Assembly: GCF_030553305.1 (NCBI RefSeq)
Contig: NZ_JARRAH010000006.1
Coordinates: 1-64,000, forward strand
Source: Halomarina ordinaria
Lineage (GTDB): Archaea > Halobacteriota > Halobacteria > Halobacteriales > Haloarculaceae
Length of the DNA stretch: 64,000 bases
Direction: 5' to 3'
Program-made: the position numbers and the translations under genes
Notes under the pieces: model-generated
The model's database searches: none
Told to the model about the DNA's origin: nothing
What the model saw: the letters and a program-made list of their open reading frames with translations, nothing else
Part shown: piece after piece, positions 1 to 64,000 of the stretch
How positions within the stretch are numbered: position 1 is the stretch's first letter
Layout: each line of letters begins with the position of its first letter

Positions 1-32
1 TGCCTGTCAGAAAACGTGGGTGAGGGCGACGC

Positions 33-2609
33 TCAGTCGTCGCGCTCGTCGAAGCCGACGGTCGCGGTGCCGTCGACGTCGAACGCCGTCAGGTCGCCGT
101 CGAAGCGGTAGGCGTCGACGCCGCCGGAGACCGACCCGGTGACGGTGCCGCCGTCGATGCGGTCCTCGGCGCTGACGGTGCCGATGTCGGCGTACTTCTC
201 GACCTCGCCGTCGACCTCGAAGCGGTAACTGCTCTCCTCGCCGTCGCCCTCGACGACGATGAGGTTCGGGAGGGAGTCGTCGCCGAACTGCTCGGGCGCG
301 ACCTCGGTGCCGTTGACGCGCACGGTGGCGTCGCCGTCGAGCGTGACGCTCGTGATGTCGCCGTCGAAGCGGTAGGCGTCGACGCCGTCGGAGACCGCAC
401 CCTCGGCGCTGCCGCCGGAGATGTTGTCCTCGCTGTCGAGCGTCCCCTCGGGGTCGGGCGCGATGACGCCGTCGACGGTGACGCCGTAGGAGGTGACGCC
501 CTCGCCGCCGACGAACTCGACGACGTTCTCGGGGAGGAGGTCCTCGGGCGAGACGACCTCGCCGTTGTGGACGACCTCGGCGTCGCCGTCGAGGACGAAG
601 CTCACCAGCCCGCCGGTGAACCGGTAGCTGTCGACGCCGCCGGTGACCGCACCGGCCGCGACCTGCTTGGTGACGTTGTCCTCGTCGTCGACCGTCCCGT
701 CGCCGTCGTTGGCCTCGAGCGACCCGGAGACGGCGAACTCGTACTCGGCGTAGTCGCCCGTCCCGCGGACCGTGAGGATGTTCGTGCCGCGCTTCGCCTC
801 GCCGAGCGACGCCGGCGGGACGTTCTCGCCGTCGACCTCAACGACGGGGGGGTCCCCGTCGAACTCGAAGGCGGTGACCTCGCCGTCGAAGCGGTAGGTG
901 TCAGTCCCGCCCGCGACGGTACCCTCGGCGCTCGACCCGGAGATACCGTCGTCGTCCTCCAGGTCGTCGCCGGCCTCGAGGGCGCCGTCGACGGTCAACT
1001 GGTAGGTCGTCGGCGCGTCGACGTCGGGGCCGGGGCCGGAGATGGCGATGCGGTTCGGGAGCGCGTCCTCCGCCGCATCCGCGTCCTCGGGCTCGGGTCC
1101 TGATGGCTCCGTTGATGGCTGCTCCTCGTCGCCGCCGCTCTTGCGCCAGTCGGCGTTCGGCGCGGGACAGGAGTCACGGCTCGTGATGTTGTTCGTCGCG
1201 ACCTGCGAGCCGTTGAACACCGTCGCCTTGCCCGGCACCTTGATGTTCGTGTTGACGACCTCGCTCCCGCCGGAGTTCGACATCGTCACGCCGTCGCTGT
1301 TGCCGGTCATGTAGACGCAGGCGTCCTTGACGACCGACCCGGGACGGGTGTCGAGGTTGATGGCGCCGTCGCGGGTGTTCGCCGACCCCGTGACCGAGAC
1401 GTTCTCGATGGTGATGCCCCAGGGCTTCTCCGGGGTCTTGTGCCCGCGGTTCGAGAAGCGCTCGCCGGGGGCCAGCGCCCGGATGGGTGCCATCCCGTCG
1501 ACGTCACAGCGGACGCGGGTGTTCTTGATGGTCAGGTTCCCGTCCGAGGAGTTGATGGCGATGGCGCCCTGCCCCGGTTCGGGGACCGACTTCACGATGA
1601 CGTCGCAGTTGTAGACGCCGCCGCCGGACTTGCCGTGCTGCCCGCTGGCGAAGTAGAGTCCGTTGACGCCGCCGGGGTCGCCCGTGTTCTCGGGGTGCCA
1701 GTTGTCGAAGTCCGCGACGATAGTGGAGTCGCGGATGTACGACCCGGCGCCCATGCGCATGACCGCCATGTCGTTGTTCTTGAAGAAGCAGTTCTCGAAG
1801 TTCGTCGACCCCTTGTGCTTGCCCGTGTAGAGGCCGCCGTCGCCGGCCGCGTTCTCGATGTGACAGTCGCGGAAGACGAGCGTCCCCATGTGCCCGGAGA
1901 AGACGCCGCCCGCGCCGTCGTTGACGGCGTGGGGCTGGTGGTCGGAGGGGCCCTTCTGGACGAAGCCCGTGACGAGGCCCTCGCCGTCGGGGTCGGTGAG
2001 CTTCGGCATGAGCCCCCAGCGGTCCGTGTCGCCCGAGGTGTTGAACCCGGCCATCTCGACGTCGTGGATCTGGAGGTTGTCCTCGATGACGAAGCCGAGG
2101 CCGATGTCGCCGGCCCCCTTGTCCATCCCCTGCTGGAGGGTGACGTTCTCGAGGAGGATGTCGCTCCCGCCCTTCAGGTAGAGGAACCAGCGCGAACTGC
2201 CGTCGGCCGTCCGGAACTGGACGTCGCTCTTGTCGTCGCCGAGGCCGCGGATGCCGAAGCGGCTGACCCCCTGCTGGATGCTGTAGTCCCGGAAGACGTA
2301 CTCGCCCGCGGGGAACTCGATGAGTGTGCCGTCCTCCATCGCCCCGTAGAGCGCGTCGTCTATCGGTTCGTTCCCGTTCGGGTCCATCCCGAGGTCCTCG
2401 ACCGCATTGACGACGCGGTCGAAACTGATACCGCGGTGCTCCGTCGCGGCGGAGGCCGTCGCTGTGCCAACTGCGACGGTCGCCGCGGCGGCAGCACCCA
2501 TCTTGAGGTATTGACGCCGGTTAAGCAGAGATTTACGCCCGTCGTCGGACGTCGTCTCCGTCGACGCCTCCGGATGCGTCTCCGGTTCGCGTGCCGAATC
2601 GTGTGCCAT
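33..2609 (-). CDS. Tat-exported right-handed beta-helix protein with C-terminal tandem repeats
   Basis: Predicted extracellular protein of 858 residues; substrate unknown. I chose the ATG at 2609 because it puts a twin-arginine motif (RRQYLK, residues 31-36) and an Ala-rich hydrophobic segment about 30 residues from the N-terminus; a longer frame reaches 2672 but its first 21 residues are basic and unlike a leader. Residues ~60-490 have the short irregular Gly/Asn/Asp-rich strands of a parallel beta-helix (pectate-lyase-like fold), with phrases such as IENVSVTGS and IKNTRVRCDV. A Glu/Pro/Asp linker follows, then about four copies of a ~95-residue unit marked by D[TSA]YRF[DT]G and ending in EDNI/EDRI; the last copy is truncated. 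Known family role: polysaccharide binding or cleavage. Inference: cell-surface protein of the glycan layer. Confidence 0.85.
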   Translation of the reverse strand: MAHDSAREPETHPEASTETTSDDGRKSLLNRRQYLKMGAAAAATVAVGTATASAATEHRGISFDRVVNAVEDLGMDPNGNEPIDDALYGAMEDGTLIEFPAGEYVFRDYSIQQGVSRFGIRGLGDDKSDVQFRTADGSSRWFLYLKGGSDILLENVTLQQGMDKGAGDIGLGFVIEDNLQIHDVEMAGFNTSGDTDRWGLMPKLTDPDGEGLVTGFVQKGPSDHQPHAVNDGAGGVFSGHMGTLVFRDCHIENAAGDGGLYTGKHKGSTNFENCFFKNNDMAVMRMGAGSYIRDSTIVADFDNWHPENTGDPGGVNGLYFASGQHGKSGGGVYNCDVIVKSVPEPGQGAIAINSSDGNLTIKNTRVRCDVDGMAPIRALAPGERFSNRGHKTPEKPWGITIENVSVTGSANTRDGAINLDTRPGSVVKDACVYMTGNSDGVTMSNSGGSEVVNTNIKVPGKATVFNGSQVATNNITSRDSCPAPNADWRKSGGDEEQPSTEPSGPEPEDADAAEDALPNRIAISGPGPDVDAPTTYQLTVDGALEAGDDLEDDDGISGSSAEGTVAGGTDTYRFDGEVTAFEFDGDPPVVEVDGENVPPASLGEAKRGTNILTVRGTGDYAEYEFAVSGSLEANDGDGTVDDEDNVTKQVAAGAVTGGVDSYRFTGGLVSFVLDGDAEVVHNGEVVSPEDLLPENVVEFVGGEGVTSYGVTVDGVIAPDPEGTLDSEDNISGGSAEGAVSDGVDAYRFDGDITSVTLDGDATVRVNGTEVAPEQFGDDSLPNLIVVEGDGEESSYRFEVDGEVEKYADIGTVSAEDRIDGGTVTGSVSGGVDAYRFDGDLTAFDVDGTATVGFDERDD

Positions 2610-3145
2610 GCGTTTCGTAGCTTCCGCTTTACGATAATAAGTGTTGCGTGTCTTACATAAGTTCGGACGCATGACTATCTACGAATAAGACCAGAAACTG
2701 TCGGACACTCATCGTTCTAAAATGGTCCGGTAACGAGTCAATTAACGCCGCTAAATAGGTGTACTACCCCTTCTACGGAGCATTTCCGACGACGTGCTTC
2801 GAGAGTGATACGAGTTCATGATACACAGCGTAGATAATCTCGACAGGAACACGAGCGGTCGAATGTGAGTTAGTGGGCGGAGACTGTCATATAAATGGAA
2901 AACTGTGGCGTACAGAGTGGTGTACGGCGGGCGGTGACACACCCCGGATATCGGTTAGCGTGTCCTGCGCGAGTTCGACCGATTATCGTGACGTTAACCC
3001 TCCTCGAAATGTGACTGAAACGTAATTTTCATAAATTTCATATCAATTTACTTCGAAAAGTAGCAAGTTCATGTACCTATCGACCGGAATGAACATCGGG
3101 GATACGTGATACGTAACAATACGTCCGCCACGCGTCCGGCGGAGT
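2610..3145. other. Divergent intergenic region, no gene seen
   Basis: This 536-bp stretch separates the divergent beta-helix and sulfatase-like genes and is much richer in A+T than its surroundings, especially 3020-3060. Short frames here (63-81 codons) lack haloarchaeal codon bias. Three near-copies of GATACGT lie at 3101-3107, 3108-3114 and 3118-3124, and a CCGCC/GGCGG hairpin at 3125-3142 sits right before the downstream start codon. It probably holds promoters for both genes. Confidence 0.6.
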
Positions 3146-4051
3146 ATGTACTCACTGCGGCAGTTGAAACGCGCGGTCGACAATCCAACGTTGTTCATCG
3201 AGGAGACGAATCGAATCGCCCACCGGCGGCTGAACCGATGGTCGTACAACGAACGGGGTGTCGACGTGTTCGCCGAGGACTGGGACAACCTCGTCGTCCT
3301 CGACGCCTGTCGCTACGACATCTTCGCCGAGCAGCACTATCTCCCCGGACGGCTCGAATCGCGTGTCTCGCGGGGGTCGGGGACGTGGGAGTTCCTCCAG
3401 GGGAACTTCGCCGGACGCAGCCTCGAGGACGTCGTGTACGTGACGGCGAGTCCGATGCTCCACCGCAACGAGGACGAACTCGACACTCGCCTCCACGCCA
3501 TCGTCAACGTCTGGCAGGAGGAGGGGTGGGACGAGACGTACCGGACCGTCCTCCCGGAGACCACGACGGAGTACGCCGTCCGCGCGGCCGAGGAGTACCC
3601 GAACAAGCGCATCCTCGTCCACTACCTCCAGCCCCACTACCCGTTCCTCGGACCGACCGGACAGGAGCACTTCCCGCTCGACAGCCTCGCCATCTGGCAC
3701 GAGGTGAAGGCGGGGACGCTCGACGTCCCCGACGAGATACTGTGGCGGGCGTTCCGCGAGAACCTCGACGTCGTCCTCCCCTACGTCGAGGACCTCCTGG
3801 AGACGCTCGAGGGGCGCAGCGTCGTCACCGCCGACCACGGGCAGGTCATCGGCGAGCGCTGTTACCCCATCCCCGTCCGCGAGTACGGCCACCCGCTCGG
3901 CATCTACATGGACGAACTCGTCCGCGTCCCGTGGCTCGTCCACGACAACGGCGACCGGCGCGTCATCACGAGCGACCCCCCCGCGGAGGTCGAAGAGGAC
4001 ATCGACTACGCGGTCGTCACCGACCGCCTCGAACAGCTCGGCTACAAGTGA
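3146..4051 (+). CDS. Sulfatase-like alkaline-phosphatase-superfamily protein
   Basis: 301 residues, shorter than typical sulfatases (450-550). It keeps the superfamily metal-site landmarks: VVLDACRYD (~residues 48-56) at the first metal strand, a Ser/Thr-containing RGSGTWEF segment where the nucleophile is expected, TADHGQ near residue 229 and a downstream GHPLG. No signal peptide is evident, so it is likely cytoplasmic or membrane-peripheral. Family knowledge: such proteins hydrolyse or transfer sulfate, phosphate or phospho-alcohol groups, and short versions are common in haloarchaeal glycan loci. It stands alone on the plus strand and converges on the next gene with 174 bp between stops. 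The exact substrate cannot be told. Confidence 0.75.
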   Translation: MYSLRQLKRAVDNPTLFIEETNRIAHRRLNRWSYNERGVDVFAEDWDNLVVLDACRYDIFAEQHYLPGRLESRVSRGSGTWEFLQGNFAGRSLEDVVYVTASPMLHRNEDELDTRLHAIVNVWQEEGWDETYRTVLPETTTEYAVRAAEEYPNKRILVHYLQPHYPFLGPTGQEHFPLDSLAIWHEVKAGTLDVPDEILWRAFRENLDVVLPYVEDLLETLEGRSVVTADHGQVIGERCYPIPVREYGHPLGIYMDELVRVPWLVHDNGDRRVITSDPPAEVEEDIDYAVVTDRLEQLGYK

Positions 4052-4225
4052 CGCGCCGGGTACACGCCCCGTTCTAGCCGTCCCCGCCGTCGAGCACGCG
4101 GGATTCTCCGACGCTCGGATGCGATATCGAACGGTCCTGACCGATGCGATGACGGCACCGCTCACGCTCGCGACGCGAGCGTACGCCCGTCAAAGAAAGG
4201 GAGGAGACGAGCCGAAAGGCGGCGG

Positions 4226-6463
4226 TCAGCCGAAGAAGAACCCGCCGTCGTCGTCGGACGAGTTCTCGCCGCCGCCACCACCGCCGTCGGTGTCGTTGGT
4301 GTCGCCGCCGTCGTCCGTGTCACCGCCGCCACCGCCGGTCGTGTCGTTGGTCGCGTCGCCGCCGTCGTCACCGCCCGCGCCCGCGTCGTCACCGTCACCA
4401 CCGTCCGTATCGTCGGCCGCGTCGCCGTCGTCGCCACCACCGCCGCCGAAGTTCCCGCCGGACAAGCCGTCGCCGTCGCCACCGCTGTCGTTGGCACCGC
4501 CCGCGTCGCCACCGTCGTCGCCGCCACCGCCGCCGAAGTTCCCGCTGGAGGGGGGTTCGCTCTCGGTGGGGCTCGGCGTCTCGCCGACGAACGTCCCGTC
4601 GCCGCCGCCGGTGCCGTTCAGTTCGGCGGGCGCCGCGTTGGACCCGGAGCCGGTGACGTAGTACACCTGCATCCCGTTGCTCGACTGGATGCGGCTCACG
4701 CCGGGGGCGTCGTCGAGGCCGTCGAAGCCCGACTGGTTGTAGCGTAAGCCCTTGTACGCCCCCATCTCCAGCTGCCTGTTGTAGTCACTGACCACCAGGT
4801 AGTACGGCTCGTCGTGGTAGGCGGTGAGGTTCCCGGCCCGTAACCGCTCGTTGCTGGGGGCCGTGATCGTCGGACCGATGTCGACCTCCTGTGCCTCCGC
4901 GAAGCGACCCGGCCCCTTGCGGATGCCGGTGTACTGAATCTCATCGGCGCGGTGGTCGAAGGTCATCTCGTGGCCCGTCGCCATCTGGTCGGAGACGTGG
5001 TGGGTCGGCTTGTAGATGTACGGGGAGGGGAACATCACCAGCGTCGAGAGCAGCAGCGCGACCAGCACGCCGGCGACCGCGAGCGTCTTCAGCACGTTCG
5101 AACTGCGCGTGCCGCGCGTCGCGGTGTAGATGGCGTGGAGCGTGATGGCGCCGAGGATGGTGACGATGACCATCCCGAACCCGAAGTGCCGGAAGAAGTA
5201 CCCCGAGATGTTCCCGATGAACTGGAGCAGGAAGAACGGCGTGAGCGTCAGGCCGCTGTAGGCGAAGTAGGTGACCGCGGCGTTGCGCTCGGGGTTCCGG
5301 TCGCCGAGACGCCCGGAGAACGCGACCAGGACGAGCACGGCCGCGAGCGCGGCGAACACCGCGTGGACGAGGAACAGCTTCGCGAACAGTTCGGGCATGC
5401 TCGCGCCGATGGAGGTGATGGAGTCGCCCTGCTGGGCGACGTTCGCGCCGACGCCACCGCTGCTCTCGCCCCCGCCGATGCCGATGAACCCGGTGACCGA
5501 CTCCGAGAGGTTCCCGAGGAACTTGAACACCTTCGGCTGGCGGAGGATCCACAGCGCGAAGAGGCCGAACCCGGCGAGCGTCGGCGCGAGCAACGAGCGC
5601 GCCTCGCCGATGGCGGCCCCGCTCGGGAGCCACCGGTAGACCCGCTGGACGGCGACGATGGTGGCGAAGAAGATGAGGACGTTCAGCGCCACCTGCGGGT
5701 GGAAGAGGATGTTCGCGAGGAGCACGACGGCGAGCAACAGCCCCGTCGCCGACGTCATGTTGCGGAGCGCCGACCCGCGCTGGGCGTCCGAGAGGTACTT
5801 GAACAGCAGGAACAGCACGAGCGGGAAGAGGAACGTCGTCAGCGAGTAGGGGTGGAAGTCGATGAACGTCGAGATGTTCGTGACGGGCAGCAGGAAGGCG
5901 CCGGAGAAGGCGCCGATGACCGTCGCCATGCGGTCGCCGACGAGCGCGCGCACCGAGAGCGGCACGAACAGCAGGTAGACGGTGGCGGTGAGGGCGATGA
6001 TGAGTATCATCGACCGCGAGACGGTCATCCCGGTGAACGCGCTCAGCGTGGCGGCGAAGGCGTGGCCGCCGGGGTAGACGAGACCGAGGACGCTCTGTGA
6101 GCCGCTGGCGACGCCGCGCGCCCACCCGAGGTGGGTCAGCGCGTCGGCCACGCCGTAGCCGTGGTAGCTCCTGATGAGCGGGAGCGAGATGATGGTCGAC
6201 ATCCCCATCACGAGGAGGCCGAGCGCGGCCGGCACCAGCCAGCCCCGGTCGGCGTCGGACCCCCACGCCGCGACGGCGACGGCGACGACGAACGCGACGG
6301 CGAGACCCAGCCAGGTGAGGAGGGGCGTCGCGCCGTAGATGGAGAGTTCGTAGTTACTCGCGGGGGACTCGCGGGCCACCAGGATGGCGAACGCGAGCGC
6401 GAGAAAACCGACGGTCAGCGCCGCTTTGGCGCCACGACGGCCGGGGCCGTCGTCAACGAGCAT
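4226..6463 (-). CDS. Polytopic membrane protein with Gly/Asp low-complexity tail
   Basis: 745 residues with roughly a dozen hydrophobic segments (first at ~15-30), then a soluble domain (~500-620) and a very unusual tail (~625-745) made almost only of Gly, Asp, Asn, Ser and Thr, ending GGFFFG. The phrase NFGGGGGDDG occurs twice in the tail, and several N-x-S/T sequons (NDS, NDT, NSS) could be glycosylated if the tail is outside. The motif YHGYGVADALTHLG lies in an early loop. The architecture resembles archaeal GT-C-like membrane proteins, but I see no clear catalytic signature. The neighbouring GT2 gene (143 bp upstream, same strand) suggests a role in surface glycan or glycolipid assembly. 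Function otherwise unknown. Confidence 0.75.
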   Translation of the reverse strand: MLVDDGPGRRGAKAALTVGFLALAFAILVARESPASNYELSIYGATPLLTWLGLAVAFVVAVAVAAWGSDADRGWLVPAALGLLVMGMSTIISLPLIRSYHGYGVADALTHLGWARGVASGSQSVLGLVYPGGHAFAATLSAFTGMTVSRSMILIIALTATVYLLFVPLSVRALVGDRMATVIGAFSGAFLLPVTNISTFIDFHPYSLTTFLFPLVLFLLFKYLSDAQRGSALRNMTSATGLLLAVVLLANILFHPQVALNVLIFFATIVAVQRVYRWLPSGAAIGEARSLLAPTLAGFGLFALWILRQPKVFKFLGNLSESVTGFIGIGGGESSGGVGANVAQQGDSITSIGASMPELFAKLFLVHAVFAALAAVLVLVAFSGRLGDRNPERNAAVTYFAYSGLTLTPFFLLQFIGNISGYFFRHFGFGMVIVTILGAITLHAIYTATRGTRSSNVLKTLAVAGVLVALLLSTLVMFPSPYIYKPTHHVSDQMATGHEMTFDHRADEIQYTGIRKGPGRFAEAQEVDIGPTITAPSNERLRAGNLTAYHDEPYYLVVSDYNRQLEMGAYKGLRYNQSGFDGLDDAPGVSRIQSSNGMQVYYVTGSGSNAAPAELNGTGGGDGTFVGETPSPTESEPPSSGNFGGGGGDDGGDAGGANDSGGDGDGLSGGNFGGGGGDDGDAADDTDGGDGDDAGAGGDDGGDATNDTTGGGGGDTDDGGDTNDTDGGGGGGENSSDDDGGFFFG

Positions 6464-6606
6464 CGTCCCTCCGGGAGGAACGACCCGGCACTCCCTCTGA
6501 CATTAGTTGGTCACTCATACGTGTCCACTCGTCCTTTGTTACGGGGGTATTACCGTTCGAGTGCGTTAGTTTCCGTCGGTTGCGTCCGACGTCGCGGGTC
6601 GGTTGC

Positions 6607-7602
6607 TCAGTTGCGCTCGGCGTCCGCCATCAGGTGGTCGTTGAGTTCGACGTCGTAGGCGAACGCGAGGACGAGAAAGAGCGACCCCACGAAGAACACG
6701 AGCGACGAGAGCATCCCCCGGACGAACACGCCCTGTGCCCACGTGACGCCGGTGTAGAGCCAGCCGACAAGCCCCACGAGCATGGCGACGACCGAGAGGC
6801 CGTAGCAGAGCGCGACGGGGTGGAAGTCGAGCAGGAGGTACTTCAGCTTGATGCGCCGGCGGAAGTTGCGAAAGAGCAGGAGCGACACCCGCGGGATGAA
6901 CGAGCCGTACTCGATGGTGCTCTGTTCCTCGCCGTAGATCGCCGAGTGAGGGACGTCCGCGACGCGGAGGTCCTGGAGGTTACACTTCGCGAGGATGTCG
7001 TTGAGGAACCCGTAGTCGTCGTAGAGCTCGTCGACCGGGATGCGCTCCAGAGCCTGCCGCGAGATGGCGCTGTAGCCGTTCTGTGAGTCGGAGACCGACC
7101 AGTAGCCACTCGATACCTTGGTGAGGAACGTCAGCATGACGTTGCCGAACAGCCGGAAGCGCGACATGCCCTGCCAGGAGCGCCGCCCGGAGAGGCGGTT
7201 CCCCTTGACGTAGTCCGCGCGCCCCTCGACGATGGGGTCGAGCATCCGGTCGAGGATGGCGGGGTCCATCTGGCCGTCGCCGTCCATCACCGCGACGAGG
7301 TCCATCTCGTCGTCGAGCGCCTCGCGGTAGCCGAACTTCACGCTCCCGCCGCGCCCCAGGTTCCGGTCGTTGCGGAACGGGAGCACCGTCGGCTGGTGGC
7401 CGCCGTCCGCGAGGACGACCTCGCGGCGTTCGTTGACCGCGCTCGCGTGCTCCTGTATCTCCTCCCAGGTGCCGTCGGTGCTCCCGTCGTCGATGACGTA
7501 GACGCGGTCGACGAAGCCGGGCATCGTGTCGATGACCCGGCCGATGAGCCCCTCCTCGTTGTAGGCGGGGACGACGACGCCGACGGAGTGGTTGCGGTAC
7601 AT
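6607..7602 (-). CDS. Glycosyltransferase family 2 with C-terminal membrane anchor
   Basis: 331 residues. The GT-A fold appears at the N-terminus: VGVVVPAYNEE (~7-17), VYVIDDGSTDGTW, and the metal-binding AVMDGDGQMDP (~103-113). Two hydrophobic helices near 250-320 anchor it to the membrane, as in dolichyl-phosphate sugar synthases and DPM1-like haloarchaeal enzymes. Family role: transfer of a nucleotide-activated sugar to a polyprenyl phosphate or glycan at the cytoplasmic face. It lies just upstream of the large membrane protein on the same strand and probably works with it. Sugar and acceptor cannot be told from sequence. Confidence 0.9.
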   Translation of the reverse strand: MYRNHSVGVVVPAYNEEGLIGRVIDTMPGFVDRVYVIDDGSTDGTWEEIQEHASAVNERREVVLADGGHQPTVLPFRNDRNLGRGGSVKFGYREALDDEMDLVAVMDGDGQMDPAILDRMLDPIVEGRADYVKGNRLSGRRSWQGMSRFRLFGNVMLTFLTKVSSGYWSVSDSQNGYSAISRQALERIPVDELYDDYGFLNDILAKCNLQDLRVADVPHSAIYGEEQSTIEYGSFIPRVSLLLFRNFRRRIKLKYLLLDFHPVALCYGLSVVAMLVGLVGWLYTGVTWAQGVFVRGMLSSLVFFVGSLFLVLAFAYDVELNDHLMADAERN

Positions 7603-8003
7603 CTCAGCGCCCCCCGGTCGGCGCCCGTCTCGCCGGACCGGAAGGTACCGAGCGCGACCTGTCCGACCGGGTCACGCAATCACGACTCGCAGGAACGTCC
7701 GTCGGTTGTGTCAGTACGTACATTTCATCTGGGGTCGATGCCCCGGCGTTTGCCAGTGGCACTCAGTTATGAAAGAAATGTAGTCTGTCGTGCTTTGTTA
7801 TGCTGTTCCTTCGGCTCGAGGCTCCCGAAAACCGAAGCGTTCAGGCTGTGACAAACCGCGCACAGGCGTCAGACGCACGGCAGACGGCGTTCTCGGGTGA
7901 GTGGGAGTCCCACGCCACGTAGAGTCACCGTTGTGGCAACGTATTGTCAAGAGACGTCGACCGGTCGCCGAGCGAGGACGACGGCCTCGGCGCGTCGCTC
8001 GGC
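7603..8003. other. Intergenic region, no gene seen
   Basis: 401 bp between the GT2 start and the DUF457 stop. It is less GC-rich at 7755-7800, where a run containing GAAAGAAATGTAG could supply the promoter of the minus-strand GT2 gene. No frame has recognisable protein content. Confidence 0.5.
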
Positions 8004-8582
8004 TCAGTGGTCCTCGAGCGGCGTGGTCCGTCCCCGGGGGCGCGGGAGCCCCGGCGTCCCGTCGTACACCCAGAGGAGGAACGCGACGCCGAGGAGCGCG
8101 ACTTCGAAGGCGACGTACGCCTGCCCCTCCGGGCTGGCGGCGAGGTCGTACGTCCGCGAGAGGAAGAACGTGAGGTTCTCGAAGAACCCCGTCCCGGAGT
8201 CGTTGACCGTCGAGACCAGCGGCCACAGCAGCACGTCGAAGTTCACCGGCTGACCGTAGATGACCGGGTGGACGGCGTCCATCGGCGGGTGGAGCGCGTA
8301 CGCGACGGCGAAGCCGACGCCCACGGGTGCGTAGCCGCGCCACCACGCGAGCGCCACGACGAGCGCCGAGAGGGTCACGATAGTGAACACCGAGTGCGCG
8401 AGCGAGATGCCGCTCGGGAGGACGCCGAACTCCCACGCCAGCGGCTTGTCGACGAGGTCGGGAAACTGCGAACCGAGGCCGATGGCGATGACCGTCGCCG
8501 CGTCGGGCGCGCGACGCCAGAGGACGTGGACGAGCAGCGACGCCGCGATGTAGCCGATGGCGAGGTGCTCCCAGGGCCACAT
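8004..8582 (-). CDS. DUF457/YdjM-type membrane-bound hydrolase-like protein
   Basis: 192 residues with about four membrane segments. The N-terminal MWPWEHLAIGYI, GSQFPDLVDKPLAW (~38-51) and SLAHSVFT are typical of the DUF457 (YdjM) family, whose conserved His/Asp residues are thought to bind metal. Its ATG overlaps the stop of the upstream DUF1616 gene (ATGA), so the two are co-translated. Function in archaea is unknown; a membrane role is likely. Confidence 0.85.
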   Translation of the reverse strand: MWPWEHLAIGYIAASLLVHVLWRRAPDAATVIAIGLGSQFPDLVDKPLAWEFGVLPSGISLAHSVFTIVTLSALVVALAWWRGYAPVGVGFAVAYALHPPMDAVHPVIYGQPVNFDVLLWPLVSTVNDSGTGFFENLTFFLSRTYDLAASPEGQAYVAFEVALLGVAFLLWVYDGTPGLPRPRGRTTPLEDH

Positions 8583-9676
8583 CAGGCGGCCCCCGTCCCC
8601 GGCGCGACGAGGGCGGGTGACTCGGGCGGCGCCTCGCTCTCGTCGCCGGGGTCGGTCTCCGACTCGGGGGTCTGGACCTCGATGTACGTCTGTCCGTCGG
8701 CGTTGTCCGGCGAGGGGTTCTCCGGCACGTCGTCGACGTACAGGAGGTAGACGAGGCGGACGCGCTCGCCGTCGAGCTGCGAGGTGACGATGTGCTCCTG
8801 TTGCCAGGAGTCCCCCTGCTCGACGGTGTTGCGGTAGCGGTCGAGTTCGGTCGCCTGGGTCACCTCCCCGCTCGCGTCGAGGCGGTGTTGCTGGATGACG
8901 ACCGTGTACTCGGTCGCCCGGTCCTGGTTGTTCTCGAGGAGGAACGAGAGCTCGGCGGAGTCACCGGCGTTCATGTCGGTCGGGTAGCCCGCCTGGACGA
9001 GGTAGCCGTCTTCCGTCTCGACGCCGACGGTGAAGTCCTCGTACTGCGTGCCGTCCTTCGGCGCGGCGAGCCCGACGGCGAACGCGCCGGCCGCGAGGAC
9101 GACGCTGACGGCGAGCGCCACCGACAGCGCCGTGTCGAGGGCGGTGTCGTCGGTCGCGTCGTTCACGCCCGCGACCCAGGTACCGACGGGGAGGGCGTAC
9201 CGGTCCTCGGACGGGACGCGGAGGCGGCGCAGCGTCGCGACCAGCGCGAGCGCCGCCGTCAGCACGGTGACGACGATGGCCGCCGTCGTGGCGGTCACCG
9301 GCCCGGGGTCGGCCGCGACGACGAGCCCGAGGATGGGCAACAGCGCGACGCTCAACCCGAACCCGAGGGCGGCGCGCTCGACGCTGTCGATACCGGTCTC
9401 GGCGTTCGCCGACAGCCGACCGAGCAGCGAGGCGCGCGAGCGCGCCGTCGAGCGCTCGGCGTCGTAGTCCGGCGCCCGACGGGGGAACGCGGCGGCCGCG
9501 AGGGCGTAGCCCGGGACGAAGAGGATGGCCGGGAGGGTGAGGACGACCCGGAGGGAACTCCCCGGTCCGCCGAGCGCGTTGAGGAGGAGGAGGAGGTCGA
9601 CGGCGCCGAGGTAGACGAGCGCCAGGACGAGGTCGAACGGTATCGCACCGACCGACCGCACGCCGCGGCGGCTCAT
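8582..9676 (-). CDS. DUF1616 membrane protein
   Basis: 364 residues. The N-terminal half has hydrophobic helices with PFDLVLALVYLG and LPAILFVPGYAL, a hallmark of DUF1616. The C-terminal half, after ~190, is an extracellular-looking beta domain (YEDFTVGVETEDGYLVQAGY, then ELSFLLENNQD and YRNTVEQGDSW) ending in an acidic Pro/Glu tail. DUF1616 genes often sit in haloarchaeal exopolysaccharide and archaeosortase-related neighbourhoods, which fits the adjacent glycan genes; the biochemical role is not known. It overlaps the downstream DUF457 gene by one codon step (ATGA). Confidence 0.9.
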   Translation of the reverse strand: MSRRGVRSVGAIPFDLVLALVYLGAVDLLLLLNALGGPGSSLRVVLTLPAILFVPGYALAAAAFPRRAPDYDAERSTARSRASLLGRLSANAETGIDSVERAALGFGLSVALLPILGLVVAADPGPVTATTAAIVVTVLTAALALVATLRRLRVPSEDRYALPVGTWVAGVNDATDDTALDTALSVALAVSVVLAAGAFAVGLAAPKDGTQYEDFTVGVETEDGYLVQAGYPTDMNAGDSAELSFLLENNQDRATEYTVVIQQHRLDASGEVTQATELDRYRNTVEQGDSWQQEHIVTSQLDGERVRLVYLLYVDDVPENPSPDNADGQTYIEVQTPESETDPGDESEAPPESPALVAPGTGAA

Positions 9677-9814
9677 TGCCCGTCCCCCCAGTCGACGGCG
9701 GGGACGTGGCTGGTGGCGGTAAGCTGCATGCTCGTAGCGAGAGGGAGGCGATACGCGGCCATTGTTATAGGGGTGTTACCCGAAACAGGGCTCGCGGGGT
9801 CAAACGTCCGTCGG

Positions 9815-10096
9815 TCAGAGGTCGACGTACTGGTCCTCCCAGTCGCGTCGCTGCTGGAGCGCGTCCACCCCCTCGTCCGAGACGACGTAGTAGTTCGTCC
9901 GGCGGTCGATCTGCCCCTTCTCGACGAGGTCGCGGTTGACCAGCACGTCGAGGTTCGGGTAGAGCCGTCCGTGGGTGATCTCGCGACCCGTGTGGGCCTC
10001 CAGCTCCTCCTTGACCGACTGCCCCGATGCGCGATCCAGCCCCGCGATGACGTACAGCAGATCGCGTTGGAACCCGGTGAGGTCGAATATCTGCAT
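9815..10096 (-). CDS. PadR-family winged-helix regulator
   Basis: 93 residues counting from the ATG at 10096 (MQIFDLTGFQRD); the frame stays open upstream but residues before this Met look untranslated. The sequence LLYVIAGLDRASGQSVKEEL, GRLYPNLDVLVNRDLVEKG and NYYVVSDEGVDAL is the PadR winged helix with its wing and dimer helix. Such regulators usually repress neighbouring membrane genes. Two perfect palindromes lie 13-49 bp upstream of its start, so autoregulation is likely; the DUF1616-DUF457 operon downstream on the same strand is a possible second target. Confidence 0.88.
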   Translation of the reverse strand: MQIFDLTGFQRDLLYVIAGLDRASGQSVKEELEAHTGREITHGRLYPNLDVLVNRDLVEKGQIDRRTNYYVVSDEGVDALQQRRDWEDQYVDL

Positions 10097-10108
10097 GTCA
10101 TGTGAAAT

Positions 10109-10145
10109 AATCGGATAACCGATTTTGTTAGTTACCGTGTAACTA
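10109..10145. promoter_or_regulatory. Paired palindromes upstream of the PadR gene
   Basis: Two perfect inverted repeats stand back to back: AATCGG-ATAA-CCGATT (10109-10124) and TAGTTAC-CGT-GTAACTA (10129-10145). They cover the expected promoter of the PadR gene starting at 10096. GTTAC/GTAAC-type dyads are usual targets of winged-helix dimers. The rest of the gap up to 10439 holds no recognisable gene. Confidence 0.6.
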
Positions 10146-10439
10146 GTCAGTATCCTGAAACCCGCCGGGGGCGCCGCCGCGTCGACGCGTCGTCTCCCGA
10201 GCCGCCCCACCGCTAGTCAGGGTCTAGCGCGTACCGAACCGCCGCCGACGCCCCGTCACAGGGGTCGTTAGGCCCGGATAGCCACTCGGTAACAAAGAGA
10301 GCGTATGCCGCAGTAATGTTCATGTTGATGTTGGTATCGTCGCGGGCGCCCCGTGTCGAGCGCGCCACGGGTCCGACCACTGCGCAGAGTCGCGGGCACG
10401 GCGATACGCGTCACCCCGGAACCACACCAGGACCCGTTG

Positions 10440-10988
10440 ATGTCTGAGGAATCGACCGAACTGGAGCTCGACGACGCGTTCAACATCCTGAGCAACTCGC
10501 GTCGCCGGTACATCATCTACTACCTCCACACCCGCGGGGAGTCGGCGACCATCGAGGAGCTGGCGAGTCAGATCGCCGCCTGGGAGAACGACATCCCGGT
10601 CGACGACCTCGACGACACCGCGCGCCGGCGCGTCTACGTCTCGCTCTACCAGACCCACCTGCCGAAACTCGACGACTTCGGTATCGCCGTCTACGACCGC
10701 GACGAGGGGACCGTCGAACTGACCGAGAAGGCCGAGGAGATCGTCCGGTACCTCCCCGTCGAGCGCCGCGACACCCCGGCGTTCACCCGCTACTACGTCG
10801 CGCTCGCCGGCGCGGCCGTCCTCGCGCTGCTCGGCGTCGCGCTCGGCATCCCGCCGTTCACGGTCGTCCCGGGCGCGCTGGTGGCCGCCGTCTTCGCCGT
10901 CGCCCTGGTGGCGCTGGTCGCCTACCAGTACGTGCTGACGAACCGGAGCGCCGACGACAACCTCCTCGAGCTCGAGAACCTGGATTGA
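10440..10988 (+). CDS. DUF7344-type winged-helix protein with two TM helices
   Basis: 182 residues from the ATG at 10440 (MSEESTELE). The N-terminal winged helix reads DAFNILSNSRRRYIIYYL, then YVSLYQTHLPKLDDFGIAVYD and a VELT wing; two hydrophobic helices lie at ~123-165. This layout matches the haloarchaeal DUF7344 family, of which this window has three members (others at 19758-20333 and 52518-53048). Inference: membrane-tethered DNA-binding regulator; the signal and target genes are unknown. Confidence 0.85.
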   Translation: MSEESTELELDDAFNILSNSRRRYIIYYLHTRGESATIEELASQIAAWENDIPVDDLDDTARRRVYVSLYQTHLPKLDDFGIAVYDRDEGTVELTEKAEEIVRYLPVERRDTPAFTRYYVALAGAAVLALLGVALGIPPFTVVPGALVAAVFAVALVALVAYQYVLTNRSADDNLLELENLD

Positions 10989-11064
10989 GCGCGGGACCGA
11001 CGACACCGACGCGTGAGAGACGACACCGACCGTGAGAGCCGTCGCCGCGCGCGCGTATGTGGTT

Positions 11065-11114
11065 TGTAGGGTAGCGTTCGTAGAACGAATGTAGGGTAAC
11101 GCTCGTGGAACGAA
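11065..11114. repeat. Two tandem 25-bp repeats
   Basis: Two adjacent 25-bp units (11065-11089 and 11090-11114) differ at three positions. Each carries an inverted CGTTC-GTA-GAACG element, perfect in the first copy and decayed in the second. They lie between two convergent genes, so they could act in transcription termination or as a regulator site. A fragment (CGTAGAACGAA) recurs near 12098. Confidence 0.7.
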
Positions 11115-11164
11115 TCGGGAAACGCCGTAGAAGCGGAGGGGAGCGCCGAGAACCGTCCGTCGCC

Positions 11165-11386
11165 CTATCGGATGGCCGTGATGTCGACGACGGAGTCCTC
11201 GGTCGCGGAGACCCACCCCGTGATGATGTCCTCGTCCGTCGCCCCGCGCGTGTAGAACGTGTAGAGATCCGCCGCGTCCTCGTGCGGCTCGACGGTGTAC
11301 TCGAGGTCGAACTGCGGCCACGCGAAGAGCGAGCCCTCTGCGGGTTCGAGTTCGCGCGTCTGCGACGTGTCGATGTTCTCTCTCAT
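11165..11386 (-). CDS. Small conserved-looking haloarchaeal protein (DUF7511-like)
   Basis: 73 residues, acidic, with no TM segment. The central ADLYTFYTRGATDEDIITGWVSA looks like a small haloarchaeal beta-rich domain that I associate with DUF7511; this assignment is from memory and unsure. Start at ATG 11386; codon bias is typical of the genome. It lies close to a HalOD1 gene on the same strand (131 bp). Function unknown. Confidence 0.7.
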   Translation of the reverse strand: MRENIDTSQTRELEPAEGSLFAWPQFDLEYTVEPHEDAADLYTFYTRGATDEDIITGWVSATEDSVVDITAIR

Positions 11387-11517
11387 GGGTGTTCCCCGAG
11401 GGGTACCGGTACAGAAGCCTGAGAACAGTATAGTTACCCACGAGTTACGCCGCGGCGCCGTGGACTCAATCGCTCACACCGCCGCCGTAGGGACGGCCCA
11501 ACTCCCACGGGACCGCC

Positions 11518-11781
11518 TCACTCGAGGGGTGGCTCGGCCGGTCGGCGGAGCTCGACGCGGCCGTCGTCGTGAGCGCGGACCCGGTACGCCCCGTACTCGA
11601 ACGCGACGACGCCCGCCGAGAGCGTCCCCTCGAACATGGCGTCGAGGGCGTCGGCGTCGATGACCTCGTGCAGCGGCGGGTCGAGGTAGACGGGGTCGAC
11701 CCGCTCGGCGGCCGCGATGGCCTCGACGACCGCGGTGCTCATCGGGACGTCGCGCTCCCCGCCGGCCTGACTCCAACCCAT
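11518..11781 (-). CDS. HalOD1 output-domain protein
   Basis: 87 residues from ATG 11781. The pattern STAVVEAIAAAERVDP, then PPLHEVIDADALDAMF and VAFEYGAYRVRAHDDGRVEL is the HalOD1 domain, a haloarchaea-specific unit found alone or at the end of bacterio-opsin-activator-like regulators. Its molecular role is not established; it is thought to be an output or protein-binding module in signalling. It is single-domain here. Confidence 0.85.
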   Translation of the reverse strand: MGWSQAGGERDVPMSTAVVEAIAAAERVDPVYLDPPLHEVIDADALDAMFEGTLSAGVVAFEYGAYRVRAHDDGRVELRRPAEPPLE

Positions 11782-11859
11782 TCGAGGTATGCTCGAACAC
11801 ACCACGCTTAACTGTGCCGATTGTTTCCGGTGACGTCGCGGACGGGCCCCCTGTCGGGG

Positions 11860-12006
11860 TCAGAACTCGTAACAGGCGATGGACGTACTGTCGCAGCGCG
11901 GACACGCCTCCGCGTCCGCGTCGAGGGTCGTCCCGCAGCGCCGGCACTCGTAGACGCGGTCGGACGGGGCGTCGAACCGGGTGACGACAGCGCGGAGGAG
12001 ACTCAC
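11860..12006 (-). CDS. 48-residue zinc-ribbon protein
   Basis: A GTG-initiated frame of 48 codons (GTG at 12006, TGA at 11860-11862). The product begins VSLLRAVVTRFDAP and carries two knuckles: YECRRCGTTLDAD (C21-x2-C24) and ACPRCDSTS (C35-x2-C38). This is the usual treble zinc-ribbon spacing of haloarchaeal rubrerythrin-like or DUF7129-type small proteins. It lies 78 bp upstream of the HalOD1 gene on the same strand. Such microproteins are often missed because of size and GTG start. Likely zinc-binding; partner unknown. Confidence 0.75.
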   Translation of the reverse strand: MSLLRAVVTRFDAPSDRVYECRRCGTTLDADAEACPRCDSTSIACYEF

Positions 12007-12520
12007 GTGACACTCACCATGGTGTGCAGTTCTGCGAGTCGAGGTACTACTACCTATCGAAACGAGTCACGGGGGGCCGACGCTGTGGGTGTGACGCACG
12101 TAGAACGAAGGCGCGTGGGAACGGGCAGCGGGGGTATGGCTGGCAGTGACGATGGCACGTGGGGCCCCCGAGACCGTTGTGGCCCATGCGACTCGACACC
12201 CCCCGATGGGGAGGGGCGCAGTCAGGACTCACACAGCTACCGGCTTAGTTATCAAGCTTCTACACACTCGGGAAGTGAATAACGTCGGCTTTACGAGTGT
12301 ATCGGAGTCATTACTATCACTTTTATATCACAGTATCGTGGCGGGATGCGTCGCGCGGTGTCCCCCGACGCGTCGGCGCCACGACCCCAGCGGGGGACGC
12401 GACGGGCGCGAGGACGGTCCGGCGTCGGCCCCCCGGTGCGACCGGGGGGCGCGCCCCGAACGGGGGAGTTTTCAGGCGTATGTAACCGATAACGAAGTAC
12501 TATCACTTCGAGATGAGAGT
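12007..12520. other. Intergenic region upstream of the MoxR gene
   Basis: About 510 bp with no convincing gene. An AT-rich part lies at 12240-12345, including TTTTATATCACAG (~12318-12330), which could be a promoter element, followed by ~130 bp of very GC-rich sequence. Frames here are rich in Arg, Pro and Gly and look non-coding. Confidence 0.5.
12493..12510. promoter_or_regulatory. Inverted repeat at the MoxR promoter
   Basis: CGAAGT-actatc-ACTTCG, a 6-6-6 dyad whose centre (TACTATCA) sits 18-24 bp before the MoxR start codon, where a leaderless haloarchaeal TATA region would be. A repressor bound here would block transcription. Confidence 0.5.
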
Positions 12521-13495
12521 ATGGACGTACAGACAGTTCACGCCCGGAGCGACGCCATCCTCGACGAGGTCGCCCGGGCGGTCATCGCGGACCGGACGGT
12601 CCTGCGGTCGGTCCTGACGGCGTTTCTCGCGCGCGGGCACGTCCTGCTGGAGGACGTGCCGGGGACGGGCAAGACGCTGACCGCGCGGTCGGTCGCCACC
12701 GCCCTCGACCTCTCGTTCTCGCGCGTACAGTTCACCCCCGACCTCCTCCCCTCGGACGTGACCGGCACGCACGTCTTCAACGAGCGCGAACGGGCGTTCG
12801 AGTTCCAGGAGGGGCCCGTCTTCGCCAACATCGTGCTGGCCGACGAGATAAATCGTGCGTCGCCGAAGACCCAGTCCGCCCTCCTCGAGGCGATGGAGGA
12901 GGGACAGGTCACCGTCGACGGGACGACCTACGCGCTGCCCGACCCCTTCTTCGTCATCGCGACGCAGAACCCCGTCGAGCAGGAGGGGACCTTCCCCCTC
13001 CCCGAGGCCCAGAAGGACCGCTTCATCCTGAAGACGAGCCTCGGCTACCCGGACGAGGAGGGCGAACTGGAGATACTGAACCGGCGAGCCGAGCGGACGG
13101 ACCAGATACCGAGCGTCGAGGCGGCCTGTACCGGCGAGGAGGCGACGGCGATGCGCGAGGCCGTCGAGTCGGTCCACGTCGACCCCGACGTCCGCCGGTA
13201 CGTCACGCGGCTCTGTCGCGCCACGCGCGAGGACGCCCGCGTGAAGACGGGCGTCTCGCCGCGCGCCACCCAGCGGCTGTTCGAGGTGAGCCGCGCGCTC
13301 GCCGCCGCCACCGGCCGCGAGTACGTCACCCCCGAAGAGGTGAAGACCGTCGCGCCGGCCGTCCTCGCCCACCGCCTCGTGCTCACCGCCGACGCCCGGG
13401 TGGGGAACGTCGAGAAGCGCGGCGTGGTCGCAGACCTCCTCGACTCCGTGGAGGTGCCGACGGTGTCGTACACCCGACGGACGTCCGTCCAGTAA
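12521..13495 (+). CDS. MoxR-family AAA+ ATPase
   Basis: 324 residues from ATG 12521 (MDVQTVHARS). AAA+ features: Walker A EDVPGTGKT (~44-52), Walker B VLADEINRASPKTQSALLEAMEE (~105-127; first part DEIN), sensor-1 FFVIATQNPVEQEG, and a MoxR-type lid. Family role: chaperone-like ATPase that acts with VWA/DUF58 proteins to mature or insert metals and cofactors into partner complexes. Its expected partners (DUF58, DUF4129, DUF7269, DUF7519) are on the opposite strand facing it, 126 bp away, rather than in one operon with it. Confidence 0.93.
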   Translation: MDVQTVHARSDAILDEVARAVIADRTVLRSVLTAFLARGHVLLEDVPGTGKTLTARSVATALDLSFSRVQFTPDLLPSDVTGTHVFNERERAFEFQEGPVFANIVLADEINRASPKTQSALLEAMEEGQVTVDGTTYALPDPFFVIATQNPVEQEGTFPLPEAQKDRFILKTSLGYPDEEGELEILNRRAERTDQIPSVEAACTGEEATAMREAVESVHVDPDVRRYVTRLCRATREDARVKTGVSPRATQRLFEVSRALAAATGREYVTPEEVKTVAPAVLAHRLVLTADARVGNVEKRGVVADLLDSVEVPTVSYTRRTSVQ

Positions 13496-13571
13496 GCGCC
13501 GCGCCGTCCGCTCGTTCTCCGACCGACGCCCGCCGAGCGACGGCGTCGACCGGGAACGCTCGGCGGGAACG

Positions 13572-13617
13572 GGAGAGGAGGGGAGGAGAGGGGGTCCGGG
13601 GGAGAGGAGGGGAGGAG
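13572..13617. repeat. Duplicated polypurine tract between convergent genes
   Basis: The 17-mer GGAGAGGAGGGGAGGAG occurs at 13572-13588 and again at 13601-13617. It fills most of the space between the MoxR stop and the DUF7519 stop. It may slow polymerases from both sides or simply be low-complexity sequence. Confidence 0.6.
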
Positions 13618-13621
13618 CGCG

Positions 13622-14305
13622 CTACCGGTAGAGGACGACCATCAGCGTCACCGCCGCCGCGAGCAGCAGGACGAGGCCGGCGATGGGGACGCCGGTGACG
13701 TCCATCTCGAACAGCGCGAGCGCGAGGCCGACGCTCGCGCCGCCGACGGCGGCCGACCAGCCGGAGTGCGCCAGTTCGACCGGCCAGGTGCGCGCGTCGG
13801 CGCCGAGCTGGTCGCCGAGGTTCACCGCCCGCTCGCCGGCGTCCCACGCGACGACGGCGCAGACGAGGCTGGCGAGCGAGGCGGGCACCGACGCGGCGCT
13901 GGTCGCCGCGCTGAGGACCGTCCCGACGACGACGAAGGCGACGCCCGTCGAGACGAGCCGACGCGCGACCCGTCGCCGGAGCGGGACCACGCCGAGCGCG
14001 AGTACCGGAACGCCGAGGAGGCCGACGAGTTCGGCCCGCTGGGTGACGGCGGTCGTGAGCGCGAGGCCGACGCCGAGCGCGCCGAACGAGGCGAGGACGC
14101 CGAGGAGGCCGACGCTCGCGCCGACGACGCGGGCGCCGCGGCGGAAGACGGCGACGCCGAGCGCGAGCAGGGCGACGCCGGCCAGCGAGACGCCGACGGC
14201 CGCGAGCTGTGCCGGCGCGTTCGCGACGCTCGCGACGGCGGCGAGCGCGCCGCCGACCGCGAGCGCGCCGCTGACCGGTCGGGGACGACGGACCACGCGC
14301 GTCAC
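13622..14305 (-). CDS. DUF7519-type multi-TM protein
   Basis: 227 residues, almost wholly hydrophobic, with about eight TM helices and Ala/Val/Gly/Leu composition. It is the last gene of the DUF4129-DUF7269-DUF58 operon; its GTG start at 14305 overlaps the DUF58 stop (GTGA). A membrane protein of this kind closes the MoxR locus in other haloarchaea (I associate it with DUF7519). Role unknown; probably part of the same membrane complex. Confidence 0.85.
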   Translation of the reverse strand: MTRVVRRPRPVSGALAVGGALAAVASVANAPAQLAAVGVSLAGVALLALGVAVFRRGARVVGASVGLLGVLASFGALGVGLALTTAVTQRAELVGLLGVPVLALGVVPLRRRVARRLVSTGVAFVVVGTVLSAATSAASVPASLASLVCAVVAWDAGERAVNLGDQLGADARTWPVELAHSGWSAAVGGASVGLALALFEMDVTGVPIAGLVLLLAAAVTLMVVLYR

Positions 14306-15585
14306 GCCGTCACCTCCTGGATGCGGACGACGGCCGTCCCGAGCGGTTCCTCGGGGTCCCAGTCGACGACGGGTATCTCGGCCTCGCGCAGCGAGTGGAT
14401 ACGGTTCGCGCGCGCGACGCGCGCGAGGCGACCACCCACCGTCGACGAGGAGGCGACCTCGGGGCTGACGACGGTGACGGCGTGGCCGGTCGCCTCGAGC
14501 GAGAGGGCGGCGCTGGCGGCGAACTCGTCGACCAGCGGCGAGAGGAAGACGACCTGTGCGTCCCGCGGCAGTCGCTTCTCGAGTTCCTCGAGCTGGCCGT
14601 CGACCCCCTCGTCGGTCTCCGGCGGTCGGGGCGAGAGCGTCGGGTGCGTCGCCAGCAGGTCGCGGGCCGTCCGCTCGTGCTCGGCGCCCGTCCCGGCCGG
14701 CAGCCAGCAGAACTCCCGGCCGAGCGCCGCGAGCCCCACGTAGTCGCGCGTGTCCGAGAGCGCCGTCAGCAGTTGCTCCGCGCCGGCGAGCGCGTAGGCC
14801 ACCCCGTGGGGGGCGCCCGCCTCGCTCGCGCGGTACGCGGCCGCGCGCGCGTCGACCAGCAGGACGACCGAGGCGGCGCGCTCCTCCCTGAACTCGACGG
14901 TCGTGAGGTCGCCCGAGCGCGCGAGGCGCTTCCAGTCGATGCGGCTCATCGGGTCACCCCGGCGGTACTCGCGCGTGCGGTGGAACTCGATGCCGCTGCC
15001 GCCGTCGTCCGTGACGAGGCGCCCCGCGTCGAGGCGGGTCTGGCGACGGAGCGGCACCTCGGGGACGGCGTCGGTGCAGGTGAGCACCGTCGGCGGGTCG
15101 GCCGGGACGCGCGCCTCCACTTCGAGACCGCCGCTCGCGTCGCGCAGGAACACCGTCGCCGGGTCGAACTGGTGGCGGCCGTACTCCGCGCCGACGGCGT
15201 AGGCGAACGTCGTCGACCGCCCCGGGAGGAGCACGGCGGCGTGGCGCGGCGTCCCCGAACGGACGGCGAGCATCGCCGGCACGCCGTCGACCAGGCGGAC
15301 GTCGAACAGCGGCCAGCGACCCGTGTTCGTGACGGTGACGGTCACCTCGACCTCGTCGCCGCGGCGAGGCGTCCCGTCGGCGAGCGTCCGCTCGACGCGC
15401 AGCGACGGCGTCGGTCGGCCGGTGACGCGGGGGAACGCGGCGTAGGCGACGCCGACGACGGCCAGCAACAGCACCTGCGAGCGCGCCGTGAGGACGCCGA
15501 CGGCGCCCGCGAGCAGCGCCACCGCGACGATACCGCGCCACCGGCCGGTCCGCCTGACGGCGACGGTCTCGACCGACCCGGTCAT
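14302..15585 (-). CDS. DUF58 domain protein
   Basis: 427 residues from ATG 15585 (MTGSVETVAV). Two N-terminal TM helices (~19-55) are followed by a beta domain (VERTLADGTPRRGDEVEVTV) and the DUF58 core: RREYRRGD-type motif seen here as TREYRRGDPMSRIDWKRLARSGDLTTVEF, then a VWA-like VVLLVDA segment. DUF58 proteins are the standard partners of MoxR ATPases. Overlaps with both flanking genes show tight translational coupling. Confidence 0.93.
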   Translation of the reverse strand: MTGSVETVAVRRTGRWRGIVAVALLAGAVGVLTARSQVLLLAVVGVAYAAFPRVTGRPTPSLRVERTLADGTPRRGDEVEVTVTVTNTGRWPLFDVRLVDGVPAMLAVRSGTPRHAAVLLPGRSTTFAYAVGAEYGRHQFDPATVFLRDASGGLEVEARVPADPPTVLTCTDAVPEVPLRRQTRLDAGRLVTDDGGSGIEFHRTREYRRGDPMSRIDWKRLARSGDLTTVEFREERAASVVLLVDARAAAYRASEAGAPHGVAYALAGAEQLLTALSDTRDYVGLAALGREFCWLPAGTGAEHERTARDLLATHPTLSPRPPETDEGVDGQLEELEKRLPRDAQVVFLSPLVDEFAASAALSLEATGHAVTVVSPEVASSSTVGGRLARVARANRIHSLREAEIPVVDWDPEEPLGTAVVRIQEVTA

Positions 15586-16202
15586 CGCGCACCTCCGGCC
15601 GGATTCCCCTCGGCGCGGGTCGCGATGGCCGTCGCGGCGGCGGCCGTGCCGTGCTGGAGCCACGACCGGCCCCGGAGCGCCGCCGCGAGGCGGCTCCGGA
15701 CCGGCGCTCGCCCGCCGGCGAGGAACGCCGCGGCCGCGGCGTCGTCGGTCCAGGACCCCTCGTCGACGCGGCGCTCGGCCTGCGCGCGCGGGCAGTTCTC
15801 GACGCGCATCAGCGTGCGGACCGCCTCCTCGCGCAGTCGCTCGCGCAGGCGGTCCGGTTCGTCGGAGAAGAGCGTCGCGCGCAGGCCGAGGCCGTCGGCC
15901 ACGACCGCGTCGAGTTCGCTCCCGACGACGGGGACGCCCTCGACCGTCTCGGGGGTCGGCGGGTCGGCCTGCTCGACGCGGCCGACCGCGCGGACGACGA
16001 GCATCCCCAGCAGCGCGACGGCCGCGAGGCCGCCGAAAACGGCGAGGAGCTGATAGTCGCTGCCGGCCGCCTCGATGGCCGCCTCGACGGGCAGCGCCCC
16101 GGCGAGGGAGGGGACGGCGAGGACGGCGAGCGCGCCGACGAACCCGAGCGCGCCGACCGCCACGACGGCGTACCGGAGGGCGCGCGCGAGACGCCCGGTC
16201 AC
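15582..16202 (-). CDS. DUF7269-type membrane protein
   Basis: 206 residues with GTG start at 16202 overlapping the previous stop. TM helices lie at ~12-32 and ~50-72, followed by a soluble domain with ETVEGVPVVGSELDAVV, LRERLREEAVRTLM and a C-terminal Ala-rich helix. Position between DUF4129 and DUF58 identifies it as the haloarchaeal DUF7269 component of the MoxR locus. Function unknown. Confidence 0.85.
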   Translation of the reverse strand: MTGRLARALRYAVVAVGALGFVGALAVLAVPSLAGALPVEAAIEAAGSDYQLLAVFGGLAAVALLGMLVVRAVGRVEQADPPTPETVEGVPVVGSELDAVVADGLGLRATLFSDEPDRLRERLREEAVRTLMRVENCPRAQAERRVDEGSWTDDAAAAAFLAGGRAPVRSRLAAALRGRSWLQHGTAAAATAIATRAEGNPAGGAR

Positions 16203-16933
16203 GCCGAGTCACCCCCGTCGGCCCGGGTCGGGACGCCGGGACGGCCGACGCCACCGGACGGGGCGGCGCCGTCGACCCGGTCGAGGTCCCGCCGGAGGCG
16301 CCCGAGGTCGACCTCGGCGGGGTCGGCGCCCCCGTAGCGTACCCGGTCGTAGGCGTCGCGCAGGTCGCGGACGGCGGCGGCGTCGAAGCCGGCGTCGACC
16401 GCCGCCCGGGCGCACTCGGCGGTCGTCTTCGTTCGCGGCGCGTCGACGCCCGCGCGCTCGACGAGCGAGAGCCAGGCCCGCTCGACCTCGTTGGCGGGCC
16501 GGGCGACCCACTCGGCGTCGGGGTCGGACGGCGACTCGTCTCCGGCGGGGACGAACGCGGCGAGCAGCGCGAGCAGACGGGCTGCGTACCGGCGGCCGAG
16601 CGCCAGCGCCACGACGAGACAGAGCGCGCCGACGAGGTACGGCAACAGCCGTTCGAGCAGCGCGAGCAGCCACGTCCACCACGGCGGTTCGGAGGGGCCG
16701 TCCTCGCCGCCGCCACCGCCGCCGCCCGCCGACTGCTGGCTCCGTTCGTTGCGCTCGACCTCGTCTTTCACCTCGCGGGCCTGGTCCTGCGCCAGCGGGA
16801 GGCTGTCGTAGTCGAGGTCGACGATCTCGTCCGGGTCCGAGGAGAGCGAGGAGTCGAGCGTCGTCGCCGAGACGCCCATCGCGACGATGCAGATGAGCGC
16901 GACGGCGGCCGAGACGACCCGGTCGGTCGTCAC
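16199..16933 (-). CDS. DUF4129 membrane protein, first gene of the MoxR-partner operon
   Basis: 244 residues if GTG 16933 is used (VTTDRVVSAAVALICIVAMG); an in-frame ATG at 17014 would add 27 residues that are Cys/Arg-rich and precede the TM helix awkwardly. I prefer 16933. After TM1 comes SSDPDEIVDLDYDSLPL, a charged/Gly linker, a second TM region (~90-135) and the C-terminal DUF4129 domain (VERAWLSLVERAGVDAPRTKTTAECARAA...RYGGADP). DUF4129 is usually found beside transglutaminase or MoxR/DUF58 genes. It leads a run of four genes each overlapping by 4 bp. Confidence 0.88.
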   Translation of the reverse strand: MTTDRVVSAAVALICIVAMGVSATTLDSSLSSDPDEIVDLDYDSLPLAQDQAREVKDEVERNERSQQSAGGGGGGGEDGPSEPPWWTWLLALLERLLPYLVGALCLVVALALGRRYAARLLALLAAFVPAGDESPSDPDAEWVARPANEVERAWLSLVERAGVDAPRTKTTAECARAAVDAGFDAAAVRDLRDAYDRVRYGGADPAEVDLGRLRRDLDRVDGAAPSGGVGRPGVPTRADGGDSA

Positions 16934-17104
16934 GCCGCGCTCACCGTCCGCCGTCTCCTGTTCGTTGCGACTACACTCACGTTCAGTTAGAATACATCCA
17001 CGCGAGATAGTCATAGTTAGTCGTCTGCTACGGCGGGGGAAGGGACCGACGAGAGCGCGAGAGTACGAGCGAGAAAGGTGATGTGTGGACGCGAACGACG
17101 GGGG

Positions 17105-18913
17105 CTACTCGACGGTGACGCTCTTGGCGAGGTTGCGCGGCTTGTCGATCTCGCGGCCGAGGCCGTAGGCGGTGTGGTACGAGATGAGCTGGAGCTGGAC
17201 GTTCGCCAGCAGACCGGCGAGGTCCGGGTGGGTGTCGGGGACCCGGAGGACCTCGTCGGCGACGTCGCCGACGGCCATCCCCTCGGGCGCGATGGCGACG
17301 ACGGTCGCGCCACGGGTGCGCGCCTCCTCCGCGTTCCGACGCGTCTCGTCGCCGCGCGCGCCGGTCAGGAGCGCGAACAGCGTCGTGTCGCTCGTGACGA
17401 GCGCGAGCGGGCCGTGTTTCAGTTCGCCGGAGGCGAAGCCCTCGGCGTGCTCGTACGTTATCTCCTTGAACTTCAGCGCCCCCTCCAGCGCGACCGGGTA
17501 CTCGAAGTCCCGGCCGATGAAGAAGTACGACTGCCGGCCGATGTGCTGTTCGCTCACGCGCTGGGCGGTCGTCGCGTCGATGAGGTCCTCGATGCGCTCG
17601 GGGAGGGCGTCGAGTTCGCGGAAGAACGCCGCCGCGTCCTCGCGGGGCGTCCCCCGCGCCGAGTCCTGGGCGATTCGGTGGGTGAGCATCGTGAGCGTCG
17701 CCACCTGCGAGGTGAACGTCTTGGTCGCGGCGACGCCGATCTCCGGACCGGCGCGGATGTAGAGCACGTCGTCGGCCTCCCGCGAGACGGTCGAGCCGAC
17801 CACGTTCGTGAGCGCGAGGGTGCGCGCGCCGGCGCTCGACGCCCGGCGAAGCGCGCTCAGCGTGTCCGCCGTCTCGCCGCTCTGGGTCACCGCGACGACG
17901 AGGGTGTTCTCGTCGACCGTCTGGAGGTCGAAGTACTCGCTTGCACGGCTCGTCGTGGCGGGGATGCCCGCGCGGACGAGCTGGCGCTCGCCGCAGAGCG
18001 CCGCGTGGTAGGAGGTGCCGCAGGCGACGAGGTGGACCTGCTCGACGTCCTCGAAGCTCCCCTCGGAGAACGTCTCCAGGTCGACCGCCCCGTCGTCGAT
18101 GCGTCCCGAGAGCGTCCCGCGGAGCGCCTCGGGCTGGGTGTGGATCTCCTTGAGCATGTAGTGCTCGAACCGGCCCTTGCCGGTCTCCTCGGCGCTCCAC
18201 TCGATGCGCTCGCTGTCGCGGCTCACGGTCGTACCGGTGTGGTCGCGGATGTCGGCGCCGGTCGGCGAGACGACCGCCACGTCGCCGTCCTCCAGGTAGA
18301 CGACCTCGTCGGTGAACTCGAGGAAGGCGGGGACGTCGCTCGCGAGGTAGTAGCCGGCGTCGCCGACGCCGAGGACCAGCGGCGAGTCCTGGCGGGTCGC
18401 GTACACCGTCTCGCTCCCCTCGACGAGGACGACGAGCGCGTAACTGCCCTCCAGTTCCTCGACCGTACGCGCGAACGCCGTCTCGATGTCCGCACCCTGG
18501 TCGACGTGGTACTCGATGAGGTGCGGGACGACCTCGGAGTCCGTGTCGCTGGTGAAGACGTAGCCCTCCTCCTGCAGCGTCCGACGCAACTGCTCGTAGT
18601 TGTCGATGATGCCGTTGTGGACGACGGCGATGCCGCCCGACTGGCTGACGTGGGGGTGGGCGTTCGCGTCGGTGGGCGGGCCGTGCGTCGACCAGCGAGT
18701 GTGGCCGATGCCGACGCTGCCGTCGCCGACGTCGCTCGCGATGTGGTCCTTCAGCTCGCTGATCTTGCCGGCCCGCTTGCGGACCGCGAGGCCGCTGCCG
18801 TTCTGTACCGCGATGCCCGCGGAGTCGTACCCTCGATACTCGAGGTTCTCGAGCCCCGTCACGAGCTCGCCGACCGCGTCATCCGTGCCGATGCATGCGA
18901 TTATTCCACACAT
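17105..18913 (-). CDS. glmS: Glutamine-fructose-6-phosphate aminotransferase (isomerising)
   Basis: 602 residues, the usual length. Makes glucosamine-6-phosphate from fructose-6-phosphate and glutamine, the entry to UDP-GlcNAc. The N-terminal class II glutaminase has catalytic Cys2 (MCGIIACIG), then LEYRGYDSAGIAV, TRWSTHG and NGIIDNYEQLR. Two SIS domains follow (ACGTSYHAAL; SQSGETADTLSAL; GRDFEYPVALEGALKFKE). It ends with NLAKSVTVE, the conserved C-terminal tail. It is monocistronic. Product could feed the surface-glycan genes in this window. Confidence 0.97.
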   Translation of the reverse strand: MCGIIACIGTDDAVGELVTGLENLEYRGYDSAGIAVQNGSGLAVRKRAGKISELKDHIASDVGDGSVGIGHTRWSTHGPPTDANAHPHVSQSGGIAVVHNGIIDNYEQLRRTLQEEGYVFTSDTDSEVVPHLIEYHVDQGADIETAFARTVEELEGSYALVVLVEGSETVYATRQDSPLVLGVGDAGYYLASDVPAFLEFTDEVVYLEDGDVAVVSPTGADIRDHTGTTVSRDSERIEWSAEETGKGRFEHYMLKEIHTQPEALRGTLSGRIDDGAVDLETFSEGSFEDVEQVHLVACGTSYHAALCGERQLVRAGIPATTSRASEYFDLQTVDENTLVVAVTQSGETADTLSALRRASSAGARTLALTNVVGSTVSREADDVLYIRAGPEIGVAATKTFTSQVATLTMLTHRIAQDSARGTPREDAAAFFRELDALPERIEDLIDATTAQRVSEQHIGRQSYFFIGRDFEYPVALEGALKFKEITYEHAEGFASGELKHGPLALVTSDTTLFALLTGARGDETRRNAEEARTRGATVVAIAPEGMAVGDVADEVLRVPDTHPDLAGLLANVQLQLISYHTAYGLGREIDKPRNLAKSVTVE

Positions 18914-19364
18914 TAGTGTTGTCTGAGGGGTGGTCTCGGTTCGCGTCCGTCGACCCGCCGCAGTGGGCCGACTCTCACCTCATCGGCGGGGATACTCTCG
19001 TACGGTACATTATTATAGGCCGAGTACCAGTCGGGCCGTGAACGGTTCACGTCGATTCACACCCCTCGGACCATCAGGTCGCCATCGGGCGGTTTTTCGG
19101 ACGTAATCACGCCGTGAACGGTCGGTCAGAACCCGTGAAACGTCAGACACGAGTCAGCGAGCAGGAGAGTCAGGGAACGGCGACCGACACGGGCCGGTCG
19201 GTGGGATGCTCGACGCACGCGTGCGACCGATAGCCGTCCGGTCACCCGGTTCCGGGGCCGTCGGACGCGTCGCTCGGCGGCGTGGGACGTCAGGTGGCCG
19301 GGGTGTGACGGCCGGCCACGTGACACAAGGGTAGGAACACGTGCGGGCTCCCGGTGGGAGTCCA
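18914..19364. other. Intergenic region upstream of glmS
   Basis: 451 bp, no gene seen. ACATTATTATAGG at ~19007-19019 is a TATA-like run on either strand. A perfect palindrome lies at 19037-19051. GCCGTGAACGGT, its left part, recurs at 19111-19122. Frames in 19126-19405 are Arg/Pro-rich and unlike haloarchaeal proteins. Confidence 0.5.
19037..19051. promoter_or_regulatory. Perfect palindrome CGTGAAC-G-GTTCACG
   Basis: A 7-1-7 dyad about 125 bp upstream of glmS, next to a TATA-like run. A half copy with flanks lies 76 bp further upstream. Likely a regulator site, possibly controlling glmS. Confidence 0.5.
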
Positions 19365-19556
19365 CTACGGTGTCGACCGTGGGTCCTGGATGTGTTTCCC
19401 GTCACGGAGGTCCCGGGCCGTGAGACAGCTCAGGCAGCCGTGGACCTCGTCGTGGTTGTCCCCGAAGACGCGCACGAACTGGTGCGTGACGAACGCTCCG
19501 CATGCGCTGCATCGGCGTTGTGCGTCGGCCGACTGTACGGTGTGGACCCAATCCAT
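19365..19556 (-). CDS. Small zinc-ribbon protein (DUF7563-like)
   Basis: 63 residues from ATG 19556 (MDWVHTVQS). Two CxxC knuckles: RRCSACGAFVTHQFVRVFG (C16, C19) and HGCLSCLTARDL (C41, C44). The pattern ACGAFVT...RVFG...GCLSC...RDG is that of the haloarchaeal DUF7563 family. The 5' region is AT-rich, TAACCCGGGTTATGAG (19608-19623) including a palindrome AACCCGGGTT. Likely binds zinc; function unknown. Confidence 0.75.
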   Translation of the reverse strand: MDWVHTVQSADAQRRCSACGAFVTHQFVRVFGDNHDEVHGCLSCLTARDLRDGKHIQDPRSTP

Positions 19557-19757
19557 TGCTCGACACCGGTTCACCCATTCGCATCGGGGTGCTTTGCTAT
19601 CCCCAACATAACCCGGGTTATGAGCTACTTATCATCGCGACTGGATGTCCGCGCGCGCCGGCCGGAACACCACGACGGACCCGGTACAGCTACAGACGCT
19701 CGCTACCGAGGGGGACGCGTCGCTCGGGGGGTGCGAGCCGTGAAGAAACGGGGGCGG

Positions 19758-20333
19758 TTACCGGTAGACGACGGCGAACGTCGCCGCGGCGAACAGGACC
19801 GTCACGACCGTGGCCAGCCAGAGGCCGGCGACCGGGAGGACGCTCGCCCACGCCGCCGCCGTGAGGACGACGCCGAGCACCGTCGCGACGCCGTGATAGC
19901 GCAGGACGAGCTGCCTGACGTCCTCGACGGGGCTCTCGGTCTCGCCGGGGACCTCGAGGTAGGGGAAGAGCTGGTCGGTGATACCCGTCCGCTCGACGGT
20001 GCCGCGGCTCTGGTCGTAGTGTATCACGCCCGCCTCGTCGAGCTTCGGGAGGTGACACTGGTAGAGGCCCACGTACACCCGCTTGCGCTGGGCCGAGGAG
20101 AGCGCCGTCACCTCGACGTCGTTCTCCAGTGCCGCGATGTGCTCCGCCACGTCGCGCATGTCCACCTGGTCGTCCGCGTCGCGCAGGTAGCTGAGTACCC
20201 GCCGCCGTCGCTGGTTCTGCAGGAGGTGAAAGAGGTCGTCTTTCGGGATAGGGGCGACCTCCTCGGTCGTCCCGTCCTGCTCGCTCTCAACCGCCGCCGT
20301 GCCATCGCCAGTCGTGACTGCCGTTGCATCCAT
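19758..20333 (-). CDS. DUF7344-type winged-helix protein with two TM helices
   Basis: 191 residues; second of three paralogues. After an acidic N-terminus, DDLFHLLQNQRRRRVLSYL, YVGLYQCHLPKLDEAGVIHYD and the wing GTVERTG form the winged helix; two TM helices lie at ~145-190. An inverted repeat at 20350-20376 sits right before its start and may be its own operator. Inference: membrane-tethered regulator. Targets unknown. Confidence 0.85.
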   Translation of the reverse strand: MDATAVTTGDGTAAVESEQDGTTEEVAPIPKDDLFHLLQNQRRRRVLSYLRDADDQVDMRDVAEHIAALENDVEVTALSSAQRKRVYVGLYQCHLPKLDEAGVIHYDQSRGTVERTGITDQLFPYLEVPGETESPVEDVRQLVLRYHGVATVLGVVLTAAAWASVLPVAGLWLATVVTVLFAAATFAVVYR

Positions 20334-20349
20334 ATCTAGATCACCCAGA

Positions 20350-20376
20350 CCTTCACACTATTCGAGACTGTGAAGG
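20350..20376. promoter_or_regulatory. Inverted repeat upstream of the DUF7344 gene
   Basis: CCTTCACA (20350-20357) and TGTGAAGG (20369-20376) form perfect 8-bp arms around 11 bp, so arm centres are 19 bp apart, about two helical turns. It begins 17 bp before the start codon at 20333, over the promoter. Confidence 0.55.
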
Positions 20377-20897
20377 GTATTGAACCTGTCCCCCAAACAG
20401 TTAGGTTCGTGTCGTGTTCTCGTCGCTCGCCCCCGGTCGAAGTGCACGTCGACGCCACGTGGCGCAGCGACGGGCCGGCGCGGCCGCTCGTCCGTCGCAC
20501 GCGGCGAGGAGTCGCGAACCGCTCGTCGACCGGAGAGGCGGGGGGACGCCGTCTCATCGCTCGACTCGTGGGGGGCCGTCGAGGCCGAGCGTTCGTGCCA
20601 TACCACTGTCGTGCGCCGTCCCCGCGACCGTCGCGGTCGGAGGGGAGTCACGGTGCACGACGTCGTGTGCCAGGGGTGGTACCGGGGTCCGACCGACCGC
20701 GCGCGCGGTCGTGGTGCCCACCGACGTCGCTCCGAGGACGGGGTCCGCTGACCCTCCCATCGTGTCCCCGGCGTCGATGGTGCGACGGCCGTACCCGGCA
20801 ACGTGCTGCACCATGTCGCTTCGGAGTGCGAGGGCCGGGGTTAAAAGAGCCTCGGCTACCGACGGGTCAGGCGGGACCACGGTCCGGTACGGGTGAG
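20377..20897. other. Gap upstream of the Orc-box array; one weak ORF candidate
   Basis: No recognised gene. On the minus strand a frame of 86 codons runs 20814 to 20554 (MVQHVAGYGRRTIDAGDTMG), and TTTTAA at ~20841-20846 lies at leaderless-promoter distance (26-32 bp). Its Thr/Ala/Arg content is not typical of acidic haloarchaeal proteins and I cannot assign it. Confidence 0.3.
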
Positions 20898-20982
20898 ACA
20901 CCGCGTTTCCGGTGAATCGGCGGAGCGAACACCACGTTTCCGGTGAATCGGCGAGGCTGACACCGCGTTTCCAGTGAACCGG
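20898..20982. repeat. Three Orc-box repeats at exact 31-bp spacing
   Basis: 23-bp direct repeats at 20898-20920, 20929-20951 and 20960-20982; the core is ACACCRCGTTTCCRGTGAA. Starts are exactly 31 bp apart, three helical turns, so bound proteins would line up on one face. They lie just past the 3' end of orc1 (stop at 21013) and match the boxes in the origin on the other side of that gene. Confidence 0.85.
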
Positions 20983-21012
20983 CGCGGGCACGGGGACCCG
21001 GAGCGCCGCGAC

Positions 21013-22212
21013 TCAGTCGATGGTGTCGGCGAGGACGCTCTGGACGACGGTCGGGTCCTCGAGCAGGCGGTGTTCGGTGTAGCTCCCCTCCGCGCTCCCG
21101 CCGCTGTAGCGCGACTGCTCGATGACGTCGAGGAAGGCGTGTTCCTTCAGGAGGTCGCGGACGCGCCGCAGCGAGAGCGACTCCGAGCCCTCCTGGCGAC
21201 AGACCTGCTCGTAGAGTTCGTAGATGCGCGTCGTGCGGAACGCCTCGTCGTCGTGCTCGTTGAGCGAGAGGACCGTGAGGGCCTGGAGGACGTACCGCGA
21301 GTGGGGGGTCGACCCGCGGATGAGTTCCCTGAACCGGTCGGTCTCCGCGCGCTGGCGCGCCTGGACGACGAACTCCTCGCGGACGACGTCCGCGCCGGTG
21401 GACTGGGCGATCTCGCCGGCGTAGCGCAGGATGTCGATGGCCTTGCGCGCGTCCCCGTGTTCCCGCGCCGCGAGCGCGGCGGCCCGGGGGACCACCGAAT
21501 CGTCGAGGACGCCCTCGTGGAAGGCGTCGCTGCGTGCCTGCATGATGTCGCCGAGTTGCTGGGCGTCGTAGGGTGGGAAGACGAACTCGCGCTCGCAGAG
21601 GCTCGACTTCACCCGCTCGTCCATCCGGTCTTTGTACTTGATCTTGTTACTGATGCCGATGACGCCGATCTTGCACGACGTGAGCTTCCCGGCCTCGCCC
21701 GCGCGCGAGAGTTGCATGAGGATGTCGTCACCGTCGAGTTTGTCGATCTCGTCGAGGATGACGAGGACGACGTCGTACCGGGTGTCGAGGATGGTCCAGA
21801 GGCGCTTGTAGTACGTCGCCGTGCTGATACCCTTGTCGGGGATGTTGATACCGGTCGCTGCGGCGTCGTTGAGGCTACTCGCGATGGTCTGGACCGCCTG
21901 CGTCTCCGTCGAGTCCTGCGCGCAGTCGACGTAGGCGTACGCCGTCGTCACGCCTTCCTCCTCGGCGGTCCTGATGAGGCGACCGGAGACGTACTTCGCA
22001 CACAGCGACTTCCCCGTCCCCGTCTTCCCGTAGATGAGGACGTTGCTCGGGCTCTGGCCGAAGATAGCCGGGTTGACCGCGTTCGCCAACTGACCGATCT
22101 CCTCGTCGCGCCCGACGATGCGTCCCTCGTCGGGGAGGTGGTTGATCTCGAGAAGTTCCTTGTTCACGAAGATAGGGTCTTCTCGGATGAATAGGTCGTC
22201 CGTGTCGGTCAT
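21013..22212 (-). CDS. orc1: Orc1/Cdc6 origin-binding initiator
   Basis: 399 residues from ATG 22212 (MTDTDDLFIR); the frame is open upstream but runs through an Orc box and low-quality sequence. AAA+ features: Walker A YGKTGTGKS (61-69), Walker B VILDEIDKLD (151-160), sensor-1 IGISNK (185-190), then ERVKSSLCEREFVFPPY and a lid. The C-terminal winged helix (SLRRVRDLLKEHAFLDVIEQSRY) binds origin boxes. Role: recognises the origin, melts it and loads MCM. It is flanked on both sides by matching boxes, the usual sign of a cognate initiator-origin pair. Transcription runs away from the origin. Confidence 0.96.
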   Translation of the reverse strand: MTDTDDLFIREDPIFVNKELLEINHLPDEGRIVGRDEEIGQLANAVNPAIFGQSPSNVLIYGKTGTGKSLCAKYVSGRLIRTAEEEGVTTAYAYVDCAQDSTETQAVQTIASSLNDAAATGINIPDKGISTATYYKRLWTILDTRYDVVLVILDEIDKLDGDDILMQLSRAGEAGKLTSCKIGVIGISNKIKYKDRMDERVKSSLCEREFVFPPYDAQQLGDIMQARSDAFHEGVLDDSVVPRAAALAAREHGDARKAIDILRYAGEIAQSTGADVVREEFVVQARQRAETDRFRELIRGSTPHSRYVLQALTVLSLNEHDDEAFRTTRIYELYEQVCRQEGSESLSLRRVRDLLKEHAFLDVIEQSRYSGGSAEGSYTEHRLLEDPTVVQSVLADTID

Positions 22213-22219
22213 TCGTTGG

Positions 22220-22242
22220 ACACCACGTTTCCGGTGAAACTG
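22220..22242 (-). promoter_or_regulatory. Orc box in the orc1 promoter
   Basis: ACACCACGTTTCCGGTGAAA starts 8 bp before the orc1 start codon. Initiator binding here would cover the promoter or transcript start, giving autoregulation, while also forming part of the origin. Confidence 0.75.
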
Positions 22243-22357
22243 CTTGACTGTTTCCCATACAGCCGGGTGGAAGTGAAAACTTCTGTTCTTCTGTGAAATC
22301 TGGTGTTTAGTAGTGTTATGTCGAGGAGGTGATTTTATTACGAGTTGTTCGTAAAAG

Positions 22358-22392
22358 CGAGACACACACACCGCGTTTCCGGTGAAACGGGG
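22358..22392 (-). repeat. Left arm of 35-bp inverted repeat (extended Orc box with G-tail)
   Basis: Contains the box ACACCGCGTTTCCGGTGAAA followed by CGGGG and preceded by CGAGACACAC. All 35 bases match the reverse complement of 23015-23049. The terminal G run resembles the G-string of known haloarchaeal origin boxes. Confidence 0.9.
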
Positions 22393-22574
22393 TGCGAGAG
22401 GGGGTGGGGTGCAGTTGAAGGGGAGGTCGGCGGGGGAGACGAAACGGAACGAGCGACGTGGACGAGGGAGAAACGACACGGACGAACGAGAACCGTGGGG
22501 CCACCCGACGGGAGACGAACGAGGGGTCGAGAGACCGGAACACGGCTTCGAGACGAGACACGAAACGAGCCGAA

Positions 22575-22593
22575 GACGGCCTGAGCGGCCGTC
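22575..22593. repeat. Hairpin in the origin
   Basis: GACGGCC-TGAGC-GGCCGTC, a perfect 7-bp stem with a 5-nt loop. No T-run follows, so it is not an obvious terminator. Confidence 0.6.
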
Positions 22594-22767
22594 ACGGACC
22601 TTCGGGGGACGCACGGAGGGGGCTCTACACGTCGTTCCGTCCTCGACGCTCCCCGCGGGACTCCGCTTGTAGACGCATCCGCGCGACCTCGTTCACGTAG
22701 CCCTCGACGGAGCTTCGCCTCCCCATACACGGAGCGCCACTCACCTCGTTCCTGTTCGTCCACTCCT

Positions 22768-22805
22768 TCAGGTCCGAGAGAACGACCTGAGAACGGTAAC
22801 CGTTC
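22768..22805. repeat. Two adjacent hairpins in the origin
   Basis: TCAGGTC-(9 nt)-GACCTGA at 22768-22790 abuts GAACGGT-A-ACCGTTC at 22791-22805; both stems are perfect 7-bp. They lie about midway between the 35-bp inverted repeats. Confidence 0.6.
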
Positions 22806-23014
22806 TCCTCTTACTCTCCAACGGTAAGTTAATGGACTGTTGCACTAGCTACTGCTTATTTGTTTTGGTATCTAGTATCGGCGTCGTCGGAGGAGCTAGC
22901 TCAACTCCTCGTGCTATATCTGACTTTTCTGTTCAGATCGGTATCTGTCACGATGATTCCTCCCCGTCCTCGGCAAATAGTGCCTCTTCTGGCCTGGGGG
23001 GGAGGGGCCTCTCT

Positions 23015-23049
23015 CCCCGTTTCACCGGAAACGCGGTGTGTGTGTCTCG
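23015..23049 (+). repeat. Right arm of 35-bp inverted repeat (extended Orc box with G-tail)
   Basis: Exact reverse complement of 22358-22392, 622 bp apart. Read on the plus strand it is CCCCGTTTCACCGGAAACGC followed by GGTGTGTGTGTCTCG. Confidence 0.9.
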
Positions 23050-23072
23050 ACGTTTCCGACCGACTTGAGGGA

Positions 23073-23100
23073 TCGGTTCCAGTGGAACGACTGGAACCGA
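23073..23100. repeat. 28-bp palindrome in the origin (11-6-11)
   Basis: Arms TCGGTTCCAGT and ACTGGAACCGA are perfect over 11 bp around the 6-bp spacer GGAACG. It contains TTCCAGTGGAA, close to the core of canonical haloarchaeal origin boxes, so it may be another Orc site; its geometry also equals that of a Xer dif site. Confidence 0.7.
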
Positions 23101-23174
23101 GCGTCGACGGCCGAGGGTTCGATCGAATCCGTCCGACGATGAACGCCGGTTCGCTGCCGATTGCCTCTCCGTCG

Positions 23175-23197
23175 ATATTTCACCGGAAACGTGGTGT
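23175..23197 (+). repeat. Orc box
   Basis: Plus-orientation copy with core TTTCACCGGAAACGTGGTGT; only the first bases (ATA instead of CCG) differ from the consensus. Confidence 0.85.
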
Positions 23198-23268
23198 CCG
23201 CGAGCGTGACGATTCCGGCCGGGACCGAACACCACTACGGATGAGTAGCGGAACGGGAGAGAGCGAGG

Positions 23269-23291
23269 ACACCGAATTTCCGGTGAATCGG
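23269..23291 (-). repeat. Orc box left of the AT-rich element
   Basis: ACACCGAATTTCCGGTGAAT; minus orientation, two changes in the left part relative to consensus. It faces the box at 23338-23360 across 46 bp of mostly A/T. Confidence 0.8.
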
Positions 23292-23300
23292 CGACACACT

Positions 23301-23336
23301 CTCTTTTTGAATACACTATCTATTTAAAGAATTTAT
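23301..23336. other. Candidate DNA unwinding element
   Basis: 36 bp of which 29 are A or T (includes TATTTAAAGAATTTAT), the most AT-rich run in the region, placed between two oppositely oriented Orc boxes. This is the standard archaeal origin layout of inverted boxes around a duplex-unwinding element. Confidence 0.65.
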
Positions 23337-23337
23337 C

Positions 23338-23360
23338 GACTTCCACCGGAAACACGGTGT
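23338..23360 (+). repeat. Orc box right of the AT-rich element
   Basis: TTCCACCGGAAACACGGTGT at 23341-23360, plus orientation, inverted relative to the box at 23269-23291. Confidence 0.83.
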
Positions 23361-23485
23361 GTCCGCACCTTTCTCGTTCGTTCTCCCTCCTCTCGTTTCC
23401 CAGTCCCCTCGGCGACTCGCACTCCCGTCCCCTCGCCCTCGATGCCGTCCTCGCCGTTACTCGAGTGCGACGCTTCGTCCCCGGG

Positions 23486-23508
23486 TGGTTTCACCGGAAG
23501 CGAGGTGT
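23486..23508 (+). repeat. Orc box nearest the par operon
   Basis: GTTTCACCGGAAGCGAGGTGT-type copy with one change in the core (AAGC for AAAC). Its last bases overlap the hairpin at 23505-23524. Confidence 0.75.
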
Positions 23509-23564
23509 CCCTTCGGAGGGACACTGGGGGGACACTGGAGGGACACTGGAGGAACACCGGAGGG
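23505..23564. repeat. Hairpin plus four 11-bp iterons at the par operon 3' end
   Basis: GTGTCCCT-TCGG-AGGGACAC (23505-23524) is a perfect 8-bp stem with a 4-nt loop. It runs into four direct 11-bp units starting at 23521, 23532, 23543 and 23554 with consensus ACACTGGAGGG; the fourth reads ACACCGGAGGG. An 11-bp period keeps sites on one helical face. The array ends 17 bp before the stop of the ParA-partner gene, a common place for a partition centromere. Confidence 0.65.
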
Positions 23565-23580
23565 ACGACCGGGTCGCGCC

Positions 23581-24180
23581 CTACAGGTCGTCCAGAAGGG
23601 ACGCGATACGGTTCGCGTCCGCCCCGTCGAGTGTCTCGAAGCCGTGTTTGACGACCAGTGGGAAGAAGTGGCGGTTCTTCTCGAACTCCCGGTCGTACTC
23701 GTACTCGTATGCGACCTTGAGCGTCCCGTAGACCCGGTCCAGTTCGCGCTTCTGTGCGTCGGGGAGGTACATGTAGGTCCCCACCCGCTCGCTCTTGACG
23801 CCCCCGCTGGTCGTCCCGGTCTCTCCGTTCGGGGGCCCCGTCCGCGACGTCGAATCCGTCCCTGCGTCGCCGTCGTCAGTACCGTCGCCACCACGTCCCC
23901 GTTCCCGTTCCTGTTCCAGTGTACCGTCACCACCGTCGCCGTCCGACTCGACACCGCTCGTCGCACCATCGCTCGTCGCACCACCGCTCGTCGAACCGTC
24001 CGGTTCGTCCACCGTCTCTATCGACGCGTCCGTCGATGCGTCGGTCTGGTCCGTCGATGCGTCGGTCTGGTCCGTCTCGTCCATCTCGGGGGACACGTCC
24101 TCGCCGGACCGTTCAGCGCGCTGGCGGGCACGCCCTCGGCGGTTTCGAAGCCGGTCCGCGCGGCTTTCCTCGCCGCTCAT
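23581..24180 (-). CDS. ParA partner protein with disordered middle
   Basis: 199 residues. A basic N-terminus (SRADRLRNRRGRARQRAERSG) is followed by ~100 residues of low-complexity Ser/Thr/Asp/Gly with TDQTDAS repeated, then a folded C-terminus (VGTYMYLPDAQKRELDRVYG, FEKNRHFFPLVVKHGFETLDG). Its ATG overlaps the ParA stop (ATGA). This domain, with YMYLP and EKNRHFFPLV, is one I recall next to ParA in many haloarchaeal replicons; I cannot confirm its family number. Inference: centromere-binding or ParA-stimulating factor replacing ParB. The basic N-terminus could stimulate the ParA ATPase; the C-terminus may bind DNA. Confidence 0.8.
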   Translation of the reverse strand: MSGEESRADRLRNRRGRARQRAERSGEDVSPEMDETDQTDASTDQTDASTDASIETVDEPDGSTSGGATSDGATSGVESDGDGGDGTLEQERERGRGGDGTDDGDAGTDSTSRTGPPNGETGTTSGGVKSERVGTYMYLPDAQKRELDRVYGTLKVAYEYEYDREFEKNRHFFPLVVKHGFETLDGADANRIASLLDDL

Positions 24181-24992
24181 CGCGACGCCTCCACGCCGGA
24201 CGCGGTGGTCGCCGCCGCCGAACCGAACCCGAACTGTTCGTCCAGGTCGGCGGCGATGGCGAGGAACTCCTCGGCCATGTCGACGGGTTCCTCGTACTCG
24301 AACAGCGAGACGCCGTCGCTGAACGCCCGCTGGAGTGCGACGCGCTTCCTGACCTCCCAGACGGGGATGTCGGGGAAGGCGTCCTCGAACCAGGCCATCA
24401 TCTCGCGGGCCTCGTTGGTCGTCTCGACGCGGTTGGCGACCAGACCGCGCTCGCGGACCGTGATGTCGTAGTCGAGTTCCAGCGCCTCGACGTGGTCGAA
24501 GAGGAGTTCGAGCGCCCGCTTGCTCGTCGACTCCGCGAGCGCGGGAATCAGCACGTTCCCCGTCGCGTGCAGCGCGTTGTCGGTCAGGTAGCCGAGGTGC
24601 GGCGGGCAGTCGACGATGACGTAGTCGTAGTCGTCCTCGACGTGGTCGAGCGCCAGCGCCAACTGTTCGCCGCCGCGACGCGACAGCGTCAGCTCCGGCT
24701 CCGCCGCGGTCATGTCGATGTTGCTCGGGATCACGTCCATCGCGGGGTGCTCGTGGACGAGGTCGGCGATGGCGCCCCGGGACTCCGCGTCGGTCAGGAC
24801 GTCGAAGAGGCTCGGCGGCGCGGCGTCGTACGCCTCGCGGAGGCCGAGGCCCTCGCTCGCGTTCCCCTGCGGGTCGAGGTCGACGAACAGGACGTCGCGC
24901 CCGCGAGCGTTGAGCGCGCCGGCGACGTTGATGGCGACGGTCGTCTTCCCGACGCCACCTTTCTGGTTCGAGACGGCCAGTCGAGCGGGCAT
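24177..24992 (-). CDS. parA: ParA/Soj-type partition ATPase
   Basis: 271 residues from ATG 24992 (MPARLAVSNQ). Deviant Walker A KGGVGKTT (11-18), Walker A' FVDLDPQGN (36-44) and Walker B YVIVDCPPHLG identify a ParA ATPase that segregates DNA by patterned binding to the nucleoid. No N-terminal helix-turn-helix, so it resembles chromosomal/type Ib ParA and any operon repression would depend on the partner. First gene of the par operon and close to the origin, as expected for replicon partition. Confidence 0.94.
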   Translation of the reverse strand: MPARLAVSNQKGGVGKTTVAINVAGALNARGRDVLFVDLDPQGNASEGLGLREAYDAAPPSLFDVLTDAESRGAIADLVHEHPAMDVIPSNIDMTAAEPELTLSRRGGEQLALALDHVEDDYDYVIVDCPPHLGYLTDNALHATGNVLIPALAESTSKRALELLFDHVEALELDYDITVRERGLVANRVETTNEAREMMAWFEDAFPDIPVWEVRKRVALQRAFSDGVSLFEYEEPVDMAEEFLAIAADLDEQFGFGSAAATTASGVEASR

Positions 24993-25644
24993 CACCGGCC
25001 CCTCCGCGACCGGCACCCCACCGGTCGTCGCTTCGCTCGGTCTGTCGTTCCGGACTTCGGGACGGTCATACTCTATCGTTCGGACCTGCGACCTTAATCG
25101 TACGTCAGACGCCGGTCGGACGTTTCGGCTCTCTCTTTACGTTCGTACCTCTCGTACAGTTTGGACGAACTTGCTATCTCTGACGTACGTACTAGTTCGT
25201 ACAAACTCGACGCGCTCGGCTGACGTCCCGACCCCCCTCTCCTCTCCTCTCCTCTCCTCTCCTCTCCTCTCCTCTCCTCTCCTCTCCTCTCCTCTCCTCT
25301 CCGTTCCCCTACTCACCACAGGACGGCTCACGGCCTCGTCCGACCCATTCGGTTCTCTCGGGTGGTTCTGACGGTTCGGCGAGTTTGGACGATTGGGATA
25401 TCTCGGACAACTCGTCGTGCGGTCCTCCCGGGTGTGTGCTCCGGCGACACACGAACGTGCGCCCGGGTCCCACTGGAGGAGCCACGACCCGAACAGGTCT
25501 GACAGCCAAACTCTATGGGCTGTCTCGTCCCGTTCGTATTATTTGTACAGTTTGTACAGTTAGTATCGTTTGTCCCATTCGGACGAGTTCGACGACAGTT
25601 CGCGGTCGAACGAGGTCCGGTGAGCGTTGCTTCGCGGCCGTCGC
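24993..25644. other. Intergenic region upstream of parA with repeated motifs
   Basis: 652 bp, AT-richer than average, no supported gene. A motif near GAGTTTGKACGA recurs: CAGTTTGGACGAAC (25157-25170), its inverted form at 25195-25208 (GAGTTTGTACGAAC on the minus strand) and GAGTTTGGACGATT (25381-25394). Two perfect 9-bp units TTGTACAGT (25543-25551, 25552-25560) are followed by two degenerate ones to 25578. These may be operators or centromere sites. Confidence 0.55.
25236..25300. repeat. Pentanucleotide microsatellite (CCTCT)13
   Basis: Thirteen perfect CCTCT units between the parA promoter and the recombinase gene. Such a tract may slip between clones and is polypyrimidine, so it could adopt H-DNA under supercoiling. 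Confidence 0.95.
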
Positions 25645-26838
25645 TCACTCGAGTTCGTCGAGGTGGGCGTCGATGCGTTCGGTCCGCTCCTCGGCGTCGA
25701 TGTGCTGGTAGGCCTCCCGGGTCGTCGAGAGGGACTTGTGGCGCGCGAGGTCCTGGGCGTCCCCCCGGTCGCGCCGGTAGACCGCCTCGAGCATCCCGCG
25801 GCGCGCACCGTGGAGTTGGAGGTAGCCCGGACCGTCCTCGTCGACGTCGACGCCGGCTTCGTCGGTCAGTCGGCGCAGCAGCGAGCGCGCGCCCGCCGTC
25901 GTGAGCGCCGGCGGAGCGACGTCGTGCTCGCGGAGGACGCACTCGACGTCCTTCGCCTCCAATATTTCGTCGGCGTCCGAGCCGAGCGCCTCGCGGACGG
26001 CGCGGTACTTGCTCGGCGCGTGGGCGGTGGGGAACACCGGCCAGTCGTCGCTCGGGGGGCGCTGGACCGCTCGCCAGCGCTCCAGTCCCCGTGCGGCGAC
26101 GCGTGGCAACAGCGCGGCCTCCCGGCGCTGGTCCTTCCCGAGGACGCGCATCGTCCCCCGGTCGAGGTCCACGTCGCGCCAGCGGAGCCCCTGACGCCCC
26201 GGCCGGTCGTCCTTCGGGTGTCTGAGGACCTCCGCGCCCCGGACGGCGGCGTACGCCAAGACGCGCACCAGCGCCCGGTCGCGCACCGGCGTCCCCGCGT
26301 CGAGGCCGTCGGTCTCGACGGCGGTCGCCGCGCGCCGGTCGACGAACGCGACCAGCCGCCGGCGCTGCTCGGGCGACCAGAACTGCTGGTCGGTCCGGTC
26401 GCGCTCGGCGTCGGGGAGTTCCTCGCGCGCACGGTCGGCGAGCGCTGGATTCCGCGAGAGGACGCCGTCGCGCACCGCGTAGGAGAGACAGCCGGAGACG
26501 TACGCGAAGTAGGTGTGGGCCGTCGTCGGTGCGATGCCGTCGTCCCCCCGGGTTCGCCGGGCGAGGTGGGCGGCGTACCGGCGCATCACCCGTCGGCCGT
26601 CGTCGTCGAGGTCGACGAGCCCGTAGTCCCGCGCGTCCATCCACGCGCGCCACCGGCGGAGTTCCGACGCCGCGCTCGCCCGGTAGGTCCCCGTCGGCGT
26701 CCCGTCCCCGCGCGCCCCTCGGCTCTTGGAATCGAGGTAGCGCGCGACGAGCGTCTCGAGGTTCTCCTCGTCCCGTCCGAGTGGGGCAGGGCCCGTGTCC
26801 TCACGCCCGTCACCGCCGTCGCGCTCGTCGAGTCCCAT
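25645..26838 (-). CDS. Tyrosine recombinase (Xer/phage-integrase family)
   Basis: 397 residues from ATG 26838; a GTG at 26865 would add nine. An N-terminal SAM-like core-binding domain (~25-130) precedes the catalytic domain with all six residues: R200 (AYAAVRGAEVL), K235 (VLGKDQRRE), H343 and R346 (LHGARRGML), H367 (ARHKSLSTT) and Y377 nucleophile (REAYQHID). Complete, so likely active. Role: site-specific strand exchange, either resolving replicon dimers at a dif-like site or integrating an element. A 28-bp palindrome 36 bp upstream is a candidate target. Its partner region (orc1, par) favours dimer resolution. Confidence 0.93.
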   Translation of the reverse strand: MGLDERDGGDGREDTGPAPLGRDEENLETLVARYLDSKSRGARGDGTPTGTYRASAASELRRWRAWMDARDYGLVDLDDDGRRVMRRYAAHLARRTRGDDGIAPTTAHTYFAYVSGCLSYAVRDGVLSRNPALADRAREELPDAERDRTDQQFWSPEQRRRLVAFVDRRAATAVETDGLDAGTPVRDRALVRVLAYAAVRGAEVLRHPKDDRPGRQGLRWRDVDLDRGTMRVLGKDQRREAALLPRVAARGLERWRAVQRPPSDDWPVFPTAHAPSKYRAVREALGSDADEILEAKDVECVLREHDVAPPALTTAGARSLLRRLTDEAGVDVDEDGPGYLQLHGARRGMLEAVYRRDRGDAQDLARHKSLSTTREAYQHIDAEERTERIDAHLDELE

Positions 26839-26873
26839 TCGGCTCGACCGACGGCGCGGCCCCACGTAAGTCT

Positions 26874-26901
26874 ACTTCGTTGTACTGGACTACAACGAAG
26901 T
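26874..26901. other. Candidate dif/res site (28-bp, 11-6-11)
   Basis: ACTTCGTTGTA-CTGGAC-TACAACGAAGT: perfect 11-bp arms around a 6-bp spacer, exactly the Xer dif geometry, directly upstream of the tyrosine recombinase. It may instead be that gene's operator. Confidence 0.6.
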
Positions 26902-27094
26902 GAATCACCGATTCAGGATTATCGCGATACAGCATCCGAGAGTCGTGGATACGGCGTTCCGACGTGATGTATACTGCATGTGGCTATACGATTCTCCCCG
27001 AAAATGACGTGCTACCGACAGCCCCGCGGCGACTCGTAGACCTATACGGTCGGGCGTACACTCCCCTGACGACGACGATGAGTTCACTCGACAG

Positions 27095-27931
27095 GTGGTG
27101 GGGGTGGTAGGCGACCAGTTCGTCCAGGTGGTCGGGTCGAATCCGGTCGTGCAGGGGCTGGTCGGCGGCCTCGTCATCGCGTCGCTCAACCTCCTCGGGG
27201 CGTCGCTGGTCCTCGTCTGGCGCGACCCCTCCGAGCGGGCGCTGGACGGCGCGCTCGGGTTCGCCGCGGGCGTGATGCTCGCCGCGAGCTTCACGAGCCT
27301 CATCCTCCCCGGCATCGAGACGTACTCGGGTGGCGACCCGGTCCCGGTACTGGTCGGCGTCGCCCTCGGCGCGCTCTTCCTCGACCGCGCCGACGTGCTC
27401 GTGCCCCACGCGCACTACCTCCTCTCGGGCCGGCAGCGCGCCGACGCGGCGAACCCGGGCGAGGACATCCCCGTGAGCGACGAGCGCCTCGCGGGCGTCG
27501 TGCTGTTCGTCCTCGCCATCACGCTCCACAACATGCCCGAGGGACTCGCGGTCGGCGTGGGCTTCGGCAGCGGCGACCTCGACACCGCCATCCCGCTGAT
27601 GCTCGCCATCGGCCTCCAGAACGTCCCCGAGGGGCTGGCGGTGTCGGTGGCCGCGGTCAACGCCGGGCTGGACCGGCGGTTCTACGCCGCGGTCGCCGGC
27701 GTCCGCTCGGGGCTCGTCGAGGTTCCGCTGGCCGTCCTCGGCGCGTACGCCGTCGGGACGGTGTCGGCGCTCCTGCCCTACGCGATGGGCTTCGCCGCCG
27801 GCGCGATGCTGTTCGTCATCAGCGACGAGATCGTCCCCGAGACGCACGTCAGGGGTCACGAGCGCGTCGCCACGCTCGGGACGCTCCTCGGCGTCGTCGT
27901 CATGCTCTACCTGGACGTCTCGCTTGGCTGA
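27095..27931 (+). CDS. ZIP-family metal transporter
   Basis: 278 residues, about eight TM helices. Imports zinc or other divalent metal. Signature metal-site helices: ITLHNMPEGLAVGVGFG (~146-162) and GLQNVPEGLAVSVAA (~173-187). A Glu/Asp-rich loop (GEDIPVSDERL) lies between TM3 and TM4 in place of the usual His-rich loop. I used GTG 27095; GTG 27098 or 27104 are equally possible. Monocistronic or weakly linked to the glycan genes downstream. Confidence 0.92.
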   Translation: MVGVVGDQFVQVVGSNPVVQGLVGGLVIASLNLLGASLVLVWRDPSERALDGALGFAAGVMLAASFTSLILPGIETYSGGDPVPVLVGVALGALFLDRADVLVPHAHYLLSGRQRADAANPGEDIPVSDERLAGVVLFVLAITLHNMPEGLAVGVGFGSGDLDTAIPLMLAIGLQNVPEGLAVSVAAVNAGLDRRFYAAVAGVRSGLVEVPLAVLGAYAVGTVSALLPYAMGFAAGAMLFVISDEIVPETHVRGHERVATLGTLLGVVVMLYLDVSLG

Positions 27932-28006
27932 CCCGGTCACGTCCTCGGTTCGCACGCGTCGACCGGACCGAACGATTAATCCGGTCGAGGAAAGTCCTGA
28001 TAAACG

Positions 28007-29077
28007 ATGCGAGTTCTGCAGGTCACACATCGCTACCCGCCGAACGTCGGTGGCGTCGAGACGCACGTCCACGAGCTGGCCGAACGGCTCTCGGCTCGCG
28101 GACACGACGTCTCGGTGGTGGCCGCAGACGCCCCCGTCGAGGGCGAGGGCGAGGGCGACGTCCACGAGACCGACGGGGGCGGCGTCCCCGTCGCTCGTCA
28201 CCGCGGCTGTGCGCCCGGCGGCGCGTTCCACGTCGCACCGGGCGTCCTTCGGTCGGTCCTGTCGAGCGACGCCGACGTCGTCCACGCCCACAACTACCAC
28301 TCCCTGCCGGCGGCGTTCGCCGCCGCCGCGGCCGGCGACGCGACGCTCGTCGTCACCCCCCACTACCACGGCCGGAGCGCGTCCCGACTCCGCGACCGAC
28401 TGCTCGCCCTCTATCGACCGGTCGGCCGGCGCCTCCTCGCGCGCGCGGACGCGGTCGTCGCGGTCAGCCAGTGGGAGCGCGACCGCCTCGCCGACCGGTT
28501 CGACGTCGACGCCACGGTGGTTCCGAACGGCCTCGACCTTGCGCGCTTCGCGGGGGTGACGCCCCTCGAGACCGACCGTCCCTACCTCCTCGCGGTCGGC
28601 CGTCTGGTCGACTACAAGGGGGTCCGGAACCTCGTCCACGCGCTCCAGGGTCTCCCCGAGTACGACCTGCTGGTCGCCGGCACCGGACCGTACCGCTCGA
28701 CGCTGGAGGGGTGTGCGGAACTGGCCGGCGTCCGCGACCGGACGACGTTCCTCGGCTACGTCGACGACGCGGCCCTGCCGGCGCTGTACGCCGGCGCGTC
28801 GGTCTTCGTCTCGCTGTCGGAACTGGAGGCGTACGGCGTCACCGTGGCCGAGGCGCTCGCCAGCGGGACGCCCTGCGTCGTCAGCGACACGACGGCGCTC
28901 TCCGAGTGGGCGGAGCGCGCCGACTGCGTCGGCGTCGACCACACCGACCCGCCGTCGGTCGCCCGAGCGGTCCGGGCGGCGGCCGACCTGTCGGCACCGA
29001 GCGCCCCCCTCCCCGACTGGGAGGACACCGTCGACGGCGTCCTCTCGGTCTACGAGCGGGCGTCGCACACGGCGTGA
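28007..29077 (+). CDS. Glycosyltransferase family 4
   Basis: 356 residues, cytoplasmic GT-B retaining enzyme. N-terminal VTHRYPPNVGGVETHVHELAE (~6-26) is the acceptor domain; the donor domain has AVGRLVDYKGVRNLVHAL and the E-x7-E motif SELEAYGVTVAEALASGTP (~271-289). It converges on the next gene and their 3' ends overlap by 28 bp. Likely adds a sugar to a surface glycan precursor. Confidence 0.93.
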   Translation: MRVLQVTHRYPPNVGGVETHVHELAERLSARGHDVSVVAADAPVEGEGEGDVHETDGGGVPVARHRGCAPGGAFHVAPGVLRSVLSSDADVVHAHNYHSLPAAFAAAAAGDATLVVTPHYHGRSASRLRDRLLALYRPVGRRLLARADAVVAVSQWERDRLADRFDVDATVVPNGLDLARFAGVTPLETDRPYLLAVGRLVDYKGVRNLVHALQGLPEYDLLVAGTGPYRSTLEGCAELAGVRDRTTFLGYVDDAALPALYAGASVFVSLSELEAYGVTVAEALASGTPCVVSDTTALSEWAERADCVGVDHTDPPSVARAVRAAADLSAPSAPLPDWEDTVDGVLSVYERASHTA

Positions 29078-30108
29078 AACGCCCGACGGAACGCCGCCCG
29101 TCGGGTCGTCGCGTCGAACGTCCGCCCCCGGTCGCGGGCGAGCGCCGATAGCGTCTCGCGCGCCGCGACCGACCGGTCGAAGTAGTCACACACCCCGCGG
29201 GCGAGCCCCTCGACCGTCGGCGGCACGACCAGTGCCGGGTCGAGCGCGTACGCCTCCGAGCGGGTCCCCGTCGTCGCCGTGACCAGCGGCGGCACGCCGG
29301 CGCGCAGCGCCTCCAGCGTACTCACCGGGAAGGTGTCCATCCGCGAGGGCTGGACCGCGAGCGCCGCCTCCCCGAGCGCCGCCGGGAGGTCCTCGACGAA
29401 CCCCCGAACCTCGACGCCCGGGACGTGCCCGTACGCCTCGGGGTGGCCGCGCCCGACGACCGACAGCGTCGCCCCGGGGTGGCGCTCGCGCACCCGCGGC
29501 CACGCCTCGACGAGCAGGTCGACGCCCTTGTAGCGGGCGTTCCGTCCGACGACGACCGCCCGGGTCGACGCGAGCGCCGGGTCGACCCGTCCGAGCGCGT
29601 CGAAGCGCTCCGGTTGGACGTACGGATGCGCGACGCGGACGGGTGCGTCGGGGCCGACGAACGGTCGGACGAAGTCGGCGGCGAACGACGAGACGGCGAC
29701 GCAGCCGTCGATACCCCACCGGCCGACGCGTTCGGCGGCGGGGCGGCCGAACCGCCCGACCAGCGACTTCGCCGCCGACTGCCCCGCGAAGTCGCCGCGG
29801 CCGAGTTCGTAGAGGCCGTGGTCGGCACAGAGGTAGACGACGCGCGCGCCGGTCCGGGCGCGCGCGAGAAGCGCCGCGTACAGCGGCTGTGACCCCTCGA
29901 CGAGGTAGACGTCGTATCGTGGATACGACAGGCCGTTGAGGGCGTCCTCGAGGAGCGTCCCCGACAGCGGGCCGGCGTCGAGACGCCGGAAGTCGACGAG
30001 GTCGGCGCCGACCGCCTCGGCGAACCCGCGGTGGGCGGGGTGGGGGTCGGTACAGAGCATCGCCACGCGCGGGTCGTCTCTCGCACTCCGGCGGCCGGGT
30101 CGGCGCAT
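29050..30108 (-). CDS. Glycosyltransferase family 4-like
   Basis: 352 residues, minus strand inside a mostly plus-strand cluster. Donor-domain motifs: VVVGRNARYKGVDLLVEAWPRV (~187-208) and SRMDTFPVSTLEALRAGVPPLV (~255-276), where D replaces the first Glu of E-x7-E. The N-terminal domain (AMLCTDPHPAHRGFAEAVGA) lacks the usual Gly-rich GGxE loop. Probably a sugar transferase; donor unknown. Confidence 0.88.
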   Translation of the reverse strand: MRRPGRRSARDDPRVAMLCTDPHPAHRGFAEAVGADLVDFRRLDAGPLSGTLLEDALNGLSYPRYDVYLVEGSQPLYAALLARARTGARVVYLCADHGLYELGRGDFAGQSAAKSLVGRFGRPAAERVGRWGIDGCVAVSSFAADFVRPFVGPDAPVRVAHPYVQPERFDALGRVDPALASTRAVVVGRNARYKGVDLLVEAWPRVRERHPGATLSVVGRGHPEAYGHVPGVEVRGFVEDLPAALGEAALAVQPSRMDTFPVSTLEALRAGVPPLVTATTGTRSEAYALDPALVVPPTVEGLARGVCDYFDRSVAARETLSALARDRGRTFDATTRRAAFRRAFHAVCDARS

Positions 30109-30202
30109 ACCGCCCGGTCGGCCGACCGGGGGTAAACGCTACCGACTACCGGTCGGGATAGTCCGTGCCTGTTTATACGGGGGCAGGCCCACCGCCGAGA
30201 CG

Positions 30203-31648
30203 ATGGCCCACGCCGCGAGCGACCCCCCGCCGGAGGACGAGGCGCGGAACGTCGTCCTCCTCTGTCTCGACACGGTCAGGAAGGACTACTTCGACGCCTT
30301 CGCCCCCCGCATCCGCGAGCGCGCCGACGTGCAGTACGCGGGCTGTCGCGCCGCGAGCGCCTGGAGCACGCCCAGCCACGCGAGCATGTTCTCGGGACGG
30401 CTCCCCCACGACCACGGCGTCCACACCTACGCCCCGTCGTTCACCGGCCTCGACCGTTCCGCGACGCTCCTCGGCGACCTGCCGGACCACCGTGCGGTCG
30501 GCGTCAGCGCCAACGTCTACGCCGGGTCGGCCTACGGCTTCGACGGCCTGTTCGACGACTTCGCGGACGTCACGCGCTACCGGCGCTACCCCGACGCGCT
30601 CGACCCGGTCGCCTTCGTCGACGAGCACGCGGGCGAGGGGCTCGCCACCTACCGCGCCCTCGCGCGCGCCGTCGCCGCCCACGACCACCCCGCTCGAAGC
30701 CTCGCCAACGTCGCGGCCCACCGCGCGAACGACCTCGTGCGCCACGGGCCGCTCGGCGCGCTCCCCGAACTGTTCGACGACGGCGCGCGCGTCGCCGGGC
30801 GCGCGGCCCGTTCTCGCCTCGACAGCGAACCGTTCTTCCTCTTCGTGAACGTCATGGACGCCCACGAACCCCACCGTCGCGTTCGAGGGTACGACGGCCC
30901 CGGCGGCGTCCCCCGGGGGTGGAGTTCCGAGTCCCTCGACCCGGCGGACGTCGTCGGCGACGTGCCGGGCCGGATGACGGACGTGCGCCGCTACCGGGCG
31001 CTGTACGGCGCGTCGATAGACTACCTCGACCGCTGGACCGTCGACTTCGTCGACCGTCTGCAGGACGCGACCGACCGCGAGACGACCGTCGTCGTCACGG
31101 CCGACCACGGCGAGAACCTCGCGTACACCGACGACGAGCGCCTGTTCGGCCACATCGGGAGCCTCTCGGAGGGCCTCCTGCACGTCCCGCTGTGCGTCCT
31201 GAACGCCCCCGAGAACCTCGGCACCGTCGAGGGGTCCGTCTCGCACCTCGACCTCGGTCGGCTCCTCGTCGGCCTCGCGCGCGGGGAGACTCCCGACGTC
31301 GTCCGCGACCGGGCGGCGGCGGAACTCGTCGGACGGACGCCGAGCAACGACGCCCTGACCGGCGAGCGCTGGGACCGCGCCCGGCGCTGCGTCTACGAGG
31401 ACGACCGGAAGTGGGTCTGGGACGACGCGGGGACGGTTCGCGCCTACGACCTCGACCCGGCGCGCCCGTGCGAGCAGACGCCCGTCGAGGGGGACGCGAC
31501 GGTGCCCGACTGGGCGAGCGAGTTCTTCACGACCGAACCGGACCTCGCGGCGTTCCGCGAGCGCGCCCGCGCCCGTGCGGACGAGCGCGACGCCGACCCG
31601 CTCGACGCCGACGTGCACCGGCGACTGGCGGACCTCGGCTACCGATGA
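30203..31648 (+). CDS. Sulfatase-family protein (alkaline phosphatase superfamily)
   Basis: 481 residues from ATG 30203 (MAHAASDPPPE), normal length. Metal and nucleophile motifs: VVLLCLDTVRKDYFD (~22-36), WSTPSHASMFSGRLPHDHGVH (~55-75) with Ser/Thr in place of the formylglycine Cys, VVTADHGENLAYTDD (~301) and GHIGSLSEGLLHVPL. No signal peptide. With Ser/Thr as nucleophile it is more likely a phosphatase, phosphodiesterase or phospho-alcohol transferase than a true sulfatase. Starts the plus-strand run with the flippase. Confidence 0.9.
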   Translation: MAHAASDPPPEDEARNVVLLCLDTVRKDYFDAFAPRIRERADVQYAGCRAASAWSTPSHASMFSGRLPHDHGVHTYAPSFTGLDRSATLLGDLPDHRAVGVSANVYAGSAYGFDGLFDDFADVTRYRRYPDALDPVAFVDEHAGEGLATYRALARAVAAHDHPARSLANVAAHRANDLVRHGPLGALPELFDDGARVAGRAARSRLDSEPFFLFVNVMDAHEPHRRVRGYDGPGGVPRGWSSESLDPADVVGDVPGRMTDVRRYRALYGASIDYLDRWTVDFVDRLQDATDRETTVVVTADHGENLAYTDDERLFGHIGSLSEGLLHVPLCVLNAPENLGTVEGSVSHLDLGRLLVGLARGETPDVVRDRAAAELVGRTPSNDALTGERWDRARRCVYEDDRKWVWDDAGTVRAYDLDPARPCEQTPVEGDATVPDWASEFFTTEPDLAAFRERARARADERDADPLDADVHRRLADLGYR

Positions 31649-31701
31649 CCGTTCGGGTGTTCGCGGGGGGAGGCGTGACCACGGGAGGGCGGGCGTAACC
31701 C

Positions 31702-33123
31702 GTGGACCTCGACCGCTCCAGCGTCGCGCTGTACGGCGCCCGTATCGTCATCAGCCTCGTCGGTTTCATCAGCACGGTCTACTTCGCGCGGGAACTGGGC
31801 TCCTCGGGGCTGGGCCTCTACTTCACGTTCGAGACGGTCGTGAACGTCCTCGCGGTGTTCTCGCGCTTCGGCGTCGACAACGCCGTCATCAAGCGCATGA
31901 GCGCGGCCGACACCGACGCCGAGCGGGGACGGTACCTCACCGGCGCGCTCGCCGTCGTCACCGTCCCGTTCGTCTGCGTCTCGCTGGTCGTCCTCCTCGC
32001 GCGCGGGCCGCTCGACGCGCTGTTCGAACTCGCGCTCGTCCCGCTCCTGGTGGTCGTCCTCGCCGTCGAGACGGCCCAGTGGGTGCTCATCTCGGCGCTC
32101 CGCGGCGAGCAGCGCATCGCGACCACCGCCGGCCTGGAACTGCTCGGCGAACTCGCCCGCATCGGCGTGAGCGTCGGCCTCGTCCTCGCCGGCTTCGGCG
32201 CCGTCGGCCTCGTCTACGGCCTCATGCTCGGACAGTTCCTCCGCGCCGTCGCCGCCGCCGGCCTCATCCGGACGCGGCTGCGCCGTCCCACCCGCGAGAC
32301 CGTCCGGAGCCTCCTCTCGTTCTCGAAGTACGCCGCCGGAATGAACGTCAGTCACCTCGCCTACAGCTGGTTCGACACGCTGGTGCTCGCGCTGCTGGCG
32401 TCGAAGGCCGCCGTCGGCGTCTACGAGTCGGCCTGGCGCGTCAGCCTCGTCGTCATGCTCGCGAGTTCCTCCATCGGCGTGGCGCTCGCCCCCTCGGTGA
32501 GCAGCTGGCACGCCAGCGAGGAGTGGGACCGCATCGAGAGCGCCGTCAGCGAGGCCGTCACCTACGCCCTGTTGCTCGTGGTTCCCGCCGTCGTCGGCGT
32601 CGCCGTCCTCGGCGAGGCGTTCATGGAGGTGGTCTACCGCTTCGAGACCGGGGGGCTGGTGCTGGTCGTCCTCGTCGCCGAGAAACTCCTGCAGGCGGTG
32701 AAGGACGTCGCCCAGAGCACGCTGCTCGGTACCGAGCGCGAGCGGGTGGTCTTCTGGACCAACGCCGTCACCGTCGCGGCGAACGTCGCGCTCAACCTCC
32801 TCCTGGTCCCCGTCTTCGGGATGCTCGGGGCGGCGGTCGCCACGTTCGCCACCGCCGGCACCGCCGCGGTCCTCCAGGTCGCCGTCCTCCGGCGCTCGAT
32901 GGCGTTCGGGGTCGACCGCCGGGCGGTCGCCTGGCAGGTCGGGGCCGCGCTGGCGATGGGCGCGGCGGTCGTCCTCGCCTCGCGGGCCGTCCCGCCGACG
33001 ACCGTCCCCCGGCTGTTCGGCCTCATCGGCCTCGGCGTCGCCGTCTACGGACTGTGCGTCCTCGGCCACGGCGGGATGCGGACGCGCCTCCTCGCGGTCC
33101 TTCCCCGCCCCGGTAGCTCGTGA
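31702..33123 (+). CDS. Polysaccharide flippase (Wzx/MVF-type)
   Basis: 473 residues, 12-14 TM helices. N-terminal GARIVISLVGFISTVYFARELGSSGLGLYFTFE is typical of the oligosaccharide flippase family, as are FSKYAAGMNVSHLAYSWFDTLVLALL and NVALNLLLVPVFGMLGAAVAT. Moves polyprenyl-linked oligosaccharide across the membrane. GTG start at 31702, 53 bp after the sulfatase stop. A second flippase at 45537-46970 suggests two glycans or a duplication. Confidence 0.93.
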   Translation: MDLDRSSVALYGARIVISLVGFISTVYFARELGSSGLGLYFTFETVVNVLAVFSRFGVDNAVIKRMSAADTDAERGRYLTGALAVVTVPFVCVSLVVLLARGPLDALFELALVPLLVVVLAVETAQWVLISALRGEQRIATTAGLELLGELARIGVSVGLVLAGFGAVGLVYGLMLGQFLRAVAAAGLIRTRLRRPTRETVRSLLSFSKYAAGMNVSHLAYSWFDTLVLALLASKAAVGVYESAWRVSLVVMLASSSIGVALAPSVSSWHASEEWDRIESAVSEAVTYALLLVVPAVVGVAVLGEAFMEVVYRFETGGLVLVVLVAEKLLQAVKDVAQSTLLGTERERVVFWTNAVTVAANVALNLLLVPVFGMLGAAVATFATAGTAAVLQVAVLRRSMAFGVDRRAVAWQVGAALAMGAAVVLASRAVPPTTVPRLFGLIGLGVAVYGLCVLGHGGMRTRLLAVLPRPGSS

Positions 33124-33206
33124 CTTATAATAACCCTCTCGCGTCTATCCCCTCACGATGCGACCTATCGCCTACCCGAGCGACGCGCCGACCGCGAGGG
33201 ACCCGG

Positions 33207-35054
33207 ATGCGTGACGAGGTGCTCACCCGCTGGGTGAACCAGCCGCCCGCCGACCCCGTCTACCAGTACCTCCGCGACGCGGAGAAGGAGTCGGCGTGGG
33301 AGGTGCTCGGGGCGCGGGAGCGGGTCCTCGACATCGCCTCCGAGGCGAACGTCACCCGGGGGCTCGACGCGGCGTACGTCGCCCGCGTCGACTTCTCGTC
33401 GACGGCCATCGACTACGCCCGCGAGGTGCTCGGCGACGAGGTCGACCGCTACGAGTGGGTCGACCCGGAGACCCCCCGGCTGCCCTTCCCCGACGACCAC
33501 TTCGACGGCGGCGTCTCCATCGGGCCCTACGACTGGAAGTTCCTCGACGTGACGGCCCTGACCGCCGAGGTGCGCCGCGTGACGCGCGGCGACGGCCTGT
33601 TCGTCTTCTCCGTGCCGACGCCCCGCTCGCCGTACCACACCGGCGGTCGGTTCAGCCTGCGCTACTACACGCCCGGGGCGGCCCGCTCGCTGCTCGCCCC
33701 CGGGTGGGAACTGGCGGACTACGACCTCGTCTACCAGCACCCCTACTGGCTGCACTCGAAGCTCGCGATGGCGCCGCCGGCGCTCCAGCGGCCGTTCGTC
33801 ACGGCCGCGAAGCGCCTCGACGACCGCCTCGACGCGCGCGACGACTGGGACGACGCCTCCTACCTCGTCCTCGGCGCGCGGCCCCTCGACTACGAGCGCC
33901 ACGTCGAACGGGCGCTCGACTGCCTCTATCGCCCGACCGACGAGAACGGCTTCTGGGACGCCGAGGGCGGCCACATCGTCCGGGCGCTGGAGTACGACGT
34001 CGCCGACGGCACCATCGCGGGGTGGACGCCGACCGACGACGTGGTGTGGCGCTACGCCCCGTTCGCGCTGATGGGGTCGCTGCGCTGGCGGTGCTCGTCG
34101 CTCGGCGACGGGAGCCGCGACGCGAAGATAGAGCGCGAACTGGCGTACTTCCGCGAGCGCGTCGCCGACCCCGACACCCTTCGCGAGATGCCGAGCTACG
34201 GCATCGGCGCGCTCACCTACGCCTTCGCGCGCGCGGCGACCGTCTACGGGACCGAGTACGCGACGGTCGCGCGCGACCTCTACGAGCACGCCGACGAGCG
34301 CTTCGACTTCGACGACAGCGAGGACTCGCTCCTGCTCTACGGCTGGACCTACCTCTACGAGGTCGACCCGGGTGCCGACCTCCGGCGCTCCATCGACGGT
34401 GCGCTCTACGAACTCGTCGAGCGACAGAACGCCTGGAAGACGCTCTTCTACTTCGACAACCCGACCACCCGCCGCCACCAGAACCAGATGTACACCCTCT
34501 GGGCGCTCTCGCGGGCGGTCGAGGTGACCGGCTGCACCGGCTACCTGGAGAACGTCGAGGCGGTCCTCGACTACACCATCGAGGAGCGCATGCGCGACGA
34601 CGGCGCGTTCATCTGGGAGGACCCCTCCCGGCGGACGTACGCGGGGGCGGAACTGCGCCGCCGCCTCGGCACCGGCTTCTCGCGACCCCCCCACTGGGAG
34701 TTCCTCTACCCGTGTCACCAGACGTTCTTCGTCGTCGCGGTGGCGCACTACTACGCCGCGGGCGGCGAGCGCGACTACGACGACGCCCTCGGCGAGGCCA
34801 TGCGCTGGATCTACGGCCGCAACGACCTCGGCGCCGACCTGACCGAGGTGAGCGGCCTCGGCGTCCCGGTTCGGTTCCTCACGACCGACGGCCGCCTCGA
34901 CGTGGCCGACCAGCAGTTCAAGGGCGCCTACGAGGTCGGCGCGTACGTCATGGCGCTGACCGACCTCGTCGAACACGAACGCGCGCGCGCCCGCGGCGGG
35001 ACGCCCCGCGTCGGGCGGCGTCGCGCGCCGGACGCGACCGACCGCTCGCCGTGA
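33207..35054 (+). CDS. SAM methyltransferase-like / alpha-alpha toroid fusion protein
   Basis: 615 residues from ATG 33207. Residues ~1-225 are a class I methyltransferase-like fold: VLDIASEANVTRGLDA at motif I (a normal VLDxGCGxG is lost), LPFPDDHFDGGVSIGPYDWK, then GDGLFVFSVPTPRSPYHTGG. Residues ~230-590 are helical repeats (GYLENVEAVLDYTIEERM, YPCHQTFFVVAVAHYYAAG, DQQFKGAYEVGAYVMALTDL) like an alpha/alpha toroid of glycan lyases or hydrolases. The next GT2 gene starts in its stop codon (GTGA). Substrate unknown; the damaged SAM motif makes methyl transfer doubtful. Confidence 0.75.
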   Translation: MRDEVLTRWVNQPPADPVYQYLRDAEKESAWEVLGARERVLDIASEANVTRGLDAAYVARVDFSSTAIDYAREVLGDEVDRYEWVDPETPRLPFPDDHFDGGVSIGPYDWKFLDVTALTAEVRRVTRGDGLFVFSVPTPRSPYHTGGRFSLRYYTPGAARSLLAPGWELADYDLVYQHPYWLHSKLAMAPPALQRPFVTAAKRLDDRLDARDDWDDASYLVLGARPLDYERHVERALDCLYRPTDENGFWDAEGGHIVRALEYDVADGTIAGWTPTDDVVWRYAPFALMGSLRWRCSSLGDGSRDAKIERELAYFRERVADPDTLREMPSYGIGALTYAFARAATVYGTEYATVARDLYEHADERFDFDDSEDSLLLYGWTYLYEVDPGADLRRSIDGALYELVERQNAWKTLFYFDNPTTRRHQNQMYTLWALSRAVEVTGCTGYLENVEAVLDYTIEERMRDDGAFIWEDPSRRTYAGAELRRRLGTGFSRPPHWEFLYPCHQTFFVVAVAHYYAAGGERDYDDALGEAMRWIYGRNDLGADLTEVSGLGVPVRFLTTDGRLDVADQQFKGAYEVGAYVMALTDLVEHERARARGGTPRVGRRRAPDATDRSP

Positions 35055-35983
35055 GTCCTCGCACCGACGGGCCGCTCGTCAGCGTCGTCGTCCCCACGTA
35101 CAACCGCTCGGGCGCGGTCACCGGGGCCGTCGAGAGCGCCCTCGACCAGACGTACTCGAACCTGGAGGTCGTGGTGGTCGACGACGGGAGCACCGACGAC
35201 ACCCGGGCGGTCCTCGACGACTACGCCGCCGACCGCGAGCGCGTCCGCGTCGTCCACAGCGCGACGAACGAGGGCATCCCCGCGGCGCGCAACCGCGGCC
35301 TCGCGGCCGCCCGCGGCGAGTACGTCTGCCCGCTCGACGACGACGACCGCTGGCACCCGGCGAAGGTCGAGCGCCAGGTCGCGGCGCTCGACTCGCTCGA
35401 CGACGACTACTGGGGCGTCTACACCCACGGCCGCATCGTCGACCGCGAGGGCCGCCTGGAGGCGCGCGTCGAGTCCGACGCCGCCGGCGACGTCTACCCG
35501 GACGTGCTCGTCGAGATGTCGATACTCCCCCACTCGGGGCACATGGCCCGCGCGACGTGTCTGGAGGCGGTCGGCGGCTACGACGACGGGTTCGACGTCG
35601 CCTGCGACTGGGACCTCACGGTTCGCCTCTGTCGCCGGTGGAAGGTCGCGCTGCTCCCCGAGGTGCTCGTCGAGCGCACCCACGGTGGGGACAACGTCAC
35701 CGGCGACCCGGGCTACGACGTCCGGGCGCGGGCGCTCGTCGCCGAGAAGTTCGAGGGAGCAATCGAGGAAACCGGCGTCGCACGTGCGTTCGCCGCCGCG
35801 AGCGCGCGCGAGCGGGGACTGCTCGCGCTCGACCGCGGGGAGCGATGGGAGGCGACCCGGCGGTTCGCGGCCGCGTTTCGGGCGGCCCCGACCCCCGACC
35901 ACCTCGCGCTCGCCGCCCTCGCGCCGCTCGGCCCCCGGGGCCTCGCCGTCGCCCGCCGCGTCCGGTCGCTCCTAGCGCGCTGA
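35051..35983 (+). CDS. Glycosyltransferase family 2
   Basis: 310 residues; GTG start at 35051 overlaps the preceding stop. GT-A motifs: VSVVVPTYNRSGAVTGAVES (~10-29), EVVVVDDGSTDDTR and the DxD-like CPLDDDDRWHP (~91-101). The C-terminal ~70 residues are Arg/Ala-rich helices. Transfers a nucleotide-activated sugar in the cytoplasm; coupled to the methyltransferase/toroid fusion. Its 3' end overlaps the convergent GT4 gene by 12 bp. Confidence 0.93.
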   Translation: MSPRTDGPLVSVVVPTYNRSGAVTGAVESALDQTYSNLEVVVVDDGSTDDTRAVLDDYAADRERVRVVHSATNEGIPAARNRGLAAARGEYVCPLDDDDRWHPAKVERQVAALDSLDDDYWGVYTHGRIVDREGRLEARVESDAAGDVYPDVLVEMSILPHSGHMARATCLEAVGGYDDGFDVACDWDLTVRLCRRWKVALLPEVLVERTHGGDNVTGDPGYDVRARALVAEKFEGAIEETGVARAFAAASARERGLLALDRGERWEATRRFAAAFRAAPTPDHLALAALAPLGPRGLAVARRVRSLLAR

Positions 35984-37231
35984 GGTCGCGAGGTCGCGGT
36001 ACACCCCTCTGAGGGTCGCCGTCTCGCGCTCCCAGTTGTACGTCCGCTCGACCGCCCCGCGGGCGTGCTCCCCTAACTGCTCACGGAGCGCGGGGTCCTC
36101 GGCCAGTTCGACCGTCGCGTCCGCGACCGCCGCGCTGTCGCCGTCGGCGACGACCCGGCCGCAGTCGGCCTCGCGGACGACCCGACCGAGCGTGCCGACG
36201 TCCGTGACGAGGACGGGCTTTCGCATCGCCATGTACTGGAAGAGCTTGTGGGGGACGGTCGTCGCGGTGTGGGGGTTGTCGCGGTGGAGGACGAACGGGA
36301 GGTCGATGGCGGCGATGTGAGCGGGGACGGCCTCGAAGTCCACCCAGCCGGTGAAGGTGATGCGCTCGCCGACGCCCGTCTCCTCGGCCACCTCGCGCAG
36401 GTGGCGGTCGTAGGCGGCCTCGCCGGCCGACCCGACGACGAGCAGGCGGGCGTTCGGGACGCGCTCGACGACGGCCGGCATCGCCTCGATGGCCGTCTCC
36501 AGCCCCCGGTGAGGGCCGAAACTGCCCACGTAGCCGAGGACGAACTCCTCCTCGTAGCCGTCGACGGGTGGCGTCTCGGCGTCGAACGTGTCGAGGTCGA
36601 CGGTGTTCGAGACGACGGCCACCGAGGAGGGGGAGACGCCGCAGTCGGCGACGTAGTGGGCCTTCCCCTCCTCGGTGACGGCGAGGACGCGGTCGGCCCG
36701 TCGGACGCCGTCGCGTTCGAGGCGCTTGAGGCGGGGAACGGGCGTGAACAGCGTCTGTACCGTCCGGCGCGGGAGCGCCATCCCGGTGCGCCACTGGCGG
36801 GCCGCCTCGGGGTAGTTCTCGTGGAGGTCGGCGACGAGCGGGCAGTCGTACGCCTCGGCGACGGCGAGGCCGGTCCGGACGAGCGGGAGGTCGTGGACGT
36901 GGAGGGCGTCGAGGCGCTCCTCCTCGACGAAGCGCGCCATCTCGCGGCGCCAGATGACGTCGGTGAGCGTCAGGAGGTAGCGGACGGTCTTGGCGGTCCG
37001 CTGGACGGTGGTGTAGCGCTCGCGGCGGTGGATGCGCCGGACCGCTATCGGACCGACGCGGTCGTAGGTCGGCTCTCGTCCCTCCTCCCGGCCCAGACAG
37101 AGGAGGTGGACGTCGTGGCCGGCCGCCGACAGCGCCCGCGCCTCCTTCTCGACGCGGACGTCGTGCGGGAAGAACCCCCGCAACACCATCCCGATGCGCA
37201 TCGACGCGTCGCCGGCCGCTGGCTCGCTCAT
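35972..37231 (-). CDS. Glycosyltransferase family 4
   Basis: 419 residues from ATG 37231 (MSEPAAGDAS); ATG 37201 (MRIGMVLRGFFPHDVRVEKEA) is also possible and closer to the fold start. Donor-domain motifs: GYVGSFGPHRGLETAIEAMP (~215-234), GWVDFEAVPAHIAAIDLPFV and NPHTATTVPHKLFQYMAMRKPVL. It stands on the minus strand amid plus-strand glycan genes. Sugar specificity unknown. Confidence 0.92.
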   Translation of the reverse strand: MSEPAAGDASMRIGMVLRGFFPHDVRVEKEARALSAAGHDVHLLCLGREEGREPTYDRVGPIAVRRIHRRERYTTVQRTAKTVRYLLTLTDVIWRREMARFVEEERLDALHVHDLPLVRTGLAVAEAYDCPLVADLHENYPEAARQWRTGMALPRRTVQTLFTPVPRLKRLERDGVRRADRVLAVTEEGKAHYVADCGVSPSSVAVVSNTVDLDTFDAETPPVDGYEEEFVLGYVGSFGPHRGLETAIEAMPAVVERVPNARLLVVGSAGEAAYDRHLREVAEETGVGERITFTGWVDFEAVPAHIAAIDLPFVLHRDNPHTATTVPHKLFQYMAMRKPVLVTDVGTLGRVVREADCGRVVADGDSAAVADATVELAEDPALREQLGEHARGAVERTYNWERETATLRGVYRDLATSAR

Positions 37232-37445
37232 TGGCGGGCGTAGCGGGACCAGGGGCATAACTATGGAGCCGGTACCGTCGGCGCGAGCGGCGTCAGACGG
37301 CCACGGGGCCGCTCGCGCGCAGTATGGGGCTCCTACTCCTCAGTACGTACCGTATAGTAATCCGACTGTCACTGTTCTCCGAATGTATGGAACCGGGAGT
37401 GATGTGTCGTGGGGGGAGTCGGCGTAACAGGGAACGCGGCGGGTC

Positions 37446-38588
37446 GTGCTAGCGCTGGTCGCCCTCGGCGTCGCGCTCCTCGCGGCCACGGCACTCCCCT
37501 ACGTCGGCTTCCTCGCGCTGTACGCGTGGGTCAGGCCGTCGGGGTCGCCGGCCGCGAAGCGACCGTCCGAACCGACCGTGAGCGTCGTCCTCCCCACGTA
37601 CAACGAGGCGCGCATCGTCGAGAACAAGCTCCGCGACCTCGTCGCGCTCGACTACCCGATGGAGAAGGTCGAGATCGTGGTCGTCGATTCGAGCACGGAC
37701 GAGACGCCCGACCTCGTCGAGTCGTTCTTCGCCGACCGCGACGCGCCCGCCTCCACGCTCATCCGTGAGGGCGACCGCCGCGGCCTCGCGCGCGCGCTCA
37801 ACGACGGCTACGCCGCCGCCGAGAACGAAATCATCGTCAAGACCGACTGCGACGCCCGCCTCGCGCCCGACGCGCTCCGCGAGGCGATGGCGAACTTCGC
37901 CGACCCCGCCGTCGACGGCGTCACCGGCCGCAACGCGGAGGTCCTCGGCGGGAGCGAGGTCGAGACCGACTACCGCGGCATCCAGTCGCACATCCAGACG
38001 CTCGAGTCGCACCTCGACTCGACGTTCATCTTCCACGGGCCGTTCTCGGCGTTTCGCCGCGAGGCGGTCGTCCCCATCGACCCCGGGTCGCTGGCCGACG
38101 ACTCCGAACTCGCGCTGCGGATCCGGCGTAACGGCGGCCGGGTCGTCTTCGACCCCGCCGTCGCGTACATGGAGGCGGCCCACTCGGCGTTCGCGAAGCG
38201 CCGCAAACAGAAGGACCGCCGGGCGATGGGCCTCGTCCGCCTGCTGGTCCAGCAGCGCGACGCGCTCGGTCGCCACGGCCGCTACGGTCGGGTCGTCCTC
38301 CCGTTCAACTGGCTGTTCATGCTCGTCTCGCCGTGGCTGCTCGCGACGGGCCTCGCGGCGCTCGTCCTCGGCGCGGTGACGACGGCGGGGGTCGCCGGCC
38401 TCGCCCTGCCCGCCGCGCTCCTCGCCTTCGTCGCCGCCGGGTCGCGCGACGTCCTCGGACCGTTCCAGCCGTTCTACGCGCTGTTCGACGCGCAGGTGTC
38501 GCTGCTCAGCGCGGCCGTCAGGCTGCCGCTGACGAGCACCGACGGACTGTGGGAACCCGACGCCGAACTCCGCGAGGCGTATGACTGA
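37446..38588 (+). CDS. Membrane-anchored glycosyltransferase family 2
   Basis: 380 residues, GTG start at 37446. One TM helix at the N-terminus (~1-28), a GT-A core (TVSVVLPTYNEARIVENKL, IVVVDSSTDETPDL, IIVKTDCDARLAP) and further TM helices at ~285-360. The GPFSAFRREAV and DDSELALRIRRNGGRVVF motifs match processive or hyaluronan-synthase-like GT2 proteins. Likely polymerises or extends a polyprenyl-linked glycan. Confidence 0.92.
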   Translation: MLALVALGVALLAATALPYVGFLALYAWVRPSGSPAAKRPSEPTVSVVLPTYNEARIVENKLRDLVALDYPMEKVEIVVVDSSTDETPDLVESFFADRDAPASTLIREGDRRGLARALNDGYAAAENEIIVKTDCDARLAPDALREAMANFADPAVDGVTGRNAEVLGGSEVETDYRGIQSHIQTLESHLDSTFIFHGPFSAFRREAVVPIDPGSLADDSELALRIRRNGGRVVFDPAVAYMEAAHSAFAKRRKQKDRRAMGLVRLLVQQRDALGRHGRYGRVVLPFNWLFMLVSPWLLATGLAALVLGAVTTAGVAGLALPAALLAFVAAGSRDVLGPFQPFYALFDAQVSLLSAAVRLPLTSTDGLWEPDAELREAYD

Positions 38589-38621
38589 CCGCGCGTCCAC
38601 GGCGGTCGTCCCCCAGGGACG

Positions 38622-40316
38622 GTGACTCGCGTGGCCGACGCGAGCGAGGACCGCCCCACGACCCCGACCGCCCGCCTCCGACGGGCCCTCCTCGCCCACG
38701 GCTGGCTCCTCGTCGTGGCGCTGGCCGCTGTGGTGCGGTTCGCGACCCTCGGGGCGGAGAGCCTCTGGACGGACGAACTCATCACCCTCGATTTCGTCAC
38801 CGCGAACGGTCCCCTGGAACTCCTGTGGGTCATCCCGCTCAACCAGCCCCACCTGCCGGTCTACTACGTCCTCCTCGACCTGTGGACGGCGCTCGCCGGC
38901 ACCTCGGAGGCGGCCCTGCGCTTCCCGTCGGCGGTGTTCGGGGTCGCGGCCGTCGCCGCGCTCTACGCGCTCGGGACGACCCTGTTCGACCGCCGGGTCG
39001 GCCTGCTGGCGGCGACGGTGCTCGCGCTCTCGCGCTTCCACGTCTATCACTCCCAGGAGGTGCGGATGTACAGCCTGCTGACGCTGCTGACGGTCGTCTC
39101 CTACCTGCTGCTCGTCCGCGTCCGCGACGGTGACGACCGGCGCGACCGGGTGGGGTACCTGTTCGTCACGCTCGCGCTCCTCTACACCCACCCCTTCGCC
39201 CTGTTCGTCGTCGCCGCCCAGGGGACGTACCTCCTCGGCCGGTGGCTCCACCGCGAGGGGTGGCCGCCGACGGTGCCGCCGCGCTGGCGACTGCCGGCGC
39301 TGGGCGTGACGCTCGCCGTCGCGCCGCTGCTCGTGGGTGCCCTCCTCCGGGGACGCTCGGCGACGTACTCCTACATCCCGCCGCCGACGCCCCGGCAGGT
39401 CGTGGGCGCCATCGCCGAACACGTCGGCTACGCCGGCGCGCCGCGCTGGGTGCTGTTCGCCGGTCTCGCGCTCTCGGGAGCCGTCGTCGCCGTCGGTCTG
39501 GTCGACGCCCGCGGCGCGTTCGGCCGCTGGCGGGGCGCGCGCGGGTCCGCCACGACGCTCGCGGCGACCGTCCGCCGCCTCCTCCCGCGCGACGGCGAGA
39601 GCGAGAACACCGCGCTCGTCCTCCTCTGGTTCCTCGGACCGTTGCTGGTCCCGGTGGTCGTCTCCTACCTCGTGACGCCGGTGTTCTGGCCGCGCTACAC
39701 CATCGCGGCCTCCCCCGCCCTCTTCGTGCTGATGGCGAAGGGCGTCCGGGACATCCCCCGCCCGCCGCTCCGGGCCGTCGTCGCGCTCCTGCTCGTCTGT
39801 AGCCTCCTGCCCGGCGTCGTCCAGTACCACACCACCACGCAGAAAGAGGAGTGGGACGAGGTGGGCGCGACGCTCGACGAGCGCGCCGAGGCCGGGGACT
39901 TCGTCCTCGTGGCCGACCGCATCACGCGCCGCGGCGTCGACCACTACTCCGCGCGCGCGGGCGAGGACCTGGTCGTCCGCGACGTCATCGCCGTCGATTC
40001 GGGGACTGGGTACGCCCCGACGCCCAACGAGACGATACGCGAGATGGTCGAGGGGCGCGACCGGGTGTGGGTCGTGTTCTCGCACATCACCGAGGACGAC
40101 CGCGAGCGCGTCCTCGACCACGTCGAGCGAGACCACACGCGCACCTGGGAGCGCTCGTTCGTCGGTATCGACCTCTACCTCTACGAGCGCGCTCCCGAAG
40201 CGCAGTCGGTCGAAACCGTCGACGCCGCGGGTTCGGACCGGCAGGGGACCCCCACCCGTGCCCCCTCGAACCGGGTGATGGCGAGACCGCCTACGCCTGC
40301 TTCAGCTTCGCCGTGA
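38622..40316 (+). CDS. GT-C family membrane glycosyltransferase (GT39/ArnT-like)
   Basis: 564 residues with about 11 TM helices. The first loop has LGAESLWTDELITLDF, where an acidic pair (DE) is the usual GT-C catalytic site, followed by QPHLPVYYVLLDLW and the SQEVRMYSLLTLL motif. Uses a lipid-phosphate sugar as donor and acts on the outer face. A soluble C-terminal domain follows (EEWDEVGATLDERAEAGDFVLVADR). The 3' end overlaps msrA by 26 bp in opposite orientation. Confidence 0.9.
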   Translation: MTRVADASEDRPTTPTARLRRALLAHGWLLVVALAAVVRFATLGAESLWTDELITLDFVTANGPLELLWVIPLNQPHLPVYYVLLDLWTALAGTSEAALRFPSAVFGVAAVAALYALGTTLFDRRVGLLAATVLALSRFHVYHSQEVRMYSLLTLLTVVSYLLLVRVRDGDDRRDRVGYLFVTLALLYTHPFALFVVAAQGTYLLGRWLHREGWPPTVPPRWRLPALGVTLAVAPLLVGALLRGRSATYSYIPPPTPRQVVGAIAEHVGYAGAPRWVLFAGLALSGAVVAVGLVDARGAFGRWRGARGSATTLAATVRRLLPRDGESENTALVLLWFLGPLLVPVVVSYLVTPVFWPRYTIAASPALFVLMAKGVRDIPRPPLRAVVALLLVCSLLPGVVQYHTTTQKEEWDEVGATLDERAEAGDFVLVADRITRRGVDHYSARAGEDLVVRDVIAVDSGTGYAPTPNETIREMVEGRDRVWVVFSHITEDDRERVLDHVERDHTRTWERSFVGIDLYLYERAPEAQSVETVDAAGSDRQGTPTRAPSNRVMARPPTPASASP

Positions 40317-40821
40317 ACGTCTCGCGGACCTTCTCGACCTTCGGCGCCGCGTGCATCCGACAGTAGGCGTCGCGGGGGTTCTTCTCGAAGTAGTCCTGGT
40401 GTTTCTCCTCGGCCGGGTAGAACGTCTCCAGTTCAGTGATTTCCGTGACGACCTCGTCGGCGTACTCCTCGTCGAGCGCCTCGACGTAGGCCTCGACCTG
40501 TCGTCGCTGGTCCTCGTCGTGGGCGAGGACGATGGAGCGGTACTGGGTCCCGACGTCCGGCCCCTGGCGGTTCAACTGGGTGGGGTCGTGCGTGGCGAAG
40601 AACACCTCCAGTAGCTCGTCGTACCCGATGACGTCGGGGTCGTACTCGACCTGGACGACCTCCGCGTGGCCGGTGGTACCGCTACAGACCTCGCGGTAGG
40701 TGGGGTTCTCGGTGTGGCCGCCCGCGTAGCCCGACGTGACCGACGCCACGCCGTCGAGTTCCTTCATCGCCGCCTCGGTACACCAGAAGCACCCGCCGCC
40801 GAACGTGGCTCGCTCCGTCAT
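40291..40821 (-). CDS. msrA: Peptide methionine sulfoxide reductase A
   Basis: 176 residues. The catalytic motif GGGCFWCTEAAM (Cys near residue 11) and SGYAGGHTENPTYREVCSGTTGHAE, VQVEYDP and GTQYRS are all present. Repairs methionine-S-sulfoxide in oxidised proteins. Located between the glycan cluster and the regulator, apparently unrelated to either. Confidence 0.96.
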   Translation of the reverse strand: MTERATFGGGCFWCTEAAMKELDGVASVTSGYAGGHTENPTYREVCSGTTGHAEVVQVEYDPDVIGYDELLEVFFATHDPTQLNRQGPDVGTQYRSIVLAHDEDQRRQVEAYVEALDEEYADEVVTEITELETFYPAEEKHQDYFEKNPRDAYCRMHAAPKVEKVRETFTAKLKQA

Positions 40822-40887
40822 GGGTCGAGAGAGGTGACAGAGGAGTATGTACCTGGCGTCCGCGTCCGCGTCCGTGGTGGTCGCGAC

Positions 40888-41754
40888 TCACTCCCGCTCC
40901 GCGTCGAGGCCCGCCACGCCCTCCAGCGGGTCGGAGTCCGCCTTGAACAGGTCGTACACCTGCTCCGCCCAGTCACGCGCGCGCGAGGCGTCGGTGTCGA
41001 CGAAGACGTGCAGGAGTCCCGTCTCCTCGTCGTAACCGCCGATGCCGACCCGGTCGTCGAACAGCGCGAGGCCGTAGGGGAGCGCCTCGCGGGTGAACAG
41101 CGTGAGTCGCCCCGTCTCCAGGACCCGCCCCGCCTGCTCGGGATAGGTCGCGAGCAGCGCGTCGACGGCGTTCGGCAGGTAGACGAACTCCGTCTCCATC
41201 TCCTCGAAGAGGCGCTCGTAGAACGTCTCCATCGTCAGCGGTGCCATCGCGGTGGTGTTGAACCCGCGGAGGGTCGCCGACGCCTCGACCAGCGAGACGA
41301 ACCGCCGCACCGGGCGGTAGGGGTCGGCCGGGTCGGCGGTGGTCACCGTCGCGTCGGCGAACGGCTCGATGACGAACTCCTTGTGGTTCTCACAGATGCT
41401 CGACAACAGGGGTGCGAGGCGCTGGGCGGCCGCCACGTGGAGTTCGAAGCGGAGTATCTCCTCGGCGATGACCTCCCCCTGCCCGGTCAGCGCGAACTCC
41501 CCGTCGACCTTCGTCGCCAGCCCCTCGTCCTCCAGCCAGCGCGTGAAGCGGTGGCTCGTCGCCCGCGAGACGCCGAGCGCCGCCTCGATGTCGCGCCGGT
41601 CGAGCGGACCGTCGAACAGCGCCTCCAACAGCGGGCCGTGACGGACGTACTCGCAGAGTCGGTCGGTGTCGATGCGCCGCTCCTCGTCCAGCCGGGTCCG
41701 GATGTCGAGTCGCGCCGCCTCCTGTCGAAGCTCCTCCGCGATTGTCGAAGTCAT
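40888..41754 (-). CDS. FilR1-type winged-helix transcriptional regulator
   Basis: 288 residues. N-terminal winged helix (HGPLLEALFDGPLDRRDIEAALGVSRATSHRFTRWLEDEGLA, ~39-79; the recognition helix is SRATSHRFTRWL) and a C-terminal alpha/beta domain (HVAAAQRLAPLL, LTLFTREALPYGLALFDDRVGIGGYDEETG) typical of the archaeal FilR1 group. Divergent from the methyltransferase-MFS pair with 188 bp between, so it probably controls that pair. Confidence 0.9.
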   Translation of the reverse strand: MTSTIAEELRQEAARLDIRTRLDEERRIDTDRLCEYVRHGPLLEALFDGPLDRRDIEAALGVSRATSHRFTRWLEDEGLATKVDGEFALTGQGEVIAEEILRFELHVAAAQRLAPLLSSICENHKEFVIEPFADATVTTADPADPYRPVRRFVSLVEASATLRGFNTTAMAPLTMETFYERLFEEMETEFVYLPNAVDALLATYPEQAGRVLETGRLTLFTREALPYGLALFDDRVGIGGYDEETGLLHVFVDTDASRARDWAEQVYDLFKADSDPLEGVAGLDAERE

Positions 41755-41903
41755 GATACGAATCGCCGAGCGTCTCGCTCGACCCTCCCGTGCGACCGGA
41801 TGCCGTGGTCGCGGATAAGCCTATCTCAGGCGACGAGACGCGTCTCACGCCGCGAACGGTGTCCGACCCCGGCGAGCGATTCCACCTCCCCGAACCTCTC
41901 TCG

Positions 41904-41918
41904 AAAATTAACTATAAC
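41904..41918 (+). promoter_or_regulatory. TATA-region of the methyltransferase operon
   Basis: GAAAATTAACTATAA, centred about 31 bp before ATG 41943, at the distance expected for a leaderless haloarchaeal transcript. Confidence 0.6.
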
Positions 41919-41942
41919 GCCGTCGGCGCGCAACCATGTGGT

Positions 41943-43088
41943 ATGTCCACGACCGACATCGACGCGACCGAGGCGTTCGTCGACCGACTGCTCGACGCCA
42001 CGCGCGGGGCCTTCGAGGTCTTCACCGTCTACCTCGGCGACCGACTGGGGTTCTACGAGGCGCTGGCCGACGGCGAGTGGGTCACGAGCGCCGGCCTGGC
42101 GGCGCGGACCGACTGCGACGAACGCTACGTCCGCGAGTGGCTCGAACAGCAGACCGTGACGGGGTTCCTCGAGGTGCGCGAGGAGGACGCCGCGCCCGCG
42201 GACCGGGCGTTCCGCCTCCCGGCGGCGCACGTCGAGGCGCTCGTCGACCCCGACAGCCCGAACTACGTCGTCCCGCTGTTCCAGGTGTTCGCGGGGGCGG
42301 TCCGGCCGCTCGACGCCGTCGTCGACGCCTACCGAACCGGCGCGGGCGTCCCCTACGAGGCGTACGGCCGCGACCTGCGCGAGGGCCAGTCGCGGGTCAA
42401 CCGTCCGGCGTTCCGTTCGGACCTGAGCGAGGAGTGGTTCCCCGCCATGCCGGACGTCGAGGCGCGCCTGCACGCCGGCGGCGCCCACGTCGCGGACATC
42501 GGGTGCGGCGGCGGGTGGGCCTGTATCGGTCTCGCCGAGCACTACCCCGAGGTGCGCGTCGACGGCTACGACCTCGACCGGGCGAGCGTGGCACTGGCGC
42601 GCGAGAACGTCGCCGCCGCCGGCCTCGACGACCGCGTCTCGATTCACGAGCGCGACGCGAGCGACCCGTCGCTCGCGGGCGAGTACGACCTCGTGACGGC
42701 GTTCGAGTGCGTCCACGACATGTCGGACCCGGAGGGGGCGCTGCGGACGATGCGCCGCCTCGCCGGCCCCGACGGGGCGGTGCTCGTCGTCGACGAGCGG
42801 GTCGGCGAGACGTTCACGGCCGAGGGCACCGACGTCGAGTGGATGATGTACGGCTGGAGCGTCCTCCACTGCCTCCCCGTCGGCCGGGCCGAGCATCCCT
42901 CGGCGGCCACGGGGACGGTCATGCGCCCCTCGACGCTCGGGGCGTACGCCGAGGCCGCCGGCTTCGCGGCGGTCGAAACCCTCCCCGTGGAGAACTACTT
43001 CTTCCGGTTCTACCGGTTGATTCCGCCCGTCGAGCGCGGGGACGAGGGTGACGCGCGCGCGACCGACATCGAGGTGGAGGAGCGATGA
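41943..43088 (+). CDS. Winged-helix-fused SAM-dependent methyltransferase
   Basis: 381 residues from ATG 41943 (MSTTDIDATE). An N-terminal winged helix (~10-90; LGFYEALADGEWVTSAGLAARTDCDERYVREWLEQ, where LAARTDCDERYVREWL is the helix pair) precedes a class I methyltransferase with intact motif I VADIGCGGGWACIGLAE (~181-197) and YDLVTAFECVHDMSDP. Resembles Rv2258c-like small-molecule methyltransferases. Its stop overlaps the MFS gene start (ATGA), so product and transporter act together. Confidence 0.9.
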   Translation: MSTTDIDATEAFVDRLLDATRGAFEVFTVYLGDRLGFYEALADGEWVTSAGLAARTDCDERYVREWLEQQTVTGFLEVREEDAAPADRAFRLPAAHVEALVDPDSPNYVVPLFQVFAGAVRPLDAVVDAYRTGAGVPYEAYGRDLREGQSRVNRPAFRSDLSEEWFPAMPDVEARLHAGGAHVADIGCGGGWACIGLAEHYPEVRVDGYDLDRASVALARENVAAAGLDDRVSIHERDASDPSLAGEYDLVTAFECVHDMSDPEGALRTMRRLAGPDGAVLVVDERVGETFTAEGTDVEWMMYGWSVLHCLPVGRAEHPSAATGTVMRPSTLGAYAEAAGFAAVETLPVENYFFRFYRLIPPVERGDEGDARATDIEVEER

Positions 43089-44302
43089 CCGGGAGCGACT
43101 CGGACCGGGCGCGGGTCCCGTGGCGCTCGCCGACGGTGCAGATCGTGCTCGCGAGCACGCTCCTCGCGCCCCTCGGCGTCCCGCTCGTCAGTCCCGCGCT
43201 CCCCGTCGTCAGGGACGCCTTCGCGCTGACGGACGCGCGGGCGAGCCTGCTCGTCAGCGCCTACTTCGCCGTCGGCATCGTCCTCTCGCCGTTCATCGGC
43301 CTCGTCGTCGACCGCGTGGGTCGTCGGCGCGTGCTCGTCTGGTCGCTGCTCGGGTTCAGCGTCACGGGCGGCGCCATCGCGTTCGCGCCGACGTTCGACG
43401 TCGTGCTCGCGCTCCGCCTCGTCCAGGGCGTCGCCTCGGCGGGCGTCTTCGTCACCACGGTCACCATCATCGCCGACGCCTACGAGGGCGTCCAGCGCAA
43501 CGCCGTCTTCGGGGCGAACATCGCCGCCCTGTCGCTCGGCGCGGCGGTGTTCCCCCTCCTCGGCGGGGCGCTCGCCGCGGTGTCCTGGAGCGCGCCCTTC
43601 CTGGTGTACTTCGTCGGCGTCCCCCTCGCGCTCGTGGCGGCCGTCGCCCTCGAGGAGCCGACGAGCGACCGCGAGACGCGGAGCCTCGCCTACCTGCGCG
43701 GGGCCGCCTCCGCGCTCGTCGGGCGCGACGCGGGGACGTACTACGGCGCGGCGTTCGTCACCGAACTGCTCACGCTGGGCGCCATCGCGACGGCGCTGCC
43801 GTTCCTGCTGTCGGCGGAGTTCGCCCTCGCGCCGCTGTTCATCGGGGTGGCGCTGCTGGCCTCCGAGGGCGCCGCCATCGTCGTCTCGATGCAGAACGGT
43901 CGCCTCGCGCGGCGCTTCACGAACCGCCAGCTCGTCGCCGTCGGCTACGGCTGTTTCGGCGTCGGCCTCGCCGCGATGTGGGTCGCCCCCACGCCGGCGG
44001 CGGTCGCGGTCGCGGTGGGCGTCTTCGGCGCCGGCCTCGGGGTGAGCATGCCGGCGGTCGACGCCGCCGTGAGCGACCTCGTCGCCGAGCGCTACCGCGC
44101 CGGCGCGCTCAGCATCCGCAACAGCACCACCTTCCTCGGGCGCGCTGCGGGACCGGTGCTGTTCACCGGCCTCGGCGCCGTCGTCGGCTACCGCCCCCTG
44201 CTGGCCGTCGCGGCGGCGGGGACGCTCGCGCTCGCCGTCGCCACCCTCCTCACGGGGCGACAGTCGCCGCACGGGACGCCCCACCCCGACCCGGGCGACT
44301 GA
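43085..44302 (+). CDS. MFS transporter
   Basis: 405 residues, 12 TM helices. The MFS signature GLVVDRVGRRRVLVWSL (~74-90) lies between TM2 and TM3. Likely a drug/proton antiporter-like efflux pump (DHA type). ATGA-coupled to the methyltransferase, suggesting it exports or imports the methylated compound. The FilR1 regulator upstream may sense the substrate. Confidence 0.93.
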   Translation: MTGSDSDRARVPWRSPTVQIVLASTLLAPLGVPLVSPALPVVRDAFALTDARASLLVSAYFAVGIVLSPFIGLVVDRVGRRRVLVWSLLGFSVTGGAIAFAPTFDVVLALRLVQGVASAGVFVTTVTIIADAYEGVQRNAVFGANIAALSLGAAVFPLLGGALAAVSWSAPFLVYFVGVPLALVAAVALEEPTSDRETRSLAYLRGAASALVGRDAGTYYGAAFVTELLTLGAIATALPFLLSAEFALAPLFIGVALLASEGAAIVVSMQNGRLARRFTNRQLVAVGYGCFGVGLAAMWVAPTPAAVAVAVGVFGAGLGVSMPAVDAAVSDLVAERYRAGALSIRNSTTFLGRAAGPVLFTGLGAVVGYRPLLAVAAAGTLALAVATLLTGRQSPHGTPHPDPGD

Positions 44303-44413
44303 GCGGCGGCGTAAGCCGCGTATAACAATGCCCGGTCGACGGGTCCCCCCACGACAGATGGCCCGTCCCCGCGAGTACCGTCGGTTCCCGAGCGTCGTGT
44401 CGGCCGTCCGGCG

Positions 44414-45529
44414 ATGACCGCCCCCGACGTCGCCTCCGAACCCCGCGAGCACCTCTGGCCGCTGCGGTCACCGTCGCGCCGGAGCGTCCGCCGGACGCTC
44501 GACCGTGCCGGCGTTCCCTATCGACGCTGTTCCAGCAGCAAGGTCGCGTTCCGCACCGCGCTCGCGGCGCTCGACCTCGCCGGGTCGAACGTCCTGCTCC
44601 CGGCGTACCTCCCGCCGGGTATCGTCGAACCGCTCCGCGAGTTCGACCTCGAGCCACGGTACTACGGTATCGGCCCGGACCTGACGCTCGACGTGGCCGA
44701 CGCCGAGGCCCGCGTCGACGACGAGACGGCGGCGGTGATGGTCGTCCACTACTTCGGGTTCCCCCAGCCCTCCTTCGAGGCGTTCGCCGACCTCGCCGAG
44801 CGCCACGACCTCGCGCTCGTCGACAACGCCTCCCACTCCGTGCTGAGTCGCCACGAGGGACGCCTCCTCGGGACGCGCGGCGACGTGGGGTTCTCCAGCC
44901 TCCACAAGACGCTCCCTATCCCCGACGGGGCGGTCCTCTACTTCAACGGCCCGCGGGTCGACCCCGCGACGCGGTACCCCCTGATGGGCACCCGCGAGCG
45001 CTACACCGCCGCCGACGTCAGACACGTCGCGGGCGTCCTCGCGGCCCGGACCGGCCGACTGGGGGCGGCGGTCGACAGCCTGGCGAAGGCGGCGTCGAAC
45101 GGGGGCGCCCCCGCCGCGCCGCCCTCGGCGGACCCGGTCGGCGAGTACCAGGGGGTGAAACGGCGGCTGTCGCGGCTGTCGGCGCTCGCGCTGACGCGCA
45201 TCGACGCCGTCGACGTGGTCGCGACCCGGCGGGCGGTCTTCGCCCGGTGGCTCCACCACCTCGCCCCCGACGACCGCTTCACCCCGGTCTTCGAGCGCCT
45301 CCCGGCGGGCGTCTGCCCGTGGTACTTCCCGGTGCGCGCGGCCGACCCCGGGGCCGTCGTCGACGCGCTCTCCGAGTTCGTCACCGTCTTCACGTGGCCG
45401 ACGCTTCCTGCGGACGTCTCGCGCGCGTTCCGGGTCGAGCACGACCTGGCCGACAGTCTCGTCGTCCTCCCGGTCAACCAGGACATGACGCCGGCGGACG
45501 TCGACGCGCTCGCCGCCCGCCTCCCGTGA
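44414..45529 (+). CDS. DegT/DnrJ/EryC1/StrS aminotransferase-like protein
   Basis: 371 residues. PLP-fold type I features: YRRCSSSKVAFRTALAALDLAG with the early substrate loop, VLLPAYLPPGIVEPL, VMVVHYFGFPQ, LALVDNASHSVLS and the Schiff-base Lys in FSSLHKTLPIPDGAVLYF (~157-174). Family role: transamination of nucleotide-linked keto-sugars. The sequence around Lys (HKTLPIPDG) differs from sugar aminotransferases (usually HKNIT/GEGG), so it may act on another substrate. Confidence 0.88.
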   Translation: MTAPDVASEPREHLWPLRSPSRRSVRRTLDRAGVPYRRCSSSKVAFRTALAALDLAGSNVLLPAYLPPGIVEPLREFDLEPRYYGIGPDLTLDVADAEARVDDETAAVMVVHYFGFPQPSFEAFADLAERHDLALVDNASHSVLSRHEGRLLGTRGDVGFSSLHKTLPIPDGAVLYFNGPRVDPATRYPLMGTRERYTAADVRHVAGVLAARTGRLGAAVDSLAKAASNGGAPAAPPSADPVGEYQGVKRRLSRLSALALTRIDAVDVVATRRAVFARWLHHLAPDDRFTPVFERLPAGVCPWYFPVRAADPGAVVDALSEFVTVFTWPTLPADVSRAFRVEHDLADSLVVLPVNQDMTPADVDALAARLP

Positions 45530-45536
45530 CCCACCT

Positions 45537-46970
45537 ATGTCGATGAACATCTCCCGGTCGAGCCTGAAGCTGTTCGGGGCGCAACTCGCCACGAACGCCG
45601 TCTCGTTCGTCGCGCTCGCGTTCTTCGCCCGCCAGCTCGGGAGCGCGCAGATGGGCGTGTTCTTCCTGTTCCAGGCGGCGTCGAGCGTCCTCGTGATGCT
45701 CTCGGACCTCGGCCTCGCGACGGCGATGGAGAAACGCATCAGCGGCGGCCAGGACGCCGGCAGCGTCGTCTCCTCGGCGGCGGCGCTGATGGTCGGCCTC
45801 CTCTCGCTCGTCGCCTTCGGCGTGCTGCTGTTTCGCGGGCCGCTCAACGCCTACATCGGCGCCGACCTCGCCGGCTGGCTCGTCCTCGCCATCACGCTGA
45901 CGCAGGTGAAACGCCTCACGATGGCGTGGTACCGCGGCGACCTCCGCGTCGGCGACACCGCCGACATCCAGCTGCTGAGTTCGCTCCTCCAGATGGGGAC
46001 GTCGGTGGCGCTCATCCTGCTCGGCGTCGACGTGCTGGCGCTGGTGTTCGGGGTGCTCGTCGGCTCGGCGCTCAGCTCCGCGTGGGCGCTCGTCCGGAAC
46101 CGGCCGCCGCTGTCGCGCCCCCGGACCGACGACGCGACCTCGCTCTTTCACTACGCGAAGTACAACCTCATCCCGAGCATCGGTATCGAGGTCCACAGCT
46201 GGACGGACGTCCTCATCATCGGGCTGTTCCTCACCCAGTCGGCCGTCGGCGCCTACGAGGTGGCCTGGCGGGTCGCGGGCGTGACGACGCTGCTCGCGGC
46301 GGCCATCAGCATGTCCGTCCTCCCCCAGACGAGCGCGTGGGACGCGAACTCGGAGACCGACCGCATCGAACGGCTCGTCTCCTCCAGTATCGTCCCCTCG
46401 CTGTTGCTCATCATCCCCTCTATCTTCGGCGTGGCGCTGCTGGCGCCCGACGTGCTCGGCCTCGTCTTCGGGGAGGACTTCGGCGCCGCCTCGCTCGCGC
46501 TGGTCGTGCTGGTCGCGGGGAAGATTCCCGAGGCCATCCAGCTCGTCGTCGGCAAGTGTCTGCTCGGGCTCGACAAGCCGAACCTCGTCGCGCGGGCCAC
46601 CGTCGTCGCGCTGGCGCTCAACGTCGTCCTCAACGTCGCGCTCATCACGGAGTTCGGCCTGCTCGGCGCCGCCGTCGCCACCACGTTCTCGTTCACCGTC
46701 GGGATGGTCCTGCGCGTCCACTACCTCCGGGAGTTCATCGCGTTCCGTCTCCCCTACGCGAACCTCGCGTGGTGCGTCGTCGCCTCCGGGGTGATGGCGG
46801 CCGTCGTCGTCGCCGTCCGGACGCAACTGCCGACGACGACGGTCCCGCGCCTGCTCGCGACGGTGGCCGTCGGCGCGGCGGTGTACGCGGTCGTCGTCCT
46901 CCTCTACCCACCGTTGCGGTCGTTGCTCCTCGGGTACGTCTCGGACCTCGTCCCCCGTCCCGCCGCGTGA
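45537..46970 (+). CDS. Second polysaccharide flippase (Wzx/MVF-type)
   Basis: 477 residues, 12-14 TM helices. Opens SSLKLFGAQLATNAVSFVALAFFARQLGSAQMGVFF and contains KYNLIPSIGIEVHSWTDVLIIGLF and NVVLNVALITEFGLLGAAVATT, paralogous to the flippase at 31702-33123. Starts 7 bp after the DegT stop, in one transcript. Exports the lipid-linked glycan built by this half of the cluster. Confidence 0.93.
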   Translation: MSMNISRSSLKLFGAQLATNAVSFVALAFFARQLGSAQMGVFFLFQAASSVLVMLSDLGLATAMEKRISGGQDAGSVVSSAAALMVGLLSLVAFGVLLFRGPLNAYIGADLAGWLVLAITLTQVKRLTMAWYRGDLRVGDTADIQLLSSLLQMGTSVALILLGVDVLALVFGVLVGSALSSAWALVRNRPPLSRPRTDDATSLFHYAKYNLIPSIGIEVHSWTDVLIIGLFLTQSAVGAYEVAWRVAGVTTLLAAAISMSVLPQTSAWDANSETDRIERLVSSSIVPSLLLIIPSIFGVALLAPDVLGLVFGEDFGAASLALVVLVAGKIPEAIQLVVGKCLLGLDKPNLVARATVVALALNVVLNVALITEFGLLGAAVATTFSFTVGMVLRVHYLREFIAFRLPYANLAWCVVASGVMAAVVVAVRTQLPTTTVPRLLATVAVGAAVYAVVVLLYPPLRSLLLGYVSDLVPRPAA

Positions 46971-47103
46971 CGCCGGACCGTTTAGCCGACCGTTGCGACG
47001 CTCCATACCGGACGACGCGACCACACTATCATCGAAACACGACGTTTTAGTACCCGAGAACCACTCGAAGTATGTATTTTCAGAAAAGATAGGTATAAAC
47101 GCG

Positions 47104-47121
47104 GACATCAGAGCAGATGTC
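47104..47121. promoter_or_regulatory. Dyad downstream of a TATA region before the asparagine-synthase-like gene
   Basis: GACATC-AGAGCA-GATGTC (6-6-6) follows GGTATAAAC (47092-47100). CGAAGTATGT flanks it as a direct repeat at 47076-47085 and 47131-47140, 55 bp apart. Confidence 0.5.
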
Positions 47122-47160
47122 GCTGCTTAACGAAGTATGTTCCGTCGGAATCGGGAGGTA

Positions 47161-49053
47161 ATGCCAGGGTTGTGTGGGGCACTCGGCGCCGCCGAGTGCG
47201 ATATCGACCGACTGCGAGAGGGGCTCCGGTGGTCGGGCCGAGAGCGGGTGTTCGACCACGCCGCGGGCGACGTGGCCGTCTCCGTCGCGGTCAACGACGG
47301 GTTCGGCGACCAGCCGGCCCGGACCGACGACGGCGAACTGGTGTGGCTGTGGGGGGACGTCTACGGGGTGGAGTCGCCGTCGGGGTACACCGCCTTCTCC
47401 GGACTGGAGCGCGACCGGCCGGCGCGGACGGTGGCCGACCTGTACGGCCGGTACGGCCTCGACGTCGTCGAGCGCCTGAACGGGACGTTCGCCGCCGTCG
47501 TCTCCGACCCCGACGCGGGGTGTGTCCACCTCGTCACCGACCGGATGGGGAGCCACCCGCTGTACGTCGCGGGCGAGCGCGGGGTCGCGGTCTCCTCGCA
47601 CGTCCAGTCGCTCGCCGCGGCGACCGACGCCGAGTTCGAGGAGACGTACCTCCCGGAGTTCTTCACCACGGGGCGCGTCTCGGGCTGTCGGACGCCGTTC
47701 GCCGGCATCGACGAGGTGCCGCCGTCGTCGGTGCTCACGGTCGACGTCGAGACGGGCGACACCGCGGTGCGTCGCTACTGGACGCCGCGCTACCGACCGG
47801 TCGACCGGTCGTTCTCGGCGTTCGTCGACGAGTTCGTCGAGACGTTCCGGACCGTCTGTGCGGACTACCTCCGCGACGACCGGCGGTACGGCGTGCTGCT
47901 GAGCGGGGGGAGCGACTCGCGGCTGGTGCTCGCGGCGGCGGCCGACCACGACACCACGGCCTACCACCTCTCCGACTGGATGAGCGACGAGGCCGGCACC
48001 GCCGAGCGCTCCGCGCTCGCCGCCGACTGCCCGTTCGTCTGGCTGAAGCGCGGCCCCGACCACCACCGCGAGTGTCTCGTGGAGAACCCGTCGATGATGC
48101 CCTTCTACGGTCGGTTCGACCAGGCTCACACCGCCGGGTTCAACGACCGCCTCCGCGAGGAGGTCGACGTCGTGGTCTCGGGACTGTACGCCGACGTGCT
48201 GTTCAAGGGCGCGACGCTCCCGACGGCGGTGGCCGACTTCGGGCCGCTCGGGACGCTCACGCTCCCCGTCGAGCGCTCGGTCGACTCGGTCGAGGCGTAC
48301 GTCGACCGAGCGGTCCAGTCGCTCCCGCCGTACCTCGACGTCCCGATGACGATGCGCGAGACGTTCGAGGCGAACGTCCGCGAGACGGTTCGCGGTATCG
48401 ACCACCACGGCGTCGTCTACCCCTCGATGCGCGAACTCGTCTCGCTGCGGGAGTTCTACCCCATGTCGAACGACCCCGACCTGTTCTACTACGGGCTGAC
48501 CCAGTCGATGCCCCACTGGACGCCGTTCCTCGACAACCGCATGATAGACCTCGCGCTGCGCCTCCCGGTGAAGTACCAGCTCCGTCGCGACATCGTCAAC
48601 ACGGCCATCGAGCGCCTGGCCCCCGACCTCGCGGCCATCCCGCACGCGAGCACCGACGTCAGCCTCGACCGGCCCTACCCGCTCCACTTCGTCGGGCGCT
48701 ACCTGACGTCGATGCGCCGGCAGCGCCGGGACACCGCCCCCGACGTCCCCTACTACGGCCACCGGCCGTGGGTCCACGGGCCGGAACTGCTCCGCCACGA
48801 CCGCTTCGCCATCGAGAGCCTGCTGGCGAACCGCGACGTCGTCGAGGCGCTCCCGTTCCTCGACTGGGACGGCGTCCTCGAGACCTACCGTCGGCACGCC
48901 GAGGGGGAGAACTTCTACTGGGAGCTGTTCATGCTCGTCGGCTTCCTCGAGATGCCGGCGGTGCGGGCGCTCGCGGGGATCGAACCGACGTCCACCGGCG
49001 TCGTCCCCTCGCGGGGCGTGGACATCGACCTCACCTCCGGTGACGCGCGATGA
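47161..49053 (+). CDS. Asparagine-synthase-like protein
   Basis: 630 residues from ATG 47161 (MPGLCGALG). N-terminal class II glutaminase-like domain (~1-190) with HLVTDRMGSHPLY and a C-terminal synthetase domain with the ATP pyrophosphatase loop LLSGGSDSRLVLAAA (SGGSDS ~248-253) and YPSMRELVSLREFYP. Cys is at position 5, not 2, so it cannot be the N-terminal nucleophile without processing; it may use ammonia or another amine. In glycan loci such proteins amidate uronic acids or proteins. ATG 47137 would add eight residues. Overlaps the next gene by 4 bp. Confidence 0.88.
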   Translation: MPGLCGALGAAECDIDRLREGLRWSGRERVFDHAAGDVAVSVAVNDGFGDQPARTDDGELVWLWGDVYGVESPSGYTAFSGLERDRPARTVADLYGRYGLDVVERLNGTFAAVVSDPDAGCVHLVTDRMGSHPLYVAGERGVAVSSHVQSLAAATDAEFEETYLPEFFTTGRVSGCRTPFAGIDEVPPSSVLTVDVETGDTAVRRYWTPRYRPVDRSFSAFVDEFVETFRTVCADYLRDDRRYGVLLSGGSDSRLVLAAAADHDTTAYHLSDWMSDEAGTAERSALAADCPFVWLKRGPDHHRECLVENPSMMPFYGRFDQAHTAGFNDRLREEVDVVVSGLYADVLFKGATLPTAVADFGPLGTLTLPVERSVDSVEAYVDRAVQSLPPYLDVPMTMRETFEANVRETVRGIDHHGVVYPSMRELVSLREFYPMSNDPDLFYYGLTQSMPHWTPFLDNRMIDLALRLPVKYQLRRDIVNTAIERLAPDLAAIPHASTDVSLDRPYPLHFVGRYLTSMRRQRRDTAPDVPYYGHRPWVHGPELLRHDRFAIESLLANRDVVEALPFLDWDGVLETYRRHAEGENFYWELFMLVGFLEMPAVRALAGIEPTSTGVVPSRGVDIDLTSGDAR

Positions 49054-50693
49054 CCGGACGGAACCTCCGGACGCTCGTCGTCGGCATCGACGCGGCCTGC
49101 GAGGGGGTGCTCGACCCGATGTTCGAGCGCGGCCTGCTGCCGAACCTCCGCTCGCTCGTCGAGTCGGGCGTCGCCGGGCCCCTCGAATCGCAGGTCCCGC
49201 CCTGGACGCCGAGCGCCTGGCCGTCGCTCTTCACGGGGACGAACCCCGGCAAGCACGGCGCGTACAGTTTCCTCCGGTACGAGGGCTACGACTGGGACGT
49301 CCTCGACGCCACGGACGTCGAGGAACCCGCGCTGTGGGACATCCTCGACGCCCGTGGGCTGTCGAGCGTCGTCGTCAACGTCCCGGTGACGGCGCCGCCG
49401 TCGGCCATCGACGGGGCCATCGTCCCGGGGTTCACCGCCCCCGAGGCGCCGCCGTGTCACCCCGACGGGCTCCTGGCCGACGTCGAGGACGCCATCGGTG
49501 AGTACCGCGTCTACTCGCGCGAGGAGTTCAACTCGCGGGCGTCGCCGACGACCCGCCACGTCGAGTACATGAAGCTCGTCAGGATGCGCGGGAAGGCGTT
49601 TCGCTACCTCTGTGAGCGCTTCGACCCCGACTTCGGGTTCGTCCAGTTCCAGCAGTCGGACACCGTCGTCCACGACATGCCCGGCGACCTGGACGAACTG
49701 CGCGTGGTCTACCAGGCCATCGACATGCAGCTCGGGCGCATCCTCGAGGAGTGCGACCCCGACACCGTCTTCGTCGTGAGCGACCACGGCATCGGGCCGT
49801 ACGCCGGCCAGGAGTTCCGCGTCAACGCCTTCCTGCGCGACCGGGGCTACCTGGAGACGACCCGGTCGGGCCAGGGGCGCCCCTCGTGGGTCCCCATCTT
49901 CCACGACCGGTTGAGCGGCGACGAGGGGGACGACGACCGCCCGCTGGCCGCGCGCACCCTCGACCGGGGGATGGCCGTCGCCGGCCGCGCCGGGGTGACC
50001 CCCGACCGGCTGGTGGCGCTGCTCTCGCGGGTCGGCCTCGACGACGCCGTGACGCGCCTCCTCCCGGCGTCGCTGGTGCAGGCGGCCGCCGGCGAGGAGC
50101 AGGTCGACTTCGCCGCCTCGCGGGCGTACATGCGCCTGCCCGTCGAACTCGGCGTCCGCATCAACCTCGAGGGGCGCGAACCCGAGGGGGTCGTCCCGCC
50201 CGAGCGCTACGAGGCGCTGCGCGAGGAACTCATCGACCTGCTCTCGAGCGTGCGGACGCCCGCGGGCGACCCCGTCTTCGAGCGCGTCGTCCCCCGGGAG
50301 GAGGTGTTCTCGGGGCCGAACCTCGAGGACGCGGTGGACGTCGTGACGATTCCCGCGAACTACGACCAGTTCCCCTCCGCCCGGCTCGGGGCCGACCACT
50401 TCGGGCCGCCCAACGAACCGTGGAACCACAAGCGCGACGGGATTCTCGTCGCCGCCGGCGCGGGCGTCGACACCGCCGCGGACGTCGACGGCGCCCACCT
50501 GCTCGACGTCGCGCCCACGGTGCTGGCGAGCCTCGGCGTCCCGGCGAGCGACCGGATGGACGGGCGCGTCCTCGACCCGGTGGCGCCCGTCGGCGAGGCG
50601 ACCTACCCCCGTCCCGGGCCGCGCGAGGACCGGACGGGCGACACGGGGTACAGCGTCGAGAACCGCCTCGCGGACCTCGGCTACCTCGAATGA
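49050..50693 (+). CDS. Type I phosphodiesterase/alkaline-phosphatase-superfamily protein
   Basis: 547 residues. Metal and nucleophile motifs: TLVVGIDAACEGVLDPM (~8-24), PPWTPSAWPSLFTGTNPGKHG (~50-70; Thr nucleophile in TPSAWP), FVQFQQSDTVVHDM (~196) and VFVVSDHGIGPYAG (~240). Fits phosphodiesterase/nucleotide pyrophosphatase-like enzymes acting on glycan or lipid phosphoesters. ATGA-coupled to the asparagine-synthase-like gene. No signal peptide seen. Confidence 0.9.
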   Translation: MTGRNLRTLVVGIDAACEGVLDPMFERGLLPNLRSLVESGVAGPLESQVPPWTPSAWPSLFTGTNPGKHGAYSFLRYEGYDWDVLDATDVEEPALWDILDARGLSSVVVNVPVTAPPSAIDGAIVPGFTAPEAPPCHPDGLLADVEDAIGEYRVYSREEFNSRASPTTRHVEYMKLVRMRGKAFRYLCERFDPDFGFVQFQQSDTVVHDMPGDLDELRVVYQAIDMQLGRILEECDPDTVFVVSDHGIGPYAGQEFRVNAFLRDRGYLETTRSGQGRPSWVPIFHDRLSGDEGDDDRPLAARTLDRGMAVAGRAGVTPDRLVALLSRVGLDDAVTRLLPASLVQAAAGEEQVDFAASRAYMRLPVELGVRINLEGREPEGVVPPERYEALREELIDLLSSVRTPAGDPVFERVVPREEVFSGPNLEDAVDVVTIPANYDQFPSARLGADHFGPPNEPWNHKRDGILVAAGAGVDTAADVDGAHLLDVAPTVLASLGVPASDRMDGRVLDPVAPVGEATYPRPGPREDRTGDTGYSVENRLADLGYLE

Positions 50694-50826
50694 GCGTCCG
50701 AACCGCCCGACCCCTCCGAACCGACCGAACTATCGGGCCGGCGCGAGCCGGTCCGGACGCCACGCACCGCCGACCGACCGACCCCGCAGACGGACGTCAC
50801 GAACACGACCACACGCACACACCGCT

Positions 50827-51873
50827 ATGAGCATCGACGTCACCACCCTCGACGAGTCGGACCGCGACGTCTGGAACCGCTGTGTCGAACAGTCGGACCA
50901 GACGAACCTCTTTCACCAGTACGAGGCGCTCTCGCTCCTCGTCGCCCACTCGGGGGCGACCCTCCACCCGCTGATCGGCTACAACGGTCAGGAGCCCGTG
51001 GGAATCATGCCCGTCTTCGAGGTCGAACGCGGGCGTCGCCGTATCGTGAAGTGCCCGCCGTACCTCCTCGAGAGCTTCTCGCTCGGCCCGGCGCTGCTCA
51101 ACCTCGCGGGGACGAAGCGCCGGCGCGCCGAGCGCCACCAGCGCCAGTTCGTCGAGGGCTGTCTCGAGTACGTCGAGGAGGACATCGCCCCCGCGGAGAC
51201 GCACGTCCGCCTCGGCGGGCGCTTCACCGACGTCCGGCCGTTCCTCTGGAACGGCTACGAGGCGTCGCCGTACTACACCTACGTTGTCGACCTCACGCCC
51301 GGTCGGGAGGCGGTGATGGCGGAGTTCAGCCGCGACGCCCGGAGCAACATCCGGAAGACCGACACCGAGGACGTCGAGGTGTACGAGGGCGGCGTCGAGG
51401 AGATACGCGCCATCGTCGAGCAGGTACAGGACCGACACGACGAACAGGGGAAGGAGTACCGCGTCTACCCGGGGTTCGTCATCGACCTCTACGAGGCGCT
51501 CCCGGAGGGGCAGGTGCGCCCCTACGTCCTCGAACACGGCGGCGAGTTGGCCTGCGGGATGATCACGCTGGAGTACGGTGACACCATCTACCGCTGGGAA
51601 GGGGGCGCGAAGTACGGCGGCGACGTCCCCGCCGCCGACCTCCTCGACTGGCACATCATGTGCGAGGCGATGGACCGCGACGTCGCGCGCTACGACCTCG
51701 TCGGCGCGAACATGCCCCGCCTCTGTACGTACAAGGCCAAGTTCGGCCCCGAACCCGAGGTGTACTACAACATCGAGCGCAAGGCCCCGCTGGACGCGTT
51801 CACCGAGGGGGCGCGCGCGCTCGCCGCGGACGTGCTCGACCGGGCGGACGACCTCCGGACGCGCGTGAAGTAA
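50827..51873 (+). CDS. FemAB/GNAT-like acyl- or aminoacyl-transferase
   Basis: 348 residues, two GNAT-like halves: N-terminal TNLFHQYEALSLLVAHSGATLHPLIG with VGIMPVFEVERGRRRI, and C-terminal EFSRDARSNIRKTD, LACGMITLEYGDTIYRWEGGAK and LLDWHIMCEAMDRDVARYDLVGANM. This is the FemAB-like acetyltransferase family (Acetyltransf_6) seen in exopolysaccharide loci (e.g. PEP-CTERM-associated). Likely transfers an acyl or aminoacyl group to the glycan. Starts 133 bp after the phosphodiesterase stop. Confidence 0.88.
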   Translation: MSIDVTTLDESDRDVWNRCVEQSDQTNLFHQYEALSLLVAHSGATLHPLIGYNGQEPVGIMPVFEVERGRRRIVKCPPYLLESFSLGPALLNLAGTKRRRAERHQRQFVEGCLEYVEEDIAPAETHVRLGGRFTDVRPFLWNGYEASPYYTYVVDLTPGREAVMAEFSRDARSNIRKTDTEDVEVYEGGVEEIRAIVEQVQDRHDEQGKEYRVYPGFVIDLYEALPEGQVRPYVLEHGGELACGMITLEYGDTIYRWEGGAKYGGDVPAADLLDWHIMCEAMDRDVARYDLVGANMPRLCTYKAKFGPEPEVYYNIERKAPLDAFTEGARALAADVLDRADDLRTRVK

Positions 51874-51912
51874 TCGCCGTCCCCTGACCGTCCGTCACGC
51901 GTGCCGGTCGCC

Positions 51913-51929
51913 GGACCGACCGGTCCTTT
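51913..51929 (+). terminator. Weak hairpin terminator candidate
   Basis: GGACC-GACC-GGTCC followed by TTT, 40 bp after the FemAB-like stop. The stem is short and the U-run brief. Confidence 0.35.
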
Positions 51930-52045
51930 CGTGTCACTGTCTCGGAAACTGCACGCTCATTACACATCTAGCCCGGTCGGCGCGGTCCGCCCACGCCCGT
52001 AGCTGTAAGGGGTATCCGGCCCCCGCTCGTAGCACCGATGACGGC

Positions 52046-52246
52046 ATGTCTGGCACACGAACTACCGACGTAACGACCGCCGAGATCATCGAACTGAACG
52101 TCGCCGAGGAGGGACTGGCCGGTATCGTCCAGGACCTCCAGGCCCGGGGCGTCGTCACCGACGACGACGCCGCCGACCTCTCCACCCGCGTCCAGTCGCT
52201 CACCGACGAGCTCCGCGGGTGCGTCGTCGGGACGTCCCTCGACTAG
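52046..52246 (+). CDS. Small acidic hypothetical protein
   Basis: 66 residues. Composition (acidic, no TM) and codon bias are those of haloarchaeal genes: TTAEIIELNVAEEGLAGIV, QARGVVTDDDAADLSTRVQ. It may be a short helical adaptor. I do not recognise the family. Confidence 0.6.
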   Translation: MSGTRTTDVTTAEIIELNVAEEGLAGIVQDLQARGVVTDDDAADLSTRVQSLTDELRGCVVGTSLD

Positions 52247-52517
52247 GCGAACAGCATCGTACCGCGCGGAAACCGCAGGTCATTGACTTCATTCGGTCGC
52301 CGTCGCGCGACGGCGGCCAGACCCCGTTCGCCCCGGAGCGCGCGGCTCGTTGGCCTCCCGGGCAGCGGAGTCGCGCCGCGACAGATATTTACTGAACGTG
52401 GTAATTCTGTATTAACAGGTAGTTTTTTCTCCGGTGCATTCGTACTAGTTGTCAGATACGTCGTCGACCATCCGGGGGAGCGGCGCATCGCCCCGACCGC
52501 GGGGCGCCCGAGGACCC

Positions 52518-53048
52518 ATGAGCACGAACGTAGTCAGGGAGGAGCGGACACTCGCCGAGAGCGACGTCTACAACATCCTCCAGAACGACCGCCGGCGGTA
52601 CGCCATCGAGCAGTTACGCGCGAACGGCGAGCGCGCCGAGGTGGCCACGCTGGCGGAGGCCATCGCCACGGTCGAGACGGGCGAGTCGCCGCCGCCGCGG
52701 AACGTCCGCCAGAGCGTCTACAACTCGCTCCACCAGTCGCACCTCCCGAAACTCGACGCCGCCGGCGTCGTCGAGTACGACCGCCAGCGCAAGGTCGTGA
52801 CGCTGACCGACCTCGCCGTGGAGGTCGAACGGTACATGGGTCTCGACGACCCCCAGCCGCTCCCGTGGGCTGACTGTTACGTCGCCGCCGGCCTCGCCGG
52901 CCTCGCGGCCGTCACCGGCGCCTGCCTCGGCCTGCCGGGACTGGCGGCGGTCCCCGCTCTCGGCTGGGCGGCCGGCGGCGGCACGGTACTGGTCGGCCTC
53001 CGCGCCCTCCAGTGGCGGAGCGACGGCGCGATGCCCGTCACCGACTGA
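52518..53048 (+). CDS. DUF7344-type winged-helix protein with two TM helices
   Basis: 176 residues from ATG 52518 (MSTNVVREER); third paralogue. ESDVYNILQNDRRRYAIEQL, VYNSLHQSHLPKLDAAGVVEYD and KVVTLTD form the winged helix and wing; TM helices at ~117-160. The upstream 270 bp has an AT-rich stretch with AGATATTTACTG and TGTATTAACAGGTAGTTTTTT, which may be its promoter. Inference: membrane-tethered regulator. Confidence 0.85.
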   Translation: MSTNVVREERTLAESDVYNILQNDRRRYAIEQLRANGERAEVATLAEAIATVETGESPPPRNVRQSVYNSLHQSHLPKLDAAGVVEYDRQRKVVTLTDLAVEVERYMGLDDPQPLPWADCYVAAGLAGLAAVTGACLGLPGLAAVPALGWAAGGGTVLVGLRALQWRSDGAMPVTD

Positions 53049-53057
53049 CCAGTCCGC

Positions 53058-54209
53058 TCAGGTGCGTTCGAGGACGTTGACGCAGCTGACGGCCCCGGTC
53101 GCGTTGCGCCCGATGCCGATGTTGTGCTGGAGGCCGACCGCCGGCGCGTCGACCTGCACGTCGCCCGCCTCGCCGCGCAACTGCTCGAATATCTCCGCCA
53201 CCTGGGCGACGCCGGTCGCGCCGATGGGGTGGCCCTTCGAGAGCAGACCCCCCGAGGGGTTGACGGGCGTGTCGCCGTCGAGGGTGGCACGCTCGACGAA
53301 CGCCCCGCCCTCGCCGTCGGCGCAGAAGCCGAGGTCCTCGTACGTGATGAGCTCCGTGATGGAGAAGCAGTCGTGGACCTCGGCGACGTCGACGTCGGCG
53401 GCGGTGATGCCGGCGCGCTCGTAGGCTCGCTCCGCGGCCTGTCGCGTCGCGGGGAAGTTCGTCAGCGCGAGGTCGCTCCCCCGCTGGAAGGAGTCCGCCG
53501 AGAGGCCCCACCCGGCGTGGCGGACGGGGGCGTCGGTGAACTCGCGGGCGCGCTCCTCGCTCGCGAGCAGGACGGCACAGGCGCCGTCGGTCACCGGACA
53601 GCAGTCGTAGAGGTTGAGCGGGTAGCTCACCGTCGGGGAGTTCCGGACGTCCTCGACGGAGCACTCGAACTGCTGGTGGGCGTAGGGGTACTTCACGCCG
53701 TTGGCGTGGTTCTTCACGCTCACCTCGGCTATCTGGTCGCGGGTCGTGCCGTACTCCGCCATGTGGCGGGTGGCGCGCATCCCGAAGTAGGCGGGCATCG
53801 TCACGCCCCGCCCGCGCCAGAGGCGTTCGAGCGCGGCGCTCCCGATGAGGCCGGCGGTGTCGTCGAGCATCTTCTCCGCGCCGATGACGAGCGCGACGTC
53901 GGCCGCGCCGGCCTGCACGGCGAGCGAGGCGTTACGGAAGGCGTCGCTCCCGGTCGCGCAGGCGTTCTCGACGCGCGTGATGGGCGTCTCGAAGAGCCCC
54001 GTCGCGTGCGCGAGCGCCGACCCCGAGGAGCCCTCGCCCGCGATGTCGATGGTGCCGTACCAGGCGGCGTCGATGTCCTCGGGAGCGAGACCGTCGACGC
54101 TCCCGAGCAGGTCGAGGTACGCCGCCTCCAGCAGGTCGTCGAAGGAGTCCCCGTAGCGCTCGCCGAACTCGATGATGCCCGAGCCGACGACGTAGGCGTC
54201 GCGGGTCAT
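53058..54209 (-). CDS. Thiolase (SCP2-thiolase-like)
   Basis: 383 residues. Nucleophile Cys84 in VENACATGSDAFRNA, base His in LLSKGHPIGATG (~323-334), and YDCCPVTDGACAVLLAS. Condenses or cleaves acyl-CoA with acetyl-CoA. Last gene of a three-gene minus-strand operon with 4-bp overlaps (HMG-CoA-synthase-like, DUF35, thiolase), matching the archaeal thiolase/HMGCS/DUF35 channelling complex in which DUF35 bridges the enzymes. Confidence 0.93.
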   Translation of the reverse strand: MTRDAYVVGSGIIEFGERYGDSFDDLLEAAYLDLLGSVDGLAPEDIDAAWYGTIDIAGEGSSGSALAHATGLFETPITRVENACATGSDAFRNASLAVQAGAADVALVIGAEKMLDDTAGLIGSAALERLWRGRGVTMPAYFGMRATRHMAEYGTTRDQIAEVSVKNHANGVKYPYAHQQFECSVEDVRNSPTVSYPLNLYDCCPVTDGACAVLLASEERAREFTDAPVRHAGWGLSADSFQRGSDLALTNFPATRQAAERAYERAGITAADVDVAEVHDCFSITELITYEDLGFCADGEGGAFVERATLDGDTPVNPSGGLLSKGHPIGATGVAQVAEIFEQLRGEAGDVQVDAPAVGLQHNIGIGRNATGAVSCVNVLERT

Positions 54210-54637
54210 TCCTCACCTCCGGCCTTCGACGCGCGCGGCACGGCGAACTTCAGCGAGTTGATGGGCCGACGCCCGTCGCTGAACAGTTCGCGAAAGCGCG
54301 CCTCGACCTCGGTGCCGACGTCGAGTTCCGCCAGGTGCGTCTCGGTCAGCAGGCCGTAGGCGCGCGCCGCCTCGCCCGCCCCCGACGCCTGCGGGAGCGA
54401 GACGACGGCGACCGGCTGTGGCGTCTCGATGTCCTCGGGGAGGTACTGCTGGACGACGAACGTCTCGACGGTCCCCCGTTCGGCGAGTTGCACCGCCTCG
54501 AAATCGGCCGGCGCGTCCCCGCAGCGCTTGCACGTCCGCTTCTCCTCCGGGAACGACACCCAGCCGCACGACTGGCACTCGAAGCCGACGAGACGCTGGT
54601 CCTGTCGTTTCGTCCGCTCGTAGCGCGGGCCGCTCAC
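54206..54637 (-). CDS. DUF35 zinc-ribbon/OB-fold protein
   Basis: 143 residues, GTG start at 54637 overlapping the previous stop. The N-terminal rubredoxin-like zinc ribbon has four Cys (FECQSCGWVSFP, RTCKRCGDAP), then an OB fold (AERGTVETFVVQQYLPEDIE, VGTEVEARFRELFSDG). Family role: acyl-CoA-binding scaffold between thiolase and HMG-CoA synthase. Its place between these two genes fits. Confidence 0.93.
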   Translation of the reverse strand: MSGPRYERTKRQDQRLVGFECQSCGWVSFPEEKRTCKRCGDAPADFEAVQLAERGTVETFVVQQYLPEDIETPQPVAVVSLPQASGAGEAARAYGLLTETHLAELDVGTEVEARFRELFSDGRRPINSLKFAVPRASKAGGEE

Positions 54638-55626
54638 GCGCGGTTCACCCCCTGGTACTCGACCGGCCGGCGATACTCCAGGTGTTTCGCGTAGGTGACG
54701 TACTCCTTCGCGTCGAGGAGGGCCGAGACGGTCGGTCCCTCGGTCGACCCCGACCCGACCTCGAGGGCGACGGCGTCCGCCCCGCCCGCGCCGTAGCAGG
54801 CCGCGAGCGCGGGCGTCCCCGCGTCGGTCGTCTCCAGCAGGTGCGCCAGGTCGAGGAAGAAGGAGGCGACGCCGGCCGACCCCACGTCGTCGAACGTGCT
54901 CACCCGCTCGGCGTCGACGCTCCGGAGGGCGGTCCGGGCCAGTCGCGCGTCCGGCGCGCTCGCGACGGCGCGGGCGGGCGCCTCGCCACCGTCGAGGGCG
55001 CGTTCGACGGCCGCCTCGGTCGCCGGCGCGACGCCGTGGCGGCGCTCGAAGCGCGCGTCGCCGCTCCGTGCACGTTCGCCGTGTTCGCGGTGGCGCTCGA
55101 CGAACCCCGTCGTCTCCTGGCCCCACCCGGTGAGCGACGCCGCCGGCGCGTCGGCGTCGGGCGCGAGGACGACGGCACCCGCCCCGGCGCCGGCGTACTG
55201 CTCGTCGTCGTCGCCCGACTCGGCGGGCAGGACGTCGCTCGCGACGACCAGCACCGTCGACTCGGTCGCCTCGACGGCGTCGCGCGCCGCGAACAGCGCG
55301 TCGGTGGCCGCCCGCGGCGTCGCCCGGAAGTCGCCCGTCCGGACGTCGCCGGTCGCGCCGAGGCGGTAGGCGACGTGGGCCGCGATGCCGTGTTCGGCGA
55401 ACGGGTCGGTGACGCTCGCGGCGAGGACGGCGTCGAGGTCGTCGCCCGCGAGGGCCGCCCGCGCGAGCGCAGTCTCGGCCGCCTCGCACGCCAGCGTGAC
55501 GTGGTTCTCGTCGCGCGCGGGGACGGCGCTCTCGCCGCGGCCGGACTCGCCGAACTGGGCCGCGATGGTGTCGCGTTCGATGCGGTAGAGGGGGACGTAC
55601 CCCCCGCAGCCGGCGACTACGACCAC
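54634..55626 (-). CDS. HMG-CoA-synthase-like protein lacking the usual Cys
   Basis: 330 residues, GTG start at 55626 (VVVAGCGGYVP). Thiolase-fold features: IAAQFGESGRGE, DENHVTLACEAAETAL and LAACYGAGGADAV. At the position of the catalytic motif (ACxAGTxA in archaeal HMGCS) it reads FRATPRAATDAL, with Thr in place of Cys. It may be a non-catalytic or altered partner of the thiolase-DUF35 pair. A canonical HMGCS must exist elsewhere for isoprenoid synthesis. First gene of the operon. Confidence 0.82.
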   Translation of the reverse strand: MVVVAGCGGYVPLYRIERDTIAAQFGESGRGESAVPARDENHVTLACEAAETALARAALAGDDLDAVLAASVTDPFAEHGIAAHVAYRLGATGDVRTGDFRATPRAATDALFAARDAVEATESTVLVVASDVLPAESGDDDEQYAGAGAGAVVLAPDADAPAASLTGWGQETTGFVERHREHGERARSGDARFERRHGVAPATEAAVERALDGGEAPARAVASAPDARLARTALRSVDAERVSTFDDVGSAGVASFFLDLAHLLETTDAGTPALAACYGAGGADAVALEVGSGSTEGPTVSALLDAKEYVTYAKHLEYRRPVEYQGVNRA

Positions 55627-55738
55627 CGCTGCCCGCCTCCGTCATTGTGTCGTGATGACATACATCGCGACTCCGACAGCGGCCGAGTAAAAACTACTGG
55701 TCGGCAAGGACTATGGCGGCGCTGGCTGTGGTGCGGGT

Positions 55739-56527
55739 ATGCCGTACGACTACGAGAACTTCCGCGTCGAGCGCGAGGGGGACGTCCTCCGCGTCGCCAT
55801 CGACAGCACGAGCAAGATGAACGCGCTCAACCGGACGATGACCGACGAACTGCTCGACCTCGCCGTCTCGCTGCACGGCGACGACGTGCGCTGTCTCGCG
55901 CTCACCGGCTCCGACGGCGTCTTCTGCGCCGGCGGCGACGTCGCCGGGTTCGCCGCCGACGCGGACCCGTCGACGGAGATGCGCCGCGGCGCGTCGCTCC
56001 TCCACGACGCCGTCGTCCACCTCCGGCGGGCGGAGGTGCCCGTCGTGACGGGCGTGAACGGGCCGGCCGTCGGCGCGGGCCTGAGCCTCGCCATCCTCGG
56101 CGACGTCGTCCTCGCGGGCGAGGGGTCGTACTTCCAGTTCGGCTACCCCCGCATCGGGCTGACCGGCGACGGGGGGTCGACGTACTTCCTCCCCCGCCTG
56201 CTCGGCCTGCGCGGGGCGCTCGACTTCGCGCTGCGCAACCGCCGCGTGGCGGCCGCCGAGGCGGTCGAGATGGGCCTCGCGACCGACCTCGTCGCGGCCG
56301 ACGCCCTCGACGACGAACTGACCGCCGTCAGCGAGGCCCTCGCGGCGGGGCCCACCGTCGCGCTCGGGCGGACCCGGCAGTTGCTCGCCGAGAGCTTCGA
56401 GCGGGGGTTCGAGGCGCACCTCGCCGCCGAGGCCGACACCATCGCCCGGACCGCCCGCACCGCCGACTTCGAGGAGGGCGTCCGGTCGTTCACGGAGGGG
56501 CGCGACCCCGCGTTCGAGGGGCGCTGA
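55739..56527 (+). CDS. Enoyl-CoA hydratase/isomerase family protein
   Basis: 262 residues, crotonase fold. Oxyanion-hole motifs VFCAGGDVAGFA (~61-72) and GVNGPAVGAGLSLAILGD (~104-121); GYPRIGLTGDGGSTYFLPRLLG (~138-159) has Gly/Asp where hydratases carry the second catalytic Glu, so isomerase or hydrolase activity is possible. Divergent from the HMGCS-like operon (112 bp). Confidence 0.92.
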   Translation: MPYDYENFRVEREGDVLRVAIDSTSKMNALNRTMTDELLDLAVSLHGDDVRCLALTGSDGVFCAGGDVAGFAADADPSTEMRRGASLLHDAVVHLRRAEVPVVTGVNGPAVGAGLSLAILGDVVLAGEGSYFQFGYPRIGLTGDGGSTYFLPRLLGLRGALDFALRNRRVAAAEAVEMGLATDLVAADALDDELTAVSEALAAGPTVALGRTRQLLAESFERGFEAHLAAEADTIARTARTADFEEGVRSFTEGRDPAFEGR

Positions 56528-56620
56528 CCGGGGACCGCGCCCGCCGGCGCTCGCGTCCGACGGTGGTCTGCGGTACCGAGTACCGAAGCTTCTTGTCCCC
56601 CTCACCCGACTCCCGCCTCG

Positions 56621-57070
56621 ATGCAGTACTACGAGGACATCGAGGTCGGCGACGTGACCGAGTGTGGCAGTCGGACCGTGACGAAGGCGGAGATAATCGA
56701 CTTCGCCACCCAGTACGACCCCCAGTCGTTCCACGTCGACGAGGAGGCGGCCGCCGACTCCCCCTACGGGGGGCTCATCGCCAGCGGGTGGCACACGGCG
56801 GCGCTCTGTATGCGCCAGCTCGTCGACGGCGTCCTCGGCGAGCAGGCGGGGATGGGCGCGCTCGGCGTCGACGAACTGCGGTGGTACCGGCCGGTCCAGC
56901 CCGGCGACACCATCTCCGTCACCTCGGAGGTGCTGGAGAAACGCCCCTCCGAGAGCGACGCGAGCCGCGGGCACGTCACGAGCAAGTTGACGGGCTACAA
57001 CCAGGACGGCGACGAGGTCATCTCCTGGGTCGGCCTGGGGCTGGTGAAGCGCCGCGAGGGCGAGCAGTAG
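56621..57070 (+). CDS. MaoC-like hot-dog dehydratase
   Basis: 149 residues. YYEDIEVGDVTECGSRTVTKAEIIDFATQYDPQSFHVDEEAA has the MaoC hydratase motif (D and H of the DPxxxHxD-like FATQYDPQSFH), and GLIASGWHTAALCMR follows. Hydrates enoyl-CoA to (R)-3-hydroxyacyl-CoA. Lies just after the crotonase gene, with a 93-bp gap, and could work in the same pathway. Confidence 0.92.
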   Translation: MQYYEDIEVGDVTECGSRTVTKAEIIDFATQYDPQSFHVDEEAAADSPYGGLIASGWHTAALCMRQLVDGVLGEQAGMGALGVDELRWYRPVQPGDTISVTSEVLEKRPSESDASRGHVTSKLTGYNQDGDEVISWVGLGLVKRREGEQ

Positions 57071-57071
57071 G

Positions 57072-58472
57072 CTACTCCCCGCCGTCGGCGCGCGGCCCGT
57101 CCCGTCCCTCCCGGGCGAACGCCGCCTCGTGGTCGTCGAGCGCGGTCATCCGCCGGTACATCGCCACGCGGTCCGTCCGCCCGAGGCGGTGGCGGTAGTA
57201 GCCGTAGCCGAGGAGGAACCAGCCGACGAGGACGACGCCGACGGCGGGGAGCTGGAGCAGCGAGACGACCCAGAAGCCCCCCGTGGCGAGCGCCCCGGCG
57301 ACGACGGCGAGGGGGAGGCCGCGGTCCCGCCGGAGGCGGAAGACGGCGTTCGCGTAGTGGTCGGGGAACTCCCGCGGGAGGTTCCACAGGCCGATGGCGC
57401 TGAAGAAGTACGCGGTGAGGCTGGCGAGGCCGATGAACGCCGAGAGGCCGATGAGGTCGTCCGAGAGGGGGACGAGGACGAACGGCGGCAGGCCGAGGAC
57501 GAGCAGCGCGTAGTGGGGGGTGCCGAAGCGGGGGTGGACGCGCGCGAGCGACCGGGGGAGGATGCCGTCGCGCCCGGCGCGCATGAGCGTGCGCGAGGAG
57601 ACCAGCAGGGAGGTGTTGACGCTGGTGACGACGGCGAACAGCGCGCCCGCGGCGACGAGCCCGACACCCCACGGCGGGAGGAACCGCCGTACGGCGAACG
57701 CGAGGTCCGCGGGGTCGCCGAGGTCCGTCCACGGGACGACCCCCACCAGCACGGCGACGAGGGCGACGTAGAACAGCGTGACGACGACGACACCGCCGAA
57801 CAGCGCGAGCGGGATGGTCCGGCCGGGGTCGGAAATCTCCTCGCCCAGCTCCACGAGGAGTCCGAAGCCGAGGAAGGGGTAGAACAGCGCGACGGCGGCG
57901 ATACCGAACGCGCCGAGGTCGGGGAACAGCGGCGTGAAGTGCGCCGGCTCGACCACCGTCGCGCCGGGGACGATGAACGCGAGGAGGCTCACCACGAGGC
58001 CGACGACGAGCAGGAGCTGGACCCGCGCGACGAGTTTCAGGCCGACGAGGTTGACGACGAGCACGCCCACGAGCAGGAGGTACATCAGGACGAGCGGGGG
58101 GACGTCGACGAAGAAGCGGGCGTACTCGGCGAAGCCCGTCGCCGTCACGAGCAGGGTGGCCCAGACGACGAGCGGGAGCGTCCACGGGACGAGGAAGCCC
58201 CAGAACGGTGCGGTGAGCCGCGAGATGTAGACGTAGAGGCCGCCGGCGACGGGCATCGCCGACCCCAGCAGCGCGTTGTAGAGGACGACGAACGAGGCGG
58301 GAATCGCGGCGAGCACCGCCGCGAGGACGACGCTCGGCCCGGCCGCCCCGGCCAGCGGGCCGGAGAGGACGAAGATGGGGACGGAGATGGCGTTGCCGAC
58401 GACCAGCGCCAGGACGGCGAGCAGACCGACGCGGTCGGTGAGCAGGCGCGCCTCCGCCCCCTCGGCGCTCAT
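57072..58472 (-). CDS. APC-family amino acid/organic cation permease
   Basis: 466 residues from ATG 58472 (MSAEGAEARL), 12 TM helices. The helix-1 break GNAISVPIFVLSGPLAG (~26-42) and helix-6 ALFYPFLGFGLLVELGEEISDPGRTIP (~212-238) are APC signatures. Imports amino acids or related compounds by cation symport. Convergent with MaoC, one base between stops; its start overlaps the stop of the small gene upstream (ATGA). Confidence 0.92.
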   Translation of the reverse strand: MSAEGAEARLLTDRVGLLAVLALVVGNAISVPIFVLSGPLAGAAGPSVVLAAVLAAIPASFVVLYNALLGSAMPVAGGLYVYISRLTAPFWGFLVPWTLPLVVWATLLVTATGFAEYARFFVDVPPLVLMYLLLVGVLVVNLVGLKLVARVQLLLVVGLVVSLLAFIVPGATVVEPAHFTPLFPDLGAFGIAAVALFYPFLGFGLLVELGEEISDPGRTIPLALFGGVVVVTLFYVALVAVLVGVVPWTDLGDPADLAFAVRRFLPPWGVGLVAAGALFAVVTSVNTSLLVSSRTLMRAGRDGILPRSLARVHPRFGTPHYALLVLGLPPFVLVPLSDDLIGLSAFIGLASLTAYFFSAIGLWNLPREFPDHYANAVFRLRRDRGLPLAVVAGALATGGFWVVSLLQLPAVGVVLVGWFLLGYGYYRHRLGRTDRVAMYRRMTALDDHEAAFAREGRDGPRADGGE

Positions 58473-58708
58473 CGCGTCGCCCGGAGCTGTCGGAGCCGCC
58501 GCCGCGCGACCCACCGGCCGGCGGCGAACCCCGCGACGCTCCCCACGAGGGGTCCGACCGCCACCAGCGCGGGCGCGAACAGCAACGCGAGGCCGATGCC
58601 GAGGCCCATCCCGACGACGAGCCCACCCTCGGGGTACTGGGCGGCCGCCACCGCACACTCCGCGTCGTCCATCCGGTCGGGCACGTCCCGGTAGCGACCG
58701 ATTGCCAT
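58469..58708 (-). CDS. Small two-TM protein upstream of the permease
   Basis: 79 residues from ATG 58708 (MAIGRYRDVPD). Acidic start (DRMDDAECAVAAAQYPEGG) then two TM helices (GLVVGMGLGIGLALLF, VAVGPLVGSVAGFAAGRWVA) and a basic end. Overlaps the permease start by 4 bp, so it is co-translated and may be an accessory subunit. Family not recognised. Confidence 0.75.
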   Translation of the reverse strand: MAIGRYRDVPDRMDDAECAVAAAQYPEGGLVVGMGLGIGLALLFAPALVAVGPLVGSVAGFAAGRWVARRRLRQLRATR

Positions 58709-58844
58709 GTCAACACACAACAGTAATCGTGGAGATATAGTTTACGGCAAATACTGCGGGACGCGGCGTGAGGCGGTCGCCAGCCGGGGGGGAGCGGGTC
58801 GTCGTGTCCGCGGTGCCGGGTCGAACGCCGGCGCCGGTCGCCGG

Positions 58845-59792
58845 TCAGTCCGCCGCGGAGATGTCCTCGCCCCCCTCGACGTGGACGAGTTCCTCGACGG
58901 GCGGGAGGTCGGCCTCGGCGTTCGTGATGATCTCGATGCGTCGGGTGAGTTTGTCGCTGGCGTACTCGACCAGCGGCGTCGAGTCGACCTGGCTGTCCTC
59001 GTACTGGACGGTGCCCGCGACGTGGGGCATGAGGTCCTGGAGCGTGGTCTGGACGACGGCGGGGTCGACGCCCTCCTCCTGGATGAGTCGCCGGACCTCG
59101 TGCATGCCGAAGCCGACGTGGCGCCCCTCGTCGCTCCGGATGCGGGTGACGCCCTCGATGAGACCCTCCAGGTGGACGGGTTCGCCCTCCACCTCGAGGT
59201 CGGCGCCCGTCGGCGACCACGACGACTGGATGCCGTAGTAGCCCGTCTGCGCCAGCACCGACTCGACGACGAGGTGGTAGTGACAGAACGCCCGGGCGCG
59301 GTTCTCGGGGCTGTCGTCGGTGAGCAGGCGCTGCATCGCTGCCTCGGTCTTGTCGAACAGCGCCACGTAGTCCTCGTTGAAGTAGCGCTGGTCGGTGGGG
59401 AGGGTCACCTCGAACCCACAGGCCTCCGCGACGGGGTTTATCACCTCGCGCCAGTAGCGGTCGAAGAACTGGGTGTGTTTGGCCTCCTCGTATATCTGTG
59501 AGGAGAGGAACATCTGGCGGTTGATGTCGTTCGTGACGAGCATCAGCGGGGCGAGGTCCTCCGTGACGGCCTCCTCGCCGGCGCCGAACAGCGCGAGCGT
59601 CCGCCGGAGGCCGTCGAACTGCCGTTCGGTCTGCTCGCGGGCGATGAGGCGCTCCCGGTCCTGGTCGAGCAACGCCTGGGGGACGTCCTCGTAGGGGTCC
59701 CAGTGGCGGTAGACGGCGTTCCGGAAGTAGCCGCCGGCGAAGGAGTCCGGGTCCAGGCGCATCTCCCTGCTCGTGTCCCGAATCTGCGTCAT
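58845..59792 (-). CDS. Ribonucleotide-reductase-R2-like oxidase (R2lox-type)
   Basis: 315 residues. Ferritin-like metal ligands: EEAKHTQFF (E-x2-H, ~102-110), CHYHLVVESVLAQTGYYG (E) and RIRSDEGRHVGFGMHE (E-x2-H, ~223-238). No R1-binding C-terminus; the SAA tail is short. Best match is R2-like ligand-binding oxidase, which uses a Mn/Fe centre and binds a fatty acid. The adjacent divergent acyl-CoA ligase supports a lipid role rather than dNTP synthesis. Confidence 0.85.
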   Translation of the reverse strand: MTQIRDTSREMRLDPDSFAGGYFRNAVYRHWDPYEDVPQALLDQDRERLIAREQTERQFDGLRRTLALFGAGEEAVTEDLAPLMLVTNDINRQMFLSSQIYEEAKHTQFFDRYWREVINPVAEACGFEVTLPTDQRYFNEDYVALFDKTEAAMQRLLTDDSPENRARAFCHYHLVVESVLAQTGYYGIQSSWSPTGADLEVEGEPVHLEGLIEGVTRIRSDEGRHVGFGMHEVRRLIQEEGVDPAVVQTTLQDLMPHVAGTVQYEDSQVDSTPLVEYASDKLTRRIEIITNAEADLPPVEELVHVEGGEDISAAD

Positions 59793-59818
59793 AATCCGTG
59801 ATAGATTCTGTCAAACGC

Positions 59819-59827
59819 GTATATAGC
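59819..59827 (-). promoter_or_regulatory. TATA box of the R2-like oxidase gene
   Basis: GTATATAGC centred 31 bp before the oxidase ATG (59792), the leaderless distance. It lies in the 100-bp divergent region shared with the acyl-CoA ligase. Confidence 0.65.
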
Positions 59828-59892
59828 TCTGTCGCACCGGTTGACAACTCCGCGGAGTAACACTTACTACGGGCGTTTCGGTACCACGTGCC

Positions 59893-61479
59893 ATGCGTAT
59901 CGAGGACGTCGCCGACGACGCGTTCCGGGGGAACGTCGCGAAGCTCCACGACGAGACCGTCGCCCACCACGGCGACGGCCTCGCCATCGAGATGCACGGC
60001 CGGGAGCTGACTCACCGCGAGGTCCAGGCGGCGACGGCGGCCGTCGCCGGCGGCCTCCACGACCTGGGGCTGGAACCGGGGGACTCGCTCCTGCTCTACC
60101 TCCCGAACTGCCCGCAGTACCTGCTCGCGGCGCTCGGGGCGTTCCGCGCCGGAGTGGTCGTCTCGCCGGTCAACCCCCAGTACAAGGTCCGTGAACTGAG
60201 CTACCAGCTCGAGGACGCCGACGCCTCGGCCATCGTCACCCACGCCGCCCTGCGCGAGACGGTCGCGGAGACGGTGACCGAGACCGACCGCGAGCCGGTG
60301 GTCGTGACGGTCGGGGAGTCGGTCCCCGAGGGCGACGTCCCCTTCGAGGCGGTGCGGGGCGAGGCGACGCTCGTCGAGCGCGACGACGACGACGTGGCGC
60401 TGTTGCCGTACACGAGCGGGACGACCGGCCGGCCGAAGGGGGTCGAACTCACCCACCGCAACGTCCGCGCCCAGACGGTCGCCACCCTCACGAGCGGCTA
60501 CGACGACCTCCCCGGCGACGAGGTGCGGAGCCTCATCTGGCTCCCCCTCTACCACATCACGGGCTTCACGCACACGGCGTGGCAGCCGCTGGTCCGCGGG
60601 GGGACGCTCTACCTCCGCAACCCGACCGACTGGGACGCGGACGACGCGATGGCGCTCGTCGAGGACGCGGGCATCACCCACTTCGTCGGCGTCACCGCGA
60701 TGTACGTCGACATGGTCACCGCCGACTCCTTCGGCGAGCACGACCTGGGCAGTCTGGTGCAGGCCGCGGAGGGGGGCGCGAAGATGTCCGTCGCCGTCCA
60801 GCGGGAGTTCGAGGCCGTCGCGGGCGTCGAGATGTCCGAGGGCTACGGGCTCACCGAGACCAACGGCGCGACCCACTCCCAGCAGGGGTCGACCTACGGC
60901 CTGCGCCACGGGACGGTCGGCCAGCCCCTCCGGATGACCGACTGTAAACTCGTCGACGACGCCGGCGAGGAGGTCGGCGTCGGCGAGGAGGGCGAACTGC
61001 TCGTGCGCGGCCCGCAGGTGATGCGCGGCTACCGCAACATGCCCGAGGTGACGGCCGCCGCGTTCACCGACGCGGGCTACTTCCGCACGGGCGACATCGC
61101 CCGTCGCGACGGCGAGAACTACTACGAGATCGTCGACCGCAAGACGCACATGATCGTCTCGGCGGGCTACAACGTCTACCCGAGCGAGGTCGAGGAGGTG
61201 CTCCACGAACACGAGGCGGTCGCCGACGTCGCCGTCGTCGGCGTTCCCGACGAGCGACGCAACGAGGTGCCCATCGCCTACGTCGTCACCCGCCCCGACG
61301 TCGAAGCGGGGTCGGACGTCACCGCCGAGGCACTCAAACAGCACTGTCTGGAGACCATCGCGGAGTACAAACACCCCCGCGAGGTCCGCTTCCTCGAGGA
61401 ACTCCCCCGGACCGCGAGCGGGAAGGTACAGAAGTTCAAACTGGAGGCGCGCGACGACGCCACCCACGGCGAGGCCTGA
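59893..61479 (+). CDS. Long-chain fatty-acid-CoA ligase
   Basis: 528 residues. AMP-binding motifs: PYTSGTTGRPKGVELTH (~173-189), GYGLTETNGATHS (~317), YFRTGDIARRDGENYYEIVDR (~397-417), and catalytic Lys in RTASGKVQKF near the C-terminus. Activates fatty acids to acyl-CoA with ATP. Stands at the head of a neighbourhood with acyl-CoA dehydrogenase, hydratases and thiolase. Confidence 0.95.
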   Translation: MRIEDVADDAFRGNVAKLHDETVAHHGDGLAIEMHGRELTHREVQAATAAVAGGLHDLGLEPGDSLLLYLPNCPQYLLAALGAFRAGVVVSPVNPQYKVRELSYQLEDADASAIVTHAALRETVAETVTETDREPVVVTVGESVPEGDVPFEAVRGEATLVERDDDDVALLPYTSGTTGRPKGVELTHRNVRAQTVATLTSGYDDLPGDEVRSLIWLPLYHITGFTHTAWQPLVRGGTLYLRNPTDWDADDAMALVEDAGITHFVGVTAMYVDMVTADSFGEHDLGSLVQAAEGGAKMSVAVQREFEAVAGVEMSEGYGLTETNGATHSQQGSTYGLRHGTVGQPLRMTDCKLVDDAGEEVGVGEEGELLVRGPQVMRGYRNMPEVTAAAFTDAGYFRTGDIARRDGENYYEIVDRKTHMIVSAGYNVYPSEVEEVLHEHEAVADVAVVGVPDERRNEVPIAYVVTRPDVEAGSDVTAEALKQHCLETIAEYKHPREVRFLEELPRTASGKVQKFKLEARDDATHGEA

Positions 61480-61482
61480 CCC

Positions 61483-62484
61483 CTACACGGCGACGTAGCG
61501 CCTGACGCCGTCGTCGACCCGGTAGACGACCGCTCCCCGCTCGTCGAGCGTCCCGAGCGCCCCGACGGTGTCGAGCAGCGGGGCCGGGTAGCGCAGTTCG
61601 TCGCCCCCGAGGCGGGCGAGCGTCACCGCGTAGGGGGAGGCGGGGCCGACGCGCTCGACGGTCGCGAGTACGTCGGCGACCAGACGGTCGAGCGACGCCC
61701 GCGACCGCTCGAGGACGCCCTTCGCGTCCTCGAACGGCGGACCGTGGCCGGCGTACACCCGTCGCGGCTCCCGCCGGTCGAGTGCCGCTTCCAACCTCCC
61801 GTACCCACGGTAGAACGCCGCGACGGCGTCGTACGCCCCCCGGTCGAGGCCGACGTCGAGGGCGGCGGCGCGGAACGGTTCGACGAGCGCGTCGCCGGAG
61901 AACAGCACCGTCTCCGCCCCGTCGCTCGCGAAGAGGCAGGCGTGACCGGTCTGGTGGCCGGGCGTGTGGACCGGTTCCAGCGAGAGGTCGGCGACGGGAA
62001 ACGCCTCGCCGTACTCGAAGGGGACGGCCACCGCGTCGGGCGGGAGGAGACGGCGGTTGCGTTCGAGCGAGTCGACGGCGCGCGCGACCTGTGCGTCGAG
62101 TTCGCGAGGCGGGAGGCCGACGCTCGCGGCCGTCTCGCGGACGCGCGCCTCCAGGTCGGCGGGGTCCCGTCGCAACTGCTCGCAGACGGCCCGGGGGGCG
62201 TACAGCCGCGCGTCGGCCGCGACGAACGCCGGGACCTGGCCGATGTGGTCGGAGTGCGGGTGGGTGAGGACGACGTGCTCGATATCGGCGACGGTGTACC
62301 CGCGCTCTGCGAGGCCCTCGTCGAGTACGTCCTCCGAGCGCTCGTCGACGTGGCCCGCGTCCACGAGCACCGGTTCCTCCCCCTCGACGAGGAAGGCGGC
62401 GGCGTGCCCCGGCGGCCAGGGCACGGGCGTCTCGATGCGGTGGACGCGCGCGGCGAGCGAGTACTCCAGGGGGTCGCGCGTCAC
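61483..62484 (-). CDS. MBL-fold metallo-hydrolase
   Basis: 333 residues. Zinc motifs: VLTHPHSDHIGQ (HxHxDH, ~72-83), HTPGHQTGHACLF (~177), SGDALVEPF, and YAGHGPPFED. GTG start at 62484. Similar to lactamase-like thioesterases and glyoxalase II; the position beside acyl-CoA genes suggests thioester hydrolysis. Its start is one base from the acyl-CoA dehydrogenase stop, so the two form one transcript. Confidence 0.9.
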   Translation of the reverse strand: MTRDPLEYSLAARVHRIETPVPWPPGHAAAFLVEGEEPVLVDAGHVDERSEDVLDEGLAERGYTVADIEHVVLTHPHSDHIGQVPAFVAADARLYAPRAVCEQLRRDPADLEARVRETAASVGLPPRELDAQVARAVDSLERNRRLLPPDAVAVPFEYGEAFPVADLSLEPVHTPGHQTGHACLFASDGAETVLFSGDALVEPFRAAALDVGLDRGAYDAVAAFYRGYGRLEAALDRREPRRVYAGHGPPFEDAKGVLERSRASLDRLVADVLATVERVGPASPYAVTLARLGGDELRYPAPLLDTVGALGTLDERGAVVYRVDDGVRRYVAV

Positions 62485-62485
62485 G

Positions 62486-63676
62486 TCAGATGAGCTCCCG
62501 GGCGATGGTGCGCTTCTGTATCTCGTCGGTCCCCTCGAAGATGCGCAGGACGCGCGCGGTCCGGTACTGGCGCTCGATGGGCTGGTCCTTCATGAAGCCG
62601 GCGCCGCCGTACACCTGCATGGCGACGTCCGCCGCGCGGTTGTTGAGCTGTGCGCCCCGGAGCTTCGCCATCGACTCCTCCTTGCGGGCGCGCTCGCCCT
62701 CGTCTATCTTCCAGGCGGCGTAGCGGTAGAGCTGTCGCGTCGTCTCGGCGTCCGTCGCGAGGTCGGCGAGCTGGAAGGAGACGCCCTGGCGGTGACCGAT
62801 GGGTTTGCCGAACGTCTCGCGCTCGCGGGCGTACTCCACCGCGAGGTCGAGGAGGAACTGCGCGTTCCCGACGGCGTTCGCCGCGATGTTGATGCGCCCG
62901 CCGCCGATCCAGTTCATCGCGGTCTGGAACCCTCTGTCTACCTCCCCGAGGACCTGCCCCTCGTCGACGCGCACGCCGTCGAAGCGGAGTTCGCACTGCC
63001 CGCCCGGGGTGAGCCCCATCGTCCGGTGGACCTTCGCCACCTCGTAGTCCTCGCTGTCGACGAGGAAACAGGTGATGCCCTCGTAGTCGCCCTTCTCACC
63101 GGCGGTGCGCGCGAACACCATCGCGAAGTCGGCGTAGGGGCCGTTCGTGATCCAGTACTTGTTCGCGTCGATGACCCACTCGTCGCCGTCCCGCTCGGCG
63201 GTGGCGTCCATGTAGTGGGGGTCGCTCCCGTGGTCGGGTTCGGTGAGCGCGAAACACGTCGTCACCTCCCCGGCCATCAGCGGGTCGAGGTAGCGCTCGC
63301 GCTGGTCCTCGTCGCACGCGAGCAGCACCGGCGTCGGCCCGCCCGCGCCGCCGGTGATGGCGCCGTGGAAGCCCGGCGGCCGGTCGGCGAGGTGTTCGAC
63401 GACGACGGCGTTCGTGAGGACCGAGAGCCCCCCGCCACCGACCTCCTCGGGCATCCCCATCCCGTAGAAACCCGCCTCGGCGCTCCTCTCCCGTATCGTC
63501 TCGACGATTTCGCGGTACGCGGGGACCTGATAGCCGTCCTCGTCGACGATGTGGCGCTGGTAGTCCTCCCCGAGGAACTCCGGGTGGGCGTCCTCCAGCG
63601 GTGCGACCTCGCGCTCGATGAAGTCGTCGAGGGCCTTCGTTATCTGGACCGCCTCGGACGGTTCGCTGAAGTCCAT
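62486..63676 (-). CDS. Acyl-CoA dehydrogenase
   Basis: 396 residues from ATG 63676 (MDFSEPSEAV). Fold motifs: TCFALTEPDHGSDPHYMDATAE (~140), WVIDANKYWITNGPYADF, VYGGAGFMKDQPIERQYRTARVLRIFEGTDEIQ with catalytic Glu in FEGTDEIQ (~383). FAD enzyme forming trans-2-enoyl-CoA. An antisense extension in the same frame beyond 63676 is not real. Confidence 0.95.
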   Translation of the reverse strand: MDFSEPSEAVQITKALDDFIEREVAPLEDAHPEFLGEDYQRHIVDEDGYQVPAYREIVETIRERSAEAGFYGMGMPEEVGGGGLSVLTNAVVVEHLADRPPGFHGAITGGAGGPTPVLLACDEDQRERYLDPLMAGEVTTCFALTEPDHGSDPHYMDATAERDGDEWVIDANKYWITNGPYADFAMVFARTAGEKGDYEGITCFLVDSEDYEVAKVHRTMGLTPGGQCELRFDGVRVDEGQVLGEVDRGFQTAMNWIGGGRINIAANAVGNAQFLLDLAVEYARERETFGKPIGHRQGVSFQLADLATDAETTRQLYRYAAWKIDEGERARKEESMAKLRGAQLNNRAADVAMQVYGGAGFMKDQPIERQYRTARVLRIFEGTDEIQKRTIARELI

Positions 63677-63694
63677 GCCACACACTATCAAGTA

Positions 63695-63710
63695 TCCTAC
63701 ATAGTTTTTC
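63695..63710 (-). promoter_or_regulatory. TATA region of the acyl-CoA dehydrogenase gene
   Basis: AT-rich TCCTACATAGTTTTTC (plus-strand reading) centred about 27 bp before the start codon, the leaderless spacing. Confidence 0.55.
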
Positions 63711-63827
63711 GTGTATGAGTTCCGTACTTTTGCGTGCCGGTCAGTTCGGTGCGTTATTGACGGGACAGGGCGAGTCGAACGGTATGTGCGCGCTACCGAG
63801 GGTATCCGCGTCCCGAGGGACCACCGC

Positions 63828-64000
63828 GTGACTGCCGACGCGTACGGTCCCCGAGAGATACGCACCGTCGCGCTCGCCATCATCGCGGGCGTCTTCTTCG
63901 GCGGCGTGGCGACGGGCGTCGCCTTCCCGACGCTCCCCCTGCTCGACGACCTGCTGGGCATCGGTGCCGTCGTGCTGGGGCTCATCCTGAGCGCGAACCG
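63828..64000 (+). CDS. MFS transporter, N-terminal part (cut by the window edge)
   Basis: 57 codons from GTG 63828, open to the end of the window: VTADAYGPREIRTVALAIIA, then GVFFGGVATGVAFPTLPLLD and GAVVLGLILSANR. TM1 and the PxLPLL...GLILSANR motif are typical of MFS transporters. The first 63784 ATG leads to a stop after 15 codons and is rejected. Confidence 0.8.
   Translation, partial: MTADAYGPREIRTVALAIIAGVFFGGVATGVAFPTLPLLDDLLGIGAVVLGLILSAN

Follow-up and report, generated by a model that had tools for sequence, protein, structure and literature searches.

Which DNA element could act as the centromere of a haloarchaeal plasmid that encodes a ParA ATPase and no ParB? Haloarchaea carry many large replicons, yet no defined centromere for a haloarchaeal plasmid was found in the literature searched (few subscription journals were covered), and the appearance of archaeal centromeres has been listed as an open question (PMC5120986). 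The DNA analysed here, called the window throughout, covers the opening 64 kb of contig C6, which measures 93,953 bp and belongs to a genome of six contigs; from two sister replicons we infer that C6 is a 94-kb Halomarina plasmid. An earlier note on this DNA proposed as centromere a hairpin running into four 11-bp repeats directly after the gene of the ParA partner. The general part of that idea, a plasmid with ParA, a non-ParB partner and an iteron centromere, fits the evidence; the specific site does not. We consider it likely that the centromere and operator of the plasmid is not the hairpin with its 11-bp array but a 9-bp array upstream of parA.

A ParA module with a predicted non-ParB partner

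The parA gene (24177–25016, minus strand) encodes a deviant-Walker ATPase of 279 amino acids with the motif KGGVGKTT near residue 20, which matches AAA_31 (3e-42) and CbiA (3e-21) only and has no N-terminal HTH. Directly downstream in the same operon, and overlapping parA by 4 bp, lies the partner gene (23581–24180, minus strand); its product of 199 amino acids combines a low-complexity N-terminus with a conserved C-terminal domain of about 75 residues. A profile built from 14 sequences detects the partner family in 167 of the 391 genomes of the class, and in all 73 sampled loci of the family parA stands directly upstream of the partner. The earlier note was right that a ParB gene and a canonical parS are missing: a search of the whole genome for ParB_N (PF02195) found nothing, while the control search was positive in 10 of 14 genomes, and the parS sequence TGTTTCACGTGAAACA is unmatched in the window at up to 3 mismatches. 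With neither a ParB_N/CTPase domain in the genome nor a parS in the window, the locus does not belong to the HTH-type ParABS systems, and the plasmid, as read from its genes, has a predicted ParA system whose partner is of a non-ParB kind. A small deviant-Walker ParA without an HTH, a partner gene directly behind it and, as described below, phased short repeats in front of parA are traits that it shares with type Ib-like par systems.

The partner has no Pfam match, and its profile finds no chain at E ≤ 10 in a search of all PDB chains, in which, at the sequence level, no homology to SegB appeared either; its only matches are to PHROG families of unknown function. The AlphaFold model of a relative, of moderate quality (pLDDT 67), shows the order strand-helix-helix, which suggests a ribbon-helix-helix (RHH) fold. 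The model of the window's own partner contains no strand, and a fold search of the PDB gave no significant match.

Copies of the gene pair occur elsewhere. In the same genome, the contig of the main chromosome (G000:C1:570980-572067) encodes a 65% identical ParA next to a partner-like gene, without a strong 9-bp array. A search with ParA recovered the pair on three IMG/VR viral contigs (L222, L223 and L242), from which it appears that viruses or proviruses transport the module as well; the partner used as query against the viral contigs found nothing.

The hairpin and the 11-bp repeats

The elements described in the earlier note are present. The hairpin, with its perfect 8-bp stem (GTGTCCCT-TCGG-AGGGACAC), occupies 23505–23524 on the plus strand and runs into four repeats (23521–23564, plus strand) that start at exact 11-bp spacing at 23521, 23532, 23543 and 23554, with 0–1 mismatches to ACACTGGAGGG. 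Their position directly after the partner gene was also correctly given: the gene lies on the minus strand, its stop codon is at 23581–23583, and the array lies 17 bp past the gene. As a tandem repeat the array exceeds chance, since TRF (23515–23566, 4.7 copies, 87% match) assigns it a score of 83, a value that 20 dinucleotide-shuffled versions of the window never reached (their highest score was 75), and the local lag-11 z is 5.7. The hairpin is unremarkable; a perfect 8-bp stem with a loop of 3–8 nt can be formed from 54 start positions in the 64 kb, and we rejected it as a significant structure on this ground. That it terminates the parA-partner operon is barely credible: it follows the partner stop codon at a distance of 57–76 bp, and a transcript would contain it as a hairpin, but archaeal termination depends on a T-run, none is found at the hairpin, its fold is no better than that of shuffled sequence (z = -0.99) and it is not conserved, and we rejected the terminator as well.

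The earlier note had overlooked an ORB whose 3' tail supplies the left arm of the hairpin, GGTGT opening the arm. This ORB (23489–23508, plus strand, TTTCACCGGAAGCGAGGTGT) is the outermost on the right of ten such Orc1/Cdc6 sites around an orc1/cdc6 initiator gene (21013–22212, minus strand, 399 amino acids; TIGR02928 at E = 1e-129, Cdc6_lid and Cdc6_C). Three further ORBs (20898–20979, minus strand) are spaced by 31 bp downstream of orc1/cdc6, as found by the ORB scan and by TRF with period 31, and one (22220–22239, minus strand), an exact match to TTTCNCCGGAAACGNGGTGT, adjoins the start codon. Two inverted inner ORBs, at 22368–22387 (minus strand, conserved in sister plasmids) and 23020–23039 (plus strand), flank a relatively AT-rich stretch at 22801–23000 (AT 0.48–0.53, against 0.32–0.39 on its immediate flanks), a candidate unwinding region. 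To the right follow ORBs at 23178–23197 (plus strand), 23269–23288 (minus strand, degenerate with 3 mismatches) and 23341–23360 (plus strand). The cumulative GC skew curve turns here, peaking at 22–23 kb, and the whole is a typical haloarchaeal Orc1/Cdc6-ORB origin, as predicted from these features. With one of its ten ORBs immediately left of the repeats, the hairpin and the 11-bp repeats form the outer rim of this predicted origin; the repeats lie outside the ORB array and not between the inner ORBs.

Five sister plasmids, all from this genus, have retained cdc6 (91–94% identical), ParA (81–89%) and the partner, whose C-terminal segment is 71–85% identical where it could be aligned alone. 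In all five the 11-bp array is absent after the partner gene, and in all five an ORB stands there. This holds also for the two sisters L034 (G002) and L037 (G006), in which the block of cdc6 and origin has the opposite orientation to parA-partner and an ORB still follows the partner. The same two plasmids have an ORB within the parA upstream region as well. A blastn search of 72,556 plasmids (PLSDB) with the repeat region returned chance-level matches only, none relevant, and in the rest of its own genome the double repeat has no second copy when up to 2 mismatches are allowed. Beyond Halomarina, adjacent ORBs are missing from every group A par locus, and only one (L163) has a nearby cdc6, 31% identical. 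Since group A loci of other genera lack ORBs beside par, origin and par are, judging from this distribution, separable modules.

Among explanations of the repeats as functional elements, a small chance remains for the view that they are degenerate Orc1/Cdc6 half-sites or a G-rich element modulating the origin, much like the G-rich enhancer of Haloarcula hispanica oriC1 or clusters of titrating ORBs. Three of the four copies share their core, CACTGGA or CACCGGA, with the ORBs next to them, at a score reached at only 28 of 128,000 positions of the window; the repeats abut ORB 23489–23508; and haloarchaeal origins are tuned by G-rich repeats and extra ORB clusters (PMC3936714). On the other side, the match to a full-length ORB is poor, the core was spotted after the fact, and the repeats lie beyond the ORB array and are missing in the sisters. 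Weak binding of Orc1/Cdc6 is possible given the core CACYGGA in three copies, and the array would contribute to initiator binding only slightly, if at all.

Very unlikely is the reading of the earlier note, in the form that the hairpin and repeats are a partner-binding centromere that evolved recently in this plasmid. The array is real, tandem and next to the partner gene, and an RHH partner, omega for example, needs no more than four contiguous repeats (PMC9499535). However, five sisters do without it despite their similar ParA and strongly conserved partner C-termini, so that the sisters could not share one centromere, and the repeats sit at an origin ORB, are unrelated to the 9-bp motif described below, and belong to an origin that is not linked to par outside the genus. 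We rejected the array as centromere because it is absent in all relatives examined; it probably arose by tandem duplication on the rim of the origin, recently and in this plasmid alone. The case warns against naming a centromere from one plasmid, as comparison with sisters removes it.

The 9-bp array upstream of parA

Upstream of parA, on the minus strand, lie three runs of a 9-bp repeat: 16 units at 25059–25202 (score 49.3), extending over a region with the promoter-like TTAAG of parA; 9 units at 25337–25417 (score 42.5; lag-9 z of 3.5 in 25303–25430); and 14 units at 25486–25611 (score 52.1, the best in 64 kb; lag-9 z of 3.8 in 25500–25644). The scores come from a matrix trained on the array intervals of the five sisters only (consensus GTCCGAACY, core CGAA), with motif seed and training intervals picked after the sequences had been viewed. 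These are the three best runs of the window; the next scores 30.2 and all others 16.5 or less, and with the same matrix 20 shuffled windows gave maxima up to 22.9. A scan for 9-bp periodicity that uses no motif and is corrected for codon periodicity ranks 25051–25231 first and 25511–25691 second among 180-bp segments of the 64 kb. In the part nearest parA the periodicity of this plasmid is at lag 18, not at lag 9. A matrix derived from all non-Halomarina group A upstream regions, some of which contain coding sequence, collapsed onto codon periodicity and was abandoned; in its place came lag statistics, controlled by lags 6, 12 and 15, and the training on sister intervals.

Two other repeats may be mentioned. 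Inside the parA upstream region lies a microsatellite, (CCTCT)13.4, at 25236–25302 (TRF), and a longer array, (CCTCT)35, lies downstream of cdc6 in the sister G004. The fourth-best run of the window, 9 units on the plus strand at 50696–50776 (GTCCGAACC GCCCGACCC CTCCGAACC GACCGAACT ...), falls between two genes (intergenic region 50694–50826) about 25 kb from parA and is possibly a secondary 9-bp array and partner-binding site.

The upstream array is found across relatives. When each sister was left out of the training in turn, its best or second-best run was upstream of parA; in G007 the array lies on the far side of an HNH-like gene from parA, and in G004 the best run is inside the partner gene. 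In the wider sample of 73 loci, which includes group B with ParA about 40% identical to that of the window, the region upstream of parA is periodic at lags 9 and 18 and not at 6, 12 or 15, with a lag-9 z above 3 in all 30 group B loci and in 10 of 27 group A loci; downstream the periodicity is weak or absent, and group C loci have no 9-bp signal upstream of parA. The Halomarina matrix scores above all shuffles upstream of parA in 30 of 30 group B loci and in 9 of 21 group A loci from other genera. Runs of the motif also occur inside the partner gene, beyond what synonymous randomisation gives (p ≤ 0.01) in 14 of 28 group A loci, one of them Halobacterium salinarum PHS4 with a run of 15 units and a score of 57.2; the intragenic runs of Halomarina itself are mostly not above this control. 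Examples of intragenic iterons are 6744–6860 in L036 (G004:C3:50000-66000) and 1820–1954 in L302 (H. salinarum PHS4), both read as tripeptides like S-E-P or S-E-T.

The 9-bp array is, on this comparative evidence, the better centromere candidate of the two, as it is phylogenetically conserved whereas the 11-bp array is absent in relatives. Onto the observed gene pair and the observed phase, conservation and position of the array, a mechanism can be drawn by analogy with omega/parS and ParG/parH, from which we infer partner binding, repression, ATPase stimulation and partition. Dimers of the partner would sit next to one another on the phased repeats, bound through the C-terminal domain; the coated array would repress the parA-partner promoter; the flexible N-terminal tail would stimulate the ParA ATPase; and the plasmid would follow ParA on the nucleoid.

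It is unlikely, by our estimate, that the 9-bp arrays are an operator for autoregulation only, or an expansion of low-complexity sequence, with the centromere elsewhere. The arrays do overlap the promoter, group C lacks the upstream signal, and low-complexity coding sequence shows this 9-bp period as well, so that slippage may contribute. Against a pure operator stand three points: in RHH systems such as pSM19035 operator and centromere coincide (PMC9499535); motif and phase persist across loci with the distant ParA of group B while the unit sequence differs between sisters; and for half of the group A loci the runs inside the partner gene are stronger than synonymous randomisation yields. The 9-bp array as candidate centromere may, more tentatively, be extended to a partition system widespread in haloarchaea, with a 9-bp iteron centromere of fixed period and drifting sequence that in many lineages lies partly inside the coding sequence of its own binder. 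If this were so, each intragenic 9-bp unit would be read as a tripeptide (S-E-x or T-N-E) in the disordered tail of the partner. The array offers a precise candidate site, present also on plasmid PHS4 of the laboratory organism H. salinarum R1, whose partner protein is OE_RS13300.

Relation to known origins and partition systems

The predicted origin resembles oriC1 and oriC2 of Haloarcula hispanica in having orc1/cdc6, inverted ORBs around a more AT-rich stretch and extra ORBs downstream of cdc6. It differs from them in its ORB tails, which read GGTGT(GTGTGT) without the long G run of the halophile-specific G-string at ORB ends, and in its 11-bp array, which stands outside the ORB pair. The tandem trio at 20898–20979 resembles the titrating ORB cluster downstream of H. 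hispanica cdc6E.

Of the partition systems, delta/omega/parS of pSM19035, an RHH-type ParABS, likewise pairs a ParA-type ATPase with a small non-ParB partner and has contiguous short non-palindromic repeats overlapping the par gene promoters (PMC9499535). Its repeats are 7-bp WATCACW, whereas those considered here are 9-bp GTCCGAACY/nnAACGAAn and in many loci occur inside the partner gene as well, and the haloarchaeal partner has a long low-complexity tail and shows no sequence similarity to any PDB chain that the profile search could detect. ParF/ParG/parH of TP228 shares a ParA-like ATPase and an array of short degenerate repeats, and the flexible N-terminal tail and C-terminal DNA-binding domain of ParG are likened to the architecture predicted for the partner (PMC7308502); parH, unlike the present array, consists of tetramer boxes with AT-rich spacers, and the partners have no detected sequence relation. 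SegAB of the Sulfolobales also combines an archaeal ParA homologue with an overlapping downstream gene for a non-ParB partner and has sites upstream of segA (PMC12284271, PMC5120986), but the SegB sites are palindromes scattered over the chromosome, whereas the candidate site described here is a phased array borne by a plasmid.
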